A DNA stretch of 45,990 nucleotides from contig DVID01000015.1 in NCBI GenBank assembly GCA_018711625.1, positions 1-45,990 on the forward strand, given 5' to 3'. The translations under genes and the position numbers were made by a program. The notes below the pieces were generated by a model. It was not told the origin of the DNA and did not search any database. It was given only the letters and a program-made list of their open reading frames with translations. This DNA is from Candidatus Limicola stercorigallinarum (GTDB taxonomy: Bacteria > Actinomycetota > Coriobacteriia > Coriobacteriales > Coriobacteriaceae). Numbering within the stretch: the first letter of the stretch is position 1; the number at the start of each line of letters is the position of its first letter. Positions 1 through 45,990 of the stretch are shown piece after piece.

Positions 1-240
1 ACAAAGACCACGGCAGCGAAGGCTACCGCCACAAAGGCAGCCCCTAAGACCGCGGCAAAGAGCACAACCACCAAGGCCGCAACCGCTTCCAAGGCCAAGG
101 CGACCACAGCCAAGACCGCAGAGGCACCGGCTGAGGAGGCCAAGCCCGCAACCACCGCAACGAAGACTACCGCTGCCACCAAGACCACAAAGGCATCGGT
201 CAGCGCAGCGAAGAAGGCTGCATCGCGCGGTCGCAAGTAG
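1..240 (+). CDS. C-terminal tail of a Lys/Ala/Thr-rich protein (partial)
   Basis: Frame 1 is open from the window edge to a TAG at 238-240 and encodes 79 residues, almost all Lys, Ala and Thr with a few Pro, Ser and Glu, ending in a basic Ser-Arg-Gly-Arg-Lys. Such low-complexity basic tails occur in actinobacterial DNA-binding proteins, for example on histone-like HU proteins and topoisomerase I, where they bind DNA non-specifically. The folded domain lies outside the window, so the parent protein cannot be named. A strong terminator follows at 281-313, so this is the last gene of its transcript. Confidence 0.7.
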   Translation, partial: TKTTAAKATATKAAPKTAAKSTTTKAATASKAKATTAKTAEAPAEEAKPATTATKTTAATKTTKASVSAAKKAASRGRK

Positions 241-280
241 TAGCGACACGCCGGTTGCTTTGCATCCCCTACGCATCAAT

Positions 281-313
281 GGGAGGTCGATTATCGGCCT
301 CCCTTCTTTTTGC
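281..313 (+). terminator. Rho-independent terminator
   Basis: A 9-bp stem (281-289 with 295-303, one G-T pair) closes a 5-nt ATTAT loop and is followed at once by a T-rich run. It ends the transcript of the Lys/Ala-rich gene. Confidence 0.85.
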
Positions 314-458
314 CTGATCCGCATGCGCCTGCAGACGCGCATCTTCCCATATGCCACATCGCATTGAGCCATATAACAGGCAGAACGACCACTTATTTGC
401 CGTATCTCGTATGGGAGCGTTGGTCTTTTCAATATACTTAGCAGGTTAGCTAATTCAC

Positions 459-476
459 ATGCTGCTCAAGCAGCAT
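459..476. promoter_or_regulatory. Palindrome upstream of the glucan enzyme gene
   Basis: Arms ATGCTGC (459-465) and GCAGCAT (470-476) are perfect inverted repeats around TCAA. The site lies between a possible -10 (TATACT, 433-438; no convincing -35) and the ribosome binding site, the usual place for a repressor operator such as a LacI-family site. It could instead act as a small 5' UTR hairpin. The role is inferred. Confidence 0.4.
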
Positions 477-492
477 AGAACGAGGTATTCGA

Positions 493-3400
493 ATGAGATT
501 ATTCCACAATAGCAGGCTTCTGGAGTACCGCTCCCCCTTTGGCGCGGTTCCTGCTGGCACCTCCATCGAGCTTATGGTTCGCGTTGAGGCCGAACCGAGT
601 GAGCACGATGTTCACGTTATCCTGCGTACATGGGTAGACGGAGAAGGCGAGCGCCGTCACAAGATGATTGAAAGCGGCAACGGCTGCTATCGCTGCACGC
701 TCGACTGCGATCGTCCCGCCATTATTTGGTACTCCTTCATCGCGCGCTGCGACGTAGAAGGCACAACGCAGGAACACGAGGTGCGCTGCGGTGCTCCCCA
801 GGGACACACCGGTGGCGAAGGCGTAACCTACGACTACGAAAACGTTCCCTCGTTCCAGATTACTGTCTATGTCCCCCGCACCATACGCCCCACATGGTAT
901 GAGCGGGGCATGGTGTACCAGATCTTCCCCGATCGCTACCGCAGGGACGCTCACTGGCACGAACGCTCTGAGCAAGCACTTACAGGCGACCGCGCGGGTA
1001 CGCCCCGTCGTATCGTAGAAGACTGGAACGAGCCACCCGTATACGAGCGCAACCCCGATAGCTCCATTGCCTGCTGGGACTTCTATGGTGGGTCGCTGCG
1101 CGGCATCACAGAAGACCTTGGACGCCTTCAGGAGCTGGGTGTCACCGCCATCTATCTCAATCCCATTTTTGAAGCTCAGAGCAACCACCGCTACGACACG
1201 GCCAACTACATGAAGATCGACCCCATGCTGGGCACGGAGGAAGACTTCAAGGAGCTCTGCCAAGCAGCCCGCGAGCACGGCATCTCGATCATTTTGGATG
1301 GCGTGTTCAACCATACGGGAGACGATTCGCTCTACTTCAACCGCTACGACAACTATCCGGGCGTTGGAGCCTGGCAAAGCGAAGACTCCCCCTGGCGTGA
1401 TGCGTACTGCTTTAACGAAGATGGCACCTATGGCTGCTGGTGGGGCATTGGCAACATGCCCGACCTCAACCAAGACTCTGAGAAGGTGCGCGAACTGCTC
1501 CTGGGTGAGGATGGCGTAATCCGCCACTGGACACGCGCGGGAGCCTCGGGATGGCGTCTGGATGTAGCCGATGAGCTTTCTGAAGAGGTCATTGAGGGCA
1601 TCCGCACGGTTCTTCTGGAAGAAAAGCCTGACGCGCTTTTGCTGGGCGAGGTCTGGGAAGACGCCTCGAACAAGATTAGCTATGGCAAACCGCGCCATTA
1701 CCTGCTGGGCAGCGAGCTCGACTCTGCCATGAACTACCCGTTCCGCGACATGGTGATCGACTTCCTCATGGGCAACATCGATGCTGCCGGTGCCGCCGAG
1801 GTGATCGAGAGCTTGCGCGAGAATTATCCTCCTGAGGCGCTTGCCTGCGCCCTCAACCTCTTGAGCAGCCACGACCGTCCACGCATCATCTCGGTGCTGG
1901 GCGGCGGTCCCGCCGAGGGCGAGATTCCCGAGGAGGAGCGGGGGCGCTGGCGCCTCTCCCCTGAGGCCATGGGCCTTGCTAAGGCACGCTTCTGGCTCGC
2001 CACCCTCATGCAGATGACCTTCCCGGGCGTACCTTCCATCTATTACGGCGACGAGTACGGCCTTGAGGGGCTCTCTGATCCTGGCAACCGTCGTACCTTG
2101 CCGCTTGAGGAAAACATTCACGACTTTGACATGCTCGCCATCGTGAAGAATGCTGCTGGCGTGCGCCGTGCCCTCCCCTTCATGGTTGATGGCACCATTG
2201 AGGCCGCTGCGCTCAAGCCCGATGTGCTGAGCTACACGCGCACGGGCACCGATGGCCAGTGTGCCACCGTCCTCATCAACCGTAGCCGCAGCGAAAGCAA
2301 TGTTGTGCGCATTCCCGCGCACGGCGAGATGGCAACCGACATTGTCTCGGGCACGGAATACGAGGCCGACGAGGAGGGCATGATCGAGCTCACGCTGTGG
2401 CCGTTTGGCTCTGCCGTGGTGTATTTCCACAACAAGCAGCGCCTTCAGAAGCCCCTTGAGCCGGGTGCTGGCGTGGTGTGCCACATCACCTCCGTCCCCG
2501 CCTTGAATAGCCGCCAGGGCACACTTGGGGTGCCGTCCCGTCGTTTCATCGACCACCTTGCCACCATGGGCTTCCGCTATTGGCAGGTGCTGCCGGTGAA
2601 CCCCACCGATCAGTTCCGCTCGCCCTACTCCGGACCTTCCGCCTTTGCCGGCAACATCGACCTCCTTCCCGAAACCGAGAAAGAGCTGCGTGCCGAGTTC
2701 AAGACATGGAAAGCTCACGGCGGTGCGCTCACCGACCCCGAGTACCGTGCGTTCACAAAGCGCAATGCTTTCTGGCTTGAGCCCTACTGCGCCTTCATGT
2801 CGGTAAAGACTGCCTTTGAGGGCAGCTCGCGCCATACATGGCCGGCCGCGCTCGCGCGCTATGACGGGAAGATTCTCCGCAGCCCCAAGTATCGACCCGA
2901 GGCCGAGGTGCAGGCGTACTTCCAGTACCGCTTCGACCAAGCCTGGCGCAAAATGATCGAGCACGCCCATGCGCGCGGCATCCAAATCATCGGCGACATT
3001 CCTATGTATGTCTCTGACGATTCTGCCGATGTGTGGGAGCATCCCGAGCTCTTTATGCTCGACGAGGACGGCAGGCCTTCGGGTATTGCCGGCGCGCCGC
3101 CAGATGGATTTGCGCCGCAGGGCCAGGTGTGGGGCAACCCCACCTATCGCTGGGACGTTATGCGCAAGGACAACTACCAGTGGTGGACGAAGCGCCTGGA
3201 GCGCGCCTGCGCGCTCTACGATTACGTGCGCCTCGATCACTTCTTGGGATTCCACAACTACTTCTGCATCCCCGCTGGCGAGCCTGGCTCAAAGGGCCGC
3301 TGGCTCATCGGCCCTGGCAAGGAGCTCTTCGACCGCATCCACGACAAGCTGGGCGACCTGCCCTTCATTGGCGAGGACCTCGGTGTGCTCACACCGGGCG

Positions 3401-3825
3401 TGCGTTCGCTCGTGGCCACCTGCGGCTTTCCCGGTATGGACGTGCTTGAGTTTAGCGACTACAACGTGCTCGAAGGCCTGCATCCCCACGAGAGCAAGGT
3501 GTTCTACACCTCCACGCACGACACTGCTCCCCTCGTGGGCTTCTGCGAGCGCTCCTTTGCAGACGGCGACCGCACGCATGCACAAGCCCTGAGCACCAAC
3601 CTCATCACCAACGCCCTGCAAACAGATGTTGACGTGGTGATGATGCCCCTGCAGGATGTCTTGGGCCTGGGCGACGAGGCCCGCATGAACGTGCCCGGTG
3701 TGGCTGACGGCAACTGGACCTGGCAGGCTGCCGAGGAAGCTATCCTGAAGGCTGAAGCGCGAACTGCGCAGCTGCTACACGATACAGGCCGATTCTTCCC
3801 CGGTGAGGCTCGTTCAGGCGCATAG
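493..3825 (+). CDS. Bifunctional GH13 alpha-glucosidase/amylase - GH77 4-alpha-glucanotransferase
   Basis: A 1110-residue cytoplasmic enzyme (no signal peptide) for maltodextrin or glycogen breakdown. Residues 1-130 form a beta-rich N-terminal domain as in neopullulanase-type GH13 enzymes. Residues 140-645 are a GH13 barrel with the DGVFNH region, nucleophile Asp357 (GWRLD), acid/base Glu386 (LLGEVW) and Asp461 (SSHDRPR). Residues 655-1105 are a GH77 amylomaltase with nucleophile Asp915 (VRLDHFLGF), Glu961 (GEDLG) and Asp1010 (STHD). All six catalytic carboxylates are present, so both halves should be active. Inference: the GH13 half trims or debranches and the GH77 half disproportionates the short glucans. 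The ATG follows a GAGG site at 482-485. Separate proteins (GlgX or MalZ-like plus MalQ) do this in most bacteria. Confidence 0.92.
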   Translation: MRLFHNSRLLEYRSPFGAVPAGTSIELMVRVEAEPSEHDVHVILRTWVDGEGERRHKMIESGNGCYRCTLDCDRPAIIWYSFIARCDVEGTTQEHEVRCGAPQGHTGGEGVTYDYENVPSFQITVYVPRTIRPTWYERGMVYQIFPDRYRRDAHWHERSEQALTGDRAGTPRRIVEDWNEPPVYERNPDSSIACWDFYGGSLRGITEDLGRLQELGVTAIYLNPIFEAQSNHRYDTANYMKIDPMLGTEEDFKELCQAAREHGISIILDGVFNHTGDDSLYFNRYDNYPGVGAWQSEDSPWRDAYCFNEDGTYGCWWGIGNMPDLNQDSEKVRELLLGEDGVIRHWTRAGASGWRLDVADELSEEVIEGIRTVLLEEKPDALLLGEVWEDASNKISYGKPRHYLLGSELDSAMNYPFRDMVIDFLMGNIDAAGAAEVIESLRENYPPEALACALNLLSSHDRPRIISVLGGGPAEGEIPEEERGRWRLSPEAMGLAKARFWLATLMQMTFPGVPSIYYGDEYGLEGLSDPGNRRTLPLEENIHDFDMLAIVKNAAGVRRALPFMVDGTIEAAALKPDVLSYTRTGTDGQCATVLINRSRSESNVVRIPAHGEMATDIVSGTEYEADEEGMIELTLWPFGSAVVYFHNKQRLQKPLEPGAGVVCHITSVPALNSRQGTLGVPSRRFIDHLATMGFRYWQVLPVNPTDQFRSPYSGPSAFAGNIDLLPETEKELRAEFKTWKAHGGALTDPEYRAFTKRNAFWLEPYCAFMSVKTAFEGSSRHTWPAALARYDGKILRSPKYRPEAEVQAYFQYRFDQAWRKMIEHAHARGIQIIGDIPMYVSDDSADVWEHPELFMLDEDGRPSGIAGAPPDGFAPQGQVWGNPTYRWDVMRKDNYQWWTKRLERACALYDYVRLDHFLGFHNYFCIPAGEPGSKGRWLIGPGKELFDRIHDKLGDLPFIGEDLGVLTPGVRSLVATCGFPGMDVLEFSDYNVLEGLHPHESKVFYTSTHDTAPLVGFCERSFADGDRTHAQALSTNLITNALQTDVDVVMMPLQDVLGLGDEARMNVPGVADGNWTWQAAEEAILKAEARTAQLLHDTGRFFPGEARSGA

Positions 3826-3871
3826 CCGCTTATGGGAGCACACCTCGGCGCTCCCAACATATAGACTCCCC

Positions 3872-3908
3872 AGCGCGTCCACATGTTCTTCGCAGCATGG
3901 GACGCGCT
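3872..3908 (+). terminator. Possible terminator or hairpin after the glucan enzyme gene
   Basis: A perfect 9-bp stem AGCGCGTCC / GGACGCGCT (3872-3880 with 3900-3908) with a 19-nt loop. A weaker 7-bp hairpin sits at 3833-3856. Neither has a good T-tract, so termination is only possible; the structure could also lie in the leader of the next gene. Confidence 0.4.
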
Positions 3909-3956
3909 TTGGGGTACAGTACGTATGTTTGTTTGTACGGAAAGGATCAACGCATC

Positions 3957-4223
3957 ATGGCACGTTATGACTATCGTTGCACGAGCTGCGGCAATGTTTT
4001 TGAAGTTGAGCACGGCATGTCTGAGCATCCAGAGATTGTATGCCCTACGTGCGGCGCTCCAGCAACCAAGGTGTTTAGCGCAAGCGGCATCAAGTTTGAG
4101 GGCAGCGGCTTTTACAACACCGACCAGCGCGGTGGCAGCTCCAGCACGGCTGCAACCTCCGGCTCCTCGGAAGGTTCAAGCGCTGGCCACAGCTGCGAGA
4201 ACTGCCCACACAATAAGGAATAG
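3957..4223 (+). CDS. FmdB-family zinc-ribbon protein
   Basis: An 88-residue protein that opens with the FmdB-type zinc ribbon: MARYDYRCTSCG, then CPTCG about 25 residues later, giving two CxxC pairs that should bind one zinc. A Ser/Gly/Thr-rich linker follows, and the end (residues 80-85) carries another CxxC. FmdB-type proteins are putative regulators of unknown molecular role. The ATG at 3957 is preferred because GGAAAGG lies just upstream and the conserved domain begins there; a longer reading frame adds only unconserved sequence. A hairpin at 4286-4310 follows. Confidence 0.85.
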   Translation: MARYDYRCTSCGNVFEVEHGMSEHPEIVCPTCGAPATKVFSASGIKFEGSGFYNTDQRGGSSSTAATSGSSEGSSAGHSCENCPHNKE

Positions 4224-4285
4224 CCTCGTTGCTTGCACATGGACGCATGGGCACGCAAACGCGAAACAGGTAAAGCCAGTAGGTG

Positions 4286-4312
4286 AAAGCGCCCCGGCAA
4301 GGGGCGCTTTGC
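4286..4312. terminator. Bidirectional terminator between convergent genes
   Basis: A 10-bp perfect stem AAAGCGCCCC / GGGGCGCTTT (4286-4295 with 4301-4310) with a 5-nt loop. It lies between the convergent fmdB-like and rsmB genes, with short T runs on both strands. Confidence 0.7.
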
Positions 4313-4420
4313 TGTTATTCCGGGCTGGTTTTAGTGCGAATTGGAGGGGGACATCTTAACTCATGACGAAAAACGGTGTGAGGAACTAAACGCTTGGGCA
4401 AGGCGAATTATGCGCAACGC

Positions 4421-5830
4421 CTAGGCACGCCGGACAAAGCGGGCGCAGAAATGGCCATCAAAGGTGCCGAGCGTGGGCACCGTTTGGAAGCACCCTTGAG
4501 CATTCTCATGCTCGCGCAGGTAGGCCGCTGCTGCGCGACATCCCTCATGGTCAAATACAGGCGCGGATGAAACGGGAACACAGGTAAACTCCCGGCCCGC
4601 CTCACTCGACAAGAAGGCATCCACAACATCGTGGTTCTCTGAGCGGAGCACCGAGCAGGTGGCATAGAGGAGCTGCCCCGCGGGCTTCACCTGGCGTGCC
4701 GCCTCCTCAAGCATCGCGAGCTGCAATGCTGGGAGCGCGCGCTCCACGTCCTCTTTATCAAGGCGCCAGGGAATCTCAGGGTGACGGCGCATCGTTCCGG
4801 TACCCGAGCACGGCGCATCCACCAGCACCGTGTCAAATAGCACAGGCAAGTCAGCTTGTTGGTCAAGCGTCTGCAGTGCCCGCCCGAGCTGCGTACCATC
4901 GCCTGTGGCAATGATTATGCCGGCATCAAGCCCCGCCGCGTGCAATCGTGCACGGTTGAGCTCGCCTTTGCGCGGCGAAAGGTCAACCGCAACATGTTCG
5001 CCGTGCCATCCCAGGCGCTCCTCTTGAGCAGCGATGACAAACGTTTTTGTACCGCGGCCAGCACCCACTTCAAGCAGGGCACCTGGAGCAGTGGCAGCAG
5101 TTGCCACCAGCTGCGCGTTAAGGTCGGAGGCAACCGCACCGGCGCGTGTAAGGGCACCTGAAGAGATAAGGTGACGTGCGTCTGGTCCTTGCATCAAGCC
5201 GGGCAGCAAAGTATCAGGCGCAGCAAGCGGCAAAGACGTAGATTCACGGGCCGCCGCAAGCGGGTTTCCGTGGAACGCAAGAGGGGCAGGTTCAAGCTCC
5301 CCCGCTTCAAGCGCACGTGCCGCCTCGGTACCAAGCGAGCGCTCCAAGGCGGCATCAAGCCACACCGGAAGGCCCGCCGCACGGGCTTGAGCCACCTGTT
5401 CCCGCTGGTCGGGAGGCACATCGCACGCAGCGAGATACCCCTCACGAGCCTCAGCCATCTTGCGGAGCACGGCATTCGCCAAGCCAGCAGCACTCCGGGC
5501 AGACGAGCGCACCAGCTCAACGCCTTGGCTCACCGCCACAGCAGGTGCCCGATTGAGATACACAAGCTCAAAGGCGGCTAGACGAAGCGCCATACGCACG
5601 CGTGCATCAAGGCGCCCGGGGCGCGTCACAAAGCGATCGATCAGCTCATCAAGGCAACCCACCGTAGCTGTTGTTCCCAGAGCAAGGCGCAAGGCCAAGC
5701 CAGCATCGCGCTCGTCGAGCGCTCGAAACGCATCGGCTGCCTCAAGCACTTCGCGCACATAGGAATCTTGGCGGCCTGCCTCCACTAGCGCCGTACAGGC
5801 AAGTTTGCGGGCGGGAGCCAGCTTGCTCAC
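4421..5830 (-). CDS. rsmB: 16S rRNA (cytosine-967-C5)-methyltransferase RsmB
   Basis: 469 residues from a GTG start whose bases overlap the fmt stop codon (GTGA), with GGGAGGCG upstream; a longer frame to 5878 would run into fmt and is not used. An N-terminal NusB-like RNA-binding helical domain (about residues 1-140) is followed by a Rossmann-fold SAM methyltransferase. Visible motifs are the SAM loop LLEVGAGRGTKT, motif IV DAPCSGTGTMRRHPE with its Pro-Cys, and motif VI YATCSVLRSEN with the catalytic Cys. Members methylate C967 of 16S rRNA. The overlap implies translational coupling with fmt, a common pairing. Confidence 0.93.
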   Translation of the reverse strand: MSKLAPARKLACTALVEAGRQDSYVREVLEAADAFRALDERDAGLALRLALGTTATVGCLDELIDRFVTRPGRLDARVRMALRLAAFELVYLNRAPAVAVSQGVELVRSSARSAAGLANAVLRKMAEAREGYLAACDVPPDQREQVAQARAAGLPVWLDAALERSLGTEAARALEAGELEPAPLAFHGNPLAAARESTSLPLAAPDTLLPGLMQGPDARHLISSGALTRAGAVASDLNAQLVATAATAPGALLEVGAGRGTKTFVIAAQEERLGWHGEHVAVDLSPRKGELNRARLHAAGLDAGIIIATGDGTQLGRALQTLDQQADLPVLFDTVLVDAPCSGTGTMRRHPEIPWRLDKEDVERALPALQLAMLEEAARQVKPAGQLLYATCSVLRSENHDVVDAFLSSEAGREFTCVPVSSAPVFDHEGCRAAAAYLREHENAQGCFQTVPTLGTFDGHFCARFVRRA

Positions 5831-6744
5831 GAGAGCGCCTCCCAGCTTGACGTGCGCTCGCGCACGCCGGCAGCCCAAGCAGCGGCCTCCATGGCACGCT
5901 TGCCGTCGGGCTTGACCTCAATAAGCTCAATGCTGCCCTCGGCGCACCCCAAATACACGGCACCCGCTGCAATCTCCACCACACCCTGTGCAACAGCTCG
6001 ATCAGCCCTGAGCGCTCGTAGCACACGGAGCGTCTTTCCCGCCACAACACACCGTGCAGGTGCCGCATCCGATGATGCCAAAACGCGACGGACAATATCG
6101 TCCGCGACCATGGTGGGAGCAAGCAGCATCTCGCTCTTCTCAATTTTGGCGGCATGGGTTACCAGCGTTTCATCCTGCTCAACCCACTGCGCACTGCCAT
6201 CGGCGATGGCCGGCAACGTAGCAGCAAGCAGCTTGCCACCAAGTTCAGCCAGATCCGCCGTTAGCTCATCCGCAGTCTTGCCCGCAACCGGACAAGACGC
6301 CTGTGCACAATACGCGCCGGTGTCAACGCCATGGCCAATACGCATGATAGAGACACCCGTCTCGTCATCGCCCGCAAGGATGCTCCGCTGAATGGGTGCC
6401 GCGCCGCGCCAGCGCGGGAGCAACGACGCATGCACGTTCACGCAACCCAAGGGTGCCATGGTAAGAACCTCATCGGGAAGGATACAGCCATAAGCCGCCA
6501 CGCAGAAGATATCAGCATCCGCCGCACGCAACGCTTCGAGCACCTCGGGCGTCATGCGCTTAGCCTCAAGCGCGGGAATCTCAAGCTCCTGTGCGGCCAC
6601 CTTCACCGGTGACGGTTCGAGCTTTTTGCCGCGAGAGCGCACCGCATCGGGCCGTGTGAGCACAAGGGCAACCTCATGTTCACGCGCCACATGTTGAAGA
6701 GATGGAACCGAAAAGCTAGGTGTGCCCATAAATACCACGCGCAT
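5827..6744 (-). CDS. fmt: Methionyl-tRNA formyltransferase
   Basis: 305 residues. It transfers formyl from 10-formyl-tetrahydrofolate to initiator Met-tRNA. The N-terminus MRVVFMGTP is the conserved beginning, with GGGGGA upstream of the ATG at 6744, so the longer frame is rejected. The catalytic centre is visible: Asn103 and His105 in VNVHASLLPRWRGAAPIQ and Asp141 in GHGVDTGAY. The C-terminal third is the OB-like tRNA-binding domain. It overlaps rsmB by 4 nt and lies 75 nt downstream of def, the enzyme that later removes the formyl group. Confidence 0.95.
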   Translation of the reverse strand: MRVVFMGTPSFSVPSLQHVAREHEVALVLTRPDAVRSRGKKLEPSPVKVAAQELEIPALEAKRMTPEVLEALRAADADIFCVAAYGCILPDEVLTMAPLGCVNVHASLLPRWRGAAPIQRSILAGDDETGVSIMRIGHGVDTGAYCAQASCPVAGKTADELTADLAELGGKLLAATLPAIADGSAQWVEQDETLVTHAAKIEKSEMLLAPTMVADDIVRRVLASSDAAPARCVVAGKTLRVLRALRADRAVAQGVVEIAAGAVYLGCAEGSIELIEVKPDGKRAMEAAAWAAGVRERTSSWEALS

Positions 6745-6819
6745 GGCGTCCCCCTTACCGTCAACCCTCAAACCTGAAACGAGACACATGCGCCCGGCAC
6801 GATAGTCTCGGTTGCGTCG

Positions 6820-7359
6820 CTACGCCTCGGTGTCGCCCGGCTGGGCACCCTTAGCGAGCGCCTCCTGATAACACCTAAGGGCATGCACGCGCTCCTGCGG
6901 CTTCAAGCGCTCAAACATGGTGATGCCATGCAGGTGGTCGATCTCGTGCTGCAGGCACACGCACATCAAGTCGCCCGTGGCCTCGTAACGCATGAGGTTC
7001 GCATCAAGGTCGTACGCCTCAACAACCACGTGATCTGGACGCTCAATCTCAACGCTGATGCCCGGGATGGAAAGGCACCCCTCGCTAGAGGGACGCGTCG
7101 TGTCCGACTGTTCAACCACTACGGGGTTGATGAGCACATAGGGGTCGTAGTCCTTCTCGGAGGTGTAGTCCACATCAACAATCACAAGCTGTACAAGCTC
7201 GCCCACCTGGGGTGCGGCAAGACCACAGCCGCGATTCTCAAACATCTCGGCCTTCATGTGCTCAACAAGCTGCTCAATCTCGGGCGTGACCTCCTCAATG
7301 GGGGCGCACTCCTGACGAAGGCGTGGATCGGGCGAGATCACAATGCCATTAGCTTCCAT
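6820..7359 (-). CDS. def: Peptide deformylase
   Basis: 179 residues. A metalloenzyme that removes N-formyl from nascent proteins. The three family motifs are intact: GCGLAAPQVG (45-54), EGCLS with metal ligand Cys95, and QHEIDHLHG with His138 and His142 as ligands and Glu139 as catalytic base. The ATG at 7359 follows AAAGGGA; a longer frame to 7395 adds unconserved residues. It sits between priA (gap 64 nt) and fmt in the same direction, the usual def-fmt arrangement. Confidence 0.95.
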   Translation of the reverse strand: MEANGIVISPDPRLRQECAPIEEVTPEIEQLVEHMKAEMFENRGCGLAAPQVGELVQLVIVDVDYTSEKDYDPYVLINPVVVEQSDTTRPSSEGCLSIPGISVEIERPDHVVVEAYDLDANLMRYEATGDLMCVCLQHEIDHLHGITMFERLKPQERVHALRCYQEALAKGAQPGDTEA

Positions 7360-7423
7360 GCTTTGAATCCCTTTCTCGTACACGTCGTTGCACATGCCTC
7401 AAGAGCGCAACGTCGCATCACCA

Positions 7424-9784
7424 CTACATGAGGTCGTAGGCGTCAACGTCCACGCCCACAGATACATCGCGCACAGAGCCTGCACGTCGCAACGCCGCTG
7501 CAATACTCTCCGAGATATGGTACCCCAGCGGGCTCTTAACCATCACGTGGAAACGGTACCGGTCTTTTGCCCGCTCAATCACACAAGGCGTGGGCCCAAG
7601 CACCACCACATCACGCGCCAGCGCATCATGGCCCCCTGCGGCCTGGCACACCTCCGTCAGCTCAGCCGCAATGCGCGTGGCCTGGCGCCGCACGCGCTCC
7701 CCATCGCAGCCGCGTGACACGATGTTGGTCAGGTGCACAAACGGTGGATACCCCACAGCAGCGCGGGTTTTAAGGTCATGCTCAAGATAAAGGGAGCGAT
7801 CGTGCGCCGCCACCGCACGAATCACGGGGTCCTGTGGAAGGTAGGTTTGAATAACCACCTCGCCCGCGCGCTCGCCACGTCCTGCACGGCCCGCAAGCTG
7901 CTCAAGCAGGTCAAACGCGCGCTCGGACGCGCGGAAATCGGGCATCTTGAGGGCATAATCGGCATTGATCACGCCCGCGAGCGTGACCTCCGGGAAGTCC
8001 AGACCCTTTGCGATCATCTGCGTGCCAAGCAGCACGGCGCAGTCCGCCGCATCAAACGCTTCGAGAAGACGCTGGTGAGCCCCTTTGGTACGGGTGGAAT
8101 CGGCATCCATGCGGATGATGGCCACATCGGGCGGCAGAAGCGCACGAAGCGCGTCTTCCACCTGCTGGGTTCCCACACCCATCTTGGCCAGATAGCGGCT
8201 ACCACAGCGCGGGCAAGCAGACCCCGCAGCCGGATACGGGCGCACCGGATACGAGGCACCGCAGGTATGACATACAAGCATATGCGTGCGCTCGTGATAG
8301 GTAAGCGCAGTTGAGCAATGCTTGCAGGTGGGCACGCAGCCGCACTCGCGACACATCAAGAAGGGCGCAAACCCACGTCGGTTGTGCAGAAGAACCGCCT
8401 TCTCGCGGTTTGCAACCACGCGCTGCAACCCTTCGAGAAGAGGGCGTGAAAAGAGCGACCGCGACCCTGCGGCAAACTCACGGCGCAAATCGGCAATCAC
8501 AACACGAGGCAGCTGAGCACCGGCGGGTCGCTCAGGCATCTCAACACGTGTCCACCGAGTGCCATCGTACGTGCCAGCATCACAGCGCGCATACGCCTCA
8601 AGCGAGGGGGTAGCCGAACCCAGCACCAACGCGCAGCCGTATACCTTCGCCATATAGGCTGCCAGCTCTCGCGCATGATAGCGCGGGCTCGAACCCTGCT
8701 TATACGATTGTTCGTGTTCCTCGTCTATCACGATGAGGCCAAGGGAGGCAAAGGGGCAAAAGAGCGCCGAACGCGCACCCACCACCACCCGAGCTACGCC
8801 CGAGCGAACCATGTCCCACTGGTCAAGCCGTTCCCCCGCCGAAAGCCGCGAGTGAAACACGGCAATGGCATCGCCAAAGCGTGAGCGAAAGCGTCCAACC
8901 GTTTGCGCCGTAAGCGAAATCTCGGGAACAAGCACGCATGCGGACCGGCCCGTAGCAAGCACGCGTTCAATCGCAGCAAGGTACACCTCGGTCTTGCCCG
9001 AACCCGTAACACCATCCACGAGCACGCAATCGCCGCTCGCTGCCTCTACCGCCTCGTCAATGGCAGCAAGTGCCCGCTGCTGCCCCTCGGTAAGATGCTC
9101 GGGGCGCTGCGCCTGCGCCGACGAGAGCGAGGTGCCATCGGGCTGACCGCGCCATGCGCGTTGCTCCACCACCTGCACGACACCACGCTTCTCAAGCGCT
9201 TTTACCGTTGTGGTCATGTGAGGACACAGCGCATTAAGCTCAGACGTGGTAAGGGGGCCGCACGCAAGCGCGTCCATCAGCTGGCGCTGTCGGGAGGCGC
9301 GCGCCGCAGGTGTAAAGGTACGGCCCGCCTCGGTAAGCGAAACCACATGCTGATGCGCCTCGTGAGCCGTAGGCTCCTCAACACAATACGACCCATCGGG
9401 AAGCATCTGAACGTGTCCCGCCCGTCCCGGCGGAAGAAAAAGCCGCAAGCATTCCGAAAGCGGGGCCACATAGGTCTCGGCCAACCACCGGGCAATACGC
9501 ACCGCCTGAGGCCGAAACGCCGCGCCTTCCAGCACCTGTGCAACCGGCTTCAGGCGCGCAGGATCAAGGGAGCCAGCACCCAAATCCTCCAGATTGTGCG
9601 CAAGCGCTACCACATAGCCAGCAACCATCCGTGCACCAAGCGGCACCACCGCCGTTGCGCCCACCTCAAGGGCGGGCGCAAGCGGTGCGGGAACTGCATA
9701 GGTAAAGGGCTCGCTGAGGGCACGTGCCGGCACATCGAGCACAATTGAGGCGAATGGTGCGTACTCCTCCGCCGGCATCATCAT
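7424..9784 (-). CDS. priA: Primosomal protein N' (replication restart helicase PriA)
   Basis: 786 residues. A 3'-5' DNA helicase that reloads the replisome at stalled forks. The N-terminal DNA-binding domain (about 1-200) is followed by a superfamily 2 helicase core with Walker [15 protein letters not shown] and a DEEH box ([12 protein letters not shown]). The zinc-binding insertion has eight cysteines in four CxxC-like pairs (from CRECGC to CPRCG), and the helicase C domain includes [16 protein letters not shown]. The start is ambiguous: three ATG codons in a row (9784, 9781, 9778) overlap the metK stop, and the only upstream purine-rich site (AGGCGG) is distant. The overlap indicates coupling to metK. 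Confidence 0.93.
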
Positions 9785-11085
9785 GCCGAAGCAACCGCCT
9801 GGCGCAGTGCCTCCACGCGGTCAAGACGCTCCCAGGTGAAGTCGGGGTCCTCGCGGCCAAAGTGGCCGTAGGCAGCCGTCTTTTGGTAGATGGGACGGCG
9901 CAGGTCGAGGTCTCGGATAATGGCACCGGGACGCAGGTCGAATACCGTATCGATAGCCTGCTCAATCGAGGCGACCGGAACGTGCTCGGTGCCAAACGTC
10001 TCAACCATAATCGAGAGCGGGTGCGCCACGCCAATGGCGTAGGCAAGCTGTACCTCGCAGCGGTCGGCCAAGCCGGCAGCCACCACGTTCTTTGCCACCC
10101 AACGCGCAGCGTAGGCAGCAGAACGGTCGACCTTTGTGCAATCCTTGCCGCTAAACGCACCGCCGCCATGGCGTCCCATGCCGCCGTAGGTGTCCACGAT
10201 AATCTTGCGCCCGGTAAGACCCGTATCGCCCATGGGGCCGCCCACCACAAAGCGGCCGGTGGGGTTCACATAGATCTGCGCCTCACGCCATGCGATCTCT
10301 TCGGCATCCATCACGGGCGCGATCACATGCTCGATCAGGTCGCGCTTGATGATATTCATGTCCTCAACGTCCGCCGCATGCTGCGTGGAGATAACGATGG
10401 TCTCAACGCTCACCGGGCGACCATCTTCGTAGCGCACGGTCACCTGTGTTTTGCCGTCAGGGCGCAGATACGGCAGCGTGCCATCATGACGAACCGCCGC
10501 AAGACGTTCAGCAAGACGACTTGCCAGATGATGGGGCATGGGCATAAAGGCACGCGTCTCGTTGGTGGCATAGCCAAACATCATGCCCTGGTCGCCAGCG
10601 CCAATGCGATCGAGCGGATCGCTTGCACCCGCCTGGGCGTCAAACGACTCATCAACACCCTGGGCAATGTCGGGACTCTGACCATGGATCATATTGATAA
10701 CCCCACAGGTGGTGCCATCGAACCCGTACTTTGCGCGGTCGTAGCCAATGCGGCAGATCACGTCGCGGGCGATGCGCTGAATATCAACGTAGGCCTGCGT
10801 GCGAATCTCACCAGAAATAACCACCATGCCGGTGGTAAGCATGGTCTCGCAGGCGCAGCGCACGTTCTCAAGCTTTGCAGGAACGCCGTCCGTATCGACG
10901 TAACCCATTGCCTCGAGCTTGGCCTCTTTAGCAAGAATAGCATCGAGCACCGCGTCCGAAATCTGATCGGCAATCTTATCGGGATGACCCTCGGTAACCG
11001 ATTCCGAGGTGAACAGATAGCTGCGTGCGCTCATATCGTTCGCCGCCTGCTCCTCGACCATGGTGGAACGAGTGGTGTTTGGCAT
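9781..11085 (-). CDS. metK: S-adenosylmethionine synthetase
   Basis: 434 residues from the ATG at 11085. Makes SAM from methionine and ATP. Conserved signatures: [18 protein letters not shown] (ATP/Met binding), [12 protein letters not shown], and the Gly-rich GGGAFSGKD phosphate loop followed by [11 protein letters not shown]. The ATG at 11085 follows AAAGGGGC at good spacing. An internal ATG at 11034 begins where most homologues begin, so the first 17 residues may be an extension. The 92 nt upstream show no recognisable SAM riboswitch. The product supplies RsmB, encoded two genes beyond the downstream priA and def/fmt genes. Confidence 0.94.
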
Positions 11086-11177
11086 GTATGCCCCTTTCGT
11101 TTCGCGCCCGGAGACCGTTACCATTCCCCCGGGTTCCGTGTGCTTCGTGATTGTACCGCGCCCCGCAAGAACTCGGC

Positions 11178-13736
11178 CTATGAGCGAGCAAATGCATATT
11201 CGGGCCGCACATGACGGTAGCGCCGCACGGCAACAAGCGAGACCACAAGTGCTAGCACCGTCCAGGTAGCCAGCAGCGCCTCCGCGCCGCCAAAGCCTAT
11301 AAGCGAGCCCGAAACCGCCCCGCGCAGAGCATCGGCAAGCACAGGCACCGGCAGAACGGCACCCAAGGCATCAAAGATGCCACCGGTCATCGCTGCCGGC
11401 AAAATGCTTCCCGCGCATACCAGCTGCACAAGTGTTGCGAGGATAAGCACCACACCGGAGGCGCGCTCAAAGAGCAGCCACGCGGCCTGGGCCACCGCCG
11501 CGCTTGCAAGCGCAGCAAGCACCATCAAGGCGGCAAAGGCAGGCAAATTGGCAAGCTCGACACCGCCCACAAGCGCGACGAGCGCCACAATGACCACGGC
11601 CTGCACCACAGCGATACCAGCGCTTACCACAAAACTAGGAAGCACCGCCCAGAGAGGCCGCTCCGCAAACGCCGCGCGACCGTCATAGGCGGGAACCAGC
11701 GCGGAAGCCACAACAACGCCCATCCACAGCACCACAGCCGCCACTGTAGGCATGATCTGAGATGCCGAGCCATCCACGCGGTTGTTTACCGTGGATACAA
11801 AGGTCACAGGCGACGAAGCCACATCGGCTCGCGCGCTATAGTTGCTCGAAAGCTCGCTAAGGTCTTCACCGGCTTGAGACACGGTATCCATGATGCTCTT
11901 TTGGCCGTCGTGCAGCTGCGTTACACCAGCGGCAAGCTGACTTTGCACATCCGCGAGGGTGCCCATGCCACTCGAGAGGGCAGATGCGCCCGACCCCACA
12001 GCTTGCAGTGCCTCGCCCAAGGCATGGTTACCCGAAGCGATGCCCGAAGCAGCTGACGAGAAAGAACTCAGCACCTGCGGCAAGGCAGCTGTTCCCGTGG
12101 CGACGCCGGTTGCTGCCTGGCCAAACAGTCCGTCCTCAGCAAACATCTCCCCTACCTGTGTCACCTGCATACCAAGCGGCACAAGCGCCGAGGCGCCGCC
12201 GTCAACCAGAGCTTTGGCCTCTACCGCACTACCCAGAACAGAAGTTGTGGGGTCAACAAGCTTGGTCGCAAGCTCAGAAAGCGTACCTGCCGCGTCATCG
12301 ACACCGGCCTTGGCAGCCCCAAACTCGCCTGCCGCCGTATCAACCGCCGCACTCTGGGCGCCCAGTGACGAAAGCGCCTCGTCAGCCGTTCCCATCTGGT
12401 CGGCAACCGTCTGCGCTTGGTCTTGCACCATATCAAGCTGTTCGGAGAGCTGCGTGCGCTCCTGAGTAAGCGCATCAAGCTCATCGAGCAGCGCAAGCGC
12501 GTCCGCCCCCGACGATGCAGCCCCACCGGAGAGAAGCGTACGCAGTTCTGCCACGACGTCGGCCGTGCGTGTATCAAGGTCATGAGTGCGCAGCACAAGG
12601 CCGGGGGTCTCCGGCGTTGCGGGATTGCCTGCAAGCGATGTGACAAGCGCCTTTGCTGCCGCGTGTGCCTCATCAACCGAAGACACCGCTGTGTTCGCCG
12701 TGCCCACAAGCGATTCCGTAGACGCAGTCACCGCATCAAGCGCTGTGTTCGTGCCCTCAAGAGCTTGCTCAAGCGATGCTTGCTGCTGCGAAAATGCTGC
12801 CGCCGTGCCCGCCACATCGGAAAGACCGGCGATGGTCTCACTCAATGAATCAGAAACGCGCTGGAGCCCCTGACCCGTTTGCGTAGCAGCTGTACCAAGC
12901 GCGGTGATACCCTCGCTCGCCGCCGTCACGCCCGCCGCCAGACTCTCGGCCCCTGCGGCAAGCGGCTCCACGAGTTCGGTCGTGGTGGTATTCATGCCGT
13001 CGGCAAGCGCCTGCGCACCGCTACCCGCGGCAACAACACCATCAGCAATCTGCGCGGTGCCATCAACAAGAGCCGAGGTGCCCGAAGCCATCTGGTCCAG
13101 ACCGTCGGCCACGCCGGACGCGCCCTGCTCAAGCGCCTCGTAGCCGCTATCGAGCATGACCGATCCGTCCGCGGCAAGCGTAAGGCTCGATGCCGAGCCA
13201 TTCACATCGTTCAACACACCTACAAGGTAGTCTTCACCCACATCGGAACGCAGGCGCATCTGCGCACGGCGGAGCACCTCAGAGCCCGCCTTCGTTGCCA
13301 GTACATTCTGACTTCCGTCCGAGATGATGTTGACCTGGGCGCGCTCGGGATTGCCGCTATCAAGGCTTACGATCTTTGAGGAATAATCCTCGGGGATCTC
13401 AAACACCAGCGCGTAAGAGCCTTCCGCCAGGCCGTCGCGGGCGTGGTCTTGATCCACAACGTCCCAGGCGAGCTCGCCTGATTCTTGCAGCGACTCTACC
13501 AGGTCGTTGCCCGCATTGACGGTTTTGCCCGAATCGTCCGTAGCGCCCTCATCGAGGTTGACGAGCGCAACGGGAATGCGCTCGCCCGCATCAAGCGCAG
13601 GCGCAATCGCAGCAATAAGCACAACGGCAACCAAGGCGGGCGCTATGAGCGCAACAACACATGCTGCCGTGCGAGCGCGACTGCGCGTAAGGCGTGCAGA
13701 CACCCCGTGCAACGCATCCACGAGTGAATTCATCAT
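11178..13736 (-). CDS. YhgE/Pip-family membrane protein (ABC-2-like)
   Basis: 852 residues. One N-terminal membrane helix (about 23-48) is followed by a 600-residue extracytoplasmic region and about five C-terminal helices (about 655-845), the layout of the YhgE/Pip family (phage-infection protein relatives, including EsaA of type VII secretion). The loop has many Leu-x-x-Gly repeats about 7 residues apart (for example [19 protein letters not shown]), predicting long helical bundles outside the cell. The start ATGATG overlaps the stop of the upstream ABC-ATPase-like gene, so the two are probably made together. Function unknown; export or envelope assembly is an inference. Confidence 0.85.
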
Positions 13737-14566
13737 GCCATCATCTTCTCGGCAGCACGAAACGCATCGAGCGATTCAGCCGCAGCCATATCAAGCGGGG
13801 TTGTCTCAGGGGCAGCACAGGCTGCCTGCACTTCACTGGTTGCTACAAGCACCGCAATGCCACGCATCTCAGCATAGCGTTGGGCCGCCTGCGTGAGCGC
13901 CACGGCGTCCGCTGAGGAAAGTCCCGCCACAAAGGGATCGGTCAGGTCAACCAGTGCCACGCGCGGCGCTCCCACACAAGCAAGTGCCAAGGAAAGCCGG
14001 GCGCGCGTTTGAGCGTCGAGGCGCTCTACGCGCTGCTCGGAGGCCGTTGCAAGGCCAAAATGAGCAAGGTAGCTAAGCACATCGTCCGAAGGAGACGCGT
14101 CCTGCTCGTCGGAAGCTGCTGAAGCTGCCACGCTTCCGGCGGAATTGGCGGCATCCGCAGCTACGTTGTCAGCACGCAGCGCACGACCTCCGCGTATACG
14201 AAGACGTGCCTCGTGCTGAACCGCCTCGGCCACAGTGAGCGTGCCCGCCACCTCGGCAACACGCTCAAATACACCAATGCCTGCAATGCCACGCGGCAAC
14301 GGGTCACGTGTAGGAATCCAAGAGGGGCGACGCCTACGCGACGAAGCTCCTGTGCGGGCAAGCCCCACCCCGCACACTGAGAGCGACCCTTCCACGGGGC
14401 GCACCCGCCCCGCAACCGCAAGCAGCAAATCGCGAGCAGGGCCATGTTCAGAAGAAAACAAGACATGCACCGCGCCAGGCCTTACCGAGAAACTCACAAA
14501 CTGAAACGAGCGATACGCACGCGTTTGATACGAAGCGTCGTGCGCGATAATAATCGGATCGTCCAC
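13733..14566 (-). CDS. Degenerate ABC-transporter ATPase-like protein
   Basis: 277 residues from a GTG at 14566 with AGGAAGG nine bases upstream. An ATG at 14653 is also in frame, but that start would cover the gltX promoter. The fold order matches an ABC ATPase: a beta-strand start (FVSFSVRPGAVHVLF), a P-loop position (37-46), a signature position (181-190) and a Walker B position (203-211). The key residues are missing: FSSEHGPARD has no Gly-Lys-Ser/Thr, ERLDAQTRAR replaces LSGGQxxR, and VALVDLTDP has Leu-Thr where Asp-Glu is expected. A long Ala/Ser/Arg-rich insertion occupies 70-165. It probably cannot hydrolyse ATP. It is coupled to the YhgE/Pip gene. Alternatively, a decaying but still open gene. 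Confidence 0.7.
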   Translation of the reverse strand: MDDPIIIAHDASYQTRAYRSFQFVSFSVRPGAVHVLFSSEHGPARDLLLAVAGRVRPVEGSLSVCGVGLARTGASSRRRRPSWIPTRDPLPRGIAGIGVFERVAEVAGTLTVAEAVQHEARLRIRGGRALRADNVAADAANSAGSVAASAASDEQDASPSDDVLSYLAHFGLATASEQRVERLDAQTRARLSLALACVGAPRVALVDLTDPFVAGLSSADAVALTQAAQRYAEMRGIAVLVATSEVQAACAAPETTPLDMAAAESLDAFRAAEKMMA

Positions 14567-14608
14567 TGCGGCCGACCTTCCTGGTTGCAATCGATACACC
14601 TTCAGGAG

Positions 14609-14638
14609 TTCATACCCATCCGCGCACGCTGCTATAAT
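14609..14638 (+). promoter_or_regulatory. gltX promoter
   Basis: A perfect TATAAT at 14633-14638, with a weak TTCATA -35 (14609-14614) at 18-bp spacing. It lies 36 nt before the gltX start and argues against the 14653 start of the divergent gene. Confidence 0.6.
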
Positions 14639-14673
14639 CAAAGCGCACATCACGACCTATCAAGGAGCATCCT

Positions 14674-16146
14674 ATGTCCAACGTTCGTGTCCGTTTTGCC
14701 CCGTCGCCTACGGGAAAGCTGCATATTGGCGGCGCTCGCACGGCCATTTATAACTGGGCCTTTGCCCGTGCAAACGGCGGCACGTTCATCCTGCGCATTG
14801 ATGATACCGACCCAACCCGTTCAACAGAAGAGAACACGCAGGTTATTTTGCGCGCCATGCGCTGGCTGGGTCTTGACTGGGACGAGGGTCCCGAGGTGGG
14901 CGGCGATTTTGGCCCCTACGCGCAAACAGATCGCCTCGATCTGTACCGCAAGGCTGCTGAGAAGCTGCTGGCAGAGGGCAAAGCCTATCCATGCTTCTGC
15001 ACGCCTGAGCAACTTGAGGCAGACCGCGAGGCCGCTCGCGCCCGCAAGGACCCCTTCCAGGGCTACCAGCGCCGCTGCCGCAACATCCCTGTCGACGAGG
15101 CGCGCGCCCGCATGGAGGCCGGCGAGCCCTACACGCTGCGCATCAAGGTGCCCGAGGACCGCGGCGACGTGGTGATCGAAGACGCGGTTCACGGCACCGT
15201 GACCTTTGCCGCCAAGGAGCTCGACGACTTTGTGATCTTCCGCTCTGACGGCACCCCCACCTACAACTTCGCCACCGTGGTAGACGACGCCGCCATGGGC
15301 ATCACGCACGTCATCCGCGGTGACGACCACCTCTCAAACACCCCGCGCCAGGTGATGGTCTACGAGGCCCTCGGTGCGCCGGTACCGGTGTTTGCCCACA
15401 TCTCGATGATTTTGGGCGCGGACGGCAAGAAGCTTTCCAAGCGCCATGGCGCAACGTCTGTTGAAGAGTACCGCGATGCTGGTTATCTCTCGGATGCTTT
15501 CGTGAACTACCTCGCGCTTCTCGGCTGGTCGCTCGACGGCGAGACCACCGTCATCCCGCGCGATGTGCTTGCCCGCGAGTTCTCGCTCGAGCGCATCTCC
15601 AAGAACCCGGCAACCTTTGACCCCAAGAAGCTCGACTGGATCAACGCCGAGTACATCAACGCCATGGATGACGCTACGTTTGTGAAGGACATCCTGCGCC
15701 CGCAACTTGCTGCGGCAGGTATCGAGGCAGGCGATCACGATGACGCCTGGTGGTCGCTGCTCGCACAGATTGTCCGTCCGCGCACCAAGATGCCTGCCGA
15801 CGCCGCAGGTGTTGCCGCACCGGTATTTGCAACGGCTGAAACCCTTACCTATGACGAGAAGTCGGTAGCGAAGGGCTTGGCAAAGGAAGGTATGGCCACT
15901 GTGCTCGACGCTGCACGCGCTGCGCTTGAGGCGGTGCCGACAGAGAGCTGGAACGCTGAGACCATCGACGCCGCCCTTGAGCCCTTGCCCGAGGCCCTCG
16001 ACATGAAGAAGCGCCTTGTGTTCCAAGCTGTGCGTGTGGCTGAGTGCGGCAACATGGTCTCGCCGCCGCTGGGTGAAACGATGCAGCTCATTGGCCGTGA
16101 CGACTGTCTGACACGCATCAACCGCGCCCGCACGATGGCGCTGTAA
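14674..16146 (+). CDS. gltX: Glutamyl-tRNA synthetase
   Basis: 490 residues. Class I aminoacyl-tRNA synthetase that charges tRNA-Glu. It starts with the canonical FAPSPTGKLHIGGART (HIGH-type motif) and carries the KMSKS-type motif as KKLSKRHGA near residue 250. The C-terminal helical anticodon-binding domain is complete. The ATG follows AAGGAG. Where GlnRS is absent a non-discriminating GluRS also charges tRNA-Gln for GatCAB; the sequence alone cannot decide this here. Single-gene transcript with its own promoter and a terminator at 16181-16219; two tRNA-Glu genes lie at 36684 and 36989. Confidence 0.95.
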   Translation: MSNVRVRFAPSPTGKLHIGGARTAIYNWAFARANGGTFILRIDDTDPTRSTEENTQVILRAMRWLGLDWDEGPEVGGDFGPYAQTDRLDLYRKAAEKLLAEGKAYPCFCTPEQLEADREAARARKDPFQGYQRRCRNIPVDEARARMEAGEPYTLRIKVPEDRGDVVIEDAVHGTVTFAAKELDDFVIFRSDGTPTYNFATVVDDAAMGITHVIRGDDHLSNTPRQVMVYEALGAPVPVFAHISMILGADGKKLSKRHGATSVEEYRDAGYLSDAFVNYLALLGWSLDGETTVIPRDVLAREFSLERISKNPATFDPKKLDWINAEYINAMDDATFVKDILRPQLAAAGIEAGDHDDAWWSLLAQIVRPRTKMPADAAGVAAPVFATAETLTYDEKSVAKGLAKEGMATVLDAARAALEAVPTESWNAETIDAALEPLPEALDMKKRLVFQAVRVAECGNMVSPPLGETMQLIGRDDCLTRINRARTMAL

Positions 16147-16180
16147 CAGGCAAGCCAGATACCACAGATCCGGTAGCACG

Positions 16181-16222
16181 AAGGGCCCGGCACAGCATAC
16201 AACGTTGCGTCGGGCCCTTTAG
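16181..16222 (+). terminator. gltX terminator
   Basis: A perfect 9-bp stem AAGGGCCCG / CGGGCCCTT (16181-16189 with 16211-16219) with a T after the stem. The T-tract is short. Confidence 0.7.
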
Positions 16223-16297
16223 CTTCATCTACGCACACCTGTAGATTTGATTTCGGGCACCGAGATAGTCCGCGAGACCCGTCCCGCAGCCTCCGCC

Positions 16298-16444
16298 AAA
16301 AAAATGCGTCATTTCAGTATCTAAAACTCCAAACCCCTGACAAGACAGGTATGACATGCAAGAAAACCGCTGGTAATTGCTGCGCGATAACCTTGTCTAC
16401 TCGCCAACCCAAAGTTTAGGTTCTGAAATGACGCAAAAATTTTT
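16298..16444. repeat. Inverted-repeat-bounded intergenic element
   Basis: The 345 bp between gltX and the next gene holds no credible gene. Inside it, GCGTCATTTCAG at 16306-16317 recurs as a perfect reverse complement CTGAAATGACGC at 16423-16434. The match continues imperfectly inward (CTAAA-type tracts) and both ends are A/T-rich. The interior, about 100 bp, has no open frame of note. This could be a MITE-like or REP-like element, or a structured RNA. Only the repeat itself is directly seen. Confidence 0.55.
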
Positions 16445-16452
16445 CAAACAGG

Positions 16453-16469
16453 CGTTGGGGTGCCCAACG
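16453..16469 (-). terminator. Possible terminator of the minus-strand pair
   Basis: A perfect 7-bp stem CGTTGGG / CCCAACG with a 3-nt loop, 23 nt past the end of the 16492 gene. On the minus strand a T-rich stretch begins only about 8 nt later, so the call is tentative. Confidence 0.4.
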
Positions 16470-16491
16470 GCGGAATCTTACACAGTTGCTG

Positions 16492-16935
16492 TTACGCATC
16501 AAGGCCGGGACGGCGGCCCTTTTCTAACAGATCGTTTAGCCGCCCTCGTAGCTCCTCGCACGCATCGATGGCGCGCCACACCGCTGCTTGTGTTTCGGCA
16601 ATCTGCTGGTGCACAAACATGTCCATAAAGGCGTTGTCGAGGAAATAGTCGGCAAAGGTAAGAAACTCGCTCGTATTGAGCATGCCGTCAATGCCTTCAA
16701 CGTCACGCAACTCTTCAGAAAGCTTGCGGATAGCATCCTCGGCAGCCCTGAGCTCCTGTTGAGCATCCCTCATCTTGCTGCGCTTTACATAGGTTGAAAT
16801 GCCCGCACCACCCAGAATGTCAAAAAGGCTCCAGTTTCGCGCACTGTGGAGAACATCACGCGCCGCATACAGGTGATCAAGCGCATCTTCAACCGCATCA
16901 AGCGCTTCTCGCGCCTCAACCAGCCAACTCGCCAT
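16492..16935 (-). CDS. Hypothetical helical protein
   Basis: 147 residues, not recognised. Nearly all helical by composition: heptad-like, charged helices at about 1-30 and 50-80, and a Phe/Met-rich stretch around 90-110. No membrane segment, signal or cysteine motif. The ATG at 16935 follows AAGGGGCG. It starts 9 nt after the stop of the anchored protein gene upstream, so the two form an operon. A coiled-coil partner for that membrane protein is possible; no function can be given. Confidence 0.7.
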   Translation of the reverse strand: MASWLVEAREALDAVEDALDHLYAARDVLHSARNWSLFDILGGAGISTYVKRSKMRDAQQELRAAEDAIRKLSEELRDVEGIDGMLNTSEFLTFADYFLDNAFMDMFVHQQIAETQAAVWRAIDACEELRGRLNDLLEKGRRPGLDA

Positions 16936-16944
16936 ACGCGCCCC

Positions 16945-17613
16945 TTAGCTCCGGTCCTTCTGCGCGTCCGGCTCAGCGCCACGCAGAAGGCTCTCATACT
17001 CATCCGGCAGAAGCCAACGCCGCTCCAACATAGGCGTCATTCCTCCCGGCCGATCCGTTGCCAAAACCATCTCTTCACATGCCTCCGCTAACAAGGCGTT
17101 CATCATATCGTCAAGCTTGCTCGTGTCGCCATCCAAGCTGTATGCGATATCCTTCACCAGAACATACCACCGTTCCGACCACATGATTGAGAACAACTCG
17201 GCACCTGTAGTGTCCAGCAGCGAGAGCGTCGTCGAGAAGCCGCCAGACACGTTTCGCATCGACTCAACGTGTGCCCCATATCCGGCCCAATAGGTGAACG
17301 TCATCCCGTCAAGCAGCTCACGTACCCGTTCCACCACACTGGAATCGACGGTATATAGCTCGGTGCCCTGTGTCTGTGGATAGCAATACACCTCGACCGC
17401 ACAGGCGTCTTCCAAGCTTGGATCGCCCGCGCGCGTCGAGGTGCGCTTCGCTGTATCCGCGACCACCGTCGCAGTTTTTAGGCGCGCGCCCCACAACCAA
17501 GGGAGGCCGATGGAACGGCAAAATGTGGGCACCGCAACGCAAAGAGCAACAGCAAGAAGGCCCAACAACATAAGCCAGAATGCGAAACGCTTACCATCCG
17601 ACCAGTCGTTCAC
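16945..17613 (-). CDS. Hypothetical membrane-anchored protein
   Basis: 222 residues from a GTG with GGGAGG upstream. One hydrophobic helix at about 11-31 after a short charged start (N-in signal anchor) is followed by a roughly 190-residue extracytoplasmic domain of mixed alpha/beta character rich in aromatic residues, with two cysteines a few residues apart (CAVEVYC). No family is recognised. It is the first gene of a pair with the helical protein at 16492. It lies downstream of decayed genes and may now depend on their old promoter. Confidence 0.7.
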   Translation of the reverse strand: MNDWSDGKRFAFWLMLLGLLAVALCVAVPTFCRSIGLPWLWGARLKTATVVADTAKRTSTRAGDPSLEDACAVEVYCYPQTQGTELYTVDSSVVERVRELLDGMTFTYWAGYGAHVESMRNVSGGFSTTLSLLDTTGAELFSIMWSERWYVLVKDIAYSLDGDTSKLDDMMNALLAEACEEMVLATDRPGGMTPMLERRWLLPDEYESLLRGAEPDAQKDRS

Positions 17614-17693
17614 CGTTCCACCTCCCTCTCAACCGCGCTGCTTTGCCACGCATCTCACGCGAGCACCGCAAGCCCAGACGCGCTAACGAGGCC

Positions 17694-17845
17694 TTAGTGC
17701 TCCGTGCCGCCGGCTGCGATTACGTCGCCCTCGGGGTGCTTCACCACGGCTTCGAGAGCCAATGTGAGGCCTCGCACCATAGTCTCCACAGGCATGGAGG
17801 GGGTGCCCTCCGCCATGCTCGCTGAGGTTCTTCCAGCCGGTATAC
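17694..17845 (-). pseudogene. 3' remnant of pyrrolidone-carboxylate peptidase (pcp)
   Basis: A reading frame ending at TAA (17694-17696) encodes about 40 residues including TPSMPVETMVRGLTLALEAV, which I recognise as the C-terminal end of pyroglutamyl peptidase I. The rest of the enzyme, including the catalytic Glu, Cys and His regions, is absent. Its upstream end abuts, in another frame, the 5' end of a DUF979-like gene, as expected from a deletion between the two. An ATG at 17816 exists but has no ribosome binding site. Confidence 0.6.
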
Positions 17846-17937
17846 AGCGCCACCAGGCCGTTAACAACGTAGAAGACCTCGAGCAGCTTGTCGGAAAGCG
17901 TCACGTCGGCGCTCGTGAAAAAGTCGATGGGATTCAT
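17838..17937 (-). pseudogene. 5' remnant of DUF979-family membrane protein gene
   Basis: The ATG at 17937 overlaps the stop of the DUF969-like gene (ATGA). About 33-38 residues follow that resemble the start of DUF979 proteins (LSDKLLEVFYVVNGLVALYTGW, first membrane helix), then the frame runs into pcp sequence out of frame. The usual protein has several hundred residues and many helices, so this is a truncated remnant. The identification is from memory of the family and its usual DUF969-DUF979-pcp order. Confidence 0.6.
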
Positions 17938-18260
17938 GCCTGATCACCTGCTTCAGAAGATGCCTCAGCTGCCATCGCGGATGCATCAACCCCAGGGCCG
18001 GATGCTTTGGCCGACTGACGCGCGTAAATGCGGTCGAGCGCGATATAGAGCACGATGGTCACCACCATGACAATGATGAAGATGAGCATGCTGCGGTTGC
18101 TCACAAAGCTGTCACCCAGCGTTTGGAAAAAAGTAAGCGGATCCATGCCGCTCACCAGGGCTGTCGCCACCGCTGCGATCATGATGACCAGAATTGAATC
18201 CAGCTTGAGGGCAAACCCAACCACAACGATGACGATGCCAATGAGCTTAAGAAGCTCCAT
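17934..18260 (-). pseudogene. Internally deleted DUF969-family membrane protein
   Basis: 108 residues with an intact start (ATG at 18260 after GGAGGGAG) and stop. Residues 1-62 match the beginning of DUF969 proteins (MELLKLIGIVIVVVGFALKL and following). Residues 63-80 (VTIVLYIALDRIYAR) look like the last membrane helix, followed by an Ala/Ser-rich tail. The family is about twice as long, so the middle appears removed in frame near 18060-18078. A shortened two-helix protein could still be made, but its partner genes are broken. Confidence 0.6.
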
Positions 18261-18417
18261 GGTCGTCTCCCTCCGTCGAGCCCCCCCCTGCGCACGCGCG
18301 TCGCAGGCGGCATGCCGCCATGTGCGGCGCAGGCAGAGCGTTTGATACACTGAAGTATGGCATAGCAAGCAAAACCGTGGGGCGCAGAGTCCCCGACCCC
18401 GTTTGAGAGGTGCAGCC

Positions 18418-19995
18418 ATGGCAACCATGTCGGCATTCGAGATTTTGGGTCCCATCATGGTGGGCCCGTCCAGCTCGCATACGGCTGGCGCCCTGCGCTG
18501 CGCGCGCGTGGCGGCATCGCTCATGGAAGCCCCTATCGTGCGCGTCACGTTCACGCTCTACAACAGCTTTGCCCACACCTACCACGGCCACGGCACCGAC
18601 CGTGCGCTCGTGGCGGGCATCATGGGCCTTGACACGGACGACGAGCGCATTCGCGACGCCTTTGCCATCGCCCAGGAACGCGGGCTTGCCTTCCGCTTTG
18701 AGCTGGGAGGCGACGATGCGCACCTTCACCCCAACACCGTGGACATCGCCATGGAAGACGCCCAAGGCGCCCACTCGGTGGTGCGGGGCGAGAGCCTGGG
18801 CGGCGGACGCGTGCGCGTAAGCCGCATCAACGGCGTTGACGTGGACGTTTCGGGCGACTACGACACCCTGTTCGTGGCGCACCGCGATGCACCGGGCGTG
18901 CTTGCAGACCTCACCTACCTGCTCTCTGAGGCACATATCAACATCGCCTTTATGCGCACCTTCCGCACCGAGCGTGGTGGAAGCGCCTATACCGTGTTTG
19001 AGCTGGACGATCTGCCGCCGGCTAGCCTGCTAACCGAACTTCGAGGACGTGCGAACATCTTCACGGCAACCTGCATCACCGTACCCGGATCGAGCCCCGC
19101 GTCGTCCACAGCCCCCGAAGAACTCTTCGATACCGCTGCCGAACTACTAGAAACCTGCGACCGGCTGCACCTCACCATTGGAGCCCTCATGGCGGTGCGC
19201 GAGGCCAATCTCACCGGCGAGGCCGAAACCGTAGCTGCCATGCAGCGCGTTCTTGATGTGATGAAGGCGGAGACCACCGAGCCCATTGCGAGTCCGCGCC
19301 CCTCGCTGGGAGGCCTCATTGGCGGTGAGGCACGGCAGGTAGCGCATGCAGGCACAGCCTACGCACAGGCGCTCATGGGCGAGGTGCAAACGGATGCCGT
19401 CGCGCGCGCGATGGCCGTCTTGGAACGCAGCGCCAGCATGGGCGTGATTGTGGCCGCTCCTACCGCTGGCTCTGCGGGCGTGGTGCCAGGATGCGTTCTT
19501 GCCCTTGCCGAGCATCTGAGACTCGACGACTCAGAGACTATGGACGCGCTCTTCTGCGCCGCCGCGGTGGGACTCATTCTTTCCGCCAACGCCTGTGTGG
19601 CGGGAGCAGAAGGTGGCTGCCAGGCCGAGGTGGGCTCTGCGGCCGCTATGGCAGCAGCTGCGCTCGTGCAAATGATGGGCGGGGACGCTGCATGCGCGCT
19701 CAATGCCGCCTCGATTGCCTTGGCCAATCTGCTTGGACTGGTATGCGACCCGGTAGGAGGACTCGTGGAGGTTCCCTGCCAAAACCGTAACGCCATCGGG
19801 GTGGCCTGCGCGTTCTCCGCCGCGCAGCTCGCGCTCTCGGACGTAAAATCGCTCGTGCCGTTTGACGAGATGGCGCGCGTGATGCTTGAGGTGGGCCATG
19901 CCCTGCCAGCAAGTTTGCGCGAGACGGCAGCGGGAGGCATCGCCACGGCTCCCTCAGCCTGCAGTGTGTGCGGCGGATGCGGTGGCCGAGGATAA
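18418..19995 (+). CDS. L-serine dehydratase, single-chain iron-sulfur type
   Basis: 525 residues. Converts L-serine to pyruvate and ammonia with a 4Fe-4S cluster. The beta domain comes first (about 1-145, with GPSSSHTAGA), then an ACT-like regulatory segment (VAHRDAPGVLADLTYLL), then the alpha domain with GAEGGCQAEVG, CDPVGGLVEVPC and a Cys-rich end (CSVCGGCGG). The cysteines at EGGC, VCDP and VPCQ are the expected cluster ligands. The ATG at 18418 follows GAGAGG seven bases away; a TTG upstream is not used. Transcribed divergently from the decayed DUF969 operon. Confidence 0.92.
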   Translation: MATMSAFEILGPIMVGPSSSHTAGALRCARVAASLMEAPIVRVTFTLYNSFAHTYHGHGTDRALVAGIMGLDTDDERIRDAFAIAQERGLAFRFELGGDDAHLHPNTVDIAMEDAQGAHSVVRGESLGGGRVRVSRINGVDVDVSGDYDTLFVAHRDAPGVLADLTYLLSEAHINIAFMRTFRTERGGSAYTVFELDDLPPASLLTELRGRANIFTATCITVPGSSPASSTAPEELFDTAAELLETCDRLHLTIGALMAVREANLTGEAETVAAMQRVLDVMKAETTEPIASPRPSLGGLIGGEARQVAHAGTAYAQALMGEVQTDAVARAMAVLERSASMGVIVAAPTAGSAGVVPGCVLALAEHLRLDDSETMDALFCAAAVGLILSANACVAGAEGGCQAEVGSAAAMAAAALVQMMGGDAACALNAASIALANLLGLVCDPVGGLVEVPCQNRNAIGVACAFSAAQLALSDVKSLVPFDEMARVMLEVGHALPASLRETAAGGIATAPSACSVCGGCGGRG

Positions 19996-20117
19996 CGCAA
20001 GGCGTAGGGCAGCAGCGCCGAACACGCTTTGAGCGGAGGGCACAGCCACGCCTTCATCGGTCAGTTAATCATCTATCAAGATGACACACCCCAACGCCCT
20101 GTGTCCGGCCAAGCGAC

Positions 20118-20123
20118 TATAAT
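20118..20123 (+). promoter_or_regulatory. Putative -10 box for the L,D-transpeptidase operon
   Basis: A perfect TATAAT 37 nt before the gene start, in an otherwise empty 164-bp gap. No convincing -35 is seen at the usual distance. Confidence 0.4.
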
Positions 20124-20159
20124 CGCTACTGCTTAATCATCGTCACTCTCGAAGGAAAC

Positions 20160-21824
20160 GTGGCACCCATGCCCAACGAACCTCAACATAAAGCACCCGC
20201 AAGCACAACCACGACACAACCAACGCCGCCCATCCCCCTCAAAGCGGCAGCAGCATCACGCGGGCAGCACGCCGCGGCACACTTCTCCCCCGCTGCTCAG
20301 CCTGCAGACGCGCCTAAGGAGAAGAAGCCGCGCCGCGCGGGACGCGTCTTCCTCATCGTGTTCGCCGTGCTCGTGGCACTCACTCTCGGCGCTTATGGCG
20401 CAGGCGTCTATGTGTTCTCGCATCATTACTACCCCGGCACCACCATCGCGGGCATTGACGTCTCGATGATGGACGCCACAGAAGCGGCCACGAGCCTTAC
20501 CAACGAGACCAGCGCATACACGCTCACCGTTGAGGGGGACGGCTTCACCTGGAGCTACTCTCCTGAAAGCGCCGATGAGGTCTTCGACATGCAGAAGGCT
20601 GCCGAGTCGGTGCTCGAGGCGAACGACGCCCTTGCCTGGCCAATCCATCTGGCAGCCGCGCTCTCAAACGATAGCCAGAGCACAGAAGAAGAACCCGAGA
20701 CTGCCACCATCGACCTCGACGCTGAGATTGATCGCTCGCTCTTTGCGCCCACTTTTGATGAGGAGGCCTTTGTCTCAGACGTCCAGACCGCTGTCGACAC
20801 GTTCAACGAGCAGCGCTCGGGCGCTTTTGACGCAGCTAGCTCCTACGACGCTGAGGCAGCAGCGTTCACGGTAGAGCAGGCCCGCTCCAACGAAAAGCTC
20901 AACCGTGACAACGTGGCACAGCTTGCGCTTGCATCGCTGGCGCGCCTCGACACGGCGGCATCGCTCGACGAACTTGGTGCTGATGCCTTTGAGCCGCTCG
21001 CGGGGGGTCTCACCGACGATGATCTTGCTGAGGCCTGCGACGCTGCCAACGAGCTCCTGGGCTGCAACGTATCGTTCAAGCTGGGGTCATCGGTTGCCGC
21101 AACGCTCGACGGCTCGACCATCGCCGGTTGGATCACCTTTGACGAGAGCCTCACGCCCACGCTCAACCAAGAGGCGCTCACCACCTGGGCGCAACAGCTG
21201 GGGCAAAGCTTCAACACGGTGGGCACCGAGCGCACCTATACCCGGCCCGACGGCAAGCAGATTACGGTATCGGGCGGCACCTTTGGGTGGACCGTTGATG
21301 TGGATGCGGTGGTTCAAGCCGTGCAAACCGCTGTGGCTGAGCATCAAACGGGCGAGATTGACCTCCCCTGCACCACAACGGGCGATGTCTATACGGGCGC
21401 CGGTCAGCCGGACTGGGGCGCCTATATTGATGTGGATATCAGCGAGCAGCGTGCACGCTACTATGATGCTTCGGGCACGCTTTTGTGGGAAACGGGCGTT
21501 GTTACCGGCAAGCCCGATGGCGAGAACAACACGCCCACCGGCGTGTACAAGATCAACAACAAGCTTCGCAACATCACGCTGGTGGGCCAGAAGGATCCCG
21601 AAACCGGCGAACCCGAGTACGAAAGCCCGGTGGACTACTGGATCGCCTTCATAGGAAGCTCCATTGGGTTCCATGATGCGAGCTGGCAAAACCCTTCGGT
21701 GTACAACAACCCCAAAGCGTACCGGTGGGCGGGAAGTCATGGCTGCATCAACACGCCCTACGACAAGGTGGCCGAACTCTACAACATGGTGCAACCCGGC
21801 CTCTGCGTCATTGTGCACAACTAA
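20160..21824 (+). CDS. Membrane-anchored L,D-transpeptidase (YkuD) with peptidoglycan-binding domains
   Basis: 554 residues if the GTG at 20160 (GAAGGA upstream) is used; the ATG at 20169 is an alternative three codons in. The Pro/Ala/Thr-rich cytoplasmic leader (1-58) is followed by one membrane helix (about 60-84), then an acidic extracellular region like the YoaR/PG_binding_4 modules that precede YkuD in Gram-positive bacteria (about 100-410). The C-terminal YkuD domain carries SHGCINTP, with the His-Gly-Cys active site, and an upstream His in SSIGFHDASW. It would make 3-3 cross-links or attach groups in peptidoglycan. A two-component gene starts 13 nt later, so they may be co-transcribed. 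Confidence 0.9.
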   Translation: MAPMPNEPQHKAPASTTTTQPTPPIPLKAAAASRGQHAAAHFSPAAQPADAPKEKKPRRAGRVFLIVFAVLVALTLGAYGAGVYVFSHHYYPGTTIAGIDVSMMDATEAATSLTNETSAYTLTVEGDGFTWSYSPESADEVFDMQKAAESVLEANDALAWPIHLAAALSNDSQSTEEEPETATIDLDAEIDRSLFAPTFDEEAFVSDVQTAVDTFNEQRSGAFDAASSYDAEAAAFTVEQARSNEKLNRDNVAQLALASLARLDTAASLDELGADAFEPLAGGLTDDDLAEACDAANELLGCNVSFKLGSSVAATLDGSTIAGWITFDESLTPTLNQEALTTWAQQLGQSFNTVGTERTYTRPDGKQITVSGGTFGWTVDVDAVVQAVQTAVAEHQTGEIDLPCTTTGDVYTGAGQPDWGAYIDVDISEQRARYYDASGTLLWETGVVTGKPDGENNTPTGVYKINNKLRNITLVGQKDPETGEPEYESPVDYWIAFIGSSIGFHDASWQNPSVYNNPKAYRWAGSHGCINTPYDKVAELYNMVQPGLCVIVHN

Positions 21825-21837
21825 CCTGAAGGAGCGC

Positions 21838-22587
21838 ATGCCCGTGGAACAGCGGATTCTTTTGGTCGAGGACGACCCCATCATCAAGGCATCGCTCACC
21901 GAGCTGCTCCAGAGCGAAGGATACCGCGTAGACCACGCCTCGACGCAACGCGAAGCTCTTGAGCGTGCCCTGGGGTCGGCAGCCCTGGGGTCGGCGGGCG
22001 ACGCTGGCACCAGCGGATCAAGCGGCCCCGCCACCGTTTCGTGCCCCTACGCACTGGCGCTCCTTGACGTAACGCTTGCCGAGGGCAACGGCTTCGCGGT
22101 GTGTGCTGCCATCAAAGAATCCGCTCCACAAGTGCCCGTGATATTCCTTACCGCCTCGGATGACGAGTTCAACACGGTCACGGGCATCCAGATGGGCGCC
22201 GACGATTACGTGGCAAAACCCTTCCGCCCCCGCGAGCTTCTGGCGCGAGTTGCGGGCGCCATCCGCCGTGCCCAGCCTCATCGTCGCCTGGTCACCCTGG
22301 GCCCCATCACCATCGACCCCGACCGCGCACTCGTCCAGCGAGGTGGCCAGGAGCTCGTGCTCTCCGCCCTTGAGTATCGGCTTTTGCTCCTCTTTGCCAC
22401 CAACGCCGGCAAGCTCATTACGCGTGACATGATCCGCGAAGCACTCTGGGACGATGCGGGCACCTATATTGAGGAAAACACGCTCTCGGTATACATCAAG
22501 CGTTTGCGCGACAAGATTGAAGACGACCCGTCACACCCCACACTCATCGCTACCGTGCGTGGCCTGGGCTACAAGGCGCAGGGCTAA
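21838..22587 (+). CDS. OmpR-family response regulator with an insertion in the receiver
   Basis: 249 residues from the ATG at 21838 (GAAGGAG upstream). The receiver has the acidic pair in LLVEDD, phosphoacceptor Asp77 (ALLDVTLAEG), Thr105 and Lys127 (AKPFRPREL). The C-terminal winged helix ends SVYIKRLRDKIEDD...VRGLGYKA. Between helix 2 and strand 3 there is an extra Gly/Ser/Ala-rich stretch (about 44-69), built partly from a 15-bp tandem repeat at 21967-21996. The kinase gene follows 3 nt later. It probably controls the ABC exporter at 23811, a frequent layout. Confidence 0.92.
   Translation: MPVEQRILLVEDDPIIKASLTELLQSEGYRVDHASTQREALERALGSAALGSAGDAGTSGSSGPATVSCPYALALLDVTLAEGNGFAVCAAIKESAPQVPVIFLTASDDEFNTVTGIQMGADDYVAKPFRPRELLARVAGAIRRAQPHRRLVTLGPITIDPDRALVQRGGQELVLSALEYRLLLLFATNAGKLITRDMIREALWDDAGTYIEENTLSVYIKRLRDKIEDDPSHPTLIATVRGLGYKAQG
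21967..21996 (+). repeat. 15-bp tandem repeat within the response regulator gene
   Basis: Two copies of GCCCTGGGGTCGGC plus one base (21967-21981, 21982-21996) differ only at the last base and encode Ala-Leu-Gly-Ser-Ala twice. Suggests local duplication by slippage. Confidence 0.75.
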
Positions 22588-22590
22588 CCC

Positions 22591-23661
22591 ATGAAGCTCC
22601 GTGTACCGCATGACCGTGCGTTCAGGCGCTCCCTAGCAGGTGCCGCCGCAGGCACAATCCTGGTAGCAGCAGCGGCATCTATGACGGGCAACGAAGATTC
22701 GGTCCCGTGGCTTGTGGGGGCAGCCGTTGTTGCCGCATTGCCGCTCGTAGCGTTCACGCTCGTACGCTATAGCCGCATCGCCGAGCTCTCGGCACGCGTT
22801 GATGACGTGCTCCATGGCGAGCGCACCATCGACCTTGACCGCATGAATGAGGGCGAGCTTGCGGTGCTCACGAGCGAACTCGATAAGATGGTCACGCGAC
22901 TTAACCTCACGGCGGACGAGCTCACCCAAGAGCGCCAAACCCTCGCTGACGCTCTAGCGGATATTTCGCACCAGCTCAAAACGCCGCTCACCTCCATCGC
23001 GCTCACCACCGAGCTCGTGCGTCGCGACCTTGCCCGCGAAGAAGGACACACCCACGAAATCGAGCACCTACGCACCATCGCACAGCTAGAACGGCGCGTG
23101 GAGCGACTTGTGTCGTCCCTGCTCAAGCTCGCGCGTCTTGATGCCGGCGTTGTGCACTTGGCAACGCAGCCTGTTGATGTGGCTACACTTGTTGACGATG
23201 CCTTCGAACCCCTGGCAATAGCGTTTGATATCGCCGACGTTACCTTTGAGCGCACGATAGAACCTGGCTGCAGCTTCATGGGCGACGCAAGTTGGAGCGC
23301 TGAAGCGCTGGAGAACCTCCTTAAGAACTGCCTGGAGCACACGCCCGCCGGCGGTACGGTGCGCGTTCAGGCCCATAGCGATGTTCTTGCATGCCGGCTT
23401 GTGGTTGAGGACACCGGCTCGGGTTTTGCCGAAGAAGACCTTCCACACGTGTTCGAGCGCTTTTACCGCGGTGCCGCAGCCGCTACGGATACCGATGCAA
23501 GCGAGGTCAATCCTGCCGGCGTGGGCATTGGCCTTGCCCTCGCACGCGCCCTTGTAGAGGCACAGGGTGGTGCGCTCACGGCTGAGAACGCGCAAGATGG
23601 CGCTGGCCGCACAACAGGAGCCCGCTTCCGCATGACCTTCTTCAAAGACATCGCCGTATAA
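22591..23661 (+). CDS. Sensor histidine kinase
   Basis: 356 residues. Two membrane helices (about 13-31 and 38-58) with only a few residues between them, so almost no extracellular sensor. A HAMP-like linker follows, then a HisKA domain with His127 in DISHQLKTPLTS. The HATPase domain has the N box (ENLLKNCLEHTPAG), G1 (VEDTGSGFAEEDL), F box (VFERFYRG) and G2 (GVGIGLALARAL). Short-loop kinases of this kind often sense envelope stress or read a partner ABC transporter. It is adjacent to the response regulator and 149 nt before the FtsX exporter. Confidence 0.92.
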   Translation: MKLRVPHDRAFRRSLAGAAAGTILVAAAASMTGNEDSVPWLVGAAVVAALPLVAFTLVRYSRIAELSARVDDVLHGERTIDLDRMNEGELAVLTSELDKMVTRLNLTADELTQERQTLADALADISHQLKTPLTSIALTTELVRRDLAREEGHTHEIEHLRTIAQLERRVERLVSSLLKLARLDAGVVHLATQPVDVATLVDDAFEPLAIAFDIADVTFERTIEPGCSFMGDASWSAEALENLLKNCLEHTPAGGTVRVQAHSDVLACRLVVEDTGSGFAEEDLPHVFERFYRGAAAATDTDASEVNPAGVGIGLALARALVEAQGGALTAENAQDGAGRTTGARFRMTFFKDIAV

Positions 23662-23699
23662 ACATCGTCCTATACCAGGCAATTGACCAGGCGCGTTGT

Positions 23700-23721
23700 T
23701 GCGTGACTAAACTGTCACGCA
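23700..23721. promoter_or_regulatory. 22-bp palindrome before the ABC exporter (candidate regulator site)
   Basis: Perfect 8-bp arms TGCGTGAC and GTCACGCA are separated by TAAACT. A TTGACC at 23683-23688 and the TAAACT spacer (23708-23713) could be -35 and -10 at 19-bp spacing, in which case the palindrome covers the -10. Position and symmetry suit a dimeric regulator; which one is inferred. Confidence 0.5.
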
Positions 23722-23775
23722 CGGGTCATGTTCCCGCAAGGGCACTCATCCAGTATGGTTGGTGTCATATCCCTC

Positions 23776-23792
23776 GGGCCGCCGAGCGGCCC
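23776..23792 (+). promoter_or_regulatory. GC-rich leader hairpin
   Basis: A perfect 6-bp stem GGGCCG / CGGCCC with a 5-nt loop, just upstream of the ribosome binding site of the ABC ATPase gene. There is no T-tract, so a terminator is unlikely; it may affect mRNA stability or translation. Confidence 0.3.
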
Positions 23793-23810
23793 CGTGAGAA
23801 GGGTAGCCTC

Positions 23811-24557
23811 ATGAACATCCTTTCTGTGGAACATCTCACCCGCGTCTATGGCTCTGGCGACACCGCCGTGCGCGCCCTTGACGACGTCTCGTTCACCATC
23901 GAGGCCGGCGAGTTTGTAGCTATCATCGGCTCGTCCGGTTCGGGAAAGTCGACGCTTCTACACCTTATGGGCGGCGTCGACCGTCCCACCTCGGGCACCG
24001 TGCGCCTGCAGGGCCAGGACATCTTTGAGCGGAGCGACGAACAGCTTGCCGTATTCCGTCGCCGCGAGGTAGGCCTCGTGTACCAGTTCTATAACCTCAT
24101 CCCCGTGCTCGACGTGGTGGAGAATATGACACTGCCCGTGCTAATGGACGGACGGGAGGTGAACCAAAAGCGCCTGACCATGCTCCTGCGCTCACTCGGC
24201 CTCACGGGGCGCGAGCACTATCTGCCCAACCAGCTCTCGGGCGGCCAGCAGCAGCGCGTTGCCATCGGCCGTGCCCTTATGAACGCACCCGCTGTAGTGC
24301 TTGCTGACGAACCCACCGGCAACCTCGACTCCAAGAACTCGGCTGAAATCATGCAGCTCCTGCGCGCCTCTAACCGTCAGCTCAAGCAGACGCTCATCGT
24401 GATCACGCATGATGAAGACATTGCCCTGCAGGCAGACCGCGTGCTCGCGATCGAAGACGGCCGCCTCGTGCGCGACGAGCGGCGCCGCCCCGTGCGCAGC
24501 GGGTCAAACGTGGATGGAATGACCCCGTCCCCATCCATCCACCAGGGGGTGCGCTAA
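23811..24557 (+). CDS. ABC transporter ATP-binding protein (FtsX/LolD class)
   Basis: 248 residues. The ATPase of an MacB/BceA-type exporter. Walker [10 protein letters not shown] at about 40-48, Q-loop in [12 protein letters not shown], signature [15 protein letters not shown] and Walker [13 protein letters not shown] are all intact. The ATG at 23811 has GAAGGG upstream; in-frame sequence before it contains the leader hairpin and is not coding. A 1-nt gap separates it from the permease gene, so the two form one transporter, probably under the adjacent two-component system. Confidence 0.93.
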
Positions 24558-24558
24558 G

Positions 24559-27462
24559 ATGAGCATCTTCTCGCGTTTTGCCCTGCGGTCGCTTCGCTCC
24601 AACCGCACCCGCACGGTTGTCTCCATCATCGGCGTGGCGCTCTCGTGCGCACTCATCACCGCCGTGCTCACAAGCGCCCTCTCTCTCGTTAACATGCTCA
24701 TCCAGCGCACGGCGGGCGATGAAGGCTGGTGGTATGCCGAGGCAGCGGGCATCACTGCCGATGACCTCGACCGTCTGGAGAACGATCCCGAAGTCACCGA
24801 CATGATCACCATCACCGACCTGGGAACCGTTTCGCTCGGCGATGAAAACTCGAGTATCTTTGGCAAATATCTCTACGCAAAAACCTGGCCTGACGAGACG
24901 GGCGAAGCAGAGCCATTGGTATCCGTCCCAGAGCTTGTTGCCGGGCGCGCTCCCGAGGCACCGGGCGAGATTCTGCTCCCCCATCCCCTGCAAAACGCCG
25001 AGCTCGCAGCCTGTGGCCTTACCACGGCAGACGGCGGCCCCGTCAAACTAGGCAGCCAAATCACGCTCAACCTGGGCACACGCACCGTTACCAACAAGGA
25101 GGACGGCGCAAGCTACACCGCAACAGCAATGCGCGGCGACTACATCGATGAAGCCACGCAGACCGAGACGTACGCAGCCGACCTCGGCCAGATAGAAGGC
25201 ACCGTTGTGGGCTTCTACCGCGCCCTGGGATATTCCAACACGTTCGCCATGCAGGGCAACAGCGCCTACGTCTATGACAATGGAAGCGCGGCCGAGCATG
25301 CCATGACCGATGGCTCTGACGCCACCTGGACCTCCGTCCTCTTCCGCACCAAAAACCCGGCCGACGCTGAGCGCCTCGCCGACGACATCGTCAACGTCTG
25401 GTCGCGCGACATCGACGGCGGCTCCAGCACCCATTCCTCCCTCATTCGCTGGATGGGTGTCACGCCAGACACCGCTATTTGGAACACGCTCTACCAAATT
25501 GCCGGCATCCTCGCGGCTATCGTGGTCATCGCCGGTGTATCGCTTGTCTACAACAGCTTTGCCATCTCGGTTGCAGAACGCACGCGGCAGTTTGGCCTGC
25601 TCTCAAGCCTGGGGGCCAGCCGCCGGCAGCTCCGCCGCACAGTACTCGTTGAGGCCGGCTTTATCGGCATCATCGGCATCCCTGCGGGCCTCGTGCTTGG
25701 CCTCATCGGTTGCTTCGTGGTCTTTGGTCTGCTCGGCGAAGGCATCGCAGCCTTCACCGGCGGAGGAACCGCGCAGGTTGTCGTAAGCCCCGTGGCGCTC
25801 GCCATCGCTGCTGTGCTCGGACTCGTCACCCTGCTGGTAAGCGCCTGGATCCCTGCCATCCGCGCAAGCCGTGTCTCGGCGGTAGACGCCATCCGCCAAA
25901 CGCAGGACGTGCACCTCACCCGCCGCGCCCGCAGGGCTCAGCGCCGTGCAGCACGCCGCAGTACCCCCACCTCGGTCACACGTCCCCTTGGCATTGCGGG
26001 TCACCTCTTCGGCGTGCCTGGTTTCATCGCTCACAAAAACCTCTCGCGTGCCTCTTCTAAGGGACGGGTCACCGTAGCTGCGCTTGCCGTATCTGTGGCG
26101 CTCCTCATCACCTCGGGCTCCATCGCCGATGTCATGGGTTACGCAAGCAGCACCGCGGTGGACACCATGGCAGGGCAGGACCTTATTCTGTATATCGACG
26201 GCACCGGCGCTGGAGCAGACCAATCGCTCGCACAAGCAGACGGAAAGGTGGATAACCTCGCCCTGCAGCAGGTGCTCGAACGCTTTGACGCTCAGGCAAC
26301 CGATGCCGCGGATGAGGCGGGAGCAAAGCGCAGCAACGGATACACCACCACCTACGTTGCTGAGGGCATCATCTCAAGCAACATGACATCCGACAGCATG
26401 GCCTCCTATAACGATGCGGCGGGATCTGGCACCTGCCTTGCCGACGGCTCGTGGTATGGCAGTGTGTATGTGGAATTCATCGACAACGCCAGCTGGGAAG
26501 CGTATATCGACGAGCTGAATCTTCCCCGCGAGGACTTCTGCGACCCCGAGCACCCGCGCGCTGTGGCGGTGAACTCGTACAACGTGCAAACCATGGAAAG
26601 CTACGGCAACTACCAGCCGTTCGATGGCACGGGAACTCTGACGTCGATTGAATTCACGGACTTTGACGGAACCTTTGTCTCGGGCATTGTCGACGATCCC
26701 GCTGGCGGCCTCAGGGTTCAATACTTCGATAGCGAGGGCAACGAACAGTTCCTTCCCTACGAGAAAGCCGTCTCACGCGAAGCAACCATTGAAGTGGCTG
26801 CTCTCGCCGACCGCGCACCCCTATGCGCCAGCACAACAACCGCACCTCAGCTTATTCTCCCCGCCTCCGCCATTAGCTTGGCAGACACTATGGGATACCT
26901 GCGCGCCATGGCCTCCTTTGATGCCGAGGGCAACGCCACGGTGGCAACCGAGGTTGAAGACGCCATCACCAAGATAGCGCCCGACTTCCCCGAACTTGAC
27001 GTTACCTATTCCAACATTGCCCAAGGCAAGCTTCAATCTCGCCTGATGGCTACCACCGTGAACACCTTCATCGCCTGCTTCGCGGTCATCACTGGCCTCA
27101 TCGCCGTGGCAAACGTGTTCAACACACTCGCCAACGCCCTCATGCTGCGTCGCCGCGAGTTTGCCATGCTCAAGTCCATCGGCATGGGCAACCGGGCCTT
27201 CCGCCGCATGATTGCCTACGAGTGTGCGAGCTATGCCCTGCGTGGCTTTGTGATTGGCTTTGCCTTGGCACTTCTCGTCTCTTTTGGACTGTTCCAGTCG
27301 ATGATGCTCTCCTACAGCACCTACACGTTCACACTCCCCTGGCTGCAGATTGGCCTTTCGGTGATCGTGATTGCCGCGGTGATCCTCGTAAGTGTGGTGT
27401 ATGCGCTGCGCCGCAGCCGCTCCGCAAGCGTGGTGGAATCTCTGCGGGATGATGCCATCTAG
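24559..27462 (+). CDS. Large FtsX-like ABC permease
   Basis: 967 residues. One N-terminal helix (about 15-38), a 270-residue extracellular domain, then three helices (about 312-435) and a positively charged cytoplasmic linker. A fifth helix (about 510-530) precedes a second, about 300-residue extracellular domain, and three final helices lie at about 830-955: a tandem FtsX arrangement. Both FtsX domains end in the usual coupling region (ASRVSAVDAIRQ, ASVVESLRDDAI). BceB-like proteins have one big loop; here there are two, typical of actinobacterial permeases. The substrate is unknown; peptide antibiotic or lipid export is the family expectation. Confidence 0.9.
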   Translation: MSIFSRFALRSLRSNRTRTVVSIIGVALSCALITAVLTSALSLVNMLIQRTAGDEGWWYAEAAGITADDLDRLENDPEVTDMITITDLGTVSLGDENSSIFGKYLYAKTWPDETGEAEPLVSVPELVAGRAPEAPGEILLPHPLQNAELAACGLTTADGGPVKLGSQITLNLGTRTVTNKEDGASYTATAMRGDYIDEATQTETYAADLGQIEGTVVGFYRALGYSNTFAMQGNSAYVYDNGSAAEHAMTDGSDATWTSVLFRTKNPADAERLADDIVNVWSRDIDGGSSTHSSLIRWMGVTPDTAIWNTLYQIAGILAAIVVIAGVSLVYNSFAISVAERTRQFGLLSSLGASRRQLRRTVLVEAGFIGIIGIPAGLVLGLIGCFVVFGLLGEGIAAFTGGGTAQVVVSPVALAIAAVLGLVTLLVSAWIPAIRASRVSAVDAIRQTQDVHLTRRARRAQRRAARRSTPTSVTRPLGIAGHLFGVPGFIAHKNLSRASSKGRVTVAALAVSVALLITSGSIADVMGYASSTAVDTMAGQDLILYIDGTGAGADQSLAQADGKVDNLALQQVLERFDAQATDAADEAGAKRSNGYTTTYVAEGIISSNMTSDSMASYNDAAGSGTCLADGSWYGSVYVEFIDNASWEAYIDELNLPREDFCDPEHPRAVAVNSYNVQTMESYGNYQPFDGTGTLTSIEFTDFDGTFVSGIVDDPAGGLRVQYFDSEGNEQFLPYEKAVSREATIEVAALADRAPLCASTTTAPQLILPASAISLADTMGYLRAMASFDAEGNATVATEVEDAITKIAPDFPELDVTYSNIAQGKLQSRLMATTVNTFIACFAVITGLIAVANVFNTLANALMLRRREFAMLKSIGMGNRAFRRMIAYECASYALRGFVIGFALALLVSFGLFQSMMLSYSTYTFTLPWLQIGLSVIVIAAVILVSVVYALRRSRSASVVESLRDDAI

Positions 27463-27472
27463 CAGACACAAC

Positions 27473-27507
27473 GCGCCCGGACGGGGCAGACCTCCCCGTC
27501 CGGGCGC
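27473..27507 (+). terminator. Long GC-rich hairpin after the exporter operon
   Basis: A perfect 14-bp stem (27473-27486 with 27494-27507) with a 7-nt loop, 10 nt after the permease stop. It lacks a T-tract, so it may end transcription in a U-independent way or protect the mRNA end. Confidence 0.6.
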
Positions 27508-27646
27508 ATCACGCTCCAGATAAGCCTGCAAAGGCACCTATCGCATAATCGCGTAGACCGTTAACGAATCTTTAGGTTCCCTTCATTGACTTACCGTGTT
27601 GGCACAGAGATGCTGAAGCTTGGCCCTTCGATCGATTGGACTCATC

Positions 27647-29023
27647 ATGACTTCCACGCCCACCGATCCCAAGACAACTGGCAGGCTGCCCCTTGTGGGC
27701 AAGCTTCTCGACGCCTCCCGCAACAGTGGCCCCGTGTTGCCCGATCCCGACACACTCGATGCGTCTGACGCCGAGGCCTATGCGCAACTCAAGGCACGGC
27801 GCGCCGAGCGCAGGCGCAAAAAGCTCATTCATCGAGGCATTGCAGCGGGCGTCATCGTTGCCGTAGTAGCGGTAGGCGCCTTGGTTGTGGCGCTCACCAC
27901 GAAGCAGCCCGAAGAGTCCTTTGCGCCCATCACCGACGTTGCCTACGCGGGCACCTACCTCGATGCTGTAGAGGCCCGCGGATCGTTGGAGCCGCTCTCC
28001 TCCACAGCGATTACCCCCACTGTTGACGGCACCATTGCCGAGGTGCGGGTGGCCGCCGGCCAGCACGTAAACGCCGGTGACGTGCTCATGGTGATTGACA
28101 ACCCCGACTTGGATGTGGCCGTCGCCGAGGCTAAGCGCACGCTCGACGCCGCCCAGTCGGAGCTTGCTGCCGCCAAGCGTGCTCGTTCGGATGCCTACGC
28201 CGCCGCCAAGCAACCCGTACTCGATGAAGAAGGCAACGAGGTAAGCCCCGTGGTGGATACCGCCACGGCTGAAGACACCGTTAAAGCGGCCGAGCGCGCA
28301 GTCGCAAGCGCCCAGGCAAGCTACGACCAGGCCGTTGCAAAGGCAGCCGAACGCACGGTGACCGCTCCCATCGACGGCAGCGTGGTCACCATGAACGCCC
28401 AAGTGGGCGCAAGCCCCATGGGTGGCGGTGAAAATGGCACCAGCGGCCCTCTCATGCAAATCGCCGACCTCTCACAAATGAAGGTGACCATCCAGGTAAG
28501 CGAGGAAGATATCGCACGCGTGGCCGTGGGGCAGGAGACCTCGGTCACCTTCCCTGCCTTTGACGACATCATGCTCACCGGAACGGTGCAAAACATTGCC
28601 TCGATCGCCTCCAGCGGCGGCGACACGTACGCCATGGGCGACGGCAGCTCGGTCACCTTCGCGGTGGACGTGCTCATTCCCGAGCCAGACCCTCGCCTTA
28701 AGCCGGGCATGACCGCACAGGTGAGCATCGCGGCTGAGCAGCTGGACAACGTGGTCATGGTTCCGCCCATGGCGCTCATGACCGACGACGGCACCTCCTA
28801 CTACGTTATGGTGGAGACCAATCCTGAAACCCATGCTGCCGAGCGTCGTGACGTTGAGGTCTTCGCGCAAAACGCAAGCACGGCGGTGGTGGGCCGCGTA
28901 GAGGGCTCCGAGCCCGAAACGAACGCCGAAGGCACGGAGATTCCGCTCTCCCCGCTCGAGGAAGGCGAGGTGCTCGTCATTTCGGGCGGCGTGGAGATGG
29001 ACGCCGGGGTTGAGGCGCTATGA
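27647..29023 (+). CDS. MacA-like membrane-fusion (adaptor) protein
   Basis: 458 residues. A charged cytoplasmic leader (about 1-63) precedes one membrane helix (about 65-87). The extracellular part has lipoyl-like halves (GTIAEVRVAAGQHVNAGDVL and ERTVTAPIDGSVVTM) flanking an Ala-rich coiled-coil hairpin, then a beta-barrel domain (MKVTIQVSEEDIARVAVGQ). This is the HlyD/MacA architecture. The ATG at 27647 is chosen over an upstream TTG, although the ribosome binding site is weak. The stop overlaps the start of the ATPase gene. In a cell with one membrane there is no TolC, so it probably acts as an extracytoplasmic chaperone or gate. Confidence 0.88.
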   Translation: MTSTPTDPKTTGRLPLVGKLLDASRNSGPVLPDPDTLDASDAEAYAQLKARRAERRRKKLIHRGIAAGVIVAVVAVGALVVALTTKQPEESFAPITDVAYAGTYLDAVEARGSLEPLSSTAITPTVDGTIAEVRVAAGQHVNAGDVLMVIDNPDLDVAVAEAKRTLDAAQSELAAAKRARSDAYAAAKQPVLDEEGNEVSPVVDTATAEDTVKAAERAVASAQASYDQAVAKAAERTVTAPIDGSVVTMNAQVGASPMGGGENGTSGPLMQIADLSQMKVTIQVSEEDIARVAVGQETSVTFPAFDDIMLTGTVQNIASIASSGGDTYAMGDGSSVTFAVDVLIPEPDPRLKPGMTAQVSIAAEQLDNVVMVPPMALMTDDGTSYYVMVETNPETHAAERRDVEVFAQNASTAVVGRVEGSEPETNAEGTEIPLSPLEEGEVLVISGGVEMDAGVEAL

Positions 29024-29865
29024 GACCCGTCATAGATATGCAGGGTATTCACCGCATCTTTGAAACCGAAGCGGGCTTCACGCATGTGCTCCACAACATC
29101 TGCTTTACCGTGGAGCGCGGTGAGTTTGTTGCCATCACCGGTCCTTCTGGCTCAGGAAAGTCAACCCTCATGAATATCCTGGGCTGCCTGGATACGCCCA
29201 CCTCGGGCACCTACCGGTTGGCAGGCCTCAATGTGGCGGAGCTCACCGATAACGAGCTTGCCGAGGTGCGCGCCACGCAGATTGGCTTTGTGTTCCAGAG
29301 CTTCAACCTGCTCTCACGCATGACCGTGCTTGAAAACGTGATGCTGCCGCTAGCCTACATCGCACATCCGCGGGCCGATCGTGAGCGCCGGGCCGTTGCC
29401 GCCCTCCAGGCGGTGGCACTGCCCGTGGAACGCTACGACCACCGTGCCAATGAGCTCTCGGGCGGGCAAATGCAGCGCGTGGCCATTGCACGCGCGCTGG
29501 TAAACAACCCCGATATCATCCTGGCAGATGAGCCCACCGGCAACCTCGACTCGCACACCGGCGAGATGGTGCTTGAGACCTTCCATCGACTCAAGGCAGC
29601 CGGCAAAACCATCGTGCTCATCACACACGATGAGCACGTGGCAGCCTCCGCCGATCGTACGGTGCGCATTGTGGACGGACGCATTGCGCCCGCACCGGAC
29701 GTAGACCGTCTCCAGCCCTCTGCGGTGGAATACGCTGCGCCAAGCGCCTCCGCTATCCCCGACCCGGCGCAGCCGGCACCATCGCCCGCTCATGCTACGA
29801 CCACCGCGGTCATGGCACCTTTGCCCGTCACGCGCACGATCACATACCAAGGAGGCCGCCCATGA
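29020..29865 (+). CDS. ABC transporter ATP-binding protein (MacB type)
   Basis: 281 residues. Walker [10 protein letters not shown], the Q-loop in [20 protein letters not shown], signature [15 protein letters not shown], Walker [13 protein letters not shown] and the His switch in LITHDEH are all present. About 50 residues of Ala/Pro-rich tail follow the core, which is unusual. The ATG overlaps the adaptor stop and the TGA overlaps the permease start (both ATGA), so the three genes are tightly coupled. Confidence 0.94.
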
Positions 29866-31109
29866 GCTTTCTCGACCTTATGCGCGAGGCGCTCCGTGGC
29901 CTCGAATCTAACCGCGGGCGAAGCCTCCTCACCATTCTAGGCATCGTTATTGGCATTGCTGCCGTTATCTCTATGACCTCGCTCATCGGCGGCGTGCGCA
30001 ACATGCTGGTACAAGGCCTTGGACTCAACGCCGCTCGTGCCGTGTACATCTCGGCCAGCTACCAAATGACCACCGAAAACCTCGACGACCTGCGCCGCCT
30101 TATGCCCGAATACGAAGAGATCGTAGGCTCCGCCTACGGCTACACCCAGGTAGCAGGCAACGCAGGCACCGTTGACGTGGGCATCACCGGCGCCGATTCA
30201 TCTTTTTTGGAGCTCACCGGCATGGTTCATCTTGCCGAGGGCCGCCTGTTTACCGCACAAGAGGAAGCAACGGCTGCGCGCGTATGTATTGTGGACCGCG
30301 CAGGCGCCCAGGCGCTCTTTGGCAGTGCCGACATGAGCGTGGTGGGCAAAACCGTCCGCTTGGGCAGCCATGACTACCTCATCGTGGGCCAAGCCGAGGG
30401 CCAGCCCCTCACAGGCGGTGGCACGGAGGGCATAAGCTATATCACCGTGTACACGCCGCTCGAAACGGTACTTGCCGATTTTAGCGGTGGCTACGAATAC
30501 CTGTCGCAGATTATCGGATTCGCCCGCGAGGGGCAAGACATCGATGCCCTTATGGAAACCACCCAAACCCAGGTGGCAAAAGTCATGAACATCCCCGATG
30601 ACGAGATTTCTGATTCTGTGTACGTGTACTCCATGAAGTCGCAGATAGATGCCATGAACGGCTTTATGAATTCGTTCTCGCTCATCATGGGGGCCGTAGC
30701 GGGCATTTCGCTTTTGGTGGGCGGCATTGGCATTATGAACATGATGCTCACCAACGTCACCGAACGTATCCGCGAGATTGGCGTACGCCGCGCACTGGGT
30801 GCCACACGGCACGACATCACTATGCAGTTCTTGGTTGAGTCGGCCTGCTTGTGCGTGACGGGTGGCATCATTGGCACCGTGCTGGGATATGCGGCCTCAT
30901 GGGGCATCTCGCTTGTGGCAAGCAGCATGGGCATCTTGAGCACGCTTGGCATGGACGCCACGGGAGGAGGCACGCTCGCCCCTGCTATCTCCATCGAGGC
31001 TATTGCCGCAGCCGCGGGCCTGTCCATCCTCATTGGCCTTGTCTTTGGCTTTTACCCTGCGCGGCGCGCCGCCCGGCTCGACCCGGTGGAATGCCTGCGC
31101 TACCAATAG
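29862..31109 (+). CDS. MacB-type FtsX permease
   Basis: 415 residues, the usual MacB permease length without its own ATPase. The N-terminal amphipathic start (REALRGLESNRGRSLLTILG) leads into helix 1 (about 22-42), then a MacB periplasmic-core-like domain (about 45-265), then three helices (about 275-300, 325-355 and 375-395) with the conserved ERIREIGVRRALGATRHDI motif between them. With the adaptor and ATPase it forms a MacAB-like exporter, distinct from the two-loop exporter just upstream. The substrate is unknown. Confidence 0.93.
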   Translation: MSFLDLMREALRGLESNRGRSLLTILGIVIGIAAVISMTSLIGGVRNMLVQGLGLNAARAVYISASYQMTTENLDDLRRLMPEYEEIVGSAYGYTQVAGNAGTVDVGITGADSSFLELTGMVHLAEGRLFTAQEEATAARVCIVDRAGAQALFGSADMSVVGKTVRLGSHDYLIVGQAEGQPLTGGGTEGISYITVYTPLETVLADFSGGYEYLSQIIGFAREGQDIDALMETTQTQVAKVMNIPDDEISDSVYVYSMKSQIDAMNGFMNSFSLIMGAVAGISLLVGGIGIMNMMLTNVTERIREIGVRRALGATRHDITMQFLVESACLCVTGGIIGTVLGYAASWGISLVASSMGILSTLGMDATGGGTLAPAISIEAIAAAAGLSILIGLVFGFYPARRAARLDPVECLRYQ

Positions 31110-31172
31110 GATATTGGCGCTGCTTAACCGGTGAAATATGCCGATCGGGCCATCGTGCCTGCCACGTTTGCC

Positions 31173-32192
31173 TCATTGAAGGTGGCGCGCCATGAACGAG
31201 CGCACCGTATCAAAATACCGAGCCGGATCGGTTGCCGATGACAAGGCATGACCGGCGCCCTCAACCACCAGCCGCTCTTTCGTGGGACTCGCACAGGCTG
31301 CATATACCTCATCGAGCATGGAAAAGGGCACGAACGTATCGGCCGTGCCGTGGATGAAGAGCATAGGCACGCGAGCCTGTTTGAGACGTTTTACGGCAGA
31401 CGCCTCCCTAAAGCTGTAGCCTGCGCGCCGTTTGCACACCGCGCTCGCCCCGCTCAAGAAAGGCACAGCCGGCAGATGCAGCTGCGTACCTATCTGGACG
31501 GCAAACTCGTCCCAAACGCTCGTATAGCCGCAATCCTCAATGATGCAGCGTACGTTTGCTGGCAGCTCAAGCCCCGATGCCATCATCACCTCGGCACCGC
31601 CCATCGAGACGCCATAGAGCACGATGCAGGCATCGGGGTCACAGGTAACGACCATCTGTACCCAACCCACCAGATCAGACGCATCGAGCCATCCCATGCC
31701 TACATAGCGGTCGGCATTGCGCTCATGGCCCCGCGCGGCAGGCAACACCACGTTGATGCCTTCACGATGCGCAAGGTACGCCTCCACGCAAAGGTCTGCC
31801 GGTTTGCCTGTATACCCGTGGCAAAAGATGCCGTAGCGGCGGCCGCGGCCAAAGTCGCTCCACAGGGCGCGTCTATCGGGCGAAGGCCACACCGGGTCGG
31901 CAGGCAGCAGCCAACCGTAAAGCACGCTTCCATCGCTAAGCGGAAGCTCCAGACTCTGACGCGCCTCGTAAAACCACCTCCGCGCCTCATCACGCAACGG
32001 ATCGCCCGTAAAGCCTCCGGAGTCCAAGCCTCCCGATACGTTTGCGCCCAACCGACTCATGATGGACTGCGGTGAGCTAGGGTTGAGCGCAAGGTCAAAG
32101 AGGGCGCTCCCGCTGAGCGCACGCACGCCCGCACCAAGCTTGGCAAGCGCCCCCGCAAACGTCTCCCCTACGCCATGTTCATTCTCGCCCAT
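31173..32192 (-). CDS. Alpha/beta hydrolase (cytoplasmic paralogue)
   Basis: 339 residues. Serine hydrolase fold with the triad visible: nucleophile Ser196 (YGVSMGGAEVM), Asp285 (HGTADTFVPF) and His315 (GAGHA). The oxyanion region is FCHGYTGKP. It closely resembles the next gene upstream, sharing CHGYTG, LPAARGHERN, IEDCGYTSVWDEFA and LFIHGTADTFVPFSMLDEVY. Unlike that copy it has no membrane helix at its start, although FDLALNP is kept, as if the anchor had been lost. The substrate is unknown; acyl-ester or peptidase activity is possible. Confidence 0.88.
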   Translation of the reverse strand: MGENEHGVGETFAGALAKLGAGVRALSGSALFDLALNPSSPQSIMSRLGANVSGGLDSGGFTGDPLRDEARRWFYEARQSLELPLSDGSVLYGWLLPADPVWPSPDRRALWSDFGRGRRYGIFCHGYTGKPADLCVEAYLAHREGINVVLPAARGHERNADRYVGMGWLDASDLVGWVQMVVTCDPDACIVLYGVSMGGAEVMMASGLELPANVRCIIEDCGYTSVWDEFAVQIGTQLHLPAVPFLSGASAVCKRRAGYSFREASAVKRLKQARVPMLFIHGTADTFVPFSMLDEVYAACASPTKERLVVEGAGHALSSATDPARYFDTVRSFMARHLQ

Positions 32193-32245
32193 CGCTGCAC
32201 CCTCTGCCTATGTGTCCGATTGCGCCGCCATACACTGCGCGAAGG

Positions 32246-33247
32246 CTAAGCCGTACCCATGTACCGCGCGATAAAATCGTCAACCGTGCTCCAATAGAGG
32301 TCGGGATTGGTCGAGGCCGACTGGCCGTGGCCGGCATTATCGACCACTAACTTTTCTTTCTCGGAGCTAGCGCAGGCGTCATACACCTCATCAAGCATGG
32401 AGAACGGCACAAAGGTATCAGCCGTGCCGTGGATGAAGAGCATGGGCACGGTGGCTTTTGCCAGCATGTCAACCGCTGATGCCTCTTCAAACCCGTAGCC
32501 CGCGCGCACACGGCACACGAGCTCGGCCGTATTGAGCAAAGGGAAGCTCGGCAGACCAAATACGTTGTCGAGCTGCAGGGCAAACTCATCCCACACGCTG
32601 GTGTATCCGCAATCCTCGATGATGAGCTTCACATTGCTGGGCAGATCACGACCCGATGCCATCATCACCTCGGCACCGCCCATCGACACGCCAAAGAGCA
32701 TGATGCGGGCCTGGGGATCGCGCGCAACAATTTGGTTCACCCATTGCACAAGGTCAACACTGTCGTCCCAGCCCATAGTAATGTAGCCGGTATCGATGTT
32801 GCGCTCATGACCGCGCGCCGCCGGCAGAAGCGTGTTCATGCCCAGCTGGTTGAAATGGTAGGCATATTTGGCCATCTCGCTGGGCTCGCCGGTGTACCCA
32901 TGGCATACCACAGCGTAATCATGCGAGGTGCCCGCATCGGTTGCAGCTGCCACAAACCAGCCCGCAAGCTCCGTGCCATCCGCCGCAACGAGCGAAGTGC
33001 TCTCGCGGGTGTTCTCAAACCATGTAGCAGCCTCCGCGGCATACGCCTCGTCCTGCGCAGGCGATACCGTCTCCAGGCCATCAACCGAGCCCTCGCCCAT
33101 CATGTCGCTCATCGTGTAAGACGCATGCGGATTGAGCGCAAAATCAAACAAGAAATTGCCCGCAAAGCCCAACGCACCCACCACAAGAACCACGAGCACG
33201 GCACATACGATGCCGATAATGCTGCGTTTTGAAAGCCGTTTGGCCAT
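32246..33247 (-). CDS. Membrane-anchored alpha/beta hydrolase
   Basis: 333 residues from the ATG at 33247 with GAGGAGGAG upstream; longer in-frame sequence lacks a better start. A basic start (MAKRLSKR) and one membrane helix (about 9-32) indicate a signal anchor with the enzyme outside, as in the YfhR/BEM46-like hydrolases. Triad: Ser188 (FGVSMGGAEVM), Asp277 (HGTADTFVPF), His307 (NAGHG). It is the first of a tandem paralogous pair, 53 nt before the second copy. Substrate unknown. Confidence 0.9.
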   Translation of the reverse strand: MAKRLSKRSIIGIVCAVLVVLVVGALGFAGNFLFDFALNPHASYTMSDMMGEGSVDGLETVSPAQDEAYAAEAATWFENTRESTSLVAADGTELAGWFVAAATDAGTSHDYAVVCHGYTGEPSEMAKYAYHFNQLGMNTLLPAARGHERNIDTGYITMGWDDSVDLVQWVNQIVARDPQARIMLFGVSMGGAEVMMASGRDLPSNVKLIIEDCGYTSVWDEFALQLDNVFGLPSFPLLNTAELVCRVRAGYGFEEASAVDMLAKATVPMLFIHGTADTFVPFSMLDEVYDACASSEKEKLVVDNAGHGQSASTNPDLYWSTVDDFIARYMGTA

Positions 33248-33346
33248 GATGCTCCTCCTCAAATTGTCATCGAGGCATCGTAAAACATCCGATGCGCCAT
33301 ACAAGCAAAGCAGCCATGTTTTACAAAAGATCAAAGACATAAACGC

Positions 33347-33376
33347 GCCGGAGCGCGTAGCGATACGCACTCCGGC
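33347..33376 (-). terminator. Terminator between the flippase-like and hydrolase genes
   Basis: A 7-bp outer stem GCCGGAG / CTCCGGC with a further 5-bp inner stem (GCGTA / TACGC) across a one-base mismatch. On the minus strand a T-rich stretch follows. It lies in the 252-bp gap (33248-33499) that otherwise shows no gene. Confidence 0.6.
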
Positions 33377-33499
33377 ACAAAGAAGATGACACGAAAGCCC
33401 TTGAAAGCCAACGACTGCGGCTGCCCGTCAACGCGCCTGGCACCTCACTGCAAACCCGGCGTTGTCACGCACCCAATGCAACATACAGGCACAAGCGCC

Positions 33500-34813
33500 C
33501 TATCGCTTGGGGTCGCTTCCCCTTCGCTTGAGCGCACGCGGCGACACCGCAATGCCATCGGCAGTCTGGCGCACCCGGGTACCGCGCTTTTTGCGCCGAG
33601 GCGCCGGTGAAGATGCGGGCGCAGCTACGCTCTTTCCAGCATGAGTACTCGTGCCCTGGCGTACGTCGTGCCCGGCTTTCCCAGACGAACGCCCGGGCAG
33701 CAGGCGGTTGATAAACCGGTCCCACCGAGCATGGATACTTGCATTGCGAGCACTCTTAAGACCCAGCAGGGGCGCCGCGAGAATCGTAGGAGCGATGAAC
33801 GTAATAAGGCGCCACAGAAGATAGCCTGCTGTAGCAGCCGATCCATAGAAGTGACCCAGGAAGAGCGCGAAGCCACCCTCGGCACCACCCGTACCACCTG
33901 GAAGCGGCACGGCGGAGGAAAGCAGCTGCACGAAGGCAGAAGCTGCCATCACCGAGAAGAAGTCAACGTCGTGATGCCCAAACGAAAGCATCAAAAAGTA
34001 CGGGACCAAATAGAAGAAGCCGAGCTGGAGCATTGTGATGACCACGGTAACGAGCATCGAGGAGAAGTGCCCTGCGGCCAGTTTGAACTTGTCTGAGAAG
34101 GAATAGATCTCGCCGTCCACAAAGGCACGCCAGCGCTCGATCTTCTCGGTGGCAACTCCTACGCGAGCAAGTATCGAAATGATCCAGTGAGCCACACGAA
34201 TGACCATGCGCGGCATAAGCGCAACGGCGAAAATGCCCAGCAGGATGCACACATGCCCGCCAAAGCTGAAGACGCAGAGCAGGGTAATGTCGCCGTATTG
34301 CTCGGCAAAAAACGGCATGCGGGCGAGCAAGAGGATGGCGCCCCAGGCAACCAGGCCAAACTGGTACACGATAAAGCGCGTAAACTGCGTGGCGCCCGCC
34401 TCGCCAACATTTTGACCCGCCTTAGTGAGGCGGTAAATCTGCGCAGGCGTGGAGCCCATCATCATGGGCGTAAGGTTGCCGAAGAAGATACCGCTCGCCT
34501 CAACCGAGATAAGGTCTCGAATGCCCACGGGCGAATCGGGATCGAGCCACACGGCGATCGCATACGCGGCAATGCCAAAGATGAGATACATCAGCATGCT
34601 CAAGCAGGCAACGATGAGCCACGGAATCTGAACGCTCTGCATGGCGTCCCAGAACTGAGCAATCTGGCCCGACACCACAAGATAGACCACATAGGCCACG
34701 AGCACCAAGCCAATAAAAATTGCCCCGCGGCGCGCACCCTTATGGTCGTCGCCACCCGCGGGAGCCGCGTCAACCTGCGCTTTGGGAACGGTATGCTTTT
34801 GGGAATCCGACAT
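33500..34813 (-). CDS. Flippase-like membrane protein (lysylphosphatidylglycerol synthase TM domain, UPF0104)
   Basis: 437 residues from the ATG at 34813 with GAGGAG upstream. About eight membrane helices from residue 30 to about 370, with family-typical stretches such as FFGNLTPMMMGSTPAQIYRL and a late Pro/Gly turn (SSAVPLPGGTGGAEGGF). This is the AglD/YbhN/MprF N-domain family, thought to flip lipids or lipid-linked sugars. No MprF synthase domain follows. The last 65 residues are a basic, Ser/Arg-rich cytoplasmic tail. The gene diverges from the glutamate-cysteine ligase gene. Confidence 0.88.
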   Translation of the reverse strand: MSDSQKHTVPKAQVDAAPAGGDDHKGARRGAIFIGLVLVAYVVYLVVSGQIAQFWDAMQSVQIPWLIVACLSMLMYLIFGIAAYAIAVWLDPDSPVGIRDLISVEASGIFFGNLTPMMMGSTPAQIYRLTKAGQNVGEAGATQFTRFIVYQFGLVAWGAILLLARMPFFAEQYGDITLLCVFSFGGHVCILLGIFAVALMPRMVIRVAHWIISILARVGVATEKIERWRAFVDGEIYSFSDKFKLAAGHFSSMLVTVVITMLQLGFFYLVPYFLMLSFGHHDVDFFSVMAASAFVQLLSSAVPLPGGTGGAEGGFALFLGHFYGSAATAGYLLWRLITFIAPTILAAPLLGLKSARNASIHARWDRFINRLLPGRSSGKAGHDVRQGTSTHAGKSVAAPASSPAPRRKKRGTRVRQTADGIAVSPRALKRRGSDPKR

Positions 34814-34910
34814 GGGTCTCCTCATCACGACCTGTGTTGCGGCGAGCCGCCACGGGCCCTGGGGTGGGTACATTCTGCTCTATTGTAGAGTATGGCGCAG
34901 CATCCCCACG

Positions 34911-34916
34911 TATAAT
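34911..34916 (+). promoter_or_regulatory. Putative -10 box of the ligase gene
   Basis: A perfect TATAAT in the 214-bp divergent gap (34814-35027), 111 nt before the start. No good -35 at 16-18 bp. Confidence 0.4.
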
Positions 34917-35027
34917 CCCCAGCTCGATACCGTCTCCCCGCACTTTCTCAACTATCTCCGCGCTTGTTCTGACATCACAGGTGTCCAAACGGGGTACCAT
35001 ACCTCCAGCGAACAACAAGGAGCCCAT

Positions 35028-36479
35028 ATGACCAACGCGTCTCATTCTCATATCCCCACATTCTCTGGGGCGTTTCGGACCAACCTCGATGCCATGATCG
35101 ACCTCTTCAAGCGCGGCGACAAAGGCCCCGCTGGCAAGACAATCGGCTTTGAGCTTGAGCGCATCCTTATCGATCGCACCGGCACCCCCGTGCCCTTTGA
35201 GGGAAAGCAGGGTGTGGGCGCGCTGCTTGAATGTATTGCAAAGGAGGCGGAAGCCCAGCAAGGCACGTGCGAGCGCATGATTATCGACGGGCACTTGCTG
35301 GGTGTGGGCTATACGCACACAACTGCGCTTGAGCCCGTAACCGTCACCGTATCGCTTGAGCCCGCGGCGCAGCTCGAAGTGTCTGTGGGGCCCGGCCACA
35401 CCGTGCGTGCCCTCTTCGAAGCGGTTGAGGCGTTTGACCAGCTTGTAGCAGATGCGCTTGCAACCCTGGAGCTCGATGCGCGCTTGGTTGCTATAGGCTA
35501 CAACCCTTGCGTCGCACAGCCAGAGGAGCTTGAGCTCATCCCCAAAGATCGGTATCACGCCATGGATGCCTATCTTTCGCGCCGGGGTCGCTATGCGCGG
35601 GATATGATGCGCTGCACTGCCTCCACGCAAGTTTCGCTCGACTATGAAACCGAGCAGGACGCCCAGCGTATCTACCGCATGGCAACGCTCCTTGGACCCG
35701 CATTTGCCTTCCTCTTTGATAATGCGCCGGTCTTTCGCGGAGAGCCCGCACCGTCTATGGCACGCTCACGCATTTGGCATCATGTTGACGTTGATCGCTG
35801 TGGCATTGTGCCTGGAGCTCTTGAAGGCCTCACCTTTGAGGACTACATCCTCTGGGTTTCTTCCATCAAGCCCATCCTCTTCACCAATGAGCAACACATC
35901 ACAACCACCACAGGTGAACGCTATACACGTGACATTATGTCTGAACGTCCGCTCGCGCCTTCGGAGCTCATGCACCTGCTCTCGATGGTCTTTCCCAATG
36001 TGCGGCTGAAAGGCTTTGTAGAGCTGCGCGAAATGGACTCCCTCCCCCCGCGGCTTGCTGCCGCATGCACAAGCTTCACAGGAGCCTTGTTCTATGACAA
36101 ATGCCTGGAACGAAAGCTTGCCAAGCTCTTGCGCGCTTGGCTGCCCCTTGGTTTTAACGACATCGACGAAAACGATGCCGTGCTGGCACGCTTACAACTT
36201 GAAGAGCACGGATGGGAGGCCTGCCCCTACGGTGTCCCCATGCCCGAACTTGCTCGCGCGCTCACAACAATTGCTAAGGAGAATGTGCAGCACGGCACCT
36301 GCTGTGGCAAGCAGGCAACACAAACAGACGGCGAAGCGGTGGCCGTGCCCGTGGTGAGCAGCACGCCCGAGGCCCAAGCGTTTGACCTTGAGGGCATCGA
36401 GATGCTTGAGCGGCTCTGGCGCTGGCGCAAACTCCCACGCGATATGGGCCACCAAGAGCTTTTGGACACGCTTGCCTGA
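35028..36479 (+). CDS. Glutamate-cysteine ligase family protein (GCS2 type)
   Basis: 483 residues from the ATG at 35028 with AAGGAG upstream. Motifs resemble the plant/EgtA-type gamma-glutamylcysteine ligases: IGFELERILID (metal-binding Glu pair), the VSLEPAAQLEVSVGP loop, ASTQVSLDYE and RSRIWHHVD. Members join glutamate to cysteine (or other amines) with ATP, the first step to glutathione, ergothioneine or related thiols. No glutathione synthetase or ergothioneine gene lies nearby, so the end product may be gamma-glutamylcysteine itself, or the specificity may differ. It stands alone between the flippase-like gene and the tRNA cluster. Confidence 0.85.
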   Translation: MTNASHSHIPTFSGAFRTNLDAMIDLFKRGDKGPAGKTIGFELERILIDRTGTPVPFEGKQGVGALLECIAKEAEAQQGTCERMIIDGHLLGVGYTHTTALEPVTVTVSLEPAAQLEVSVGPGHTVRALFEAVEAFDQLVADALATLELDARLVAIGYNPCVAQPEELELIPKDRYHAMDAYLSRRGRYARDMMRCTASTQVSLDYETEQDAQRIYRMATLLGPAFAFLFDNAPVFRGEPAPSMARSRIWHHVDVDRCGIVPGALEGLTFEDYILWVSSIKPILFTNEQHITTTTGERYTRDIMSERPLAPSELMHLLSMVFPNVRLKGFVELREMDSLPPRLAAACTSFTGALFYDKCLERKLAKLLRAWLPLGFNDIDENDAVLARLQLEEHGWEACPYGVPMPELARALTTIAKENVQHGTCCGKQATQTDGEAVAVPVVSSTPEAQAFDLEGIEMLERLWRWRKLPRDMGHQELLDTLA

Positions 36480-36609
36480 AGCAAGCGTAACTGCCCGATG
36501 TTGCCGGGGGGCTTGTGTCACTAACAGTTTCTTTTCGCTGGTAGCTGGCGCTTACACACCTCCCGCAGCATGGTTTGCACAACATTCCTGCACAACTTCC
36601 AAGATTCTT

Positions 36610-36649
36610 GAAAAAAGTTCTTGCACCTACGCGCAAGCTCCCGTAATAT
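36610..36649 (+). promoter_or_regulatory. Promoter of the first tRNA-Glu gene
   Basis: TTGCAC (36621-36626) and TAATAT (36644-36649) with 17-bp spacing, preceded by an A-tract. The 16-nt block GAAAAAAGTTCTTGCA (36610-36625) recurs exactly in front of the second tRNA transcript. Confidence 0.75.
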
Positions 36650-36683
36650 TCTCTCTGCACGGGGGCGACCTCGTGAGACATAT

Positions 36684-36760
36684 GGCCCGTTCGTCTAGCG
36701 GTTCAGGACGCCGCCCTCTCAAGGCGGAGATCACCAGTTCGAATCTGGTACGGGCTACCA
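36684..36760 (+). tRNA. tRNA-Glu (anticodon CTC), copy 1
   Basis: 77 nt with encoded CCA. Acceptor GGCCCGT / ACGGGCT, anticodon stem CCGCC / GGCGG with loop CTCTCAA (anticodon CTC, reads GAG), T arm ACCAG-TTCGAAT-CTGGT. Identical to the copy at 36989. Confidence 0.95.
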
Positions 36761-36769
36761 AGAACAGTT

Positions 36770-36798
36770 CAGGCCAGGTAGTGTACCTGGCCTGTTTT
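36770..36798 (+). terminator. Terminator after tRNA-Glu copy 1
   Basis: An 11-bp perfect stem (36770-36780 with 36784-36794) with a 3-nt loop, followed by TTTT. Confidence 0.85.
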
Positions 36799-36857
36799 CG
36801 TATGTACGCTCTCCATTCAAGCGACAACAGGAGCAACGCCGCTGCATCCAATTTTTA

Positions 36858-36897
36858 GAAAAAAGTTCTTGCATGGCCGAGATTCGTGCCCTAATAT
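36858..36897 (+). promoter_or_regulatory. Promoter of the tRNA-Gln / tRNA-Glu pair
   Basis: TTGCAT (36869-36874) and TAATAT (36892-36897), 17-bp spacing, with the same upstream block as the first tRNA promoter. The first tRNA base is 15 nt after the -10. Confidence 0.75.
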
Positions 36898-36911
36898 ATC
36901 TACTTGCGCAT

Positions 36912-36985
36912 TGGGATGTCGTCTAATGGCAGGACAGCGGATTCTGGTTCCGTCAATGGGGGTTCGACTCCCTCCATCCCAGCCA
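36912..36985 (+). tRNA. tRNA-Gln (anticodon CTG)
   Basis: 74 nt with encoded CCA. Acceptor TGGGATG / CATCCCA with discriminator G; anticodon stem GCGGA / TCCGT, loop TTCTGGT (anticodon CTG, reads CAG). Cotranscribed with the second tRNA-Glu, 3 nt downstream. Confidence 0.95.
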
Positions 36986-36988
36986 TTT

Positions 36989-37065
36989 GGCCCGTTCGTC
37001 TAGCGGTTCAGGACGCCGCCCTCTCAAGGCGGAGATCACCAGTTCGAATCTGGTACGGGCTACCA
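36989..37065 (+). tRNA. tRNA-Glu (anticodon CTC), copy 2
   Basis: 77 nt, base-for-base the same as the copy at 36684, CCA included. No promoter of its own. Confidence 0.95.
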
Positions 37066-37075
37066 CGCATGGATT

Positions 37076-37107
37076 CCCGAGCTACCAACGGTAGCTCGGG
37101 TTTTTCT
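37076..37107 (+). terminator. Terminator of the tRNA cluster
   Basis: A perfect 11-bp stem CCCGAGCTACC / GGTAGCTCGGG with a 3-nt loop, followed by TTTTT. Confidence 0.92.
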
Positions 37108-37140
37108 TTACCGTGGTGCCTATAGCGACTCATTAGGAGC

Positions 37141-37773
37141 TTATTGGACAAGCGGCACGCAACGCGTGGCAACACGGTCCATCAACGCCGGGCTGTGCGT
37201 AACGAGCACCACACCAAGATTACTGGCGCTTGTAAGATCAATCATTTCATGCCAAATCGAAGCCTGGGTGACAGCGTCAAGCATGGCGGTCATCTCGTCA
37301 CAGATGAGATATCGTGGCCCCGTGGAGAGCGCTCGCACGATAGCCAGCCGCATGAGCTCACCGCCCGAAAGCTCATGGGGGCGGCGCGTAAGCCATGCCC
37401 GTGCAACGCCAAAACGATCCATGAGCTCATCACGCTCTAGCGCAGAAGAGCCCTCTCGCGAGCGCCGCGCCTCATCAAGCGAGCGTCCGAGCGTCACAAG
37501 TGGATCAAACGCTTGCTCGGGATGCTGGCGAATCAGCTGCACCGGTGCCGGGCCCGCAGCGCGACGTCGCCTCGATGCAACACCATCGACCGTAACCTCA
37601 CCCGCCCATGGGCGAAGCTCTCCGGCCAAAATACGGCAAAGCGTTGTTTTGCCTGCACCCGAAGGAGCAGAAAGCGCCACACGCTCCATGGGCTCAACGC
37701 AAAGCGAGACGCCCCTGAGCAGAGGCTCATCTGCTTGGTAGCCAAAGGTGATATCGCGTGCCTCAAGCGCCAT
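37141..37773 (-). CDS. ABC importer ATP-binding protein (NikE/DppF-like)
   Basis: 210 residues from the ATG at 37773 with GAGGAG upstream; shorter than most DppF/NikE proteins (about 260-330) because the C-terminal oligopeptide extension is missing. Walker A APSGAGKTT, signature LSGGELMRLAIVRAL, Walker B LICDEMTAMLD and the switch His (VTHSP) are present. It starts 2 nt after the stop of the other ATPase and is the last gene of the five-gene importer operon. Confidence 0.9.
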   Translation of the reverse strand: MALEARDITFGYQADEPLLRGVSLCVEPMERVALSAPSGAGKTTLCRILAGELRPWAGEVTVDGVASRRRRAAGPAPVQLIRQHPEQAFDPLVTLGRSLDEARRSREGSSALERDELMDRFGVARAWLTRRPHELSGGELMRLAIVRALSTGPRYLICDEMTAMLDAVTQASIWHEMIDLTSASNLGVVLVTHSPALMDRVATRCVPLVQ

Positions 37774-37775
37774 GG

Positions 37776-38702
37776 TCACTCCTCTCCCCCGCTCAACGGT
37801 ACTGCACAAAAATCATGCTCGGGTAATGCGTGCCACAACGCACGGGTGAAGGGATGCTCCAGCGTGTCGGGCCGAGCAAACGACGCTGTTGCCGTCTCTT
37901 CAACAATCCGCCCCTCATAAAACACCGCAACACGGTCGGCCACACGCAAGGCAAGCTCCAGGTCGTGCGTGATGAGCATAACGCCCCCACCGTCATTGGC
38001 AAATGTTCGCAAATCACCCAGCGCACGCACCGCAAGATCGAGGTCGAGGCCCGGCGTGGGCTCATCGGCCACAATGAGCTTTGGGTCATCCATGAGCGCA
38101 CACATGATGAGAATACGTCGCAACATACCGCCCGAAAGCTCATGCGGATACCGCCGCATCACCGAGGGGTCAAGTCGATACGTCGCAAAAAGCTCCTCCA
38201 TACGGCGTTGCCGACGGGCACGCTCGGCGCGGGCGGCGCGCCCACGAGGGCACGCTCCCAGCACCTGCTCGCCCACCGGCATCAACGGGTCCAGATGCGT
38301 AACACTTTGCGGCACAAGCGAGATGCCGTGCCCGCGCAGTCGCGCCAAGCTCGTCGCGTCTTGGAGCACGCCATCAAACCAGATGTTTCCCTCCACATGA
38401 GCGTTGGGTTCGTAGAGTCCCATGAGCGCATCGGCTAGCAACGTCTTGCCCGAACCGCTTGCCCCCACCACGGCAACCACCTCGCCCGCATGCACCGAGA
38501 TGCTCATATCAGAAATCATCGTGTGCTCAATATGACGCGCCGAGAAGAACGGTGCCTGAGTGTCATACATCGAGAACGAAACGCTCAGATGCTCAACGGT
38601 AAGCAGATGGTGACCACCCGGATGGTGCGAGGTCGTAGCATGGCTGTGATGGTGGTGACGCTCCGCATCACCATGCCCAGCCTGGCGCATCTCCTCACTC
38701 AT
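37776..38702 (-). CDS. ABC importer ATP-binding protein (NikD/DppD-like) with His-rich leader
   Basis: 308 residues. The core has Walker A GASGSGKT, signature LSGGMLRRILIMCAL, Walker B LIVADEPTPGLD and LITHDLELAL. The C-terminal region HPFTRALWHALPEHDF is the start of the oligopeptide-transporter extension, shortened and without an evident Cys cluster. Residues 10-32 form a leader with ten histidines (a run of four at 16-19, pairs at 26-27 and 31-32) ahead of the first strand. Such tracts bind Ni, Zn or Co in metal chaperones. The start overlaps the permease stop (ATGA). Confidence 0.92.
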   Translation of the reverse strand: MSEEMRQAGHGDAERHHHHSHATTSHHPGGHHLLTVEHLSVSFSMYDTQAPFFSARHIEHTMISDMSISVHAGEVVAVVGASGSGKTLLADALMGLYEPNAHVEGNIWFDGVLQDATSLARLRGHGISLVPQSVTHLDPLMPVGEQVLGACPRGRAARAERARRQRRMEELFATYRLDPSVMRRYPHELSGGMLRRILIMCALMDDPKLIVADEPTPGLDLDLAVRALGDLRTFANDGGGVMLITHDLELALRVADRVAVFYEGRIVEETATASFARPDTLEHPFTRALWHALPEHDFCAVPLSGGEE

Positions 38703-39664
38703 AGCTGCACCCCCTCAGGCGCAATAAGGCGACGCACGCACGACCCTATCCGATCAAACAGCAGCACCACTACAAGCAGCGCCACCCCAGGGATAACCGC
38801 AAGCCACCACGCGCCCGCCGTGAGGTACCCCATGGCCTCCGAGAGAATCACGCCGATGGCCGGCTGCTCGGGCGAGAGGCCAAACCCTAAAAACGTAATC
38901 GACGCCTCGTGCAAAATGGCATGCGGAAAGAGCAGTATGAGCCCCACCACATACTGGGGAAGCACATGGGGCAAAAGATGAAACACCGCAATACGCCAGT
39001 TTGGCACCCCCAGTGCAGGCAGCGAACGAAGATACGGCTCTTCGAGGGTTTGCAGCATCTCGGCACGCAGCACGCGGGTCAGGCTTGGCCAATGCGTGAG
39101 CGCGATGCCCACCATAACGCCCGTGGCACCACGTCCAAGTGCATAGCTCACCAGCAACAGCAGCACCAAATGCGGCACGCCCATTATGAGATCAACCAAC
39201 CATGACACCACGGCATCGGCCCGAGAACCACCAAGAGCAGATGCTAGGGCAAGCACAAGCGCCACCACCGACGAGGCAGCAGCCGCCAGCACGCCCACCC
39301 CCAGCGAAGCGGCAAGGCCGGCCATGGTTCGTGCGAACATATCGCGTCCCATCCAGTCCGTGCCAAAAGGATGCTCAAGCGAGGGGGCAAGCAAACGCGC
39401 CATAAAATCGGTGGCGTTTGCATGGTCCTGCACAAGATAGCCCACAAGAGCTATGGCCACTAAAACAACCGCGGCAATAAGCGCGGACGCCAGCAGTGCG
39501 CGGCGCCCTGAAAGCACACCTTGACGCTCGGGCGCGTGAAACAAGGTGCGGCCCTCGCGCGGTGCAACGGTATGGGTAGGCTGGGCAGAGAGAGTATCGG
39601 GTTGCAGTGCGTGCGGGGGCTGCGCCGCCTGCGCTGCCCGTGACGACAGGCGGTCAGGCAACAT
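38699..39664 (-). CDS. ABC importer permease (NikC/DppC-like)
   Basis: 321 residues. A cytoplasmic leader (about 1-53) precedes the first helix (about 55-78), then the DppC-typical FGTDWMGRDMFAR segment and a BPD_transp_1 domain with about five more helices. The EAA-like loop is LRAEMLQTLEEPYLRSLPALGVPNWRI. It overlaps both neighbours: 4 nt with the ATPase and 11 nt with the other permease. Confidence 0.92.
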   Translation of the reverse strand: MLPDRLSSRAAQAAQPPHALQPDTLSAQPTHTVAPREGRTLFHAPERQGVLSGRRALLASALIAAVVLVAIALVGYLVQDHANATDFMARLLAPSLEHPFGTDWMGRDMFARTMAGLAASLGVGVLAAAASSVVALVLALASALGGSRADAVVSWLVDLIMGVPHLVLLLLVSYALGRGATGVMVGIALTHWPSLTRVLRAEMLQTLEEPYLRSLPALGVPNWRIAVFHLLPHVLPQYVVGLILLFPHAILHEASITFLGFGLSPEQPAIGVILSEAMGYLTAGAWWLAVIPGVALLVVVLLFDRIGSCVRRLIAPEGVQL

Positions 39665-40679
39665 GCAGCGTCTCCCCCTTCATGCGCGGGTCGACCACAC
39701 CGTAGAGCAGGTTTGCGATGAGGTTCCCCGCAAACACGAGCACCGTGCACGCAAGAGCAATACCCACGAGCAAGGGGGCGTCACCGCCCAAGCCCGCCGT
39801 GACTGCCGCTTGGCCTAATCCCGGATAGGAAAACACCTGCTCCACCAATACGGAGCCGCCTACAATCTCACTCATCTGAGCGCATGCCAAGGTGAGCGCC
39901 GGGAGCACAAGGTTGCGCAGCGCGTGGCGCCGTACAAGCGTCCAGGTTCCTTCGCCGCGCGTGCGCGCGAGCCGTACATAGTCGCTCGCCAGAACGTCGA
40001 CAGTTTTCTCTCGTGTGTGCAGGGCGATATTTGCCACACCGGTGAGTGAAAGCACTGCCGCGGGCAGCACCATATGATGCAATCGCGCGGCAAGCGAAAC
40101 CTCGCCAGCAGAGCCGATGGGCACCGAGAACCCCACGGGGAACCAGCCAAGATATACCGCAAACACCATGAGTGCCACGAGCGCGATCCAGAAGGTGGGG
40201 GCGGCGGATAGCACGTAACAGTAGCCGCGAATCACGCGATCGAGCCGCGTGCCGGCACGCACGCCCGCAAGCACACCAAGCGCCAGGCCCACGACACCCG
40301 ATATGAGCGATGACGCGCCGAGCAGCAGCGCGGAGCTCTGCAGGCGCTCCCCCACCACCTCCACGACAGGCCTTCCAAAGCGCAGGCTCTCGCCCAAATC
40401 GCCATGCACCGCATCGCCCAACCAGGAGGCATAGCGCTCCAAAATGGGAACGCCCACATCCCAATGCTCAGCAAGCATGGCACGACGCTCGGGGCTCATG
40501 GTTGCCACGGCTGCCTGGCCTACGTTAGCTTGTACCGGGTCGATTGGCGAGAGCCCCACCAGCAGAAACGTGATGAAACTCACCGCAAGGAGCAGAGTCA
40601 CCAGGCGCAGCGCCATACGCACCGCAAATGGCAAGCGCATCTGTGGGGGGCGCAGGCGCGAGCGCATGCGATCCGCCAT
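39654..40679 (-). CDS. ABC importer permease (NikB/DppB-like)
   Basis: 341 residues. N-terminal helix at about 24-46 followed by the family-typical LVGLSPIDPVQANVG, then about five further helices. The EAA loop is VLASDYVRLARTRGEGTWTLVRRHALRN. The C-terminal end LIANLLYGVVDPRMK is typical of DppB/NikB. The ATG immediately follows the stop of the binding-protein gene. Confidence 0.93.
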   Translation of the reverse strand: MADRMRSRLRPPQMRLPFAVRMALRLVTLLLAVSFITFLLVGLSPIDPVQANVGQAAVATMSPERRAMLAEHWDVGVPILERYASWLGDAVHGDLGESLRFGRPVVEVVGERLQSSALLLGASSLISGVVGLALGVLAGVRAGTRLDRVIRGYCYVLSAAPTFWIALVALMVFAVYLGWFPVGFSVPIGSAGEVSLAARLHHMVLPAAVLSLTGVANIALHTREKTVDVLASDYVRLARTRGEGTWTLVRRHALRNLVLPALTLACAQMSEIVGGSVLVEQVFSYPGLGQAAVTAGLGGDAPLLVGIALACTVLVFAGNLIANLLYGVVDPRMKGETLHVA

Positions 40680-42326
40680 TTACGACCAGCTCCAACGGTC
40701 GACATTATTCACGAGCGACCATCCGTGACCATGCGGATGCGGCTTTTGCGCTGCCACATCAAGCCCCTCGCGCTTGAAATAGAGGTGATCAACATTAGCA
40801 ACCCACGCCCAAGTAGCAGCACCCTGCGGTGCAACGCCCTCCGTACCATCCCACTGGGCAAGCTTCCAGTGGTCGTATGAAGCCTCAATCGTGGGTTCTG
40901 CCAGCGCGTTATCAAGGTGTTCGTCTATGGTCGCATTCTCATAACAGGCGTAATTGCCCCAGCCGGTTGAATAGTTGAGCGCATAAAGCTCAACCGGAGA
41001 GTTTGACCCCCAGCCCCACAACACCGGCTGCTCAAACTGGTGAGGATAAATCTCGTCCCAACTACCGCCCTGGGGGAGCGCCTCGATACCCACCTCGGCA
41101 AGCTGGTTAGAAAGCTCATAGGCCATAGCCTGGCGCACCGAATCGTCCGAGGAATACCACACATCGAACGAGCAGCGTACGCCATCTTTGGCGCGCACAC
41201 CATCCTCCCCCAGCTCCCAGCCTGCATCATCCAGCAGAGTGCGGGCATGCTCGGGATCACAGTCCGCGTACATGTCATCGCTCGACCACGGCATGTCATC
41301 GCTTACGCTATACGCCGGGTGCCCGTATCCTGCCAACACACCATCAATCACACGATCGCGGTCGATGGCATAATTGATTGCCCGGCGTACGGCAACATCA
41401 GCGGTAACGTCGTTGCCAGCGGCATACGCCATGTCTCCATCGAGCGTTTTGGTACCACCCGCCGGTACAGCGGGCAGCGAGAGACCACGAGAATCCACGC
41501 TTTGGTAGCTCACAAGCTCATAGCCCTCAAACGCCTGGTTCGCATGCGTGGCATAGGTGTAGGCAATATCCACCTCACCCGCAGCAACCGCTGCCAGTGC
41601 GGCGTCCTCTTCCATAAACACCACCACAACGCGGTCCATAAGCGGAGGCTCGCCATAATAATCGGGATTCGCCACAAAGATAGCCTGCTGACCACGATCC
41701 CAACGCTCAAGCAGATAGCGCCCCGAACCTACCGGATGCTCGCCATACGATTCGCCATAAGCGTGCTCGGGGACAATGCCCAAAACTGCCAGGGTGTACA
41801 AAAGGGCGTTGTACGGCTTGTTGAGGTGCAGCTCCACCTGCGTATCGCTCAGCGCCACCGCCTCATCCACCATGGAAAGATCCGCCTCAGACGTAGTGCT
41901 GGCACAGATGGAATTGATGGTGAACGCAACGTCGCGGGCGGTAAGCGGCTCGCCGTCAGAGAAGCGCACGTCATCCCGCAAGGTGAACGACCAGGTGAGC
42001 CCGTCCTCGGAGCACTCGTAGGCCGTGGCAAGGTCGTTTACAAAGGCAAGGTCTTCGTTGGTAGTAATCAAGGTAGACTGGATGAGCGGCTCATGCACAT
42101 GCTCGCCGCAGCCCCAGGCCACAAGCGGGTCAAACCCCGCAGCAGGCTCGCTGGTGGCATTCATGGCAACAATTACCTGGCGGATGTCAGCTGCCTGGGT
42201 GCTCCCCGTCTGCTGGGCGTCCTGATCGCTTGAGCTTGCACATCCCGATGAGGCCAACACGGTGGTTGCACCCAACGCCGAAAGACCCGCCATAAGAAAC
42301 GAGCGTCGCGTAAGAGCCTGTACCAT
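40680..42326 (-). CDS. Solute-binding lipoprotein of a peptide/nickel ABC importer (SBP family 5)
   Basis: 548 residues. The signal has a twin-arginine motif (RRSFLMAG) and a lipobox-like end (SSGC, Cys29), so it is likely a Tat-exported lipoprotein. The mature part is an SBP_bac_5 fold (FTLRDDVRFSDGEPLTARDVAF, then AINYAIDRDRVI). Near the C-terminus lies KPHPHGHGWSL, a His-rich motif I associate with putative nickel or metal-chelate binding members. First gene of the operon; the next start abuts its stop. The substrate could be a metal, metal-histidine complex or peptide. Confidence 0.9.
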   Translation of the reverse strand: MVQALTRRSFLMAGLSALGATTVLASSGCASSSDQDAQQTGSTQAADIRQVIVAMNATSEPAAGFDPLVAWGCGEHVHEPLIQSTLITTNEDLAFVNDLATAYECSEDGLTWSFTLRDDVRFSDGEPLTARDVAFTINSICASTTSEADLSMVDEAVALSDTQVELHLNKPYNALLYTLAVLGIVPEHAYGESYGEHPVGSGRYLLERWDRGQQAIFVANPDYYGEPPLMDRVVVVFMEEDAALAAVAAGEVDIAYTYATHANQAFEGYELVSYQSVDSRGLSLPAVPAGGTKTLDGDMAYAAGNDVTADVAVRRAINYAIDRDRVIDGVLAGYGHPAYSVSDDMPWSSDDMYADCDPEHARTLLDDAGWELGEDGVRAKDGVRCSFDVWYSSDDSVRQAMAYELSNQLAEVGIEALPQGGSWDEIYPHQFEQPVLWGWGSNSPVELYALNYSTGWGNYACYENATIDEHLDNALAEPTIEASYDHWKLAQWDGTEGVAPQGAATWAWVANVDHLYFKREGLDVAAQKPHPHGHGWSLVNNVDRWSWS

Positions 42327-42341
42327 GCGTCTCCCCTACCA

Positions 42342-42369
42342 GTGTTACGAATACCATAAATCGTGTTAC
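42342..42369 (-). promoter_or_regulatory. Direct repeats upstream of the importer operon
   Basis: GTGTTAC occurs at 42342-42348 and 42363-42369, 21 bp apart (two helical turns), within the 102-bp gap upstream of the binding-protein gene. It may be a two-half-site operator. No classical NikR palindrome is seen. Confidence 0.35.
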
Positions 42370-42428
42370 CACGAGGAGCAATGATACCACAGGGCCGTAC
42401 CAGAGCGAGAAGGAGCAGGCGAGTCGGG

Positions 42429-43919
42429 TTACGCAAGTTCCAGATACGCTAACAAATCGGCGGTGGAGTTTGCCACAACGCCATTCATACAAGCATTGAG
42501 CGCACGGTCGAGCAGCTCACCCACACGCGGACCCGGTTCCACCCCGGCAGCAATAAGGTCGCGCCCGGTGAGCGCAAGCGTTTTGGTGCTGTATGCCGCC
42601 CCCTCATCAAAGAGCGCATGGGTATGCGCGCGCATGGCCTCAATCTCATCCACATACGAGAAGCAAGATGGGTCTTTCCCCAGCGTGTCCGCCCGCTTGA
42701 GATCGAAAAGCTCATCGGTAAGACGGCGCGCACCCAGCGCCTCGCCAGCGAAGAGATGCATGCCATGCAACAGGTCTGCCCGCGTGTTGCGCATAGGGTG
42801 ATCATGCCAGCGAATGAGCGAGCAGGCAGGCTGCGCAATGTCTGAAGAGATGGCAAGGCGCTTCATAATGTGGCGCGCCATGGTCGCGCTTACCTCAGGA
42901 TGACCATAGAAGTGACCCCGCCCTTGCGCGTCCTGCGTATAGGTGGCTGGCTTTCCCACATCATGCAAAAGCGCCGCCCACATGAGCGTAAGGGACGGAA
43001 CAACCGCATCCGTCTGCTCGCCCTGAGACGACTCATTGCGCGCGAACGAACTTGCTGCCGCAAGCACGCGCGCGGTGTGCTCGTACACGTCATACGCATG
43101 GTACGGACTATGCTGGTCAAACCCACGGCACGCCGCAAGTTCCGGAATCGCTGCGCACATGACCTCGGGACTTTGCACGAGAGCATCACCCGCACGACCC
43201 GTTGCAAGTATGCCGGTGAGCTCAACGCCCACACGCTCACGCGCGACAGCATCGAGCAAGGAAGCACAGGTAGCAAGCGCCTGCGCCGTTGCAGGCTCAA
43301 TGGAAAAGTTGAGACGGCAGGCAAAGCGCACCGCACGCAGCATGCGCAGGGCATCCTCCTCAAAGCGACGCCGCGGCTCCCCCACCGCACGGATCACTCC
43401 GCGCTCTAGATCCTCCTCGCCCCCGTAAAGGTCGAGCAGCCCCCGCACGGGATGCCACGCCATGGCGTTCACGGTGAAATCACGGCGAGCAAGGTCTTCG
43501 CTCACATCACGTGTGAAACGAACCGACTCGGGATGGCGCCCATCGGAATAGAATCCGTCCAGGCGATAGGTGGTGACCTCGATGCGCTCACCAACCATCA
43601 CAGCGGTGATGCCGCCAAACTTGATGCCCGACTCCACCACAGCGATGCCGGCCTCAGCAAGCACGTGCTCATTTTCCTGCCAGGTTCCTGAACAGCAAAT
43701 GTCAACATCGTGGCCCGAGGTACCGCGCAGGGCGTCGCGCACCCAGCCGCCCACCACCCAGGCCTCAAGGCCCGCCGACTCAAGCGTGTTGAGCACCCGG
43801 ACCGCAGAGGCGGGTAATATGCAACCGTTCAAGCACGGTGTTTGATTGAGCGCTTTCACCATCACGTTCCTAACATCCTCGGGCGCGCGACCTCGTGCGT
43901 TGCGGCAAGCTTGGGCCAT
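42429..43919 (-). CDS. CCA-adding enzyme / poly(A) polymerase family protein with HD domain
   Basis: 496 residues from the ATG at 43919 with AGGAGG upstream; an ATG further in (43862) is an alternative. The class II nucleotidyltransferase head has VVGGWVRDALRG with the metal-binding DVDI, RRDFTVNAMAWHP, and EDALRMLRAVRFACRL. An HD phosphohydrolase domain follows (LLHDVGKP, about residue 315) with HSPYHAYDVYEHT and a distal His region. It repairs or adds the CCA end of tRNAs, although the tRNA genes here already encode CCA. The C-terminal anticodon-arm region is present. Confidence 0.9.
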   Translation of the reverse strand: MAQACRNARGRAPEDVRNVMVKALNQTPCLNGCILPASAVRVLNTLESAGLEAWVVGGWVRDALRGTSGHDVDICCSGTWQENEHVLAEAGIAVVESGIKFGGITAVMVGERIEVTTYRLDGFYSDGRHPESVRFTRDVSEDLARRDFTVNAMAWHPVRGLLDLYGGEEDLERGVIRAVGEPRRRFEEDALRMLRAVRFACRLNFSIEPATAQALATCASLLDAVARERVGVELTGILATGRAGDALVQSPEVMCAAIPELAACRGFDQHSPYHAYDVYEHTARVLAAASSFARNESSQGEQTDAVVPSLTLMWAALLHDVGKPATYTQDAQGRGHFYGHPEVSATMARHIMKRLAISSDIAQPACSLIRWHDHPMRNTRADLLHGMHLFAGEALGARRLTDELFDLKRADTLGKDPSCFSYVDEIEAMRAHTHALFDEGAAYSTKTLALTGRDLIAAGVEPGPRVGELLDRALNACMNGVVANSTADLLAYLELA

Positions 43920-44033
43920 GCCATCGCATCCTCCTAGTATAGCCTGCGTGCGCACGGACATCCGCGCACGGAAACCCGGCAGCCGGCCACACAGATGCAC
44001 GCCGCACATAACCAAATCTCTCGCTGCTCCCCG

Positions 44034-44060
44034 GGAACACATAGCCGCCCTCGCTCGTAT
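44034..44060 (+). promoter_or_regulatory. ECF-type promoter of the sigma factor gene
   Basis: GGAAC (44034-44038) and CGTAT (44056-44060) with 17 bp between them, the usual form of ECF sigma promoters, directly upstream of an ECF sigma gene. Suggests positive autoregulation. Confidence 0.55.
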
Positions 44061-44070
44061 AACATACGAG
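44054..44070. promoter_or_regulatory. Palindrome over the -10 of the sigma gene promoter
   Basis: Perfect arms CTCGTAT and ATACGAG around AAC. It overlaps the ECF -10, so it may be a repressor site or chance symmetry. Confidence 0.35.
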
Positions 44071-44082
44071 GAGGTGATCAGC

Positions 44083-44706
44083 ATGACCAACAAACCGCAC
44101 TACTCGCCCTCGTGTATTGATGAGGCCGTGGACAATCACGCCGACGCCGTATACCGCCTCGCGCTCAACCAGCTGCGCTCCCCATCCGATGCGCACGATG
44201 TGGTGCAAGAGGTGTTCCTCCGACTTCTCACCAGCACCACGACCTTTACCAGCCAGGATCATCTGCGTGCATGGCTGATTCGCGTGGCGATAAACGTTTG
44301 CCACGACATGCAGAAAAGCGCCTGGAACCGCCGTGTGGGCGCATGGGATACCACTGACGCCGAAGCCACGCATCCCGAGCCCTCCGCCGAGGACGAGGCA
44401 CTCGAGAAGCTCTACCAGCACCCGGTATGGAAGGCGCTTGAGGAGCTGCCCGAAGACATGCGCCTTGTGGTGCAGCTGCGCTATGTCGAGGAAATGGATG
44501 ACAAACGCATCGCGGAGGTGCTGGGCGTGCAGCCGGTAACCGTGCGCACGCGGCTGCATCGGGCACGTGCACGCCTGCGCGACCTGCTCCTTCATGCGGT
44601 GCCCGCACCCGAAAAGAACGCTGCGCCGCGCGAACAGGAAAAAGGGTCGCCAGCCGCCCATAGCCCGCCCGCATCCATGACCCAAGACGCATCAATACCG
44701 TGCTAG
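44083..44706 (+). CDS. ECF-type RNA polymerase sigma factor
   Basis: 207 residues from the ATG at 44083 with GAGGAGG upstream; longer in-frame sequence would cover the promoter. Sigma region 2 (AVYRLALNQLRSPSDAHDVV then QEVFLRLL, about 22-50) and region 2.4 (LRAWLIRVAINVCHD) are present. Region 4 with a helix-turn-helix (LPEDMRLVVQLRYVEEMDDKR, then IAEVLGVQPVTVRTRLHRAR) lies at about 120-170. About 35 residues of Pro/Ala-rich tail follow. No region 1 or 3, so ECF class. The gene for a membrane protein, probably its anti-sigma factor, starts 15 nt after the stop. Confidence 0.92.
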   Translation: MTNKPHYSPSCIDEAVDNHADAVYRLALNQLRSPSDAHDVVQEVFLRLLTSTTTFTSQDHLRAWLIRVAINVCHDMQKSAWNRRVGAWDTTDAEATHPEPSAEDEALEKLYQHPVWKALEELPEDMRLVVQLRYVEEMDDKRIAEVLGVQPVTVRTRLHRARARLRDLLLHAVPAPEKNAAPREQEKGSPAAHSPPASMTQDASIPC

Positions 44707-44721
44707 AAAGGAGCGTTTGCC

Positions 44722-45771
44722 ATGAGCATCATGGATGACTACGCCAAGACCATGCGGACGGTACATATGGACGACGAGAGCCGAGCACAGCTCAAGGAGC
44801 GTCTGCGTAAAGAGGCCCTGCAGACGGAACCCACATCAACACGCAGCCTTCCTGGGGTCGGTACATACCACCACAGCGCGGCGCACCATAACCTGCAGAT
44901 TCAGCAGCCTGTACGCGAAGCTCATGCGGCAGCCCGCACCGGCGCCCACACGCACAGCCGCCGTCGCGTTCTTGCCATCGCCGCATGCAGCACGCTCGCC
45001 ATCGTAGGCGTAGCCGGTGCGCTTGCCCTGGGGCCGCAGCTCCTTGGCTCGCTGGGCGCCAGCCCTGCTGCAAGTGTTTCGGCTCCATCGTTTGTGCTGG
45101 CAGCATACGCCGAAGGGACGCCCGTCCCCGACCGCAGCAACACCGTGCTTACCGGAGGGGAATTTCTCACGTATGTCCCAGGCTGGGATGCAGGCTATTC
45201 CGATGACGATGACACAACCGTCCACGCACACTTTGGATTCATCATAGATCTCACCACACTGGGTAAAGACATCACATCCGTAACCTACACCATCGATGGT
45301 GATGACAGCGCCTACTTCGAGTATGGGCAAAGCCGTTACGGTGTACAGATGGGTGACGCCCTAGCAGACCGTATGAGCCAAACCATCACGCTTTCAAGCG
45401 AAGAGCTGGCTGCCATAGGCACCATCGAAGGAGGCTCTCTCTCGCTTGAAATGAGCTGCGATCTTCCAAAAAGCTTCAATGAGCTCTGTGATGCGAGACT
45501 ATCCTCCCATAATAGCCAAAACGGTAATGACGATTTTTACTACCAGAGCATCACTTACGGCGCCAGCCTGCTGAGCGGCCGCACGCTGAGCATCACAGCG
45601 ACCTTTGAAGATGGCAGCGAGCTCACGCATGCCTACCGCCTGGAGCCTGTCGAAAACTTTGAAGAGCAGCTGCGCGCCAACACAGAGGCGGTCGATGAAA
45701 GCATTGCCAACAGCACTAATCCAAGCGAGCTTGATCTTGAGCCCCTGTTCATGCTGGAACAAATCCAGTAG
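44722..45771 (+). CDS. Putative membrane-bound anti-sigma factor
   Basis: 349 residues, ATG at 44722 after GAAAGGAG. The N-terminal cytoplasmic part (1-80) has a short helical segment (MDDESRAQLKERLRKEA) of the type that binds sigma factors, and a His/Gln-rich linker. One helix spans about 83-105. The outer domain (about 110-349) is acidic and beta-rich, with Asp/Ser/Thr-rich stretches and two Cys (EMSCDLPKSFNELC) that could form a disulphide. The role is inferred from position and topology; no zinc-binding HxxxCxxC motif is seen, so it is not a ZAS type. Confidence 0.72.
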   Translation: MSIMDDYAKTMRTVHMDDESRAQLKERLRKEALQTEPTSTRSLPGVGTYHHSAAHHNLQIQQPVREAHAAARTGAHTHSRRRVLAIAACSTLAIVGVAGALALGPQLLGSLGASPAASVSAPSFVLAAYAEGTPVPDRSNTVLTGGEFLTYVPGWDAGYSDDDDTTVHAHFGFIIDLTTLGKDITSVTYTIDGDDSAYFEYGQSRYGVQMGDALADRMSQTITLSSEELAAIGTIEGGSLSLEMSCDLPKSFNELCDARLSSHNSQNGNDDFYYQSITYGASLLSGRTLSITATFEDGSELTHAYRLEPVENFEEQLRANTEAVDESIANSTNPSELDLEPLFMLEQIQ

Positions 45772-45867
45772 CTAGCGTCACACACTGCCAGCCCGTACGA
45801 ATAGCCCCGCATTATTCGACCTCTGCTATTCATGAGTGCACAAGCAGCACCGTCCAAACCAAGGCAA

Positions 45868-45905
45868 AGCCCCGTCGCCCAAAAGGACAACGGGGCTCGT
45901 TTCGT
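45868..45905. terminator. Bidirectional terminator
   Basis: An 8-bp stem AGCCCCGT / ACGGGGCT (45868-45875 with 45890-45897) with a 14-nt loop between convergent genes. T-rich stretches lie on both sides. Confidence 0.65.
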
Positions 45906-45941
45906 ACTCGTTTGCCTCAGCAAACAAAAGGCTGCAATGCC

Positions 45942-45990
45942 TTAGCGAGGGAGCTTGCGCACGTTGACGCGCTTGCTGTACTCGTCCACA
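45942..45990 (-). CDS. 3' end of an unidentified gene (partial)
   Basis: The minus frame ending at TAA (45942-45944) encodes VDEYSKRVNVRKLPR from the window edge. Fifteen basic residues are too few to identify the product; the frame is chosen because it ends just before the terminator at 45868-45905. Confidence 0.4.
   Translation of the reverse strand, partial: VDEYSKRVNVRKLPR

Follow-up and report, generated by a model that had tools for sequence, protein, structure and literature searches.

YhgE/Pip proteins are widespread and have been linked to phage infection and to secretion; we know of no established biochemical activity for them. They are known from phage infection (PMC4999554) and are relatives of EsaA (PMC4999554; PMC10765036), and they have already been grouped near ABC-2 transporters (PMC3924187). 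The available part of one of these papers presents the described YhgE/Pip proteins without an ATPase-like partner (PMC4999554), whereas the YhgE/Pip gene studied here overlaps a gene for a protein that resembles the nucleotide-binding domain (NBD) of ABC transporters. The protein shares features with the described family (TIGR03061/TIGR03062; TCDB 9.B.74 phage infection protein; Lactococcus Pip, Enterococcus PIPEF). Its N-terminal domain matched TIGR03061 above the cut-off (E 2.5e-34, 118.3 bits; cut-off 96.15), and one N-terminal TM helix and about five C-terminal ones flank a long, mostly helical extracytoplasmic part. For the C-terminal domain, the TIGR03062 match extended across nearly the full profile (E 2.4e-18) but scored below the cut-off (66.5 bits; cut-off 102.2).

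Three other kinds of system can be compared with this locus. ABC-2 exporters with a separate NBD (DrrAB-, CcmAB-, KpsMT- and TarGH-like) and ABCA-type transporters share with it the gene order, NBD and then permease, the NBD fold, the PF12698 domain and an ABC-2-like TM block. In contrast to these exporters, the NBD-like protein lacks the Walker A motif, the Q-loop Gln, the signature, the catalytic Glu and the switch His, and the permease carries a very long helical insert. EsaA and YueB of type VIIb secretion have a related N-terminal domain and a long surface-exposed region (PMC10765036), but the protein described here falls under the EsaA cut-off and its genome has no EssC over the cut-off. 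Heterodimeric ABC transporters such as MsRv1273c/72c and BmrCD likewise have a degenerate NBD site from which catalytic residues were lost (PMC12038006). They keep a second, active site, however, while the only linked NBD here is without every motif. The preliminary description had suggested that the combination would be a new kind of export or envelope complex. Our literature search, within open-access papers, found no paper on the dead-NBD partner or on the pair, and in that scope the conserved partner appears to be undescribed. The claim of novelty has to be narrowed in two respects, since one such gene pair is already annotated at NCBI, its members being named 'ATP-binding cassette domain-containing protein' and 'YhgE/Pip', and the kinship with ABC-2 transporters was known.

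The window, by which we mean the whole 45,990-nt stretch of DNA that was analyzed, is one contig (C5) of a 1.96-Mb Coriobacteriaceae genome that is in 49 contigs and 95% complete. The features of the locus are collected in Table 1. The junction GCATGATGAATTC contains the ATGA by which the two frames overlap. The metK gene lies 53 bases downstream of the YhgE/Pip gene, and gltX lies upstream of the NBD-like gene in divergent orientation. Reading frames, profiles, the structural model and the alignment agreed with the coordinates, the overlap, the topology and the motif loss reported in the preliminary description. Elsewhere in the window, positions 493-3825 (+) encode a 1110-aa fusion of alpha-amylase (GH13) and 4-alpha-glucanotransferase (GH77) domains.

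Table 1. Features of the NBD-like and YhgE/Pip gene pair; positions are those of the window.
Feature	Position	Strand	Remark
Shine-Dalgarno-like AGGAAGG, 9 nt upstream of the GTG of the NBD-like gene	14576..14582	(-)	sequence element; putative function
ABC NBD-like subunit, 277 aa, GTG start, without catalytic motifs	13733..14566	(-)	
Walker A position, SSEHGPAR (residues 38-45), then Asp46	14432..14455	(-)	alignment to canonical NBDs
LSGGQ signature position, LDAQT (residues 183-187)	14006..14020	(-)	signature absent
Walker B position, VALVDLT (residues 203-209)	13940..13960	(-)	Asp207 retained; catalytic Glu replaced by Leu
ATGA, 4-nt overlap of NBD-like stop and YhgE/Pip start	13733..13736	(-)	
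YhgE/Pip membrane protein, 852 aa	11178..13736	(-)	
YhgE TM helix 1, core (residues 26-44)	13605..13661	(-)	
YhgE long helical extracytoplasmic region (residues 145-640), xxxLxxG repeats	11817..13304	(-)	
YhgE C-terminal TM block, ABC-2-like (residues 658-839)	11220..11765	(-)	
YhgE TM2-TM3 loop (residues 681-693), Arg687; candidate NBD-like docking site	11658..11696	(-)	docking putative, confounded by phylogeny

The single sequence of the NBD-like protein was weakly recognized by profiles (PF00005, E 0.09; TIGR03864, 4e-8). An AlphaFold2 model made with 29 homologues as input (pLDDT 88) was compared with known structures and gave NBD matches throughout (Foldseek E 4e-12). By VIA-align the model matched HrtA with a Z of 21.1 over 205 residues, and FtsE, LolD and LptB were also matched. 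When the family profile was searched against the PDB, the best matches were ABCA-type NBDs (ABCA4/ABCA3, 1.5e-33). An ABC NBD fold is confidently predicted for this protein.

The sequence motifs of an ABC ATPase are missing from this predicted fold. At the aligned position the canonical Walker A GxxxxGK[ST] is absent, the Q-loop column has no Gln, and the switch position reads ATSE, with no switch His. Walker A was absent in all of the Coriobacteriaceae members read; the Arg at residue 45 is conserved there and is usually followed by the Asp at residue 46. The ATP site of ABC NBDs is composed of Walker A from one subunit and the signature from the other. An NBD-like subunit without Walker A and signature therefore leaves no complete site, even when it is paired with a normal NBD. 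Judged by its motifs, the Coriobacteriaceae subunit is incapable of building a normal ATP site, and it would presumably not turn over ATP. Degeneration specific to this strain was considered and ruled out, the motif loss being common to all Coriobacteriaceae homologues examined.

The resemblance of the YhgE/Pip protein to ABC-2 permeases was examined by profile and by model. PF12698 (ABC2_membrane_3) matched over its cut-off (2.8e-9, 37 bits; cut-off 31.6), and the TM block matched an ABCG23-like ABC-2 exporter (3e-6) in a profile search whose other matches were mostly coiled coils and were given no weight. A structural model (pLDDT 74, pTM 0.50), of low confidence in parts of the helical region, placed in order one TM helix, an alpha/beta domain, the long helical region and the C-terminal TM block. 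Foldseek hits for this model were weak (all E > 0.01) and included KpsM, TarG, CcmB and ABCA1/4. The TM2-TM3 loop was considered as proof of an NBD interface, with Arg or Lys present in 47/48 linked and 11/55 non-linked YhgE proteins. This argument was dropped because three NBD-less YhgE proteins from the linked region of the tree (L127-L129) retain the loop feature, which thus follows phylogeny and is not clearly tied to the partner. The gene downstream of each of these three looked by eye like that of a TetR-type regulator.

Within the Coriobacteriaceae the two genes were always found together. Both were present in 26 of 67 genomes, neither was present in 41, and no genome held a single one of them; in all 26 the YhgE/Pip gene was directly downstream of the NBD-like gene. 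Because 26 of the 67 genomes hold the pair and none holds one half, the pairing is more than chance. These counts support the proposal, made in the preliminary description, of a dedicated ABC-like partner without catalytic motifs that is conserved with YhgE/Pip. The order gltX, NBD-YhgE pair, metK is conserved in most pair-bearing loci, and the same 4-nt overlap was found in 15 of 23. Twelve pair-less genomes were examined, with a metK match in 11, and in these 11 gltX and metK were adjacent; eight had a gap of 165-817 bp and the other three one of 1.4-2.7 kb. The pair is thus present or absent as a unit. Values of dN/dS were 0.19-0.47 for the NBD-like gene and 0.21-0.29 for YhgE, below 0.5 in every pair tested, which shows purifying selection on both genes.

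A search of relatives for the same gene pair found it not only in Coriobacteriaceae but also in further members of the Coriobacteriia, in Streptomyces and Rhodococcus, and in a few Bacillota. The arrangement occurs in Eggerthellaceae (Gordonibacter, Slackia) and Olsenella profusa. In a phylum survey, 14 of the 16 loci read from outside the Coriobacteriia had it; these belong to Streptomyces and other Actinomycetota. In Rhodococcus an annotated ATP-binding cassette protein adjoins YhgE/Pip. The Bacillota with the pair were Carboxydothermus, Thermoactinomyces and Croceifilum, and most Bacillota YhgE/Pip loci examined had no NBD-like neighbor. These surveys are samples of species, several of the assemblies are incomplete, and the trees are quick ones. 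No natural NBD-YhgE fusion was found among the ORFs scanned. At locus L120 an MMPL protein encoded directly upstream of YhgE/Pip (7778-10699, (-)) carries a fused NBD-like domain at its C-terminus.

None of 56 YhgE-linked NBDs had the signature or the Q-loop Gln, both of which were present in 14/14 canonical NBDs used as controls. The case of a normal ATPase in relatives, with only this strain degenerate, was therefore not encountered. Motif loss as first described holds throughout the linked NBDs for the signature and the Q-loop Gln but is graded for the rest: Walker A is complete in 12 of the 56, surviving in Eggerthellaceae and others, and has Arg for Lys in 13, and the Carboxydothermus protein keeps both Walker A and the Walker B Asp-Glu. 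In Streptomyces, the Walker A Lys is replaced by Arg. Going by these residues, nucleotide binding may persist in relatives with Walker A. A fully canonical NBD adjoining YhgE was not found in the sampled loci, so loss of catalysis is only the likely direction of change.

In an NBD tree the linked NBDs formed one clade (SH-aLRT 99.8) apart from the canonical NBDs, a small comparison set of 14 taken from the same loci, and the state of Walker A changed about six times on this tree. Linked YhgE proteins also clustered in their tree, with 4-5 changes as against about 42 with shuffled labels, and a set of 70 standalone or tandem YhgE proteins on the tree, mostly from Bacillota and Coriobacteriia, contained no linked one. 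Strict monophyly of a linked YhgE superclade was tried and given up; it received an SH-aLRT of 97 under LG+G4, but a mixture model requires two changes. Our claim from these trees is of clustering, not of strict monophyly. Some YhgE proteins in the linked part of the tree are NBD-less (L064-L066, L068, L070, L072, a few Bacillota), and these seem to do without the NBD-like gene.

We consider it probable that the two genes specify one ABC-2-type membrane complex whose NBD subunit has become a non-hydrolyzing structural or regulatory part. Such a complex would descend from an ABC-2-type exporter. YhgE/Pip would provide the membrane part and a helical stalk spanning the envelope, and the NBD-like protein would occupy the place of an NBD on its cytoplasmic side, where the TM2-TM3 loop with its conserved Arg could be the natural docking site. 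Acting without ATP hydrolysis, the NBD-like subunit might be a structural cap, a gate or a partner in assembly, maintaining the shape of YhgE or passing on a signal from the cytoplasm. From the sequences we infer a physical complex, a cap or gate role and descent from an active exporter, and for the pair a role in export or at the envelope. A broader scheme is conceivable and is put forward tentatively: a family in Actinomycetota and some Bacillota would have kept the NBD and shed ATP catalysis, standalone YhgE/Pip and EsaA proteins would have gone further and lost the subunit, and the exporter fold would work as an ATP-free envelope machine. It seems that this gut actinobacterium, like many of its relatives, has retained the fold of an ATP-driven pump without the engine. 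A conserved partner that is shaped like an ATP motor but does not work as one would explain the origin of the YhgE/Pip family and give a handle on its mechanism, and the graded motif loss across lineages would be a natural series of an ABC machine that loses its engine yet stays useful.

The NBD-like protein could instead be a regulator or assembly chaperone that serves only YhgE synthesis or turnover and has no lasting place as an NBD, the gene overlap serving co-translational assembly. The tight translational overlap agrees with this, as do the loss of all catalytic motifs from a protein whose fold and selection remain and the existence of NBD-less YhgE proteins within the same part of the tree. 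We regard this role as unlikely, because a whole-NBD fold with its best matches among exporter NBDs, next to an ABC-2-like permease, favors the ancestral NBD position, and because the NBD-like domain fused to an MMPL protein upstream of YhgE in genome G378 suggests a membrane-bound place.

A still ATP-driven ABC-2 exporter, powered by a canonical NBD that another gene encodes and that joins YhgE or the NBD-like subunit, is somewhat less probable again. The genome has many canonical NBDs, Walker A survives in part of the linked family, and it is well known that one site can be degenerate in heterodimeric ABC transporters (PMC12038006). However, both composite sites would be incomplete with the Coriobacteriaceae subunit, the signature and Q-loop Gln are missing from every YhgE-linked NBD examined, and the window has no canonical NBD gene adjacent to the pair.

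That YhgE instead belongs, as an EsaA-like component, to a type VII (b) secretion apparatus, with the NBD-like protein as an accessory, is very improbable. It would fit with the match to TIGR03929 (EsaA N-terminus; 1.2e-17) and with EsaA being a cell-wall-spanning dimer whose B. subtilis homologue is a phage receptor (PMC10765036). The TIGR03929 match reached only 64.1 bits, however (cut-off 122), the only match to the EssC model in the 95% complete genome scored 121 bits (cut-off 778), a value to be expected from an FtsK-type ATPase, and no T7SS genes were recognized beside the pair. With both models below their cut-offs, membership of the type VIIb system is unsupported. A decaying ABC gene without function beside YhgE would also have lost all its catalytic motifs, but this pseudogene reading was rejected as scarcely credible on the conserved pairing and the constrained dN/dS, the gene being kept in 26 species and lost together with YhgE, with an Arg-Asp replacement conserved at the P-loop.

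YhgE/Pip genes also occur in tandem with no NBD gene. Such tandems are common in Coriobacteriia, and most of the 41 pair-less Coriobacteriaceae genomes carry such a separate tandem pair. The genome studied here has one as well, on contig C44 (locus L054; 1925-4153 and 4158-6755, (-)). At locus L247 two YhgE/Pip proteins are naturally fused into one of 1539 aa (2612-7231, (+)), in which the N-terminal and the C-terminal domain are each matched twice, which suggests that tandem YhgE proteins may act as heterodimers. On contig C39 of the genome studied here (locus L246; 889-4905 and 4919-5668, (-)), a canonical LolD-type NBD adjoins a 1338-aa FtsX-type permease. With its long coiled-coil-like region and its NBD, this permease looks from its sequence like an active counterpart with a stalk.
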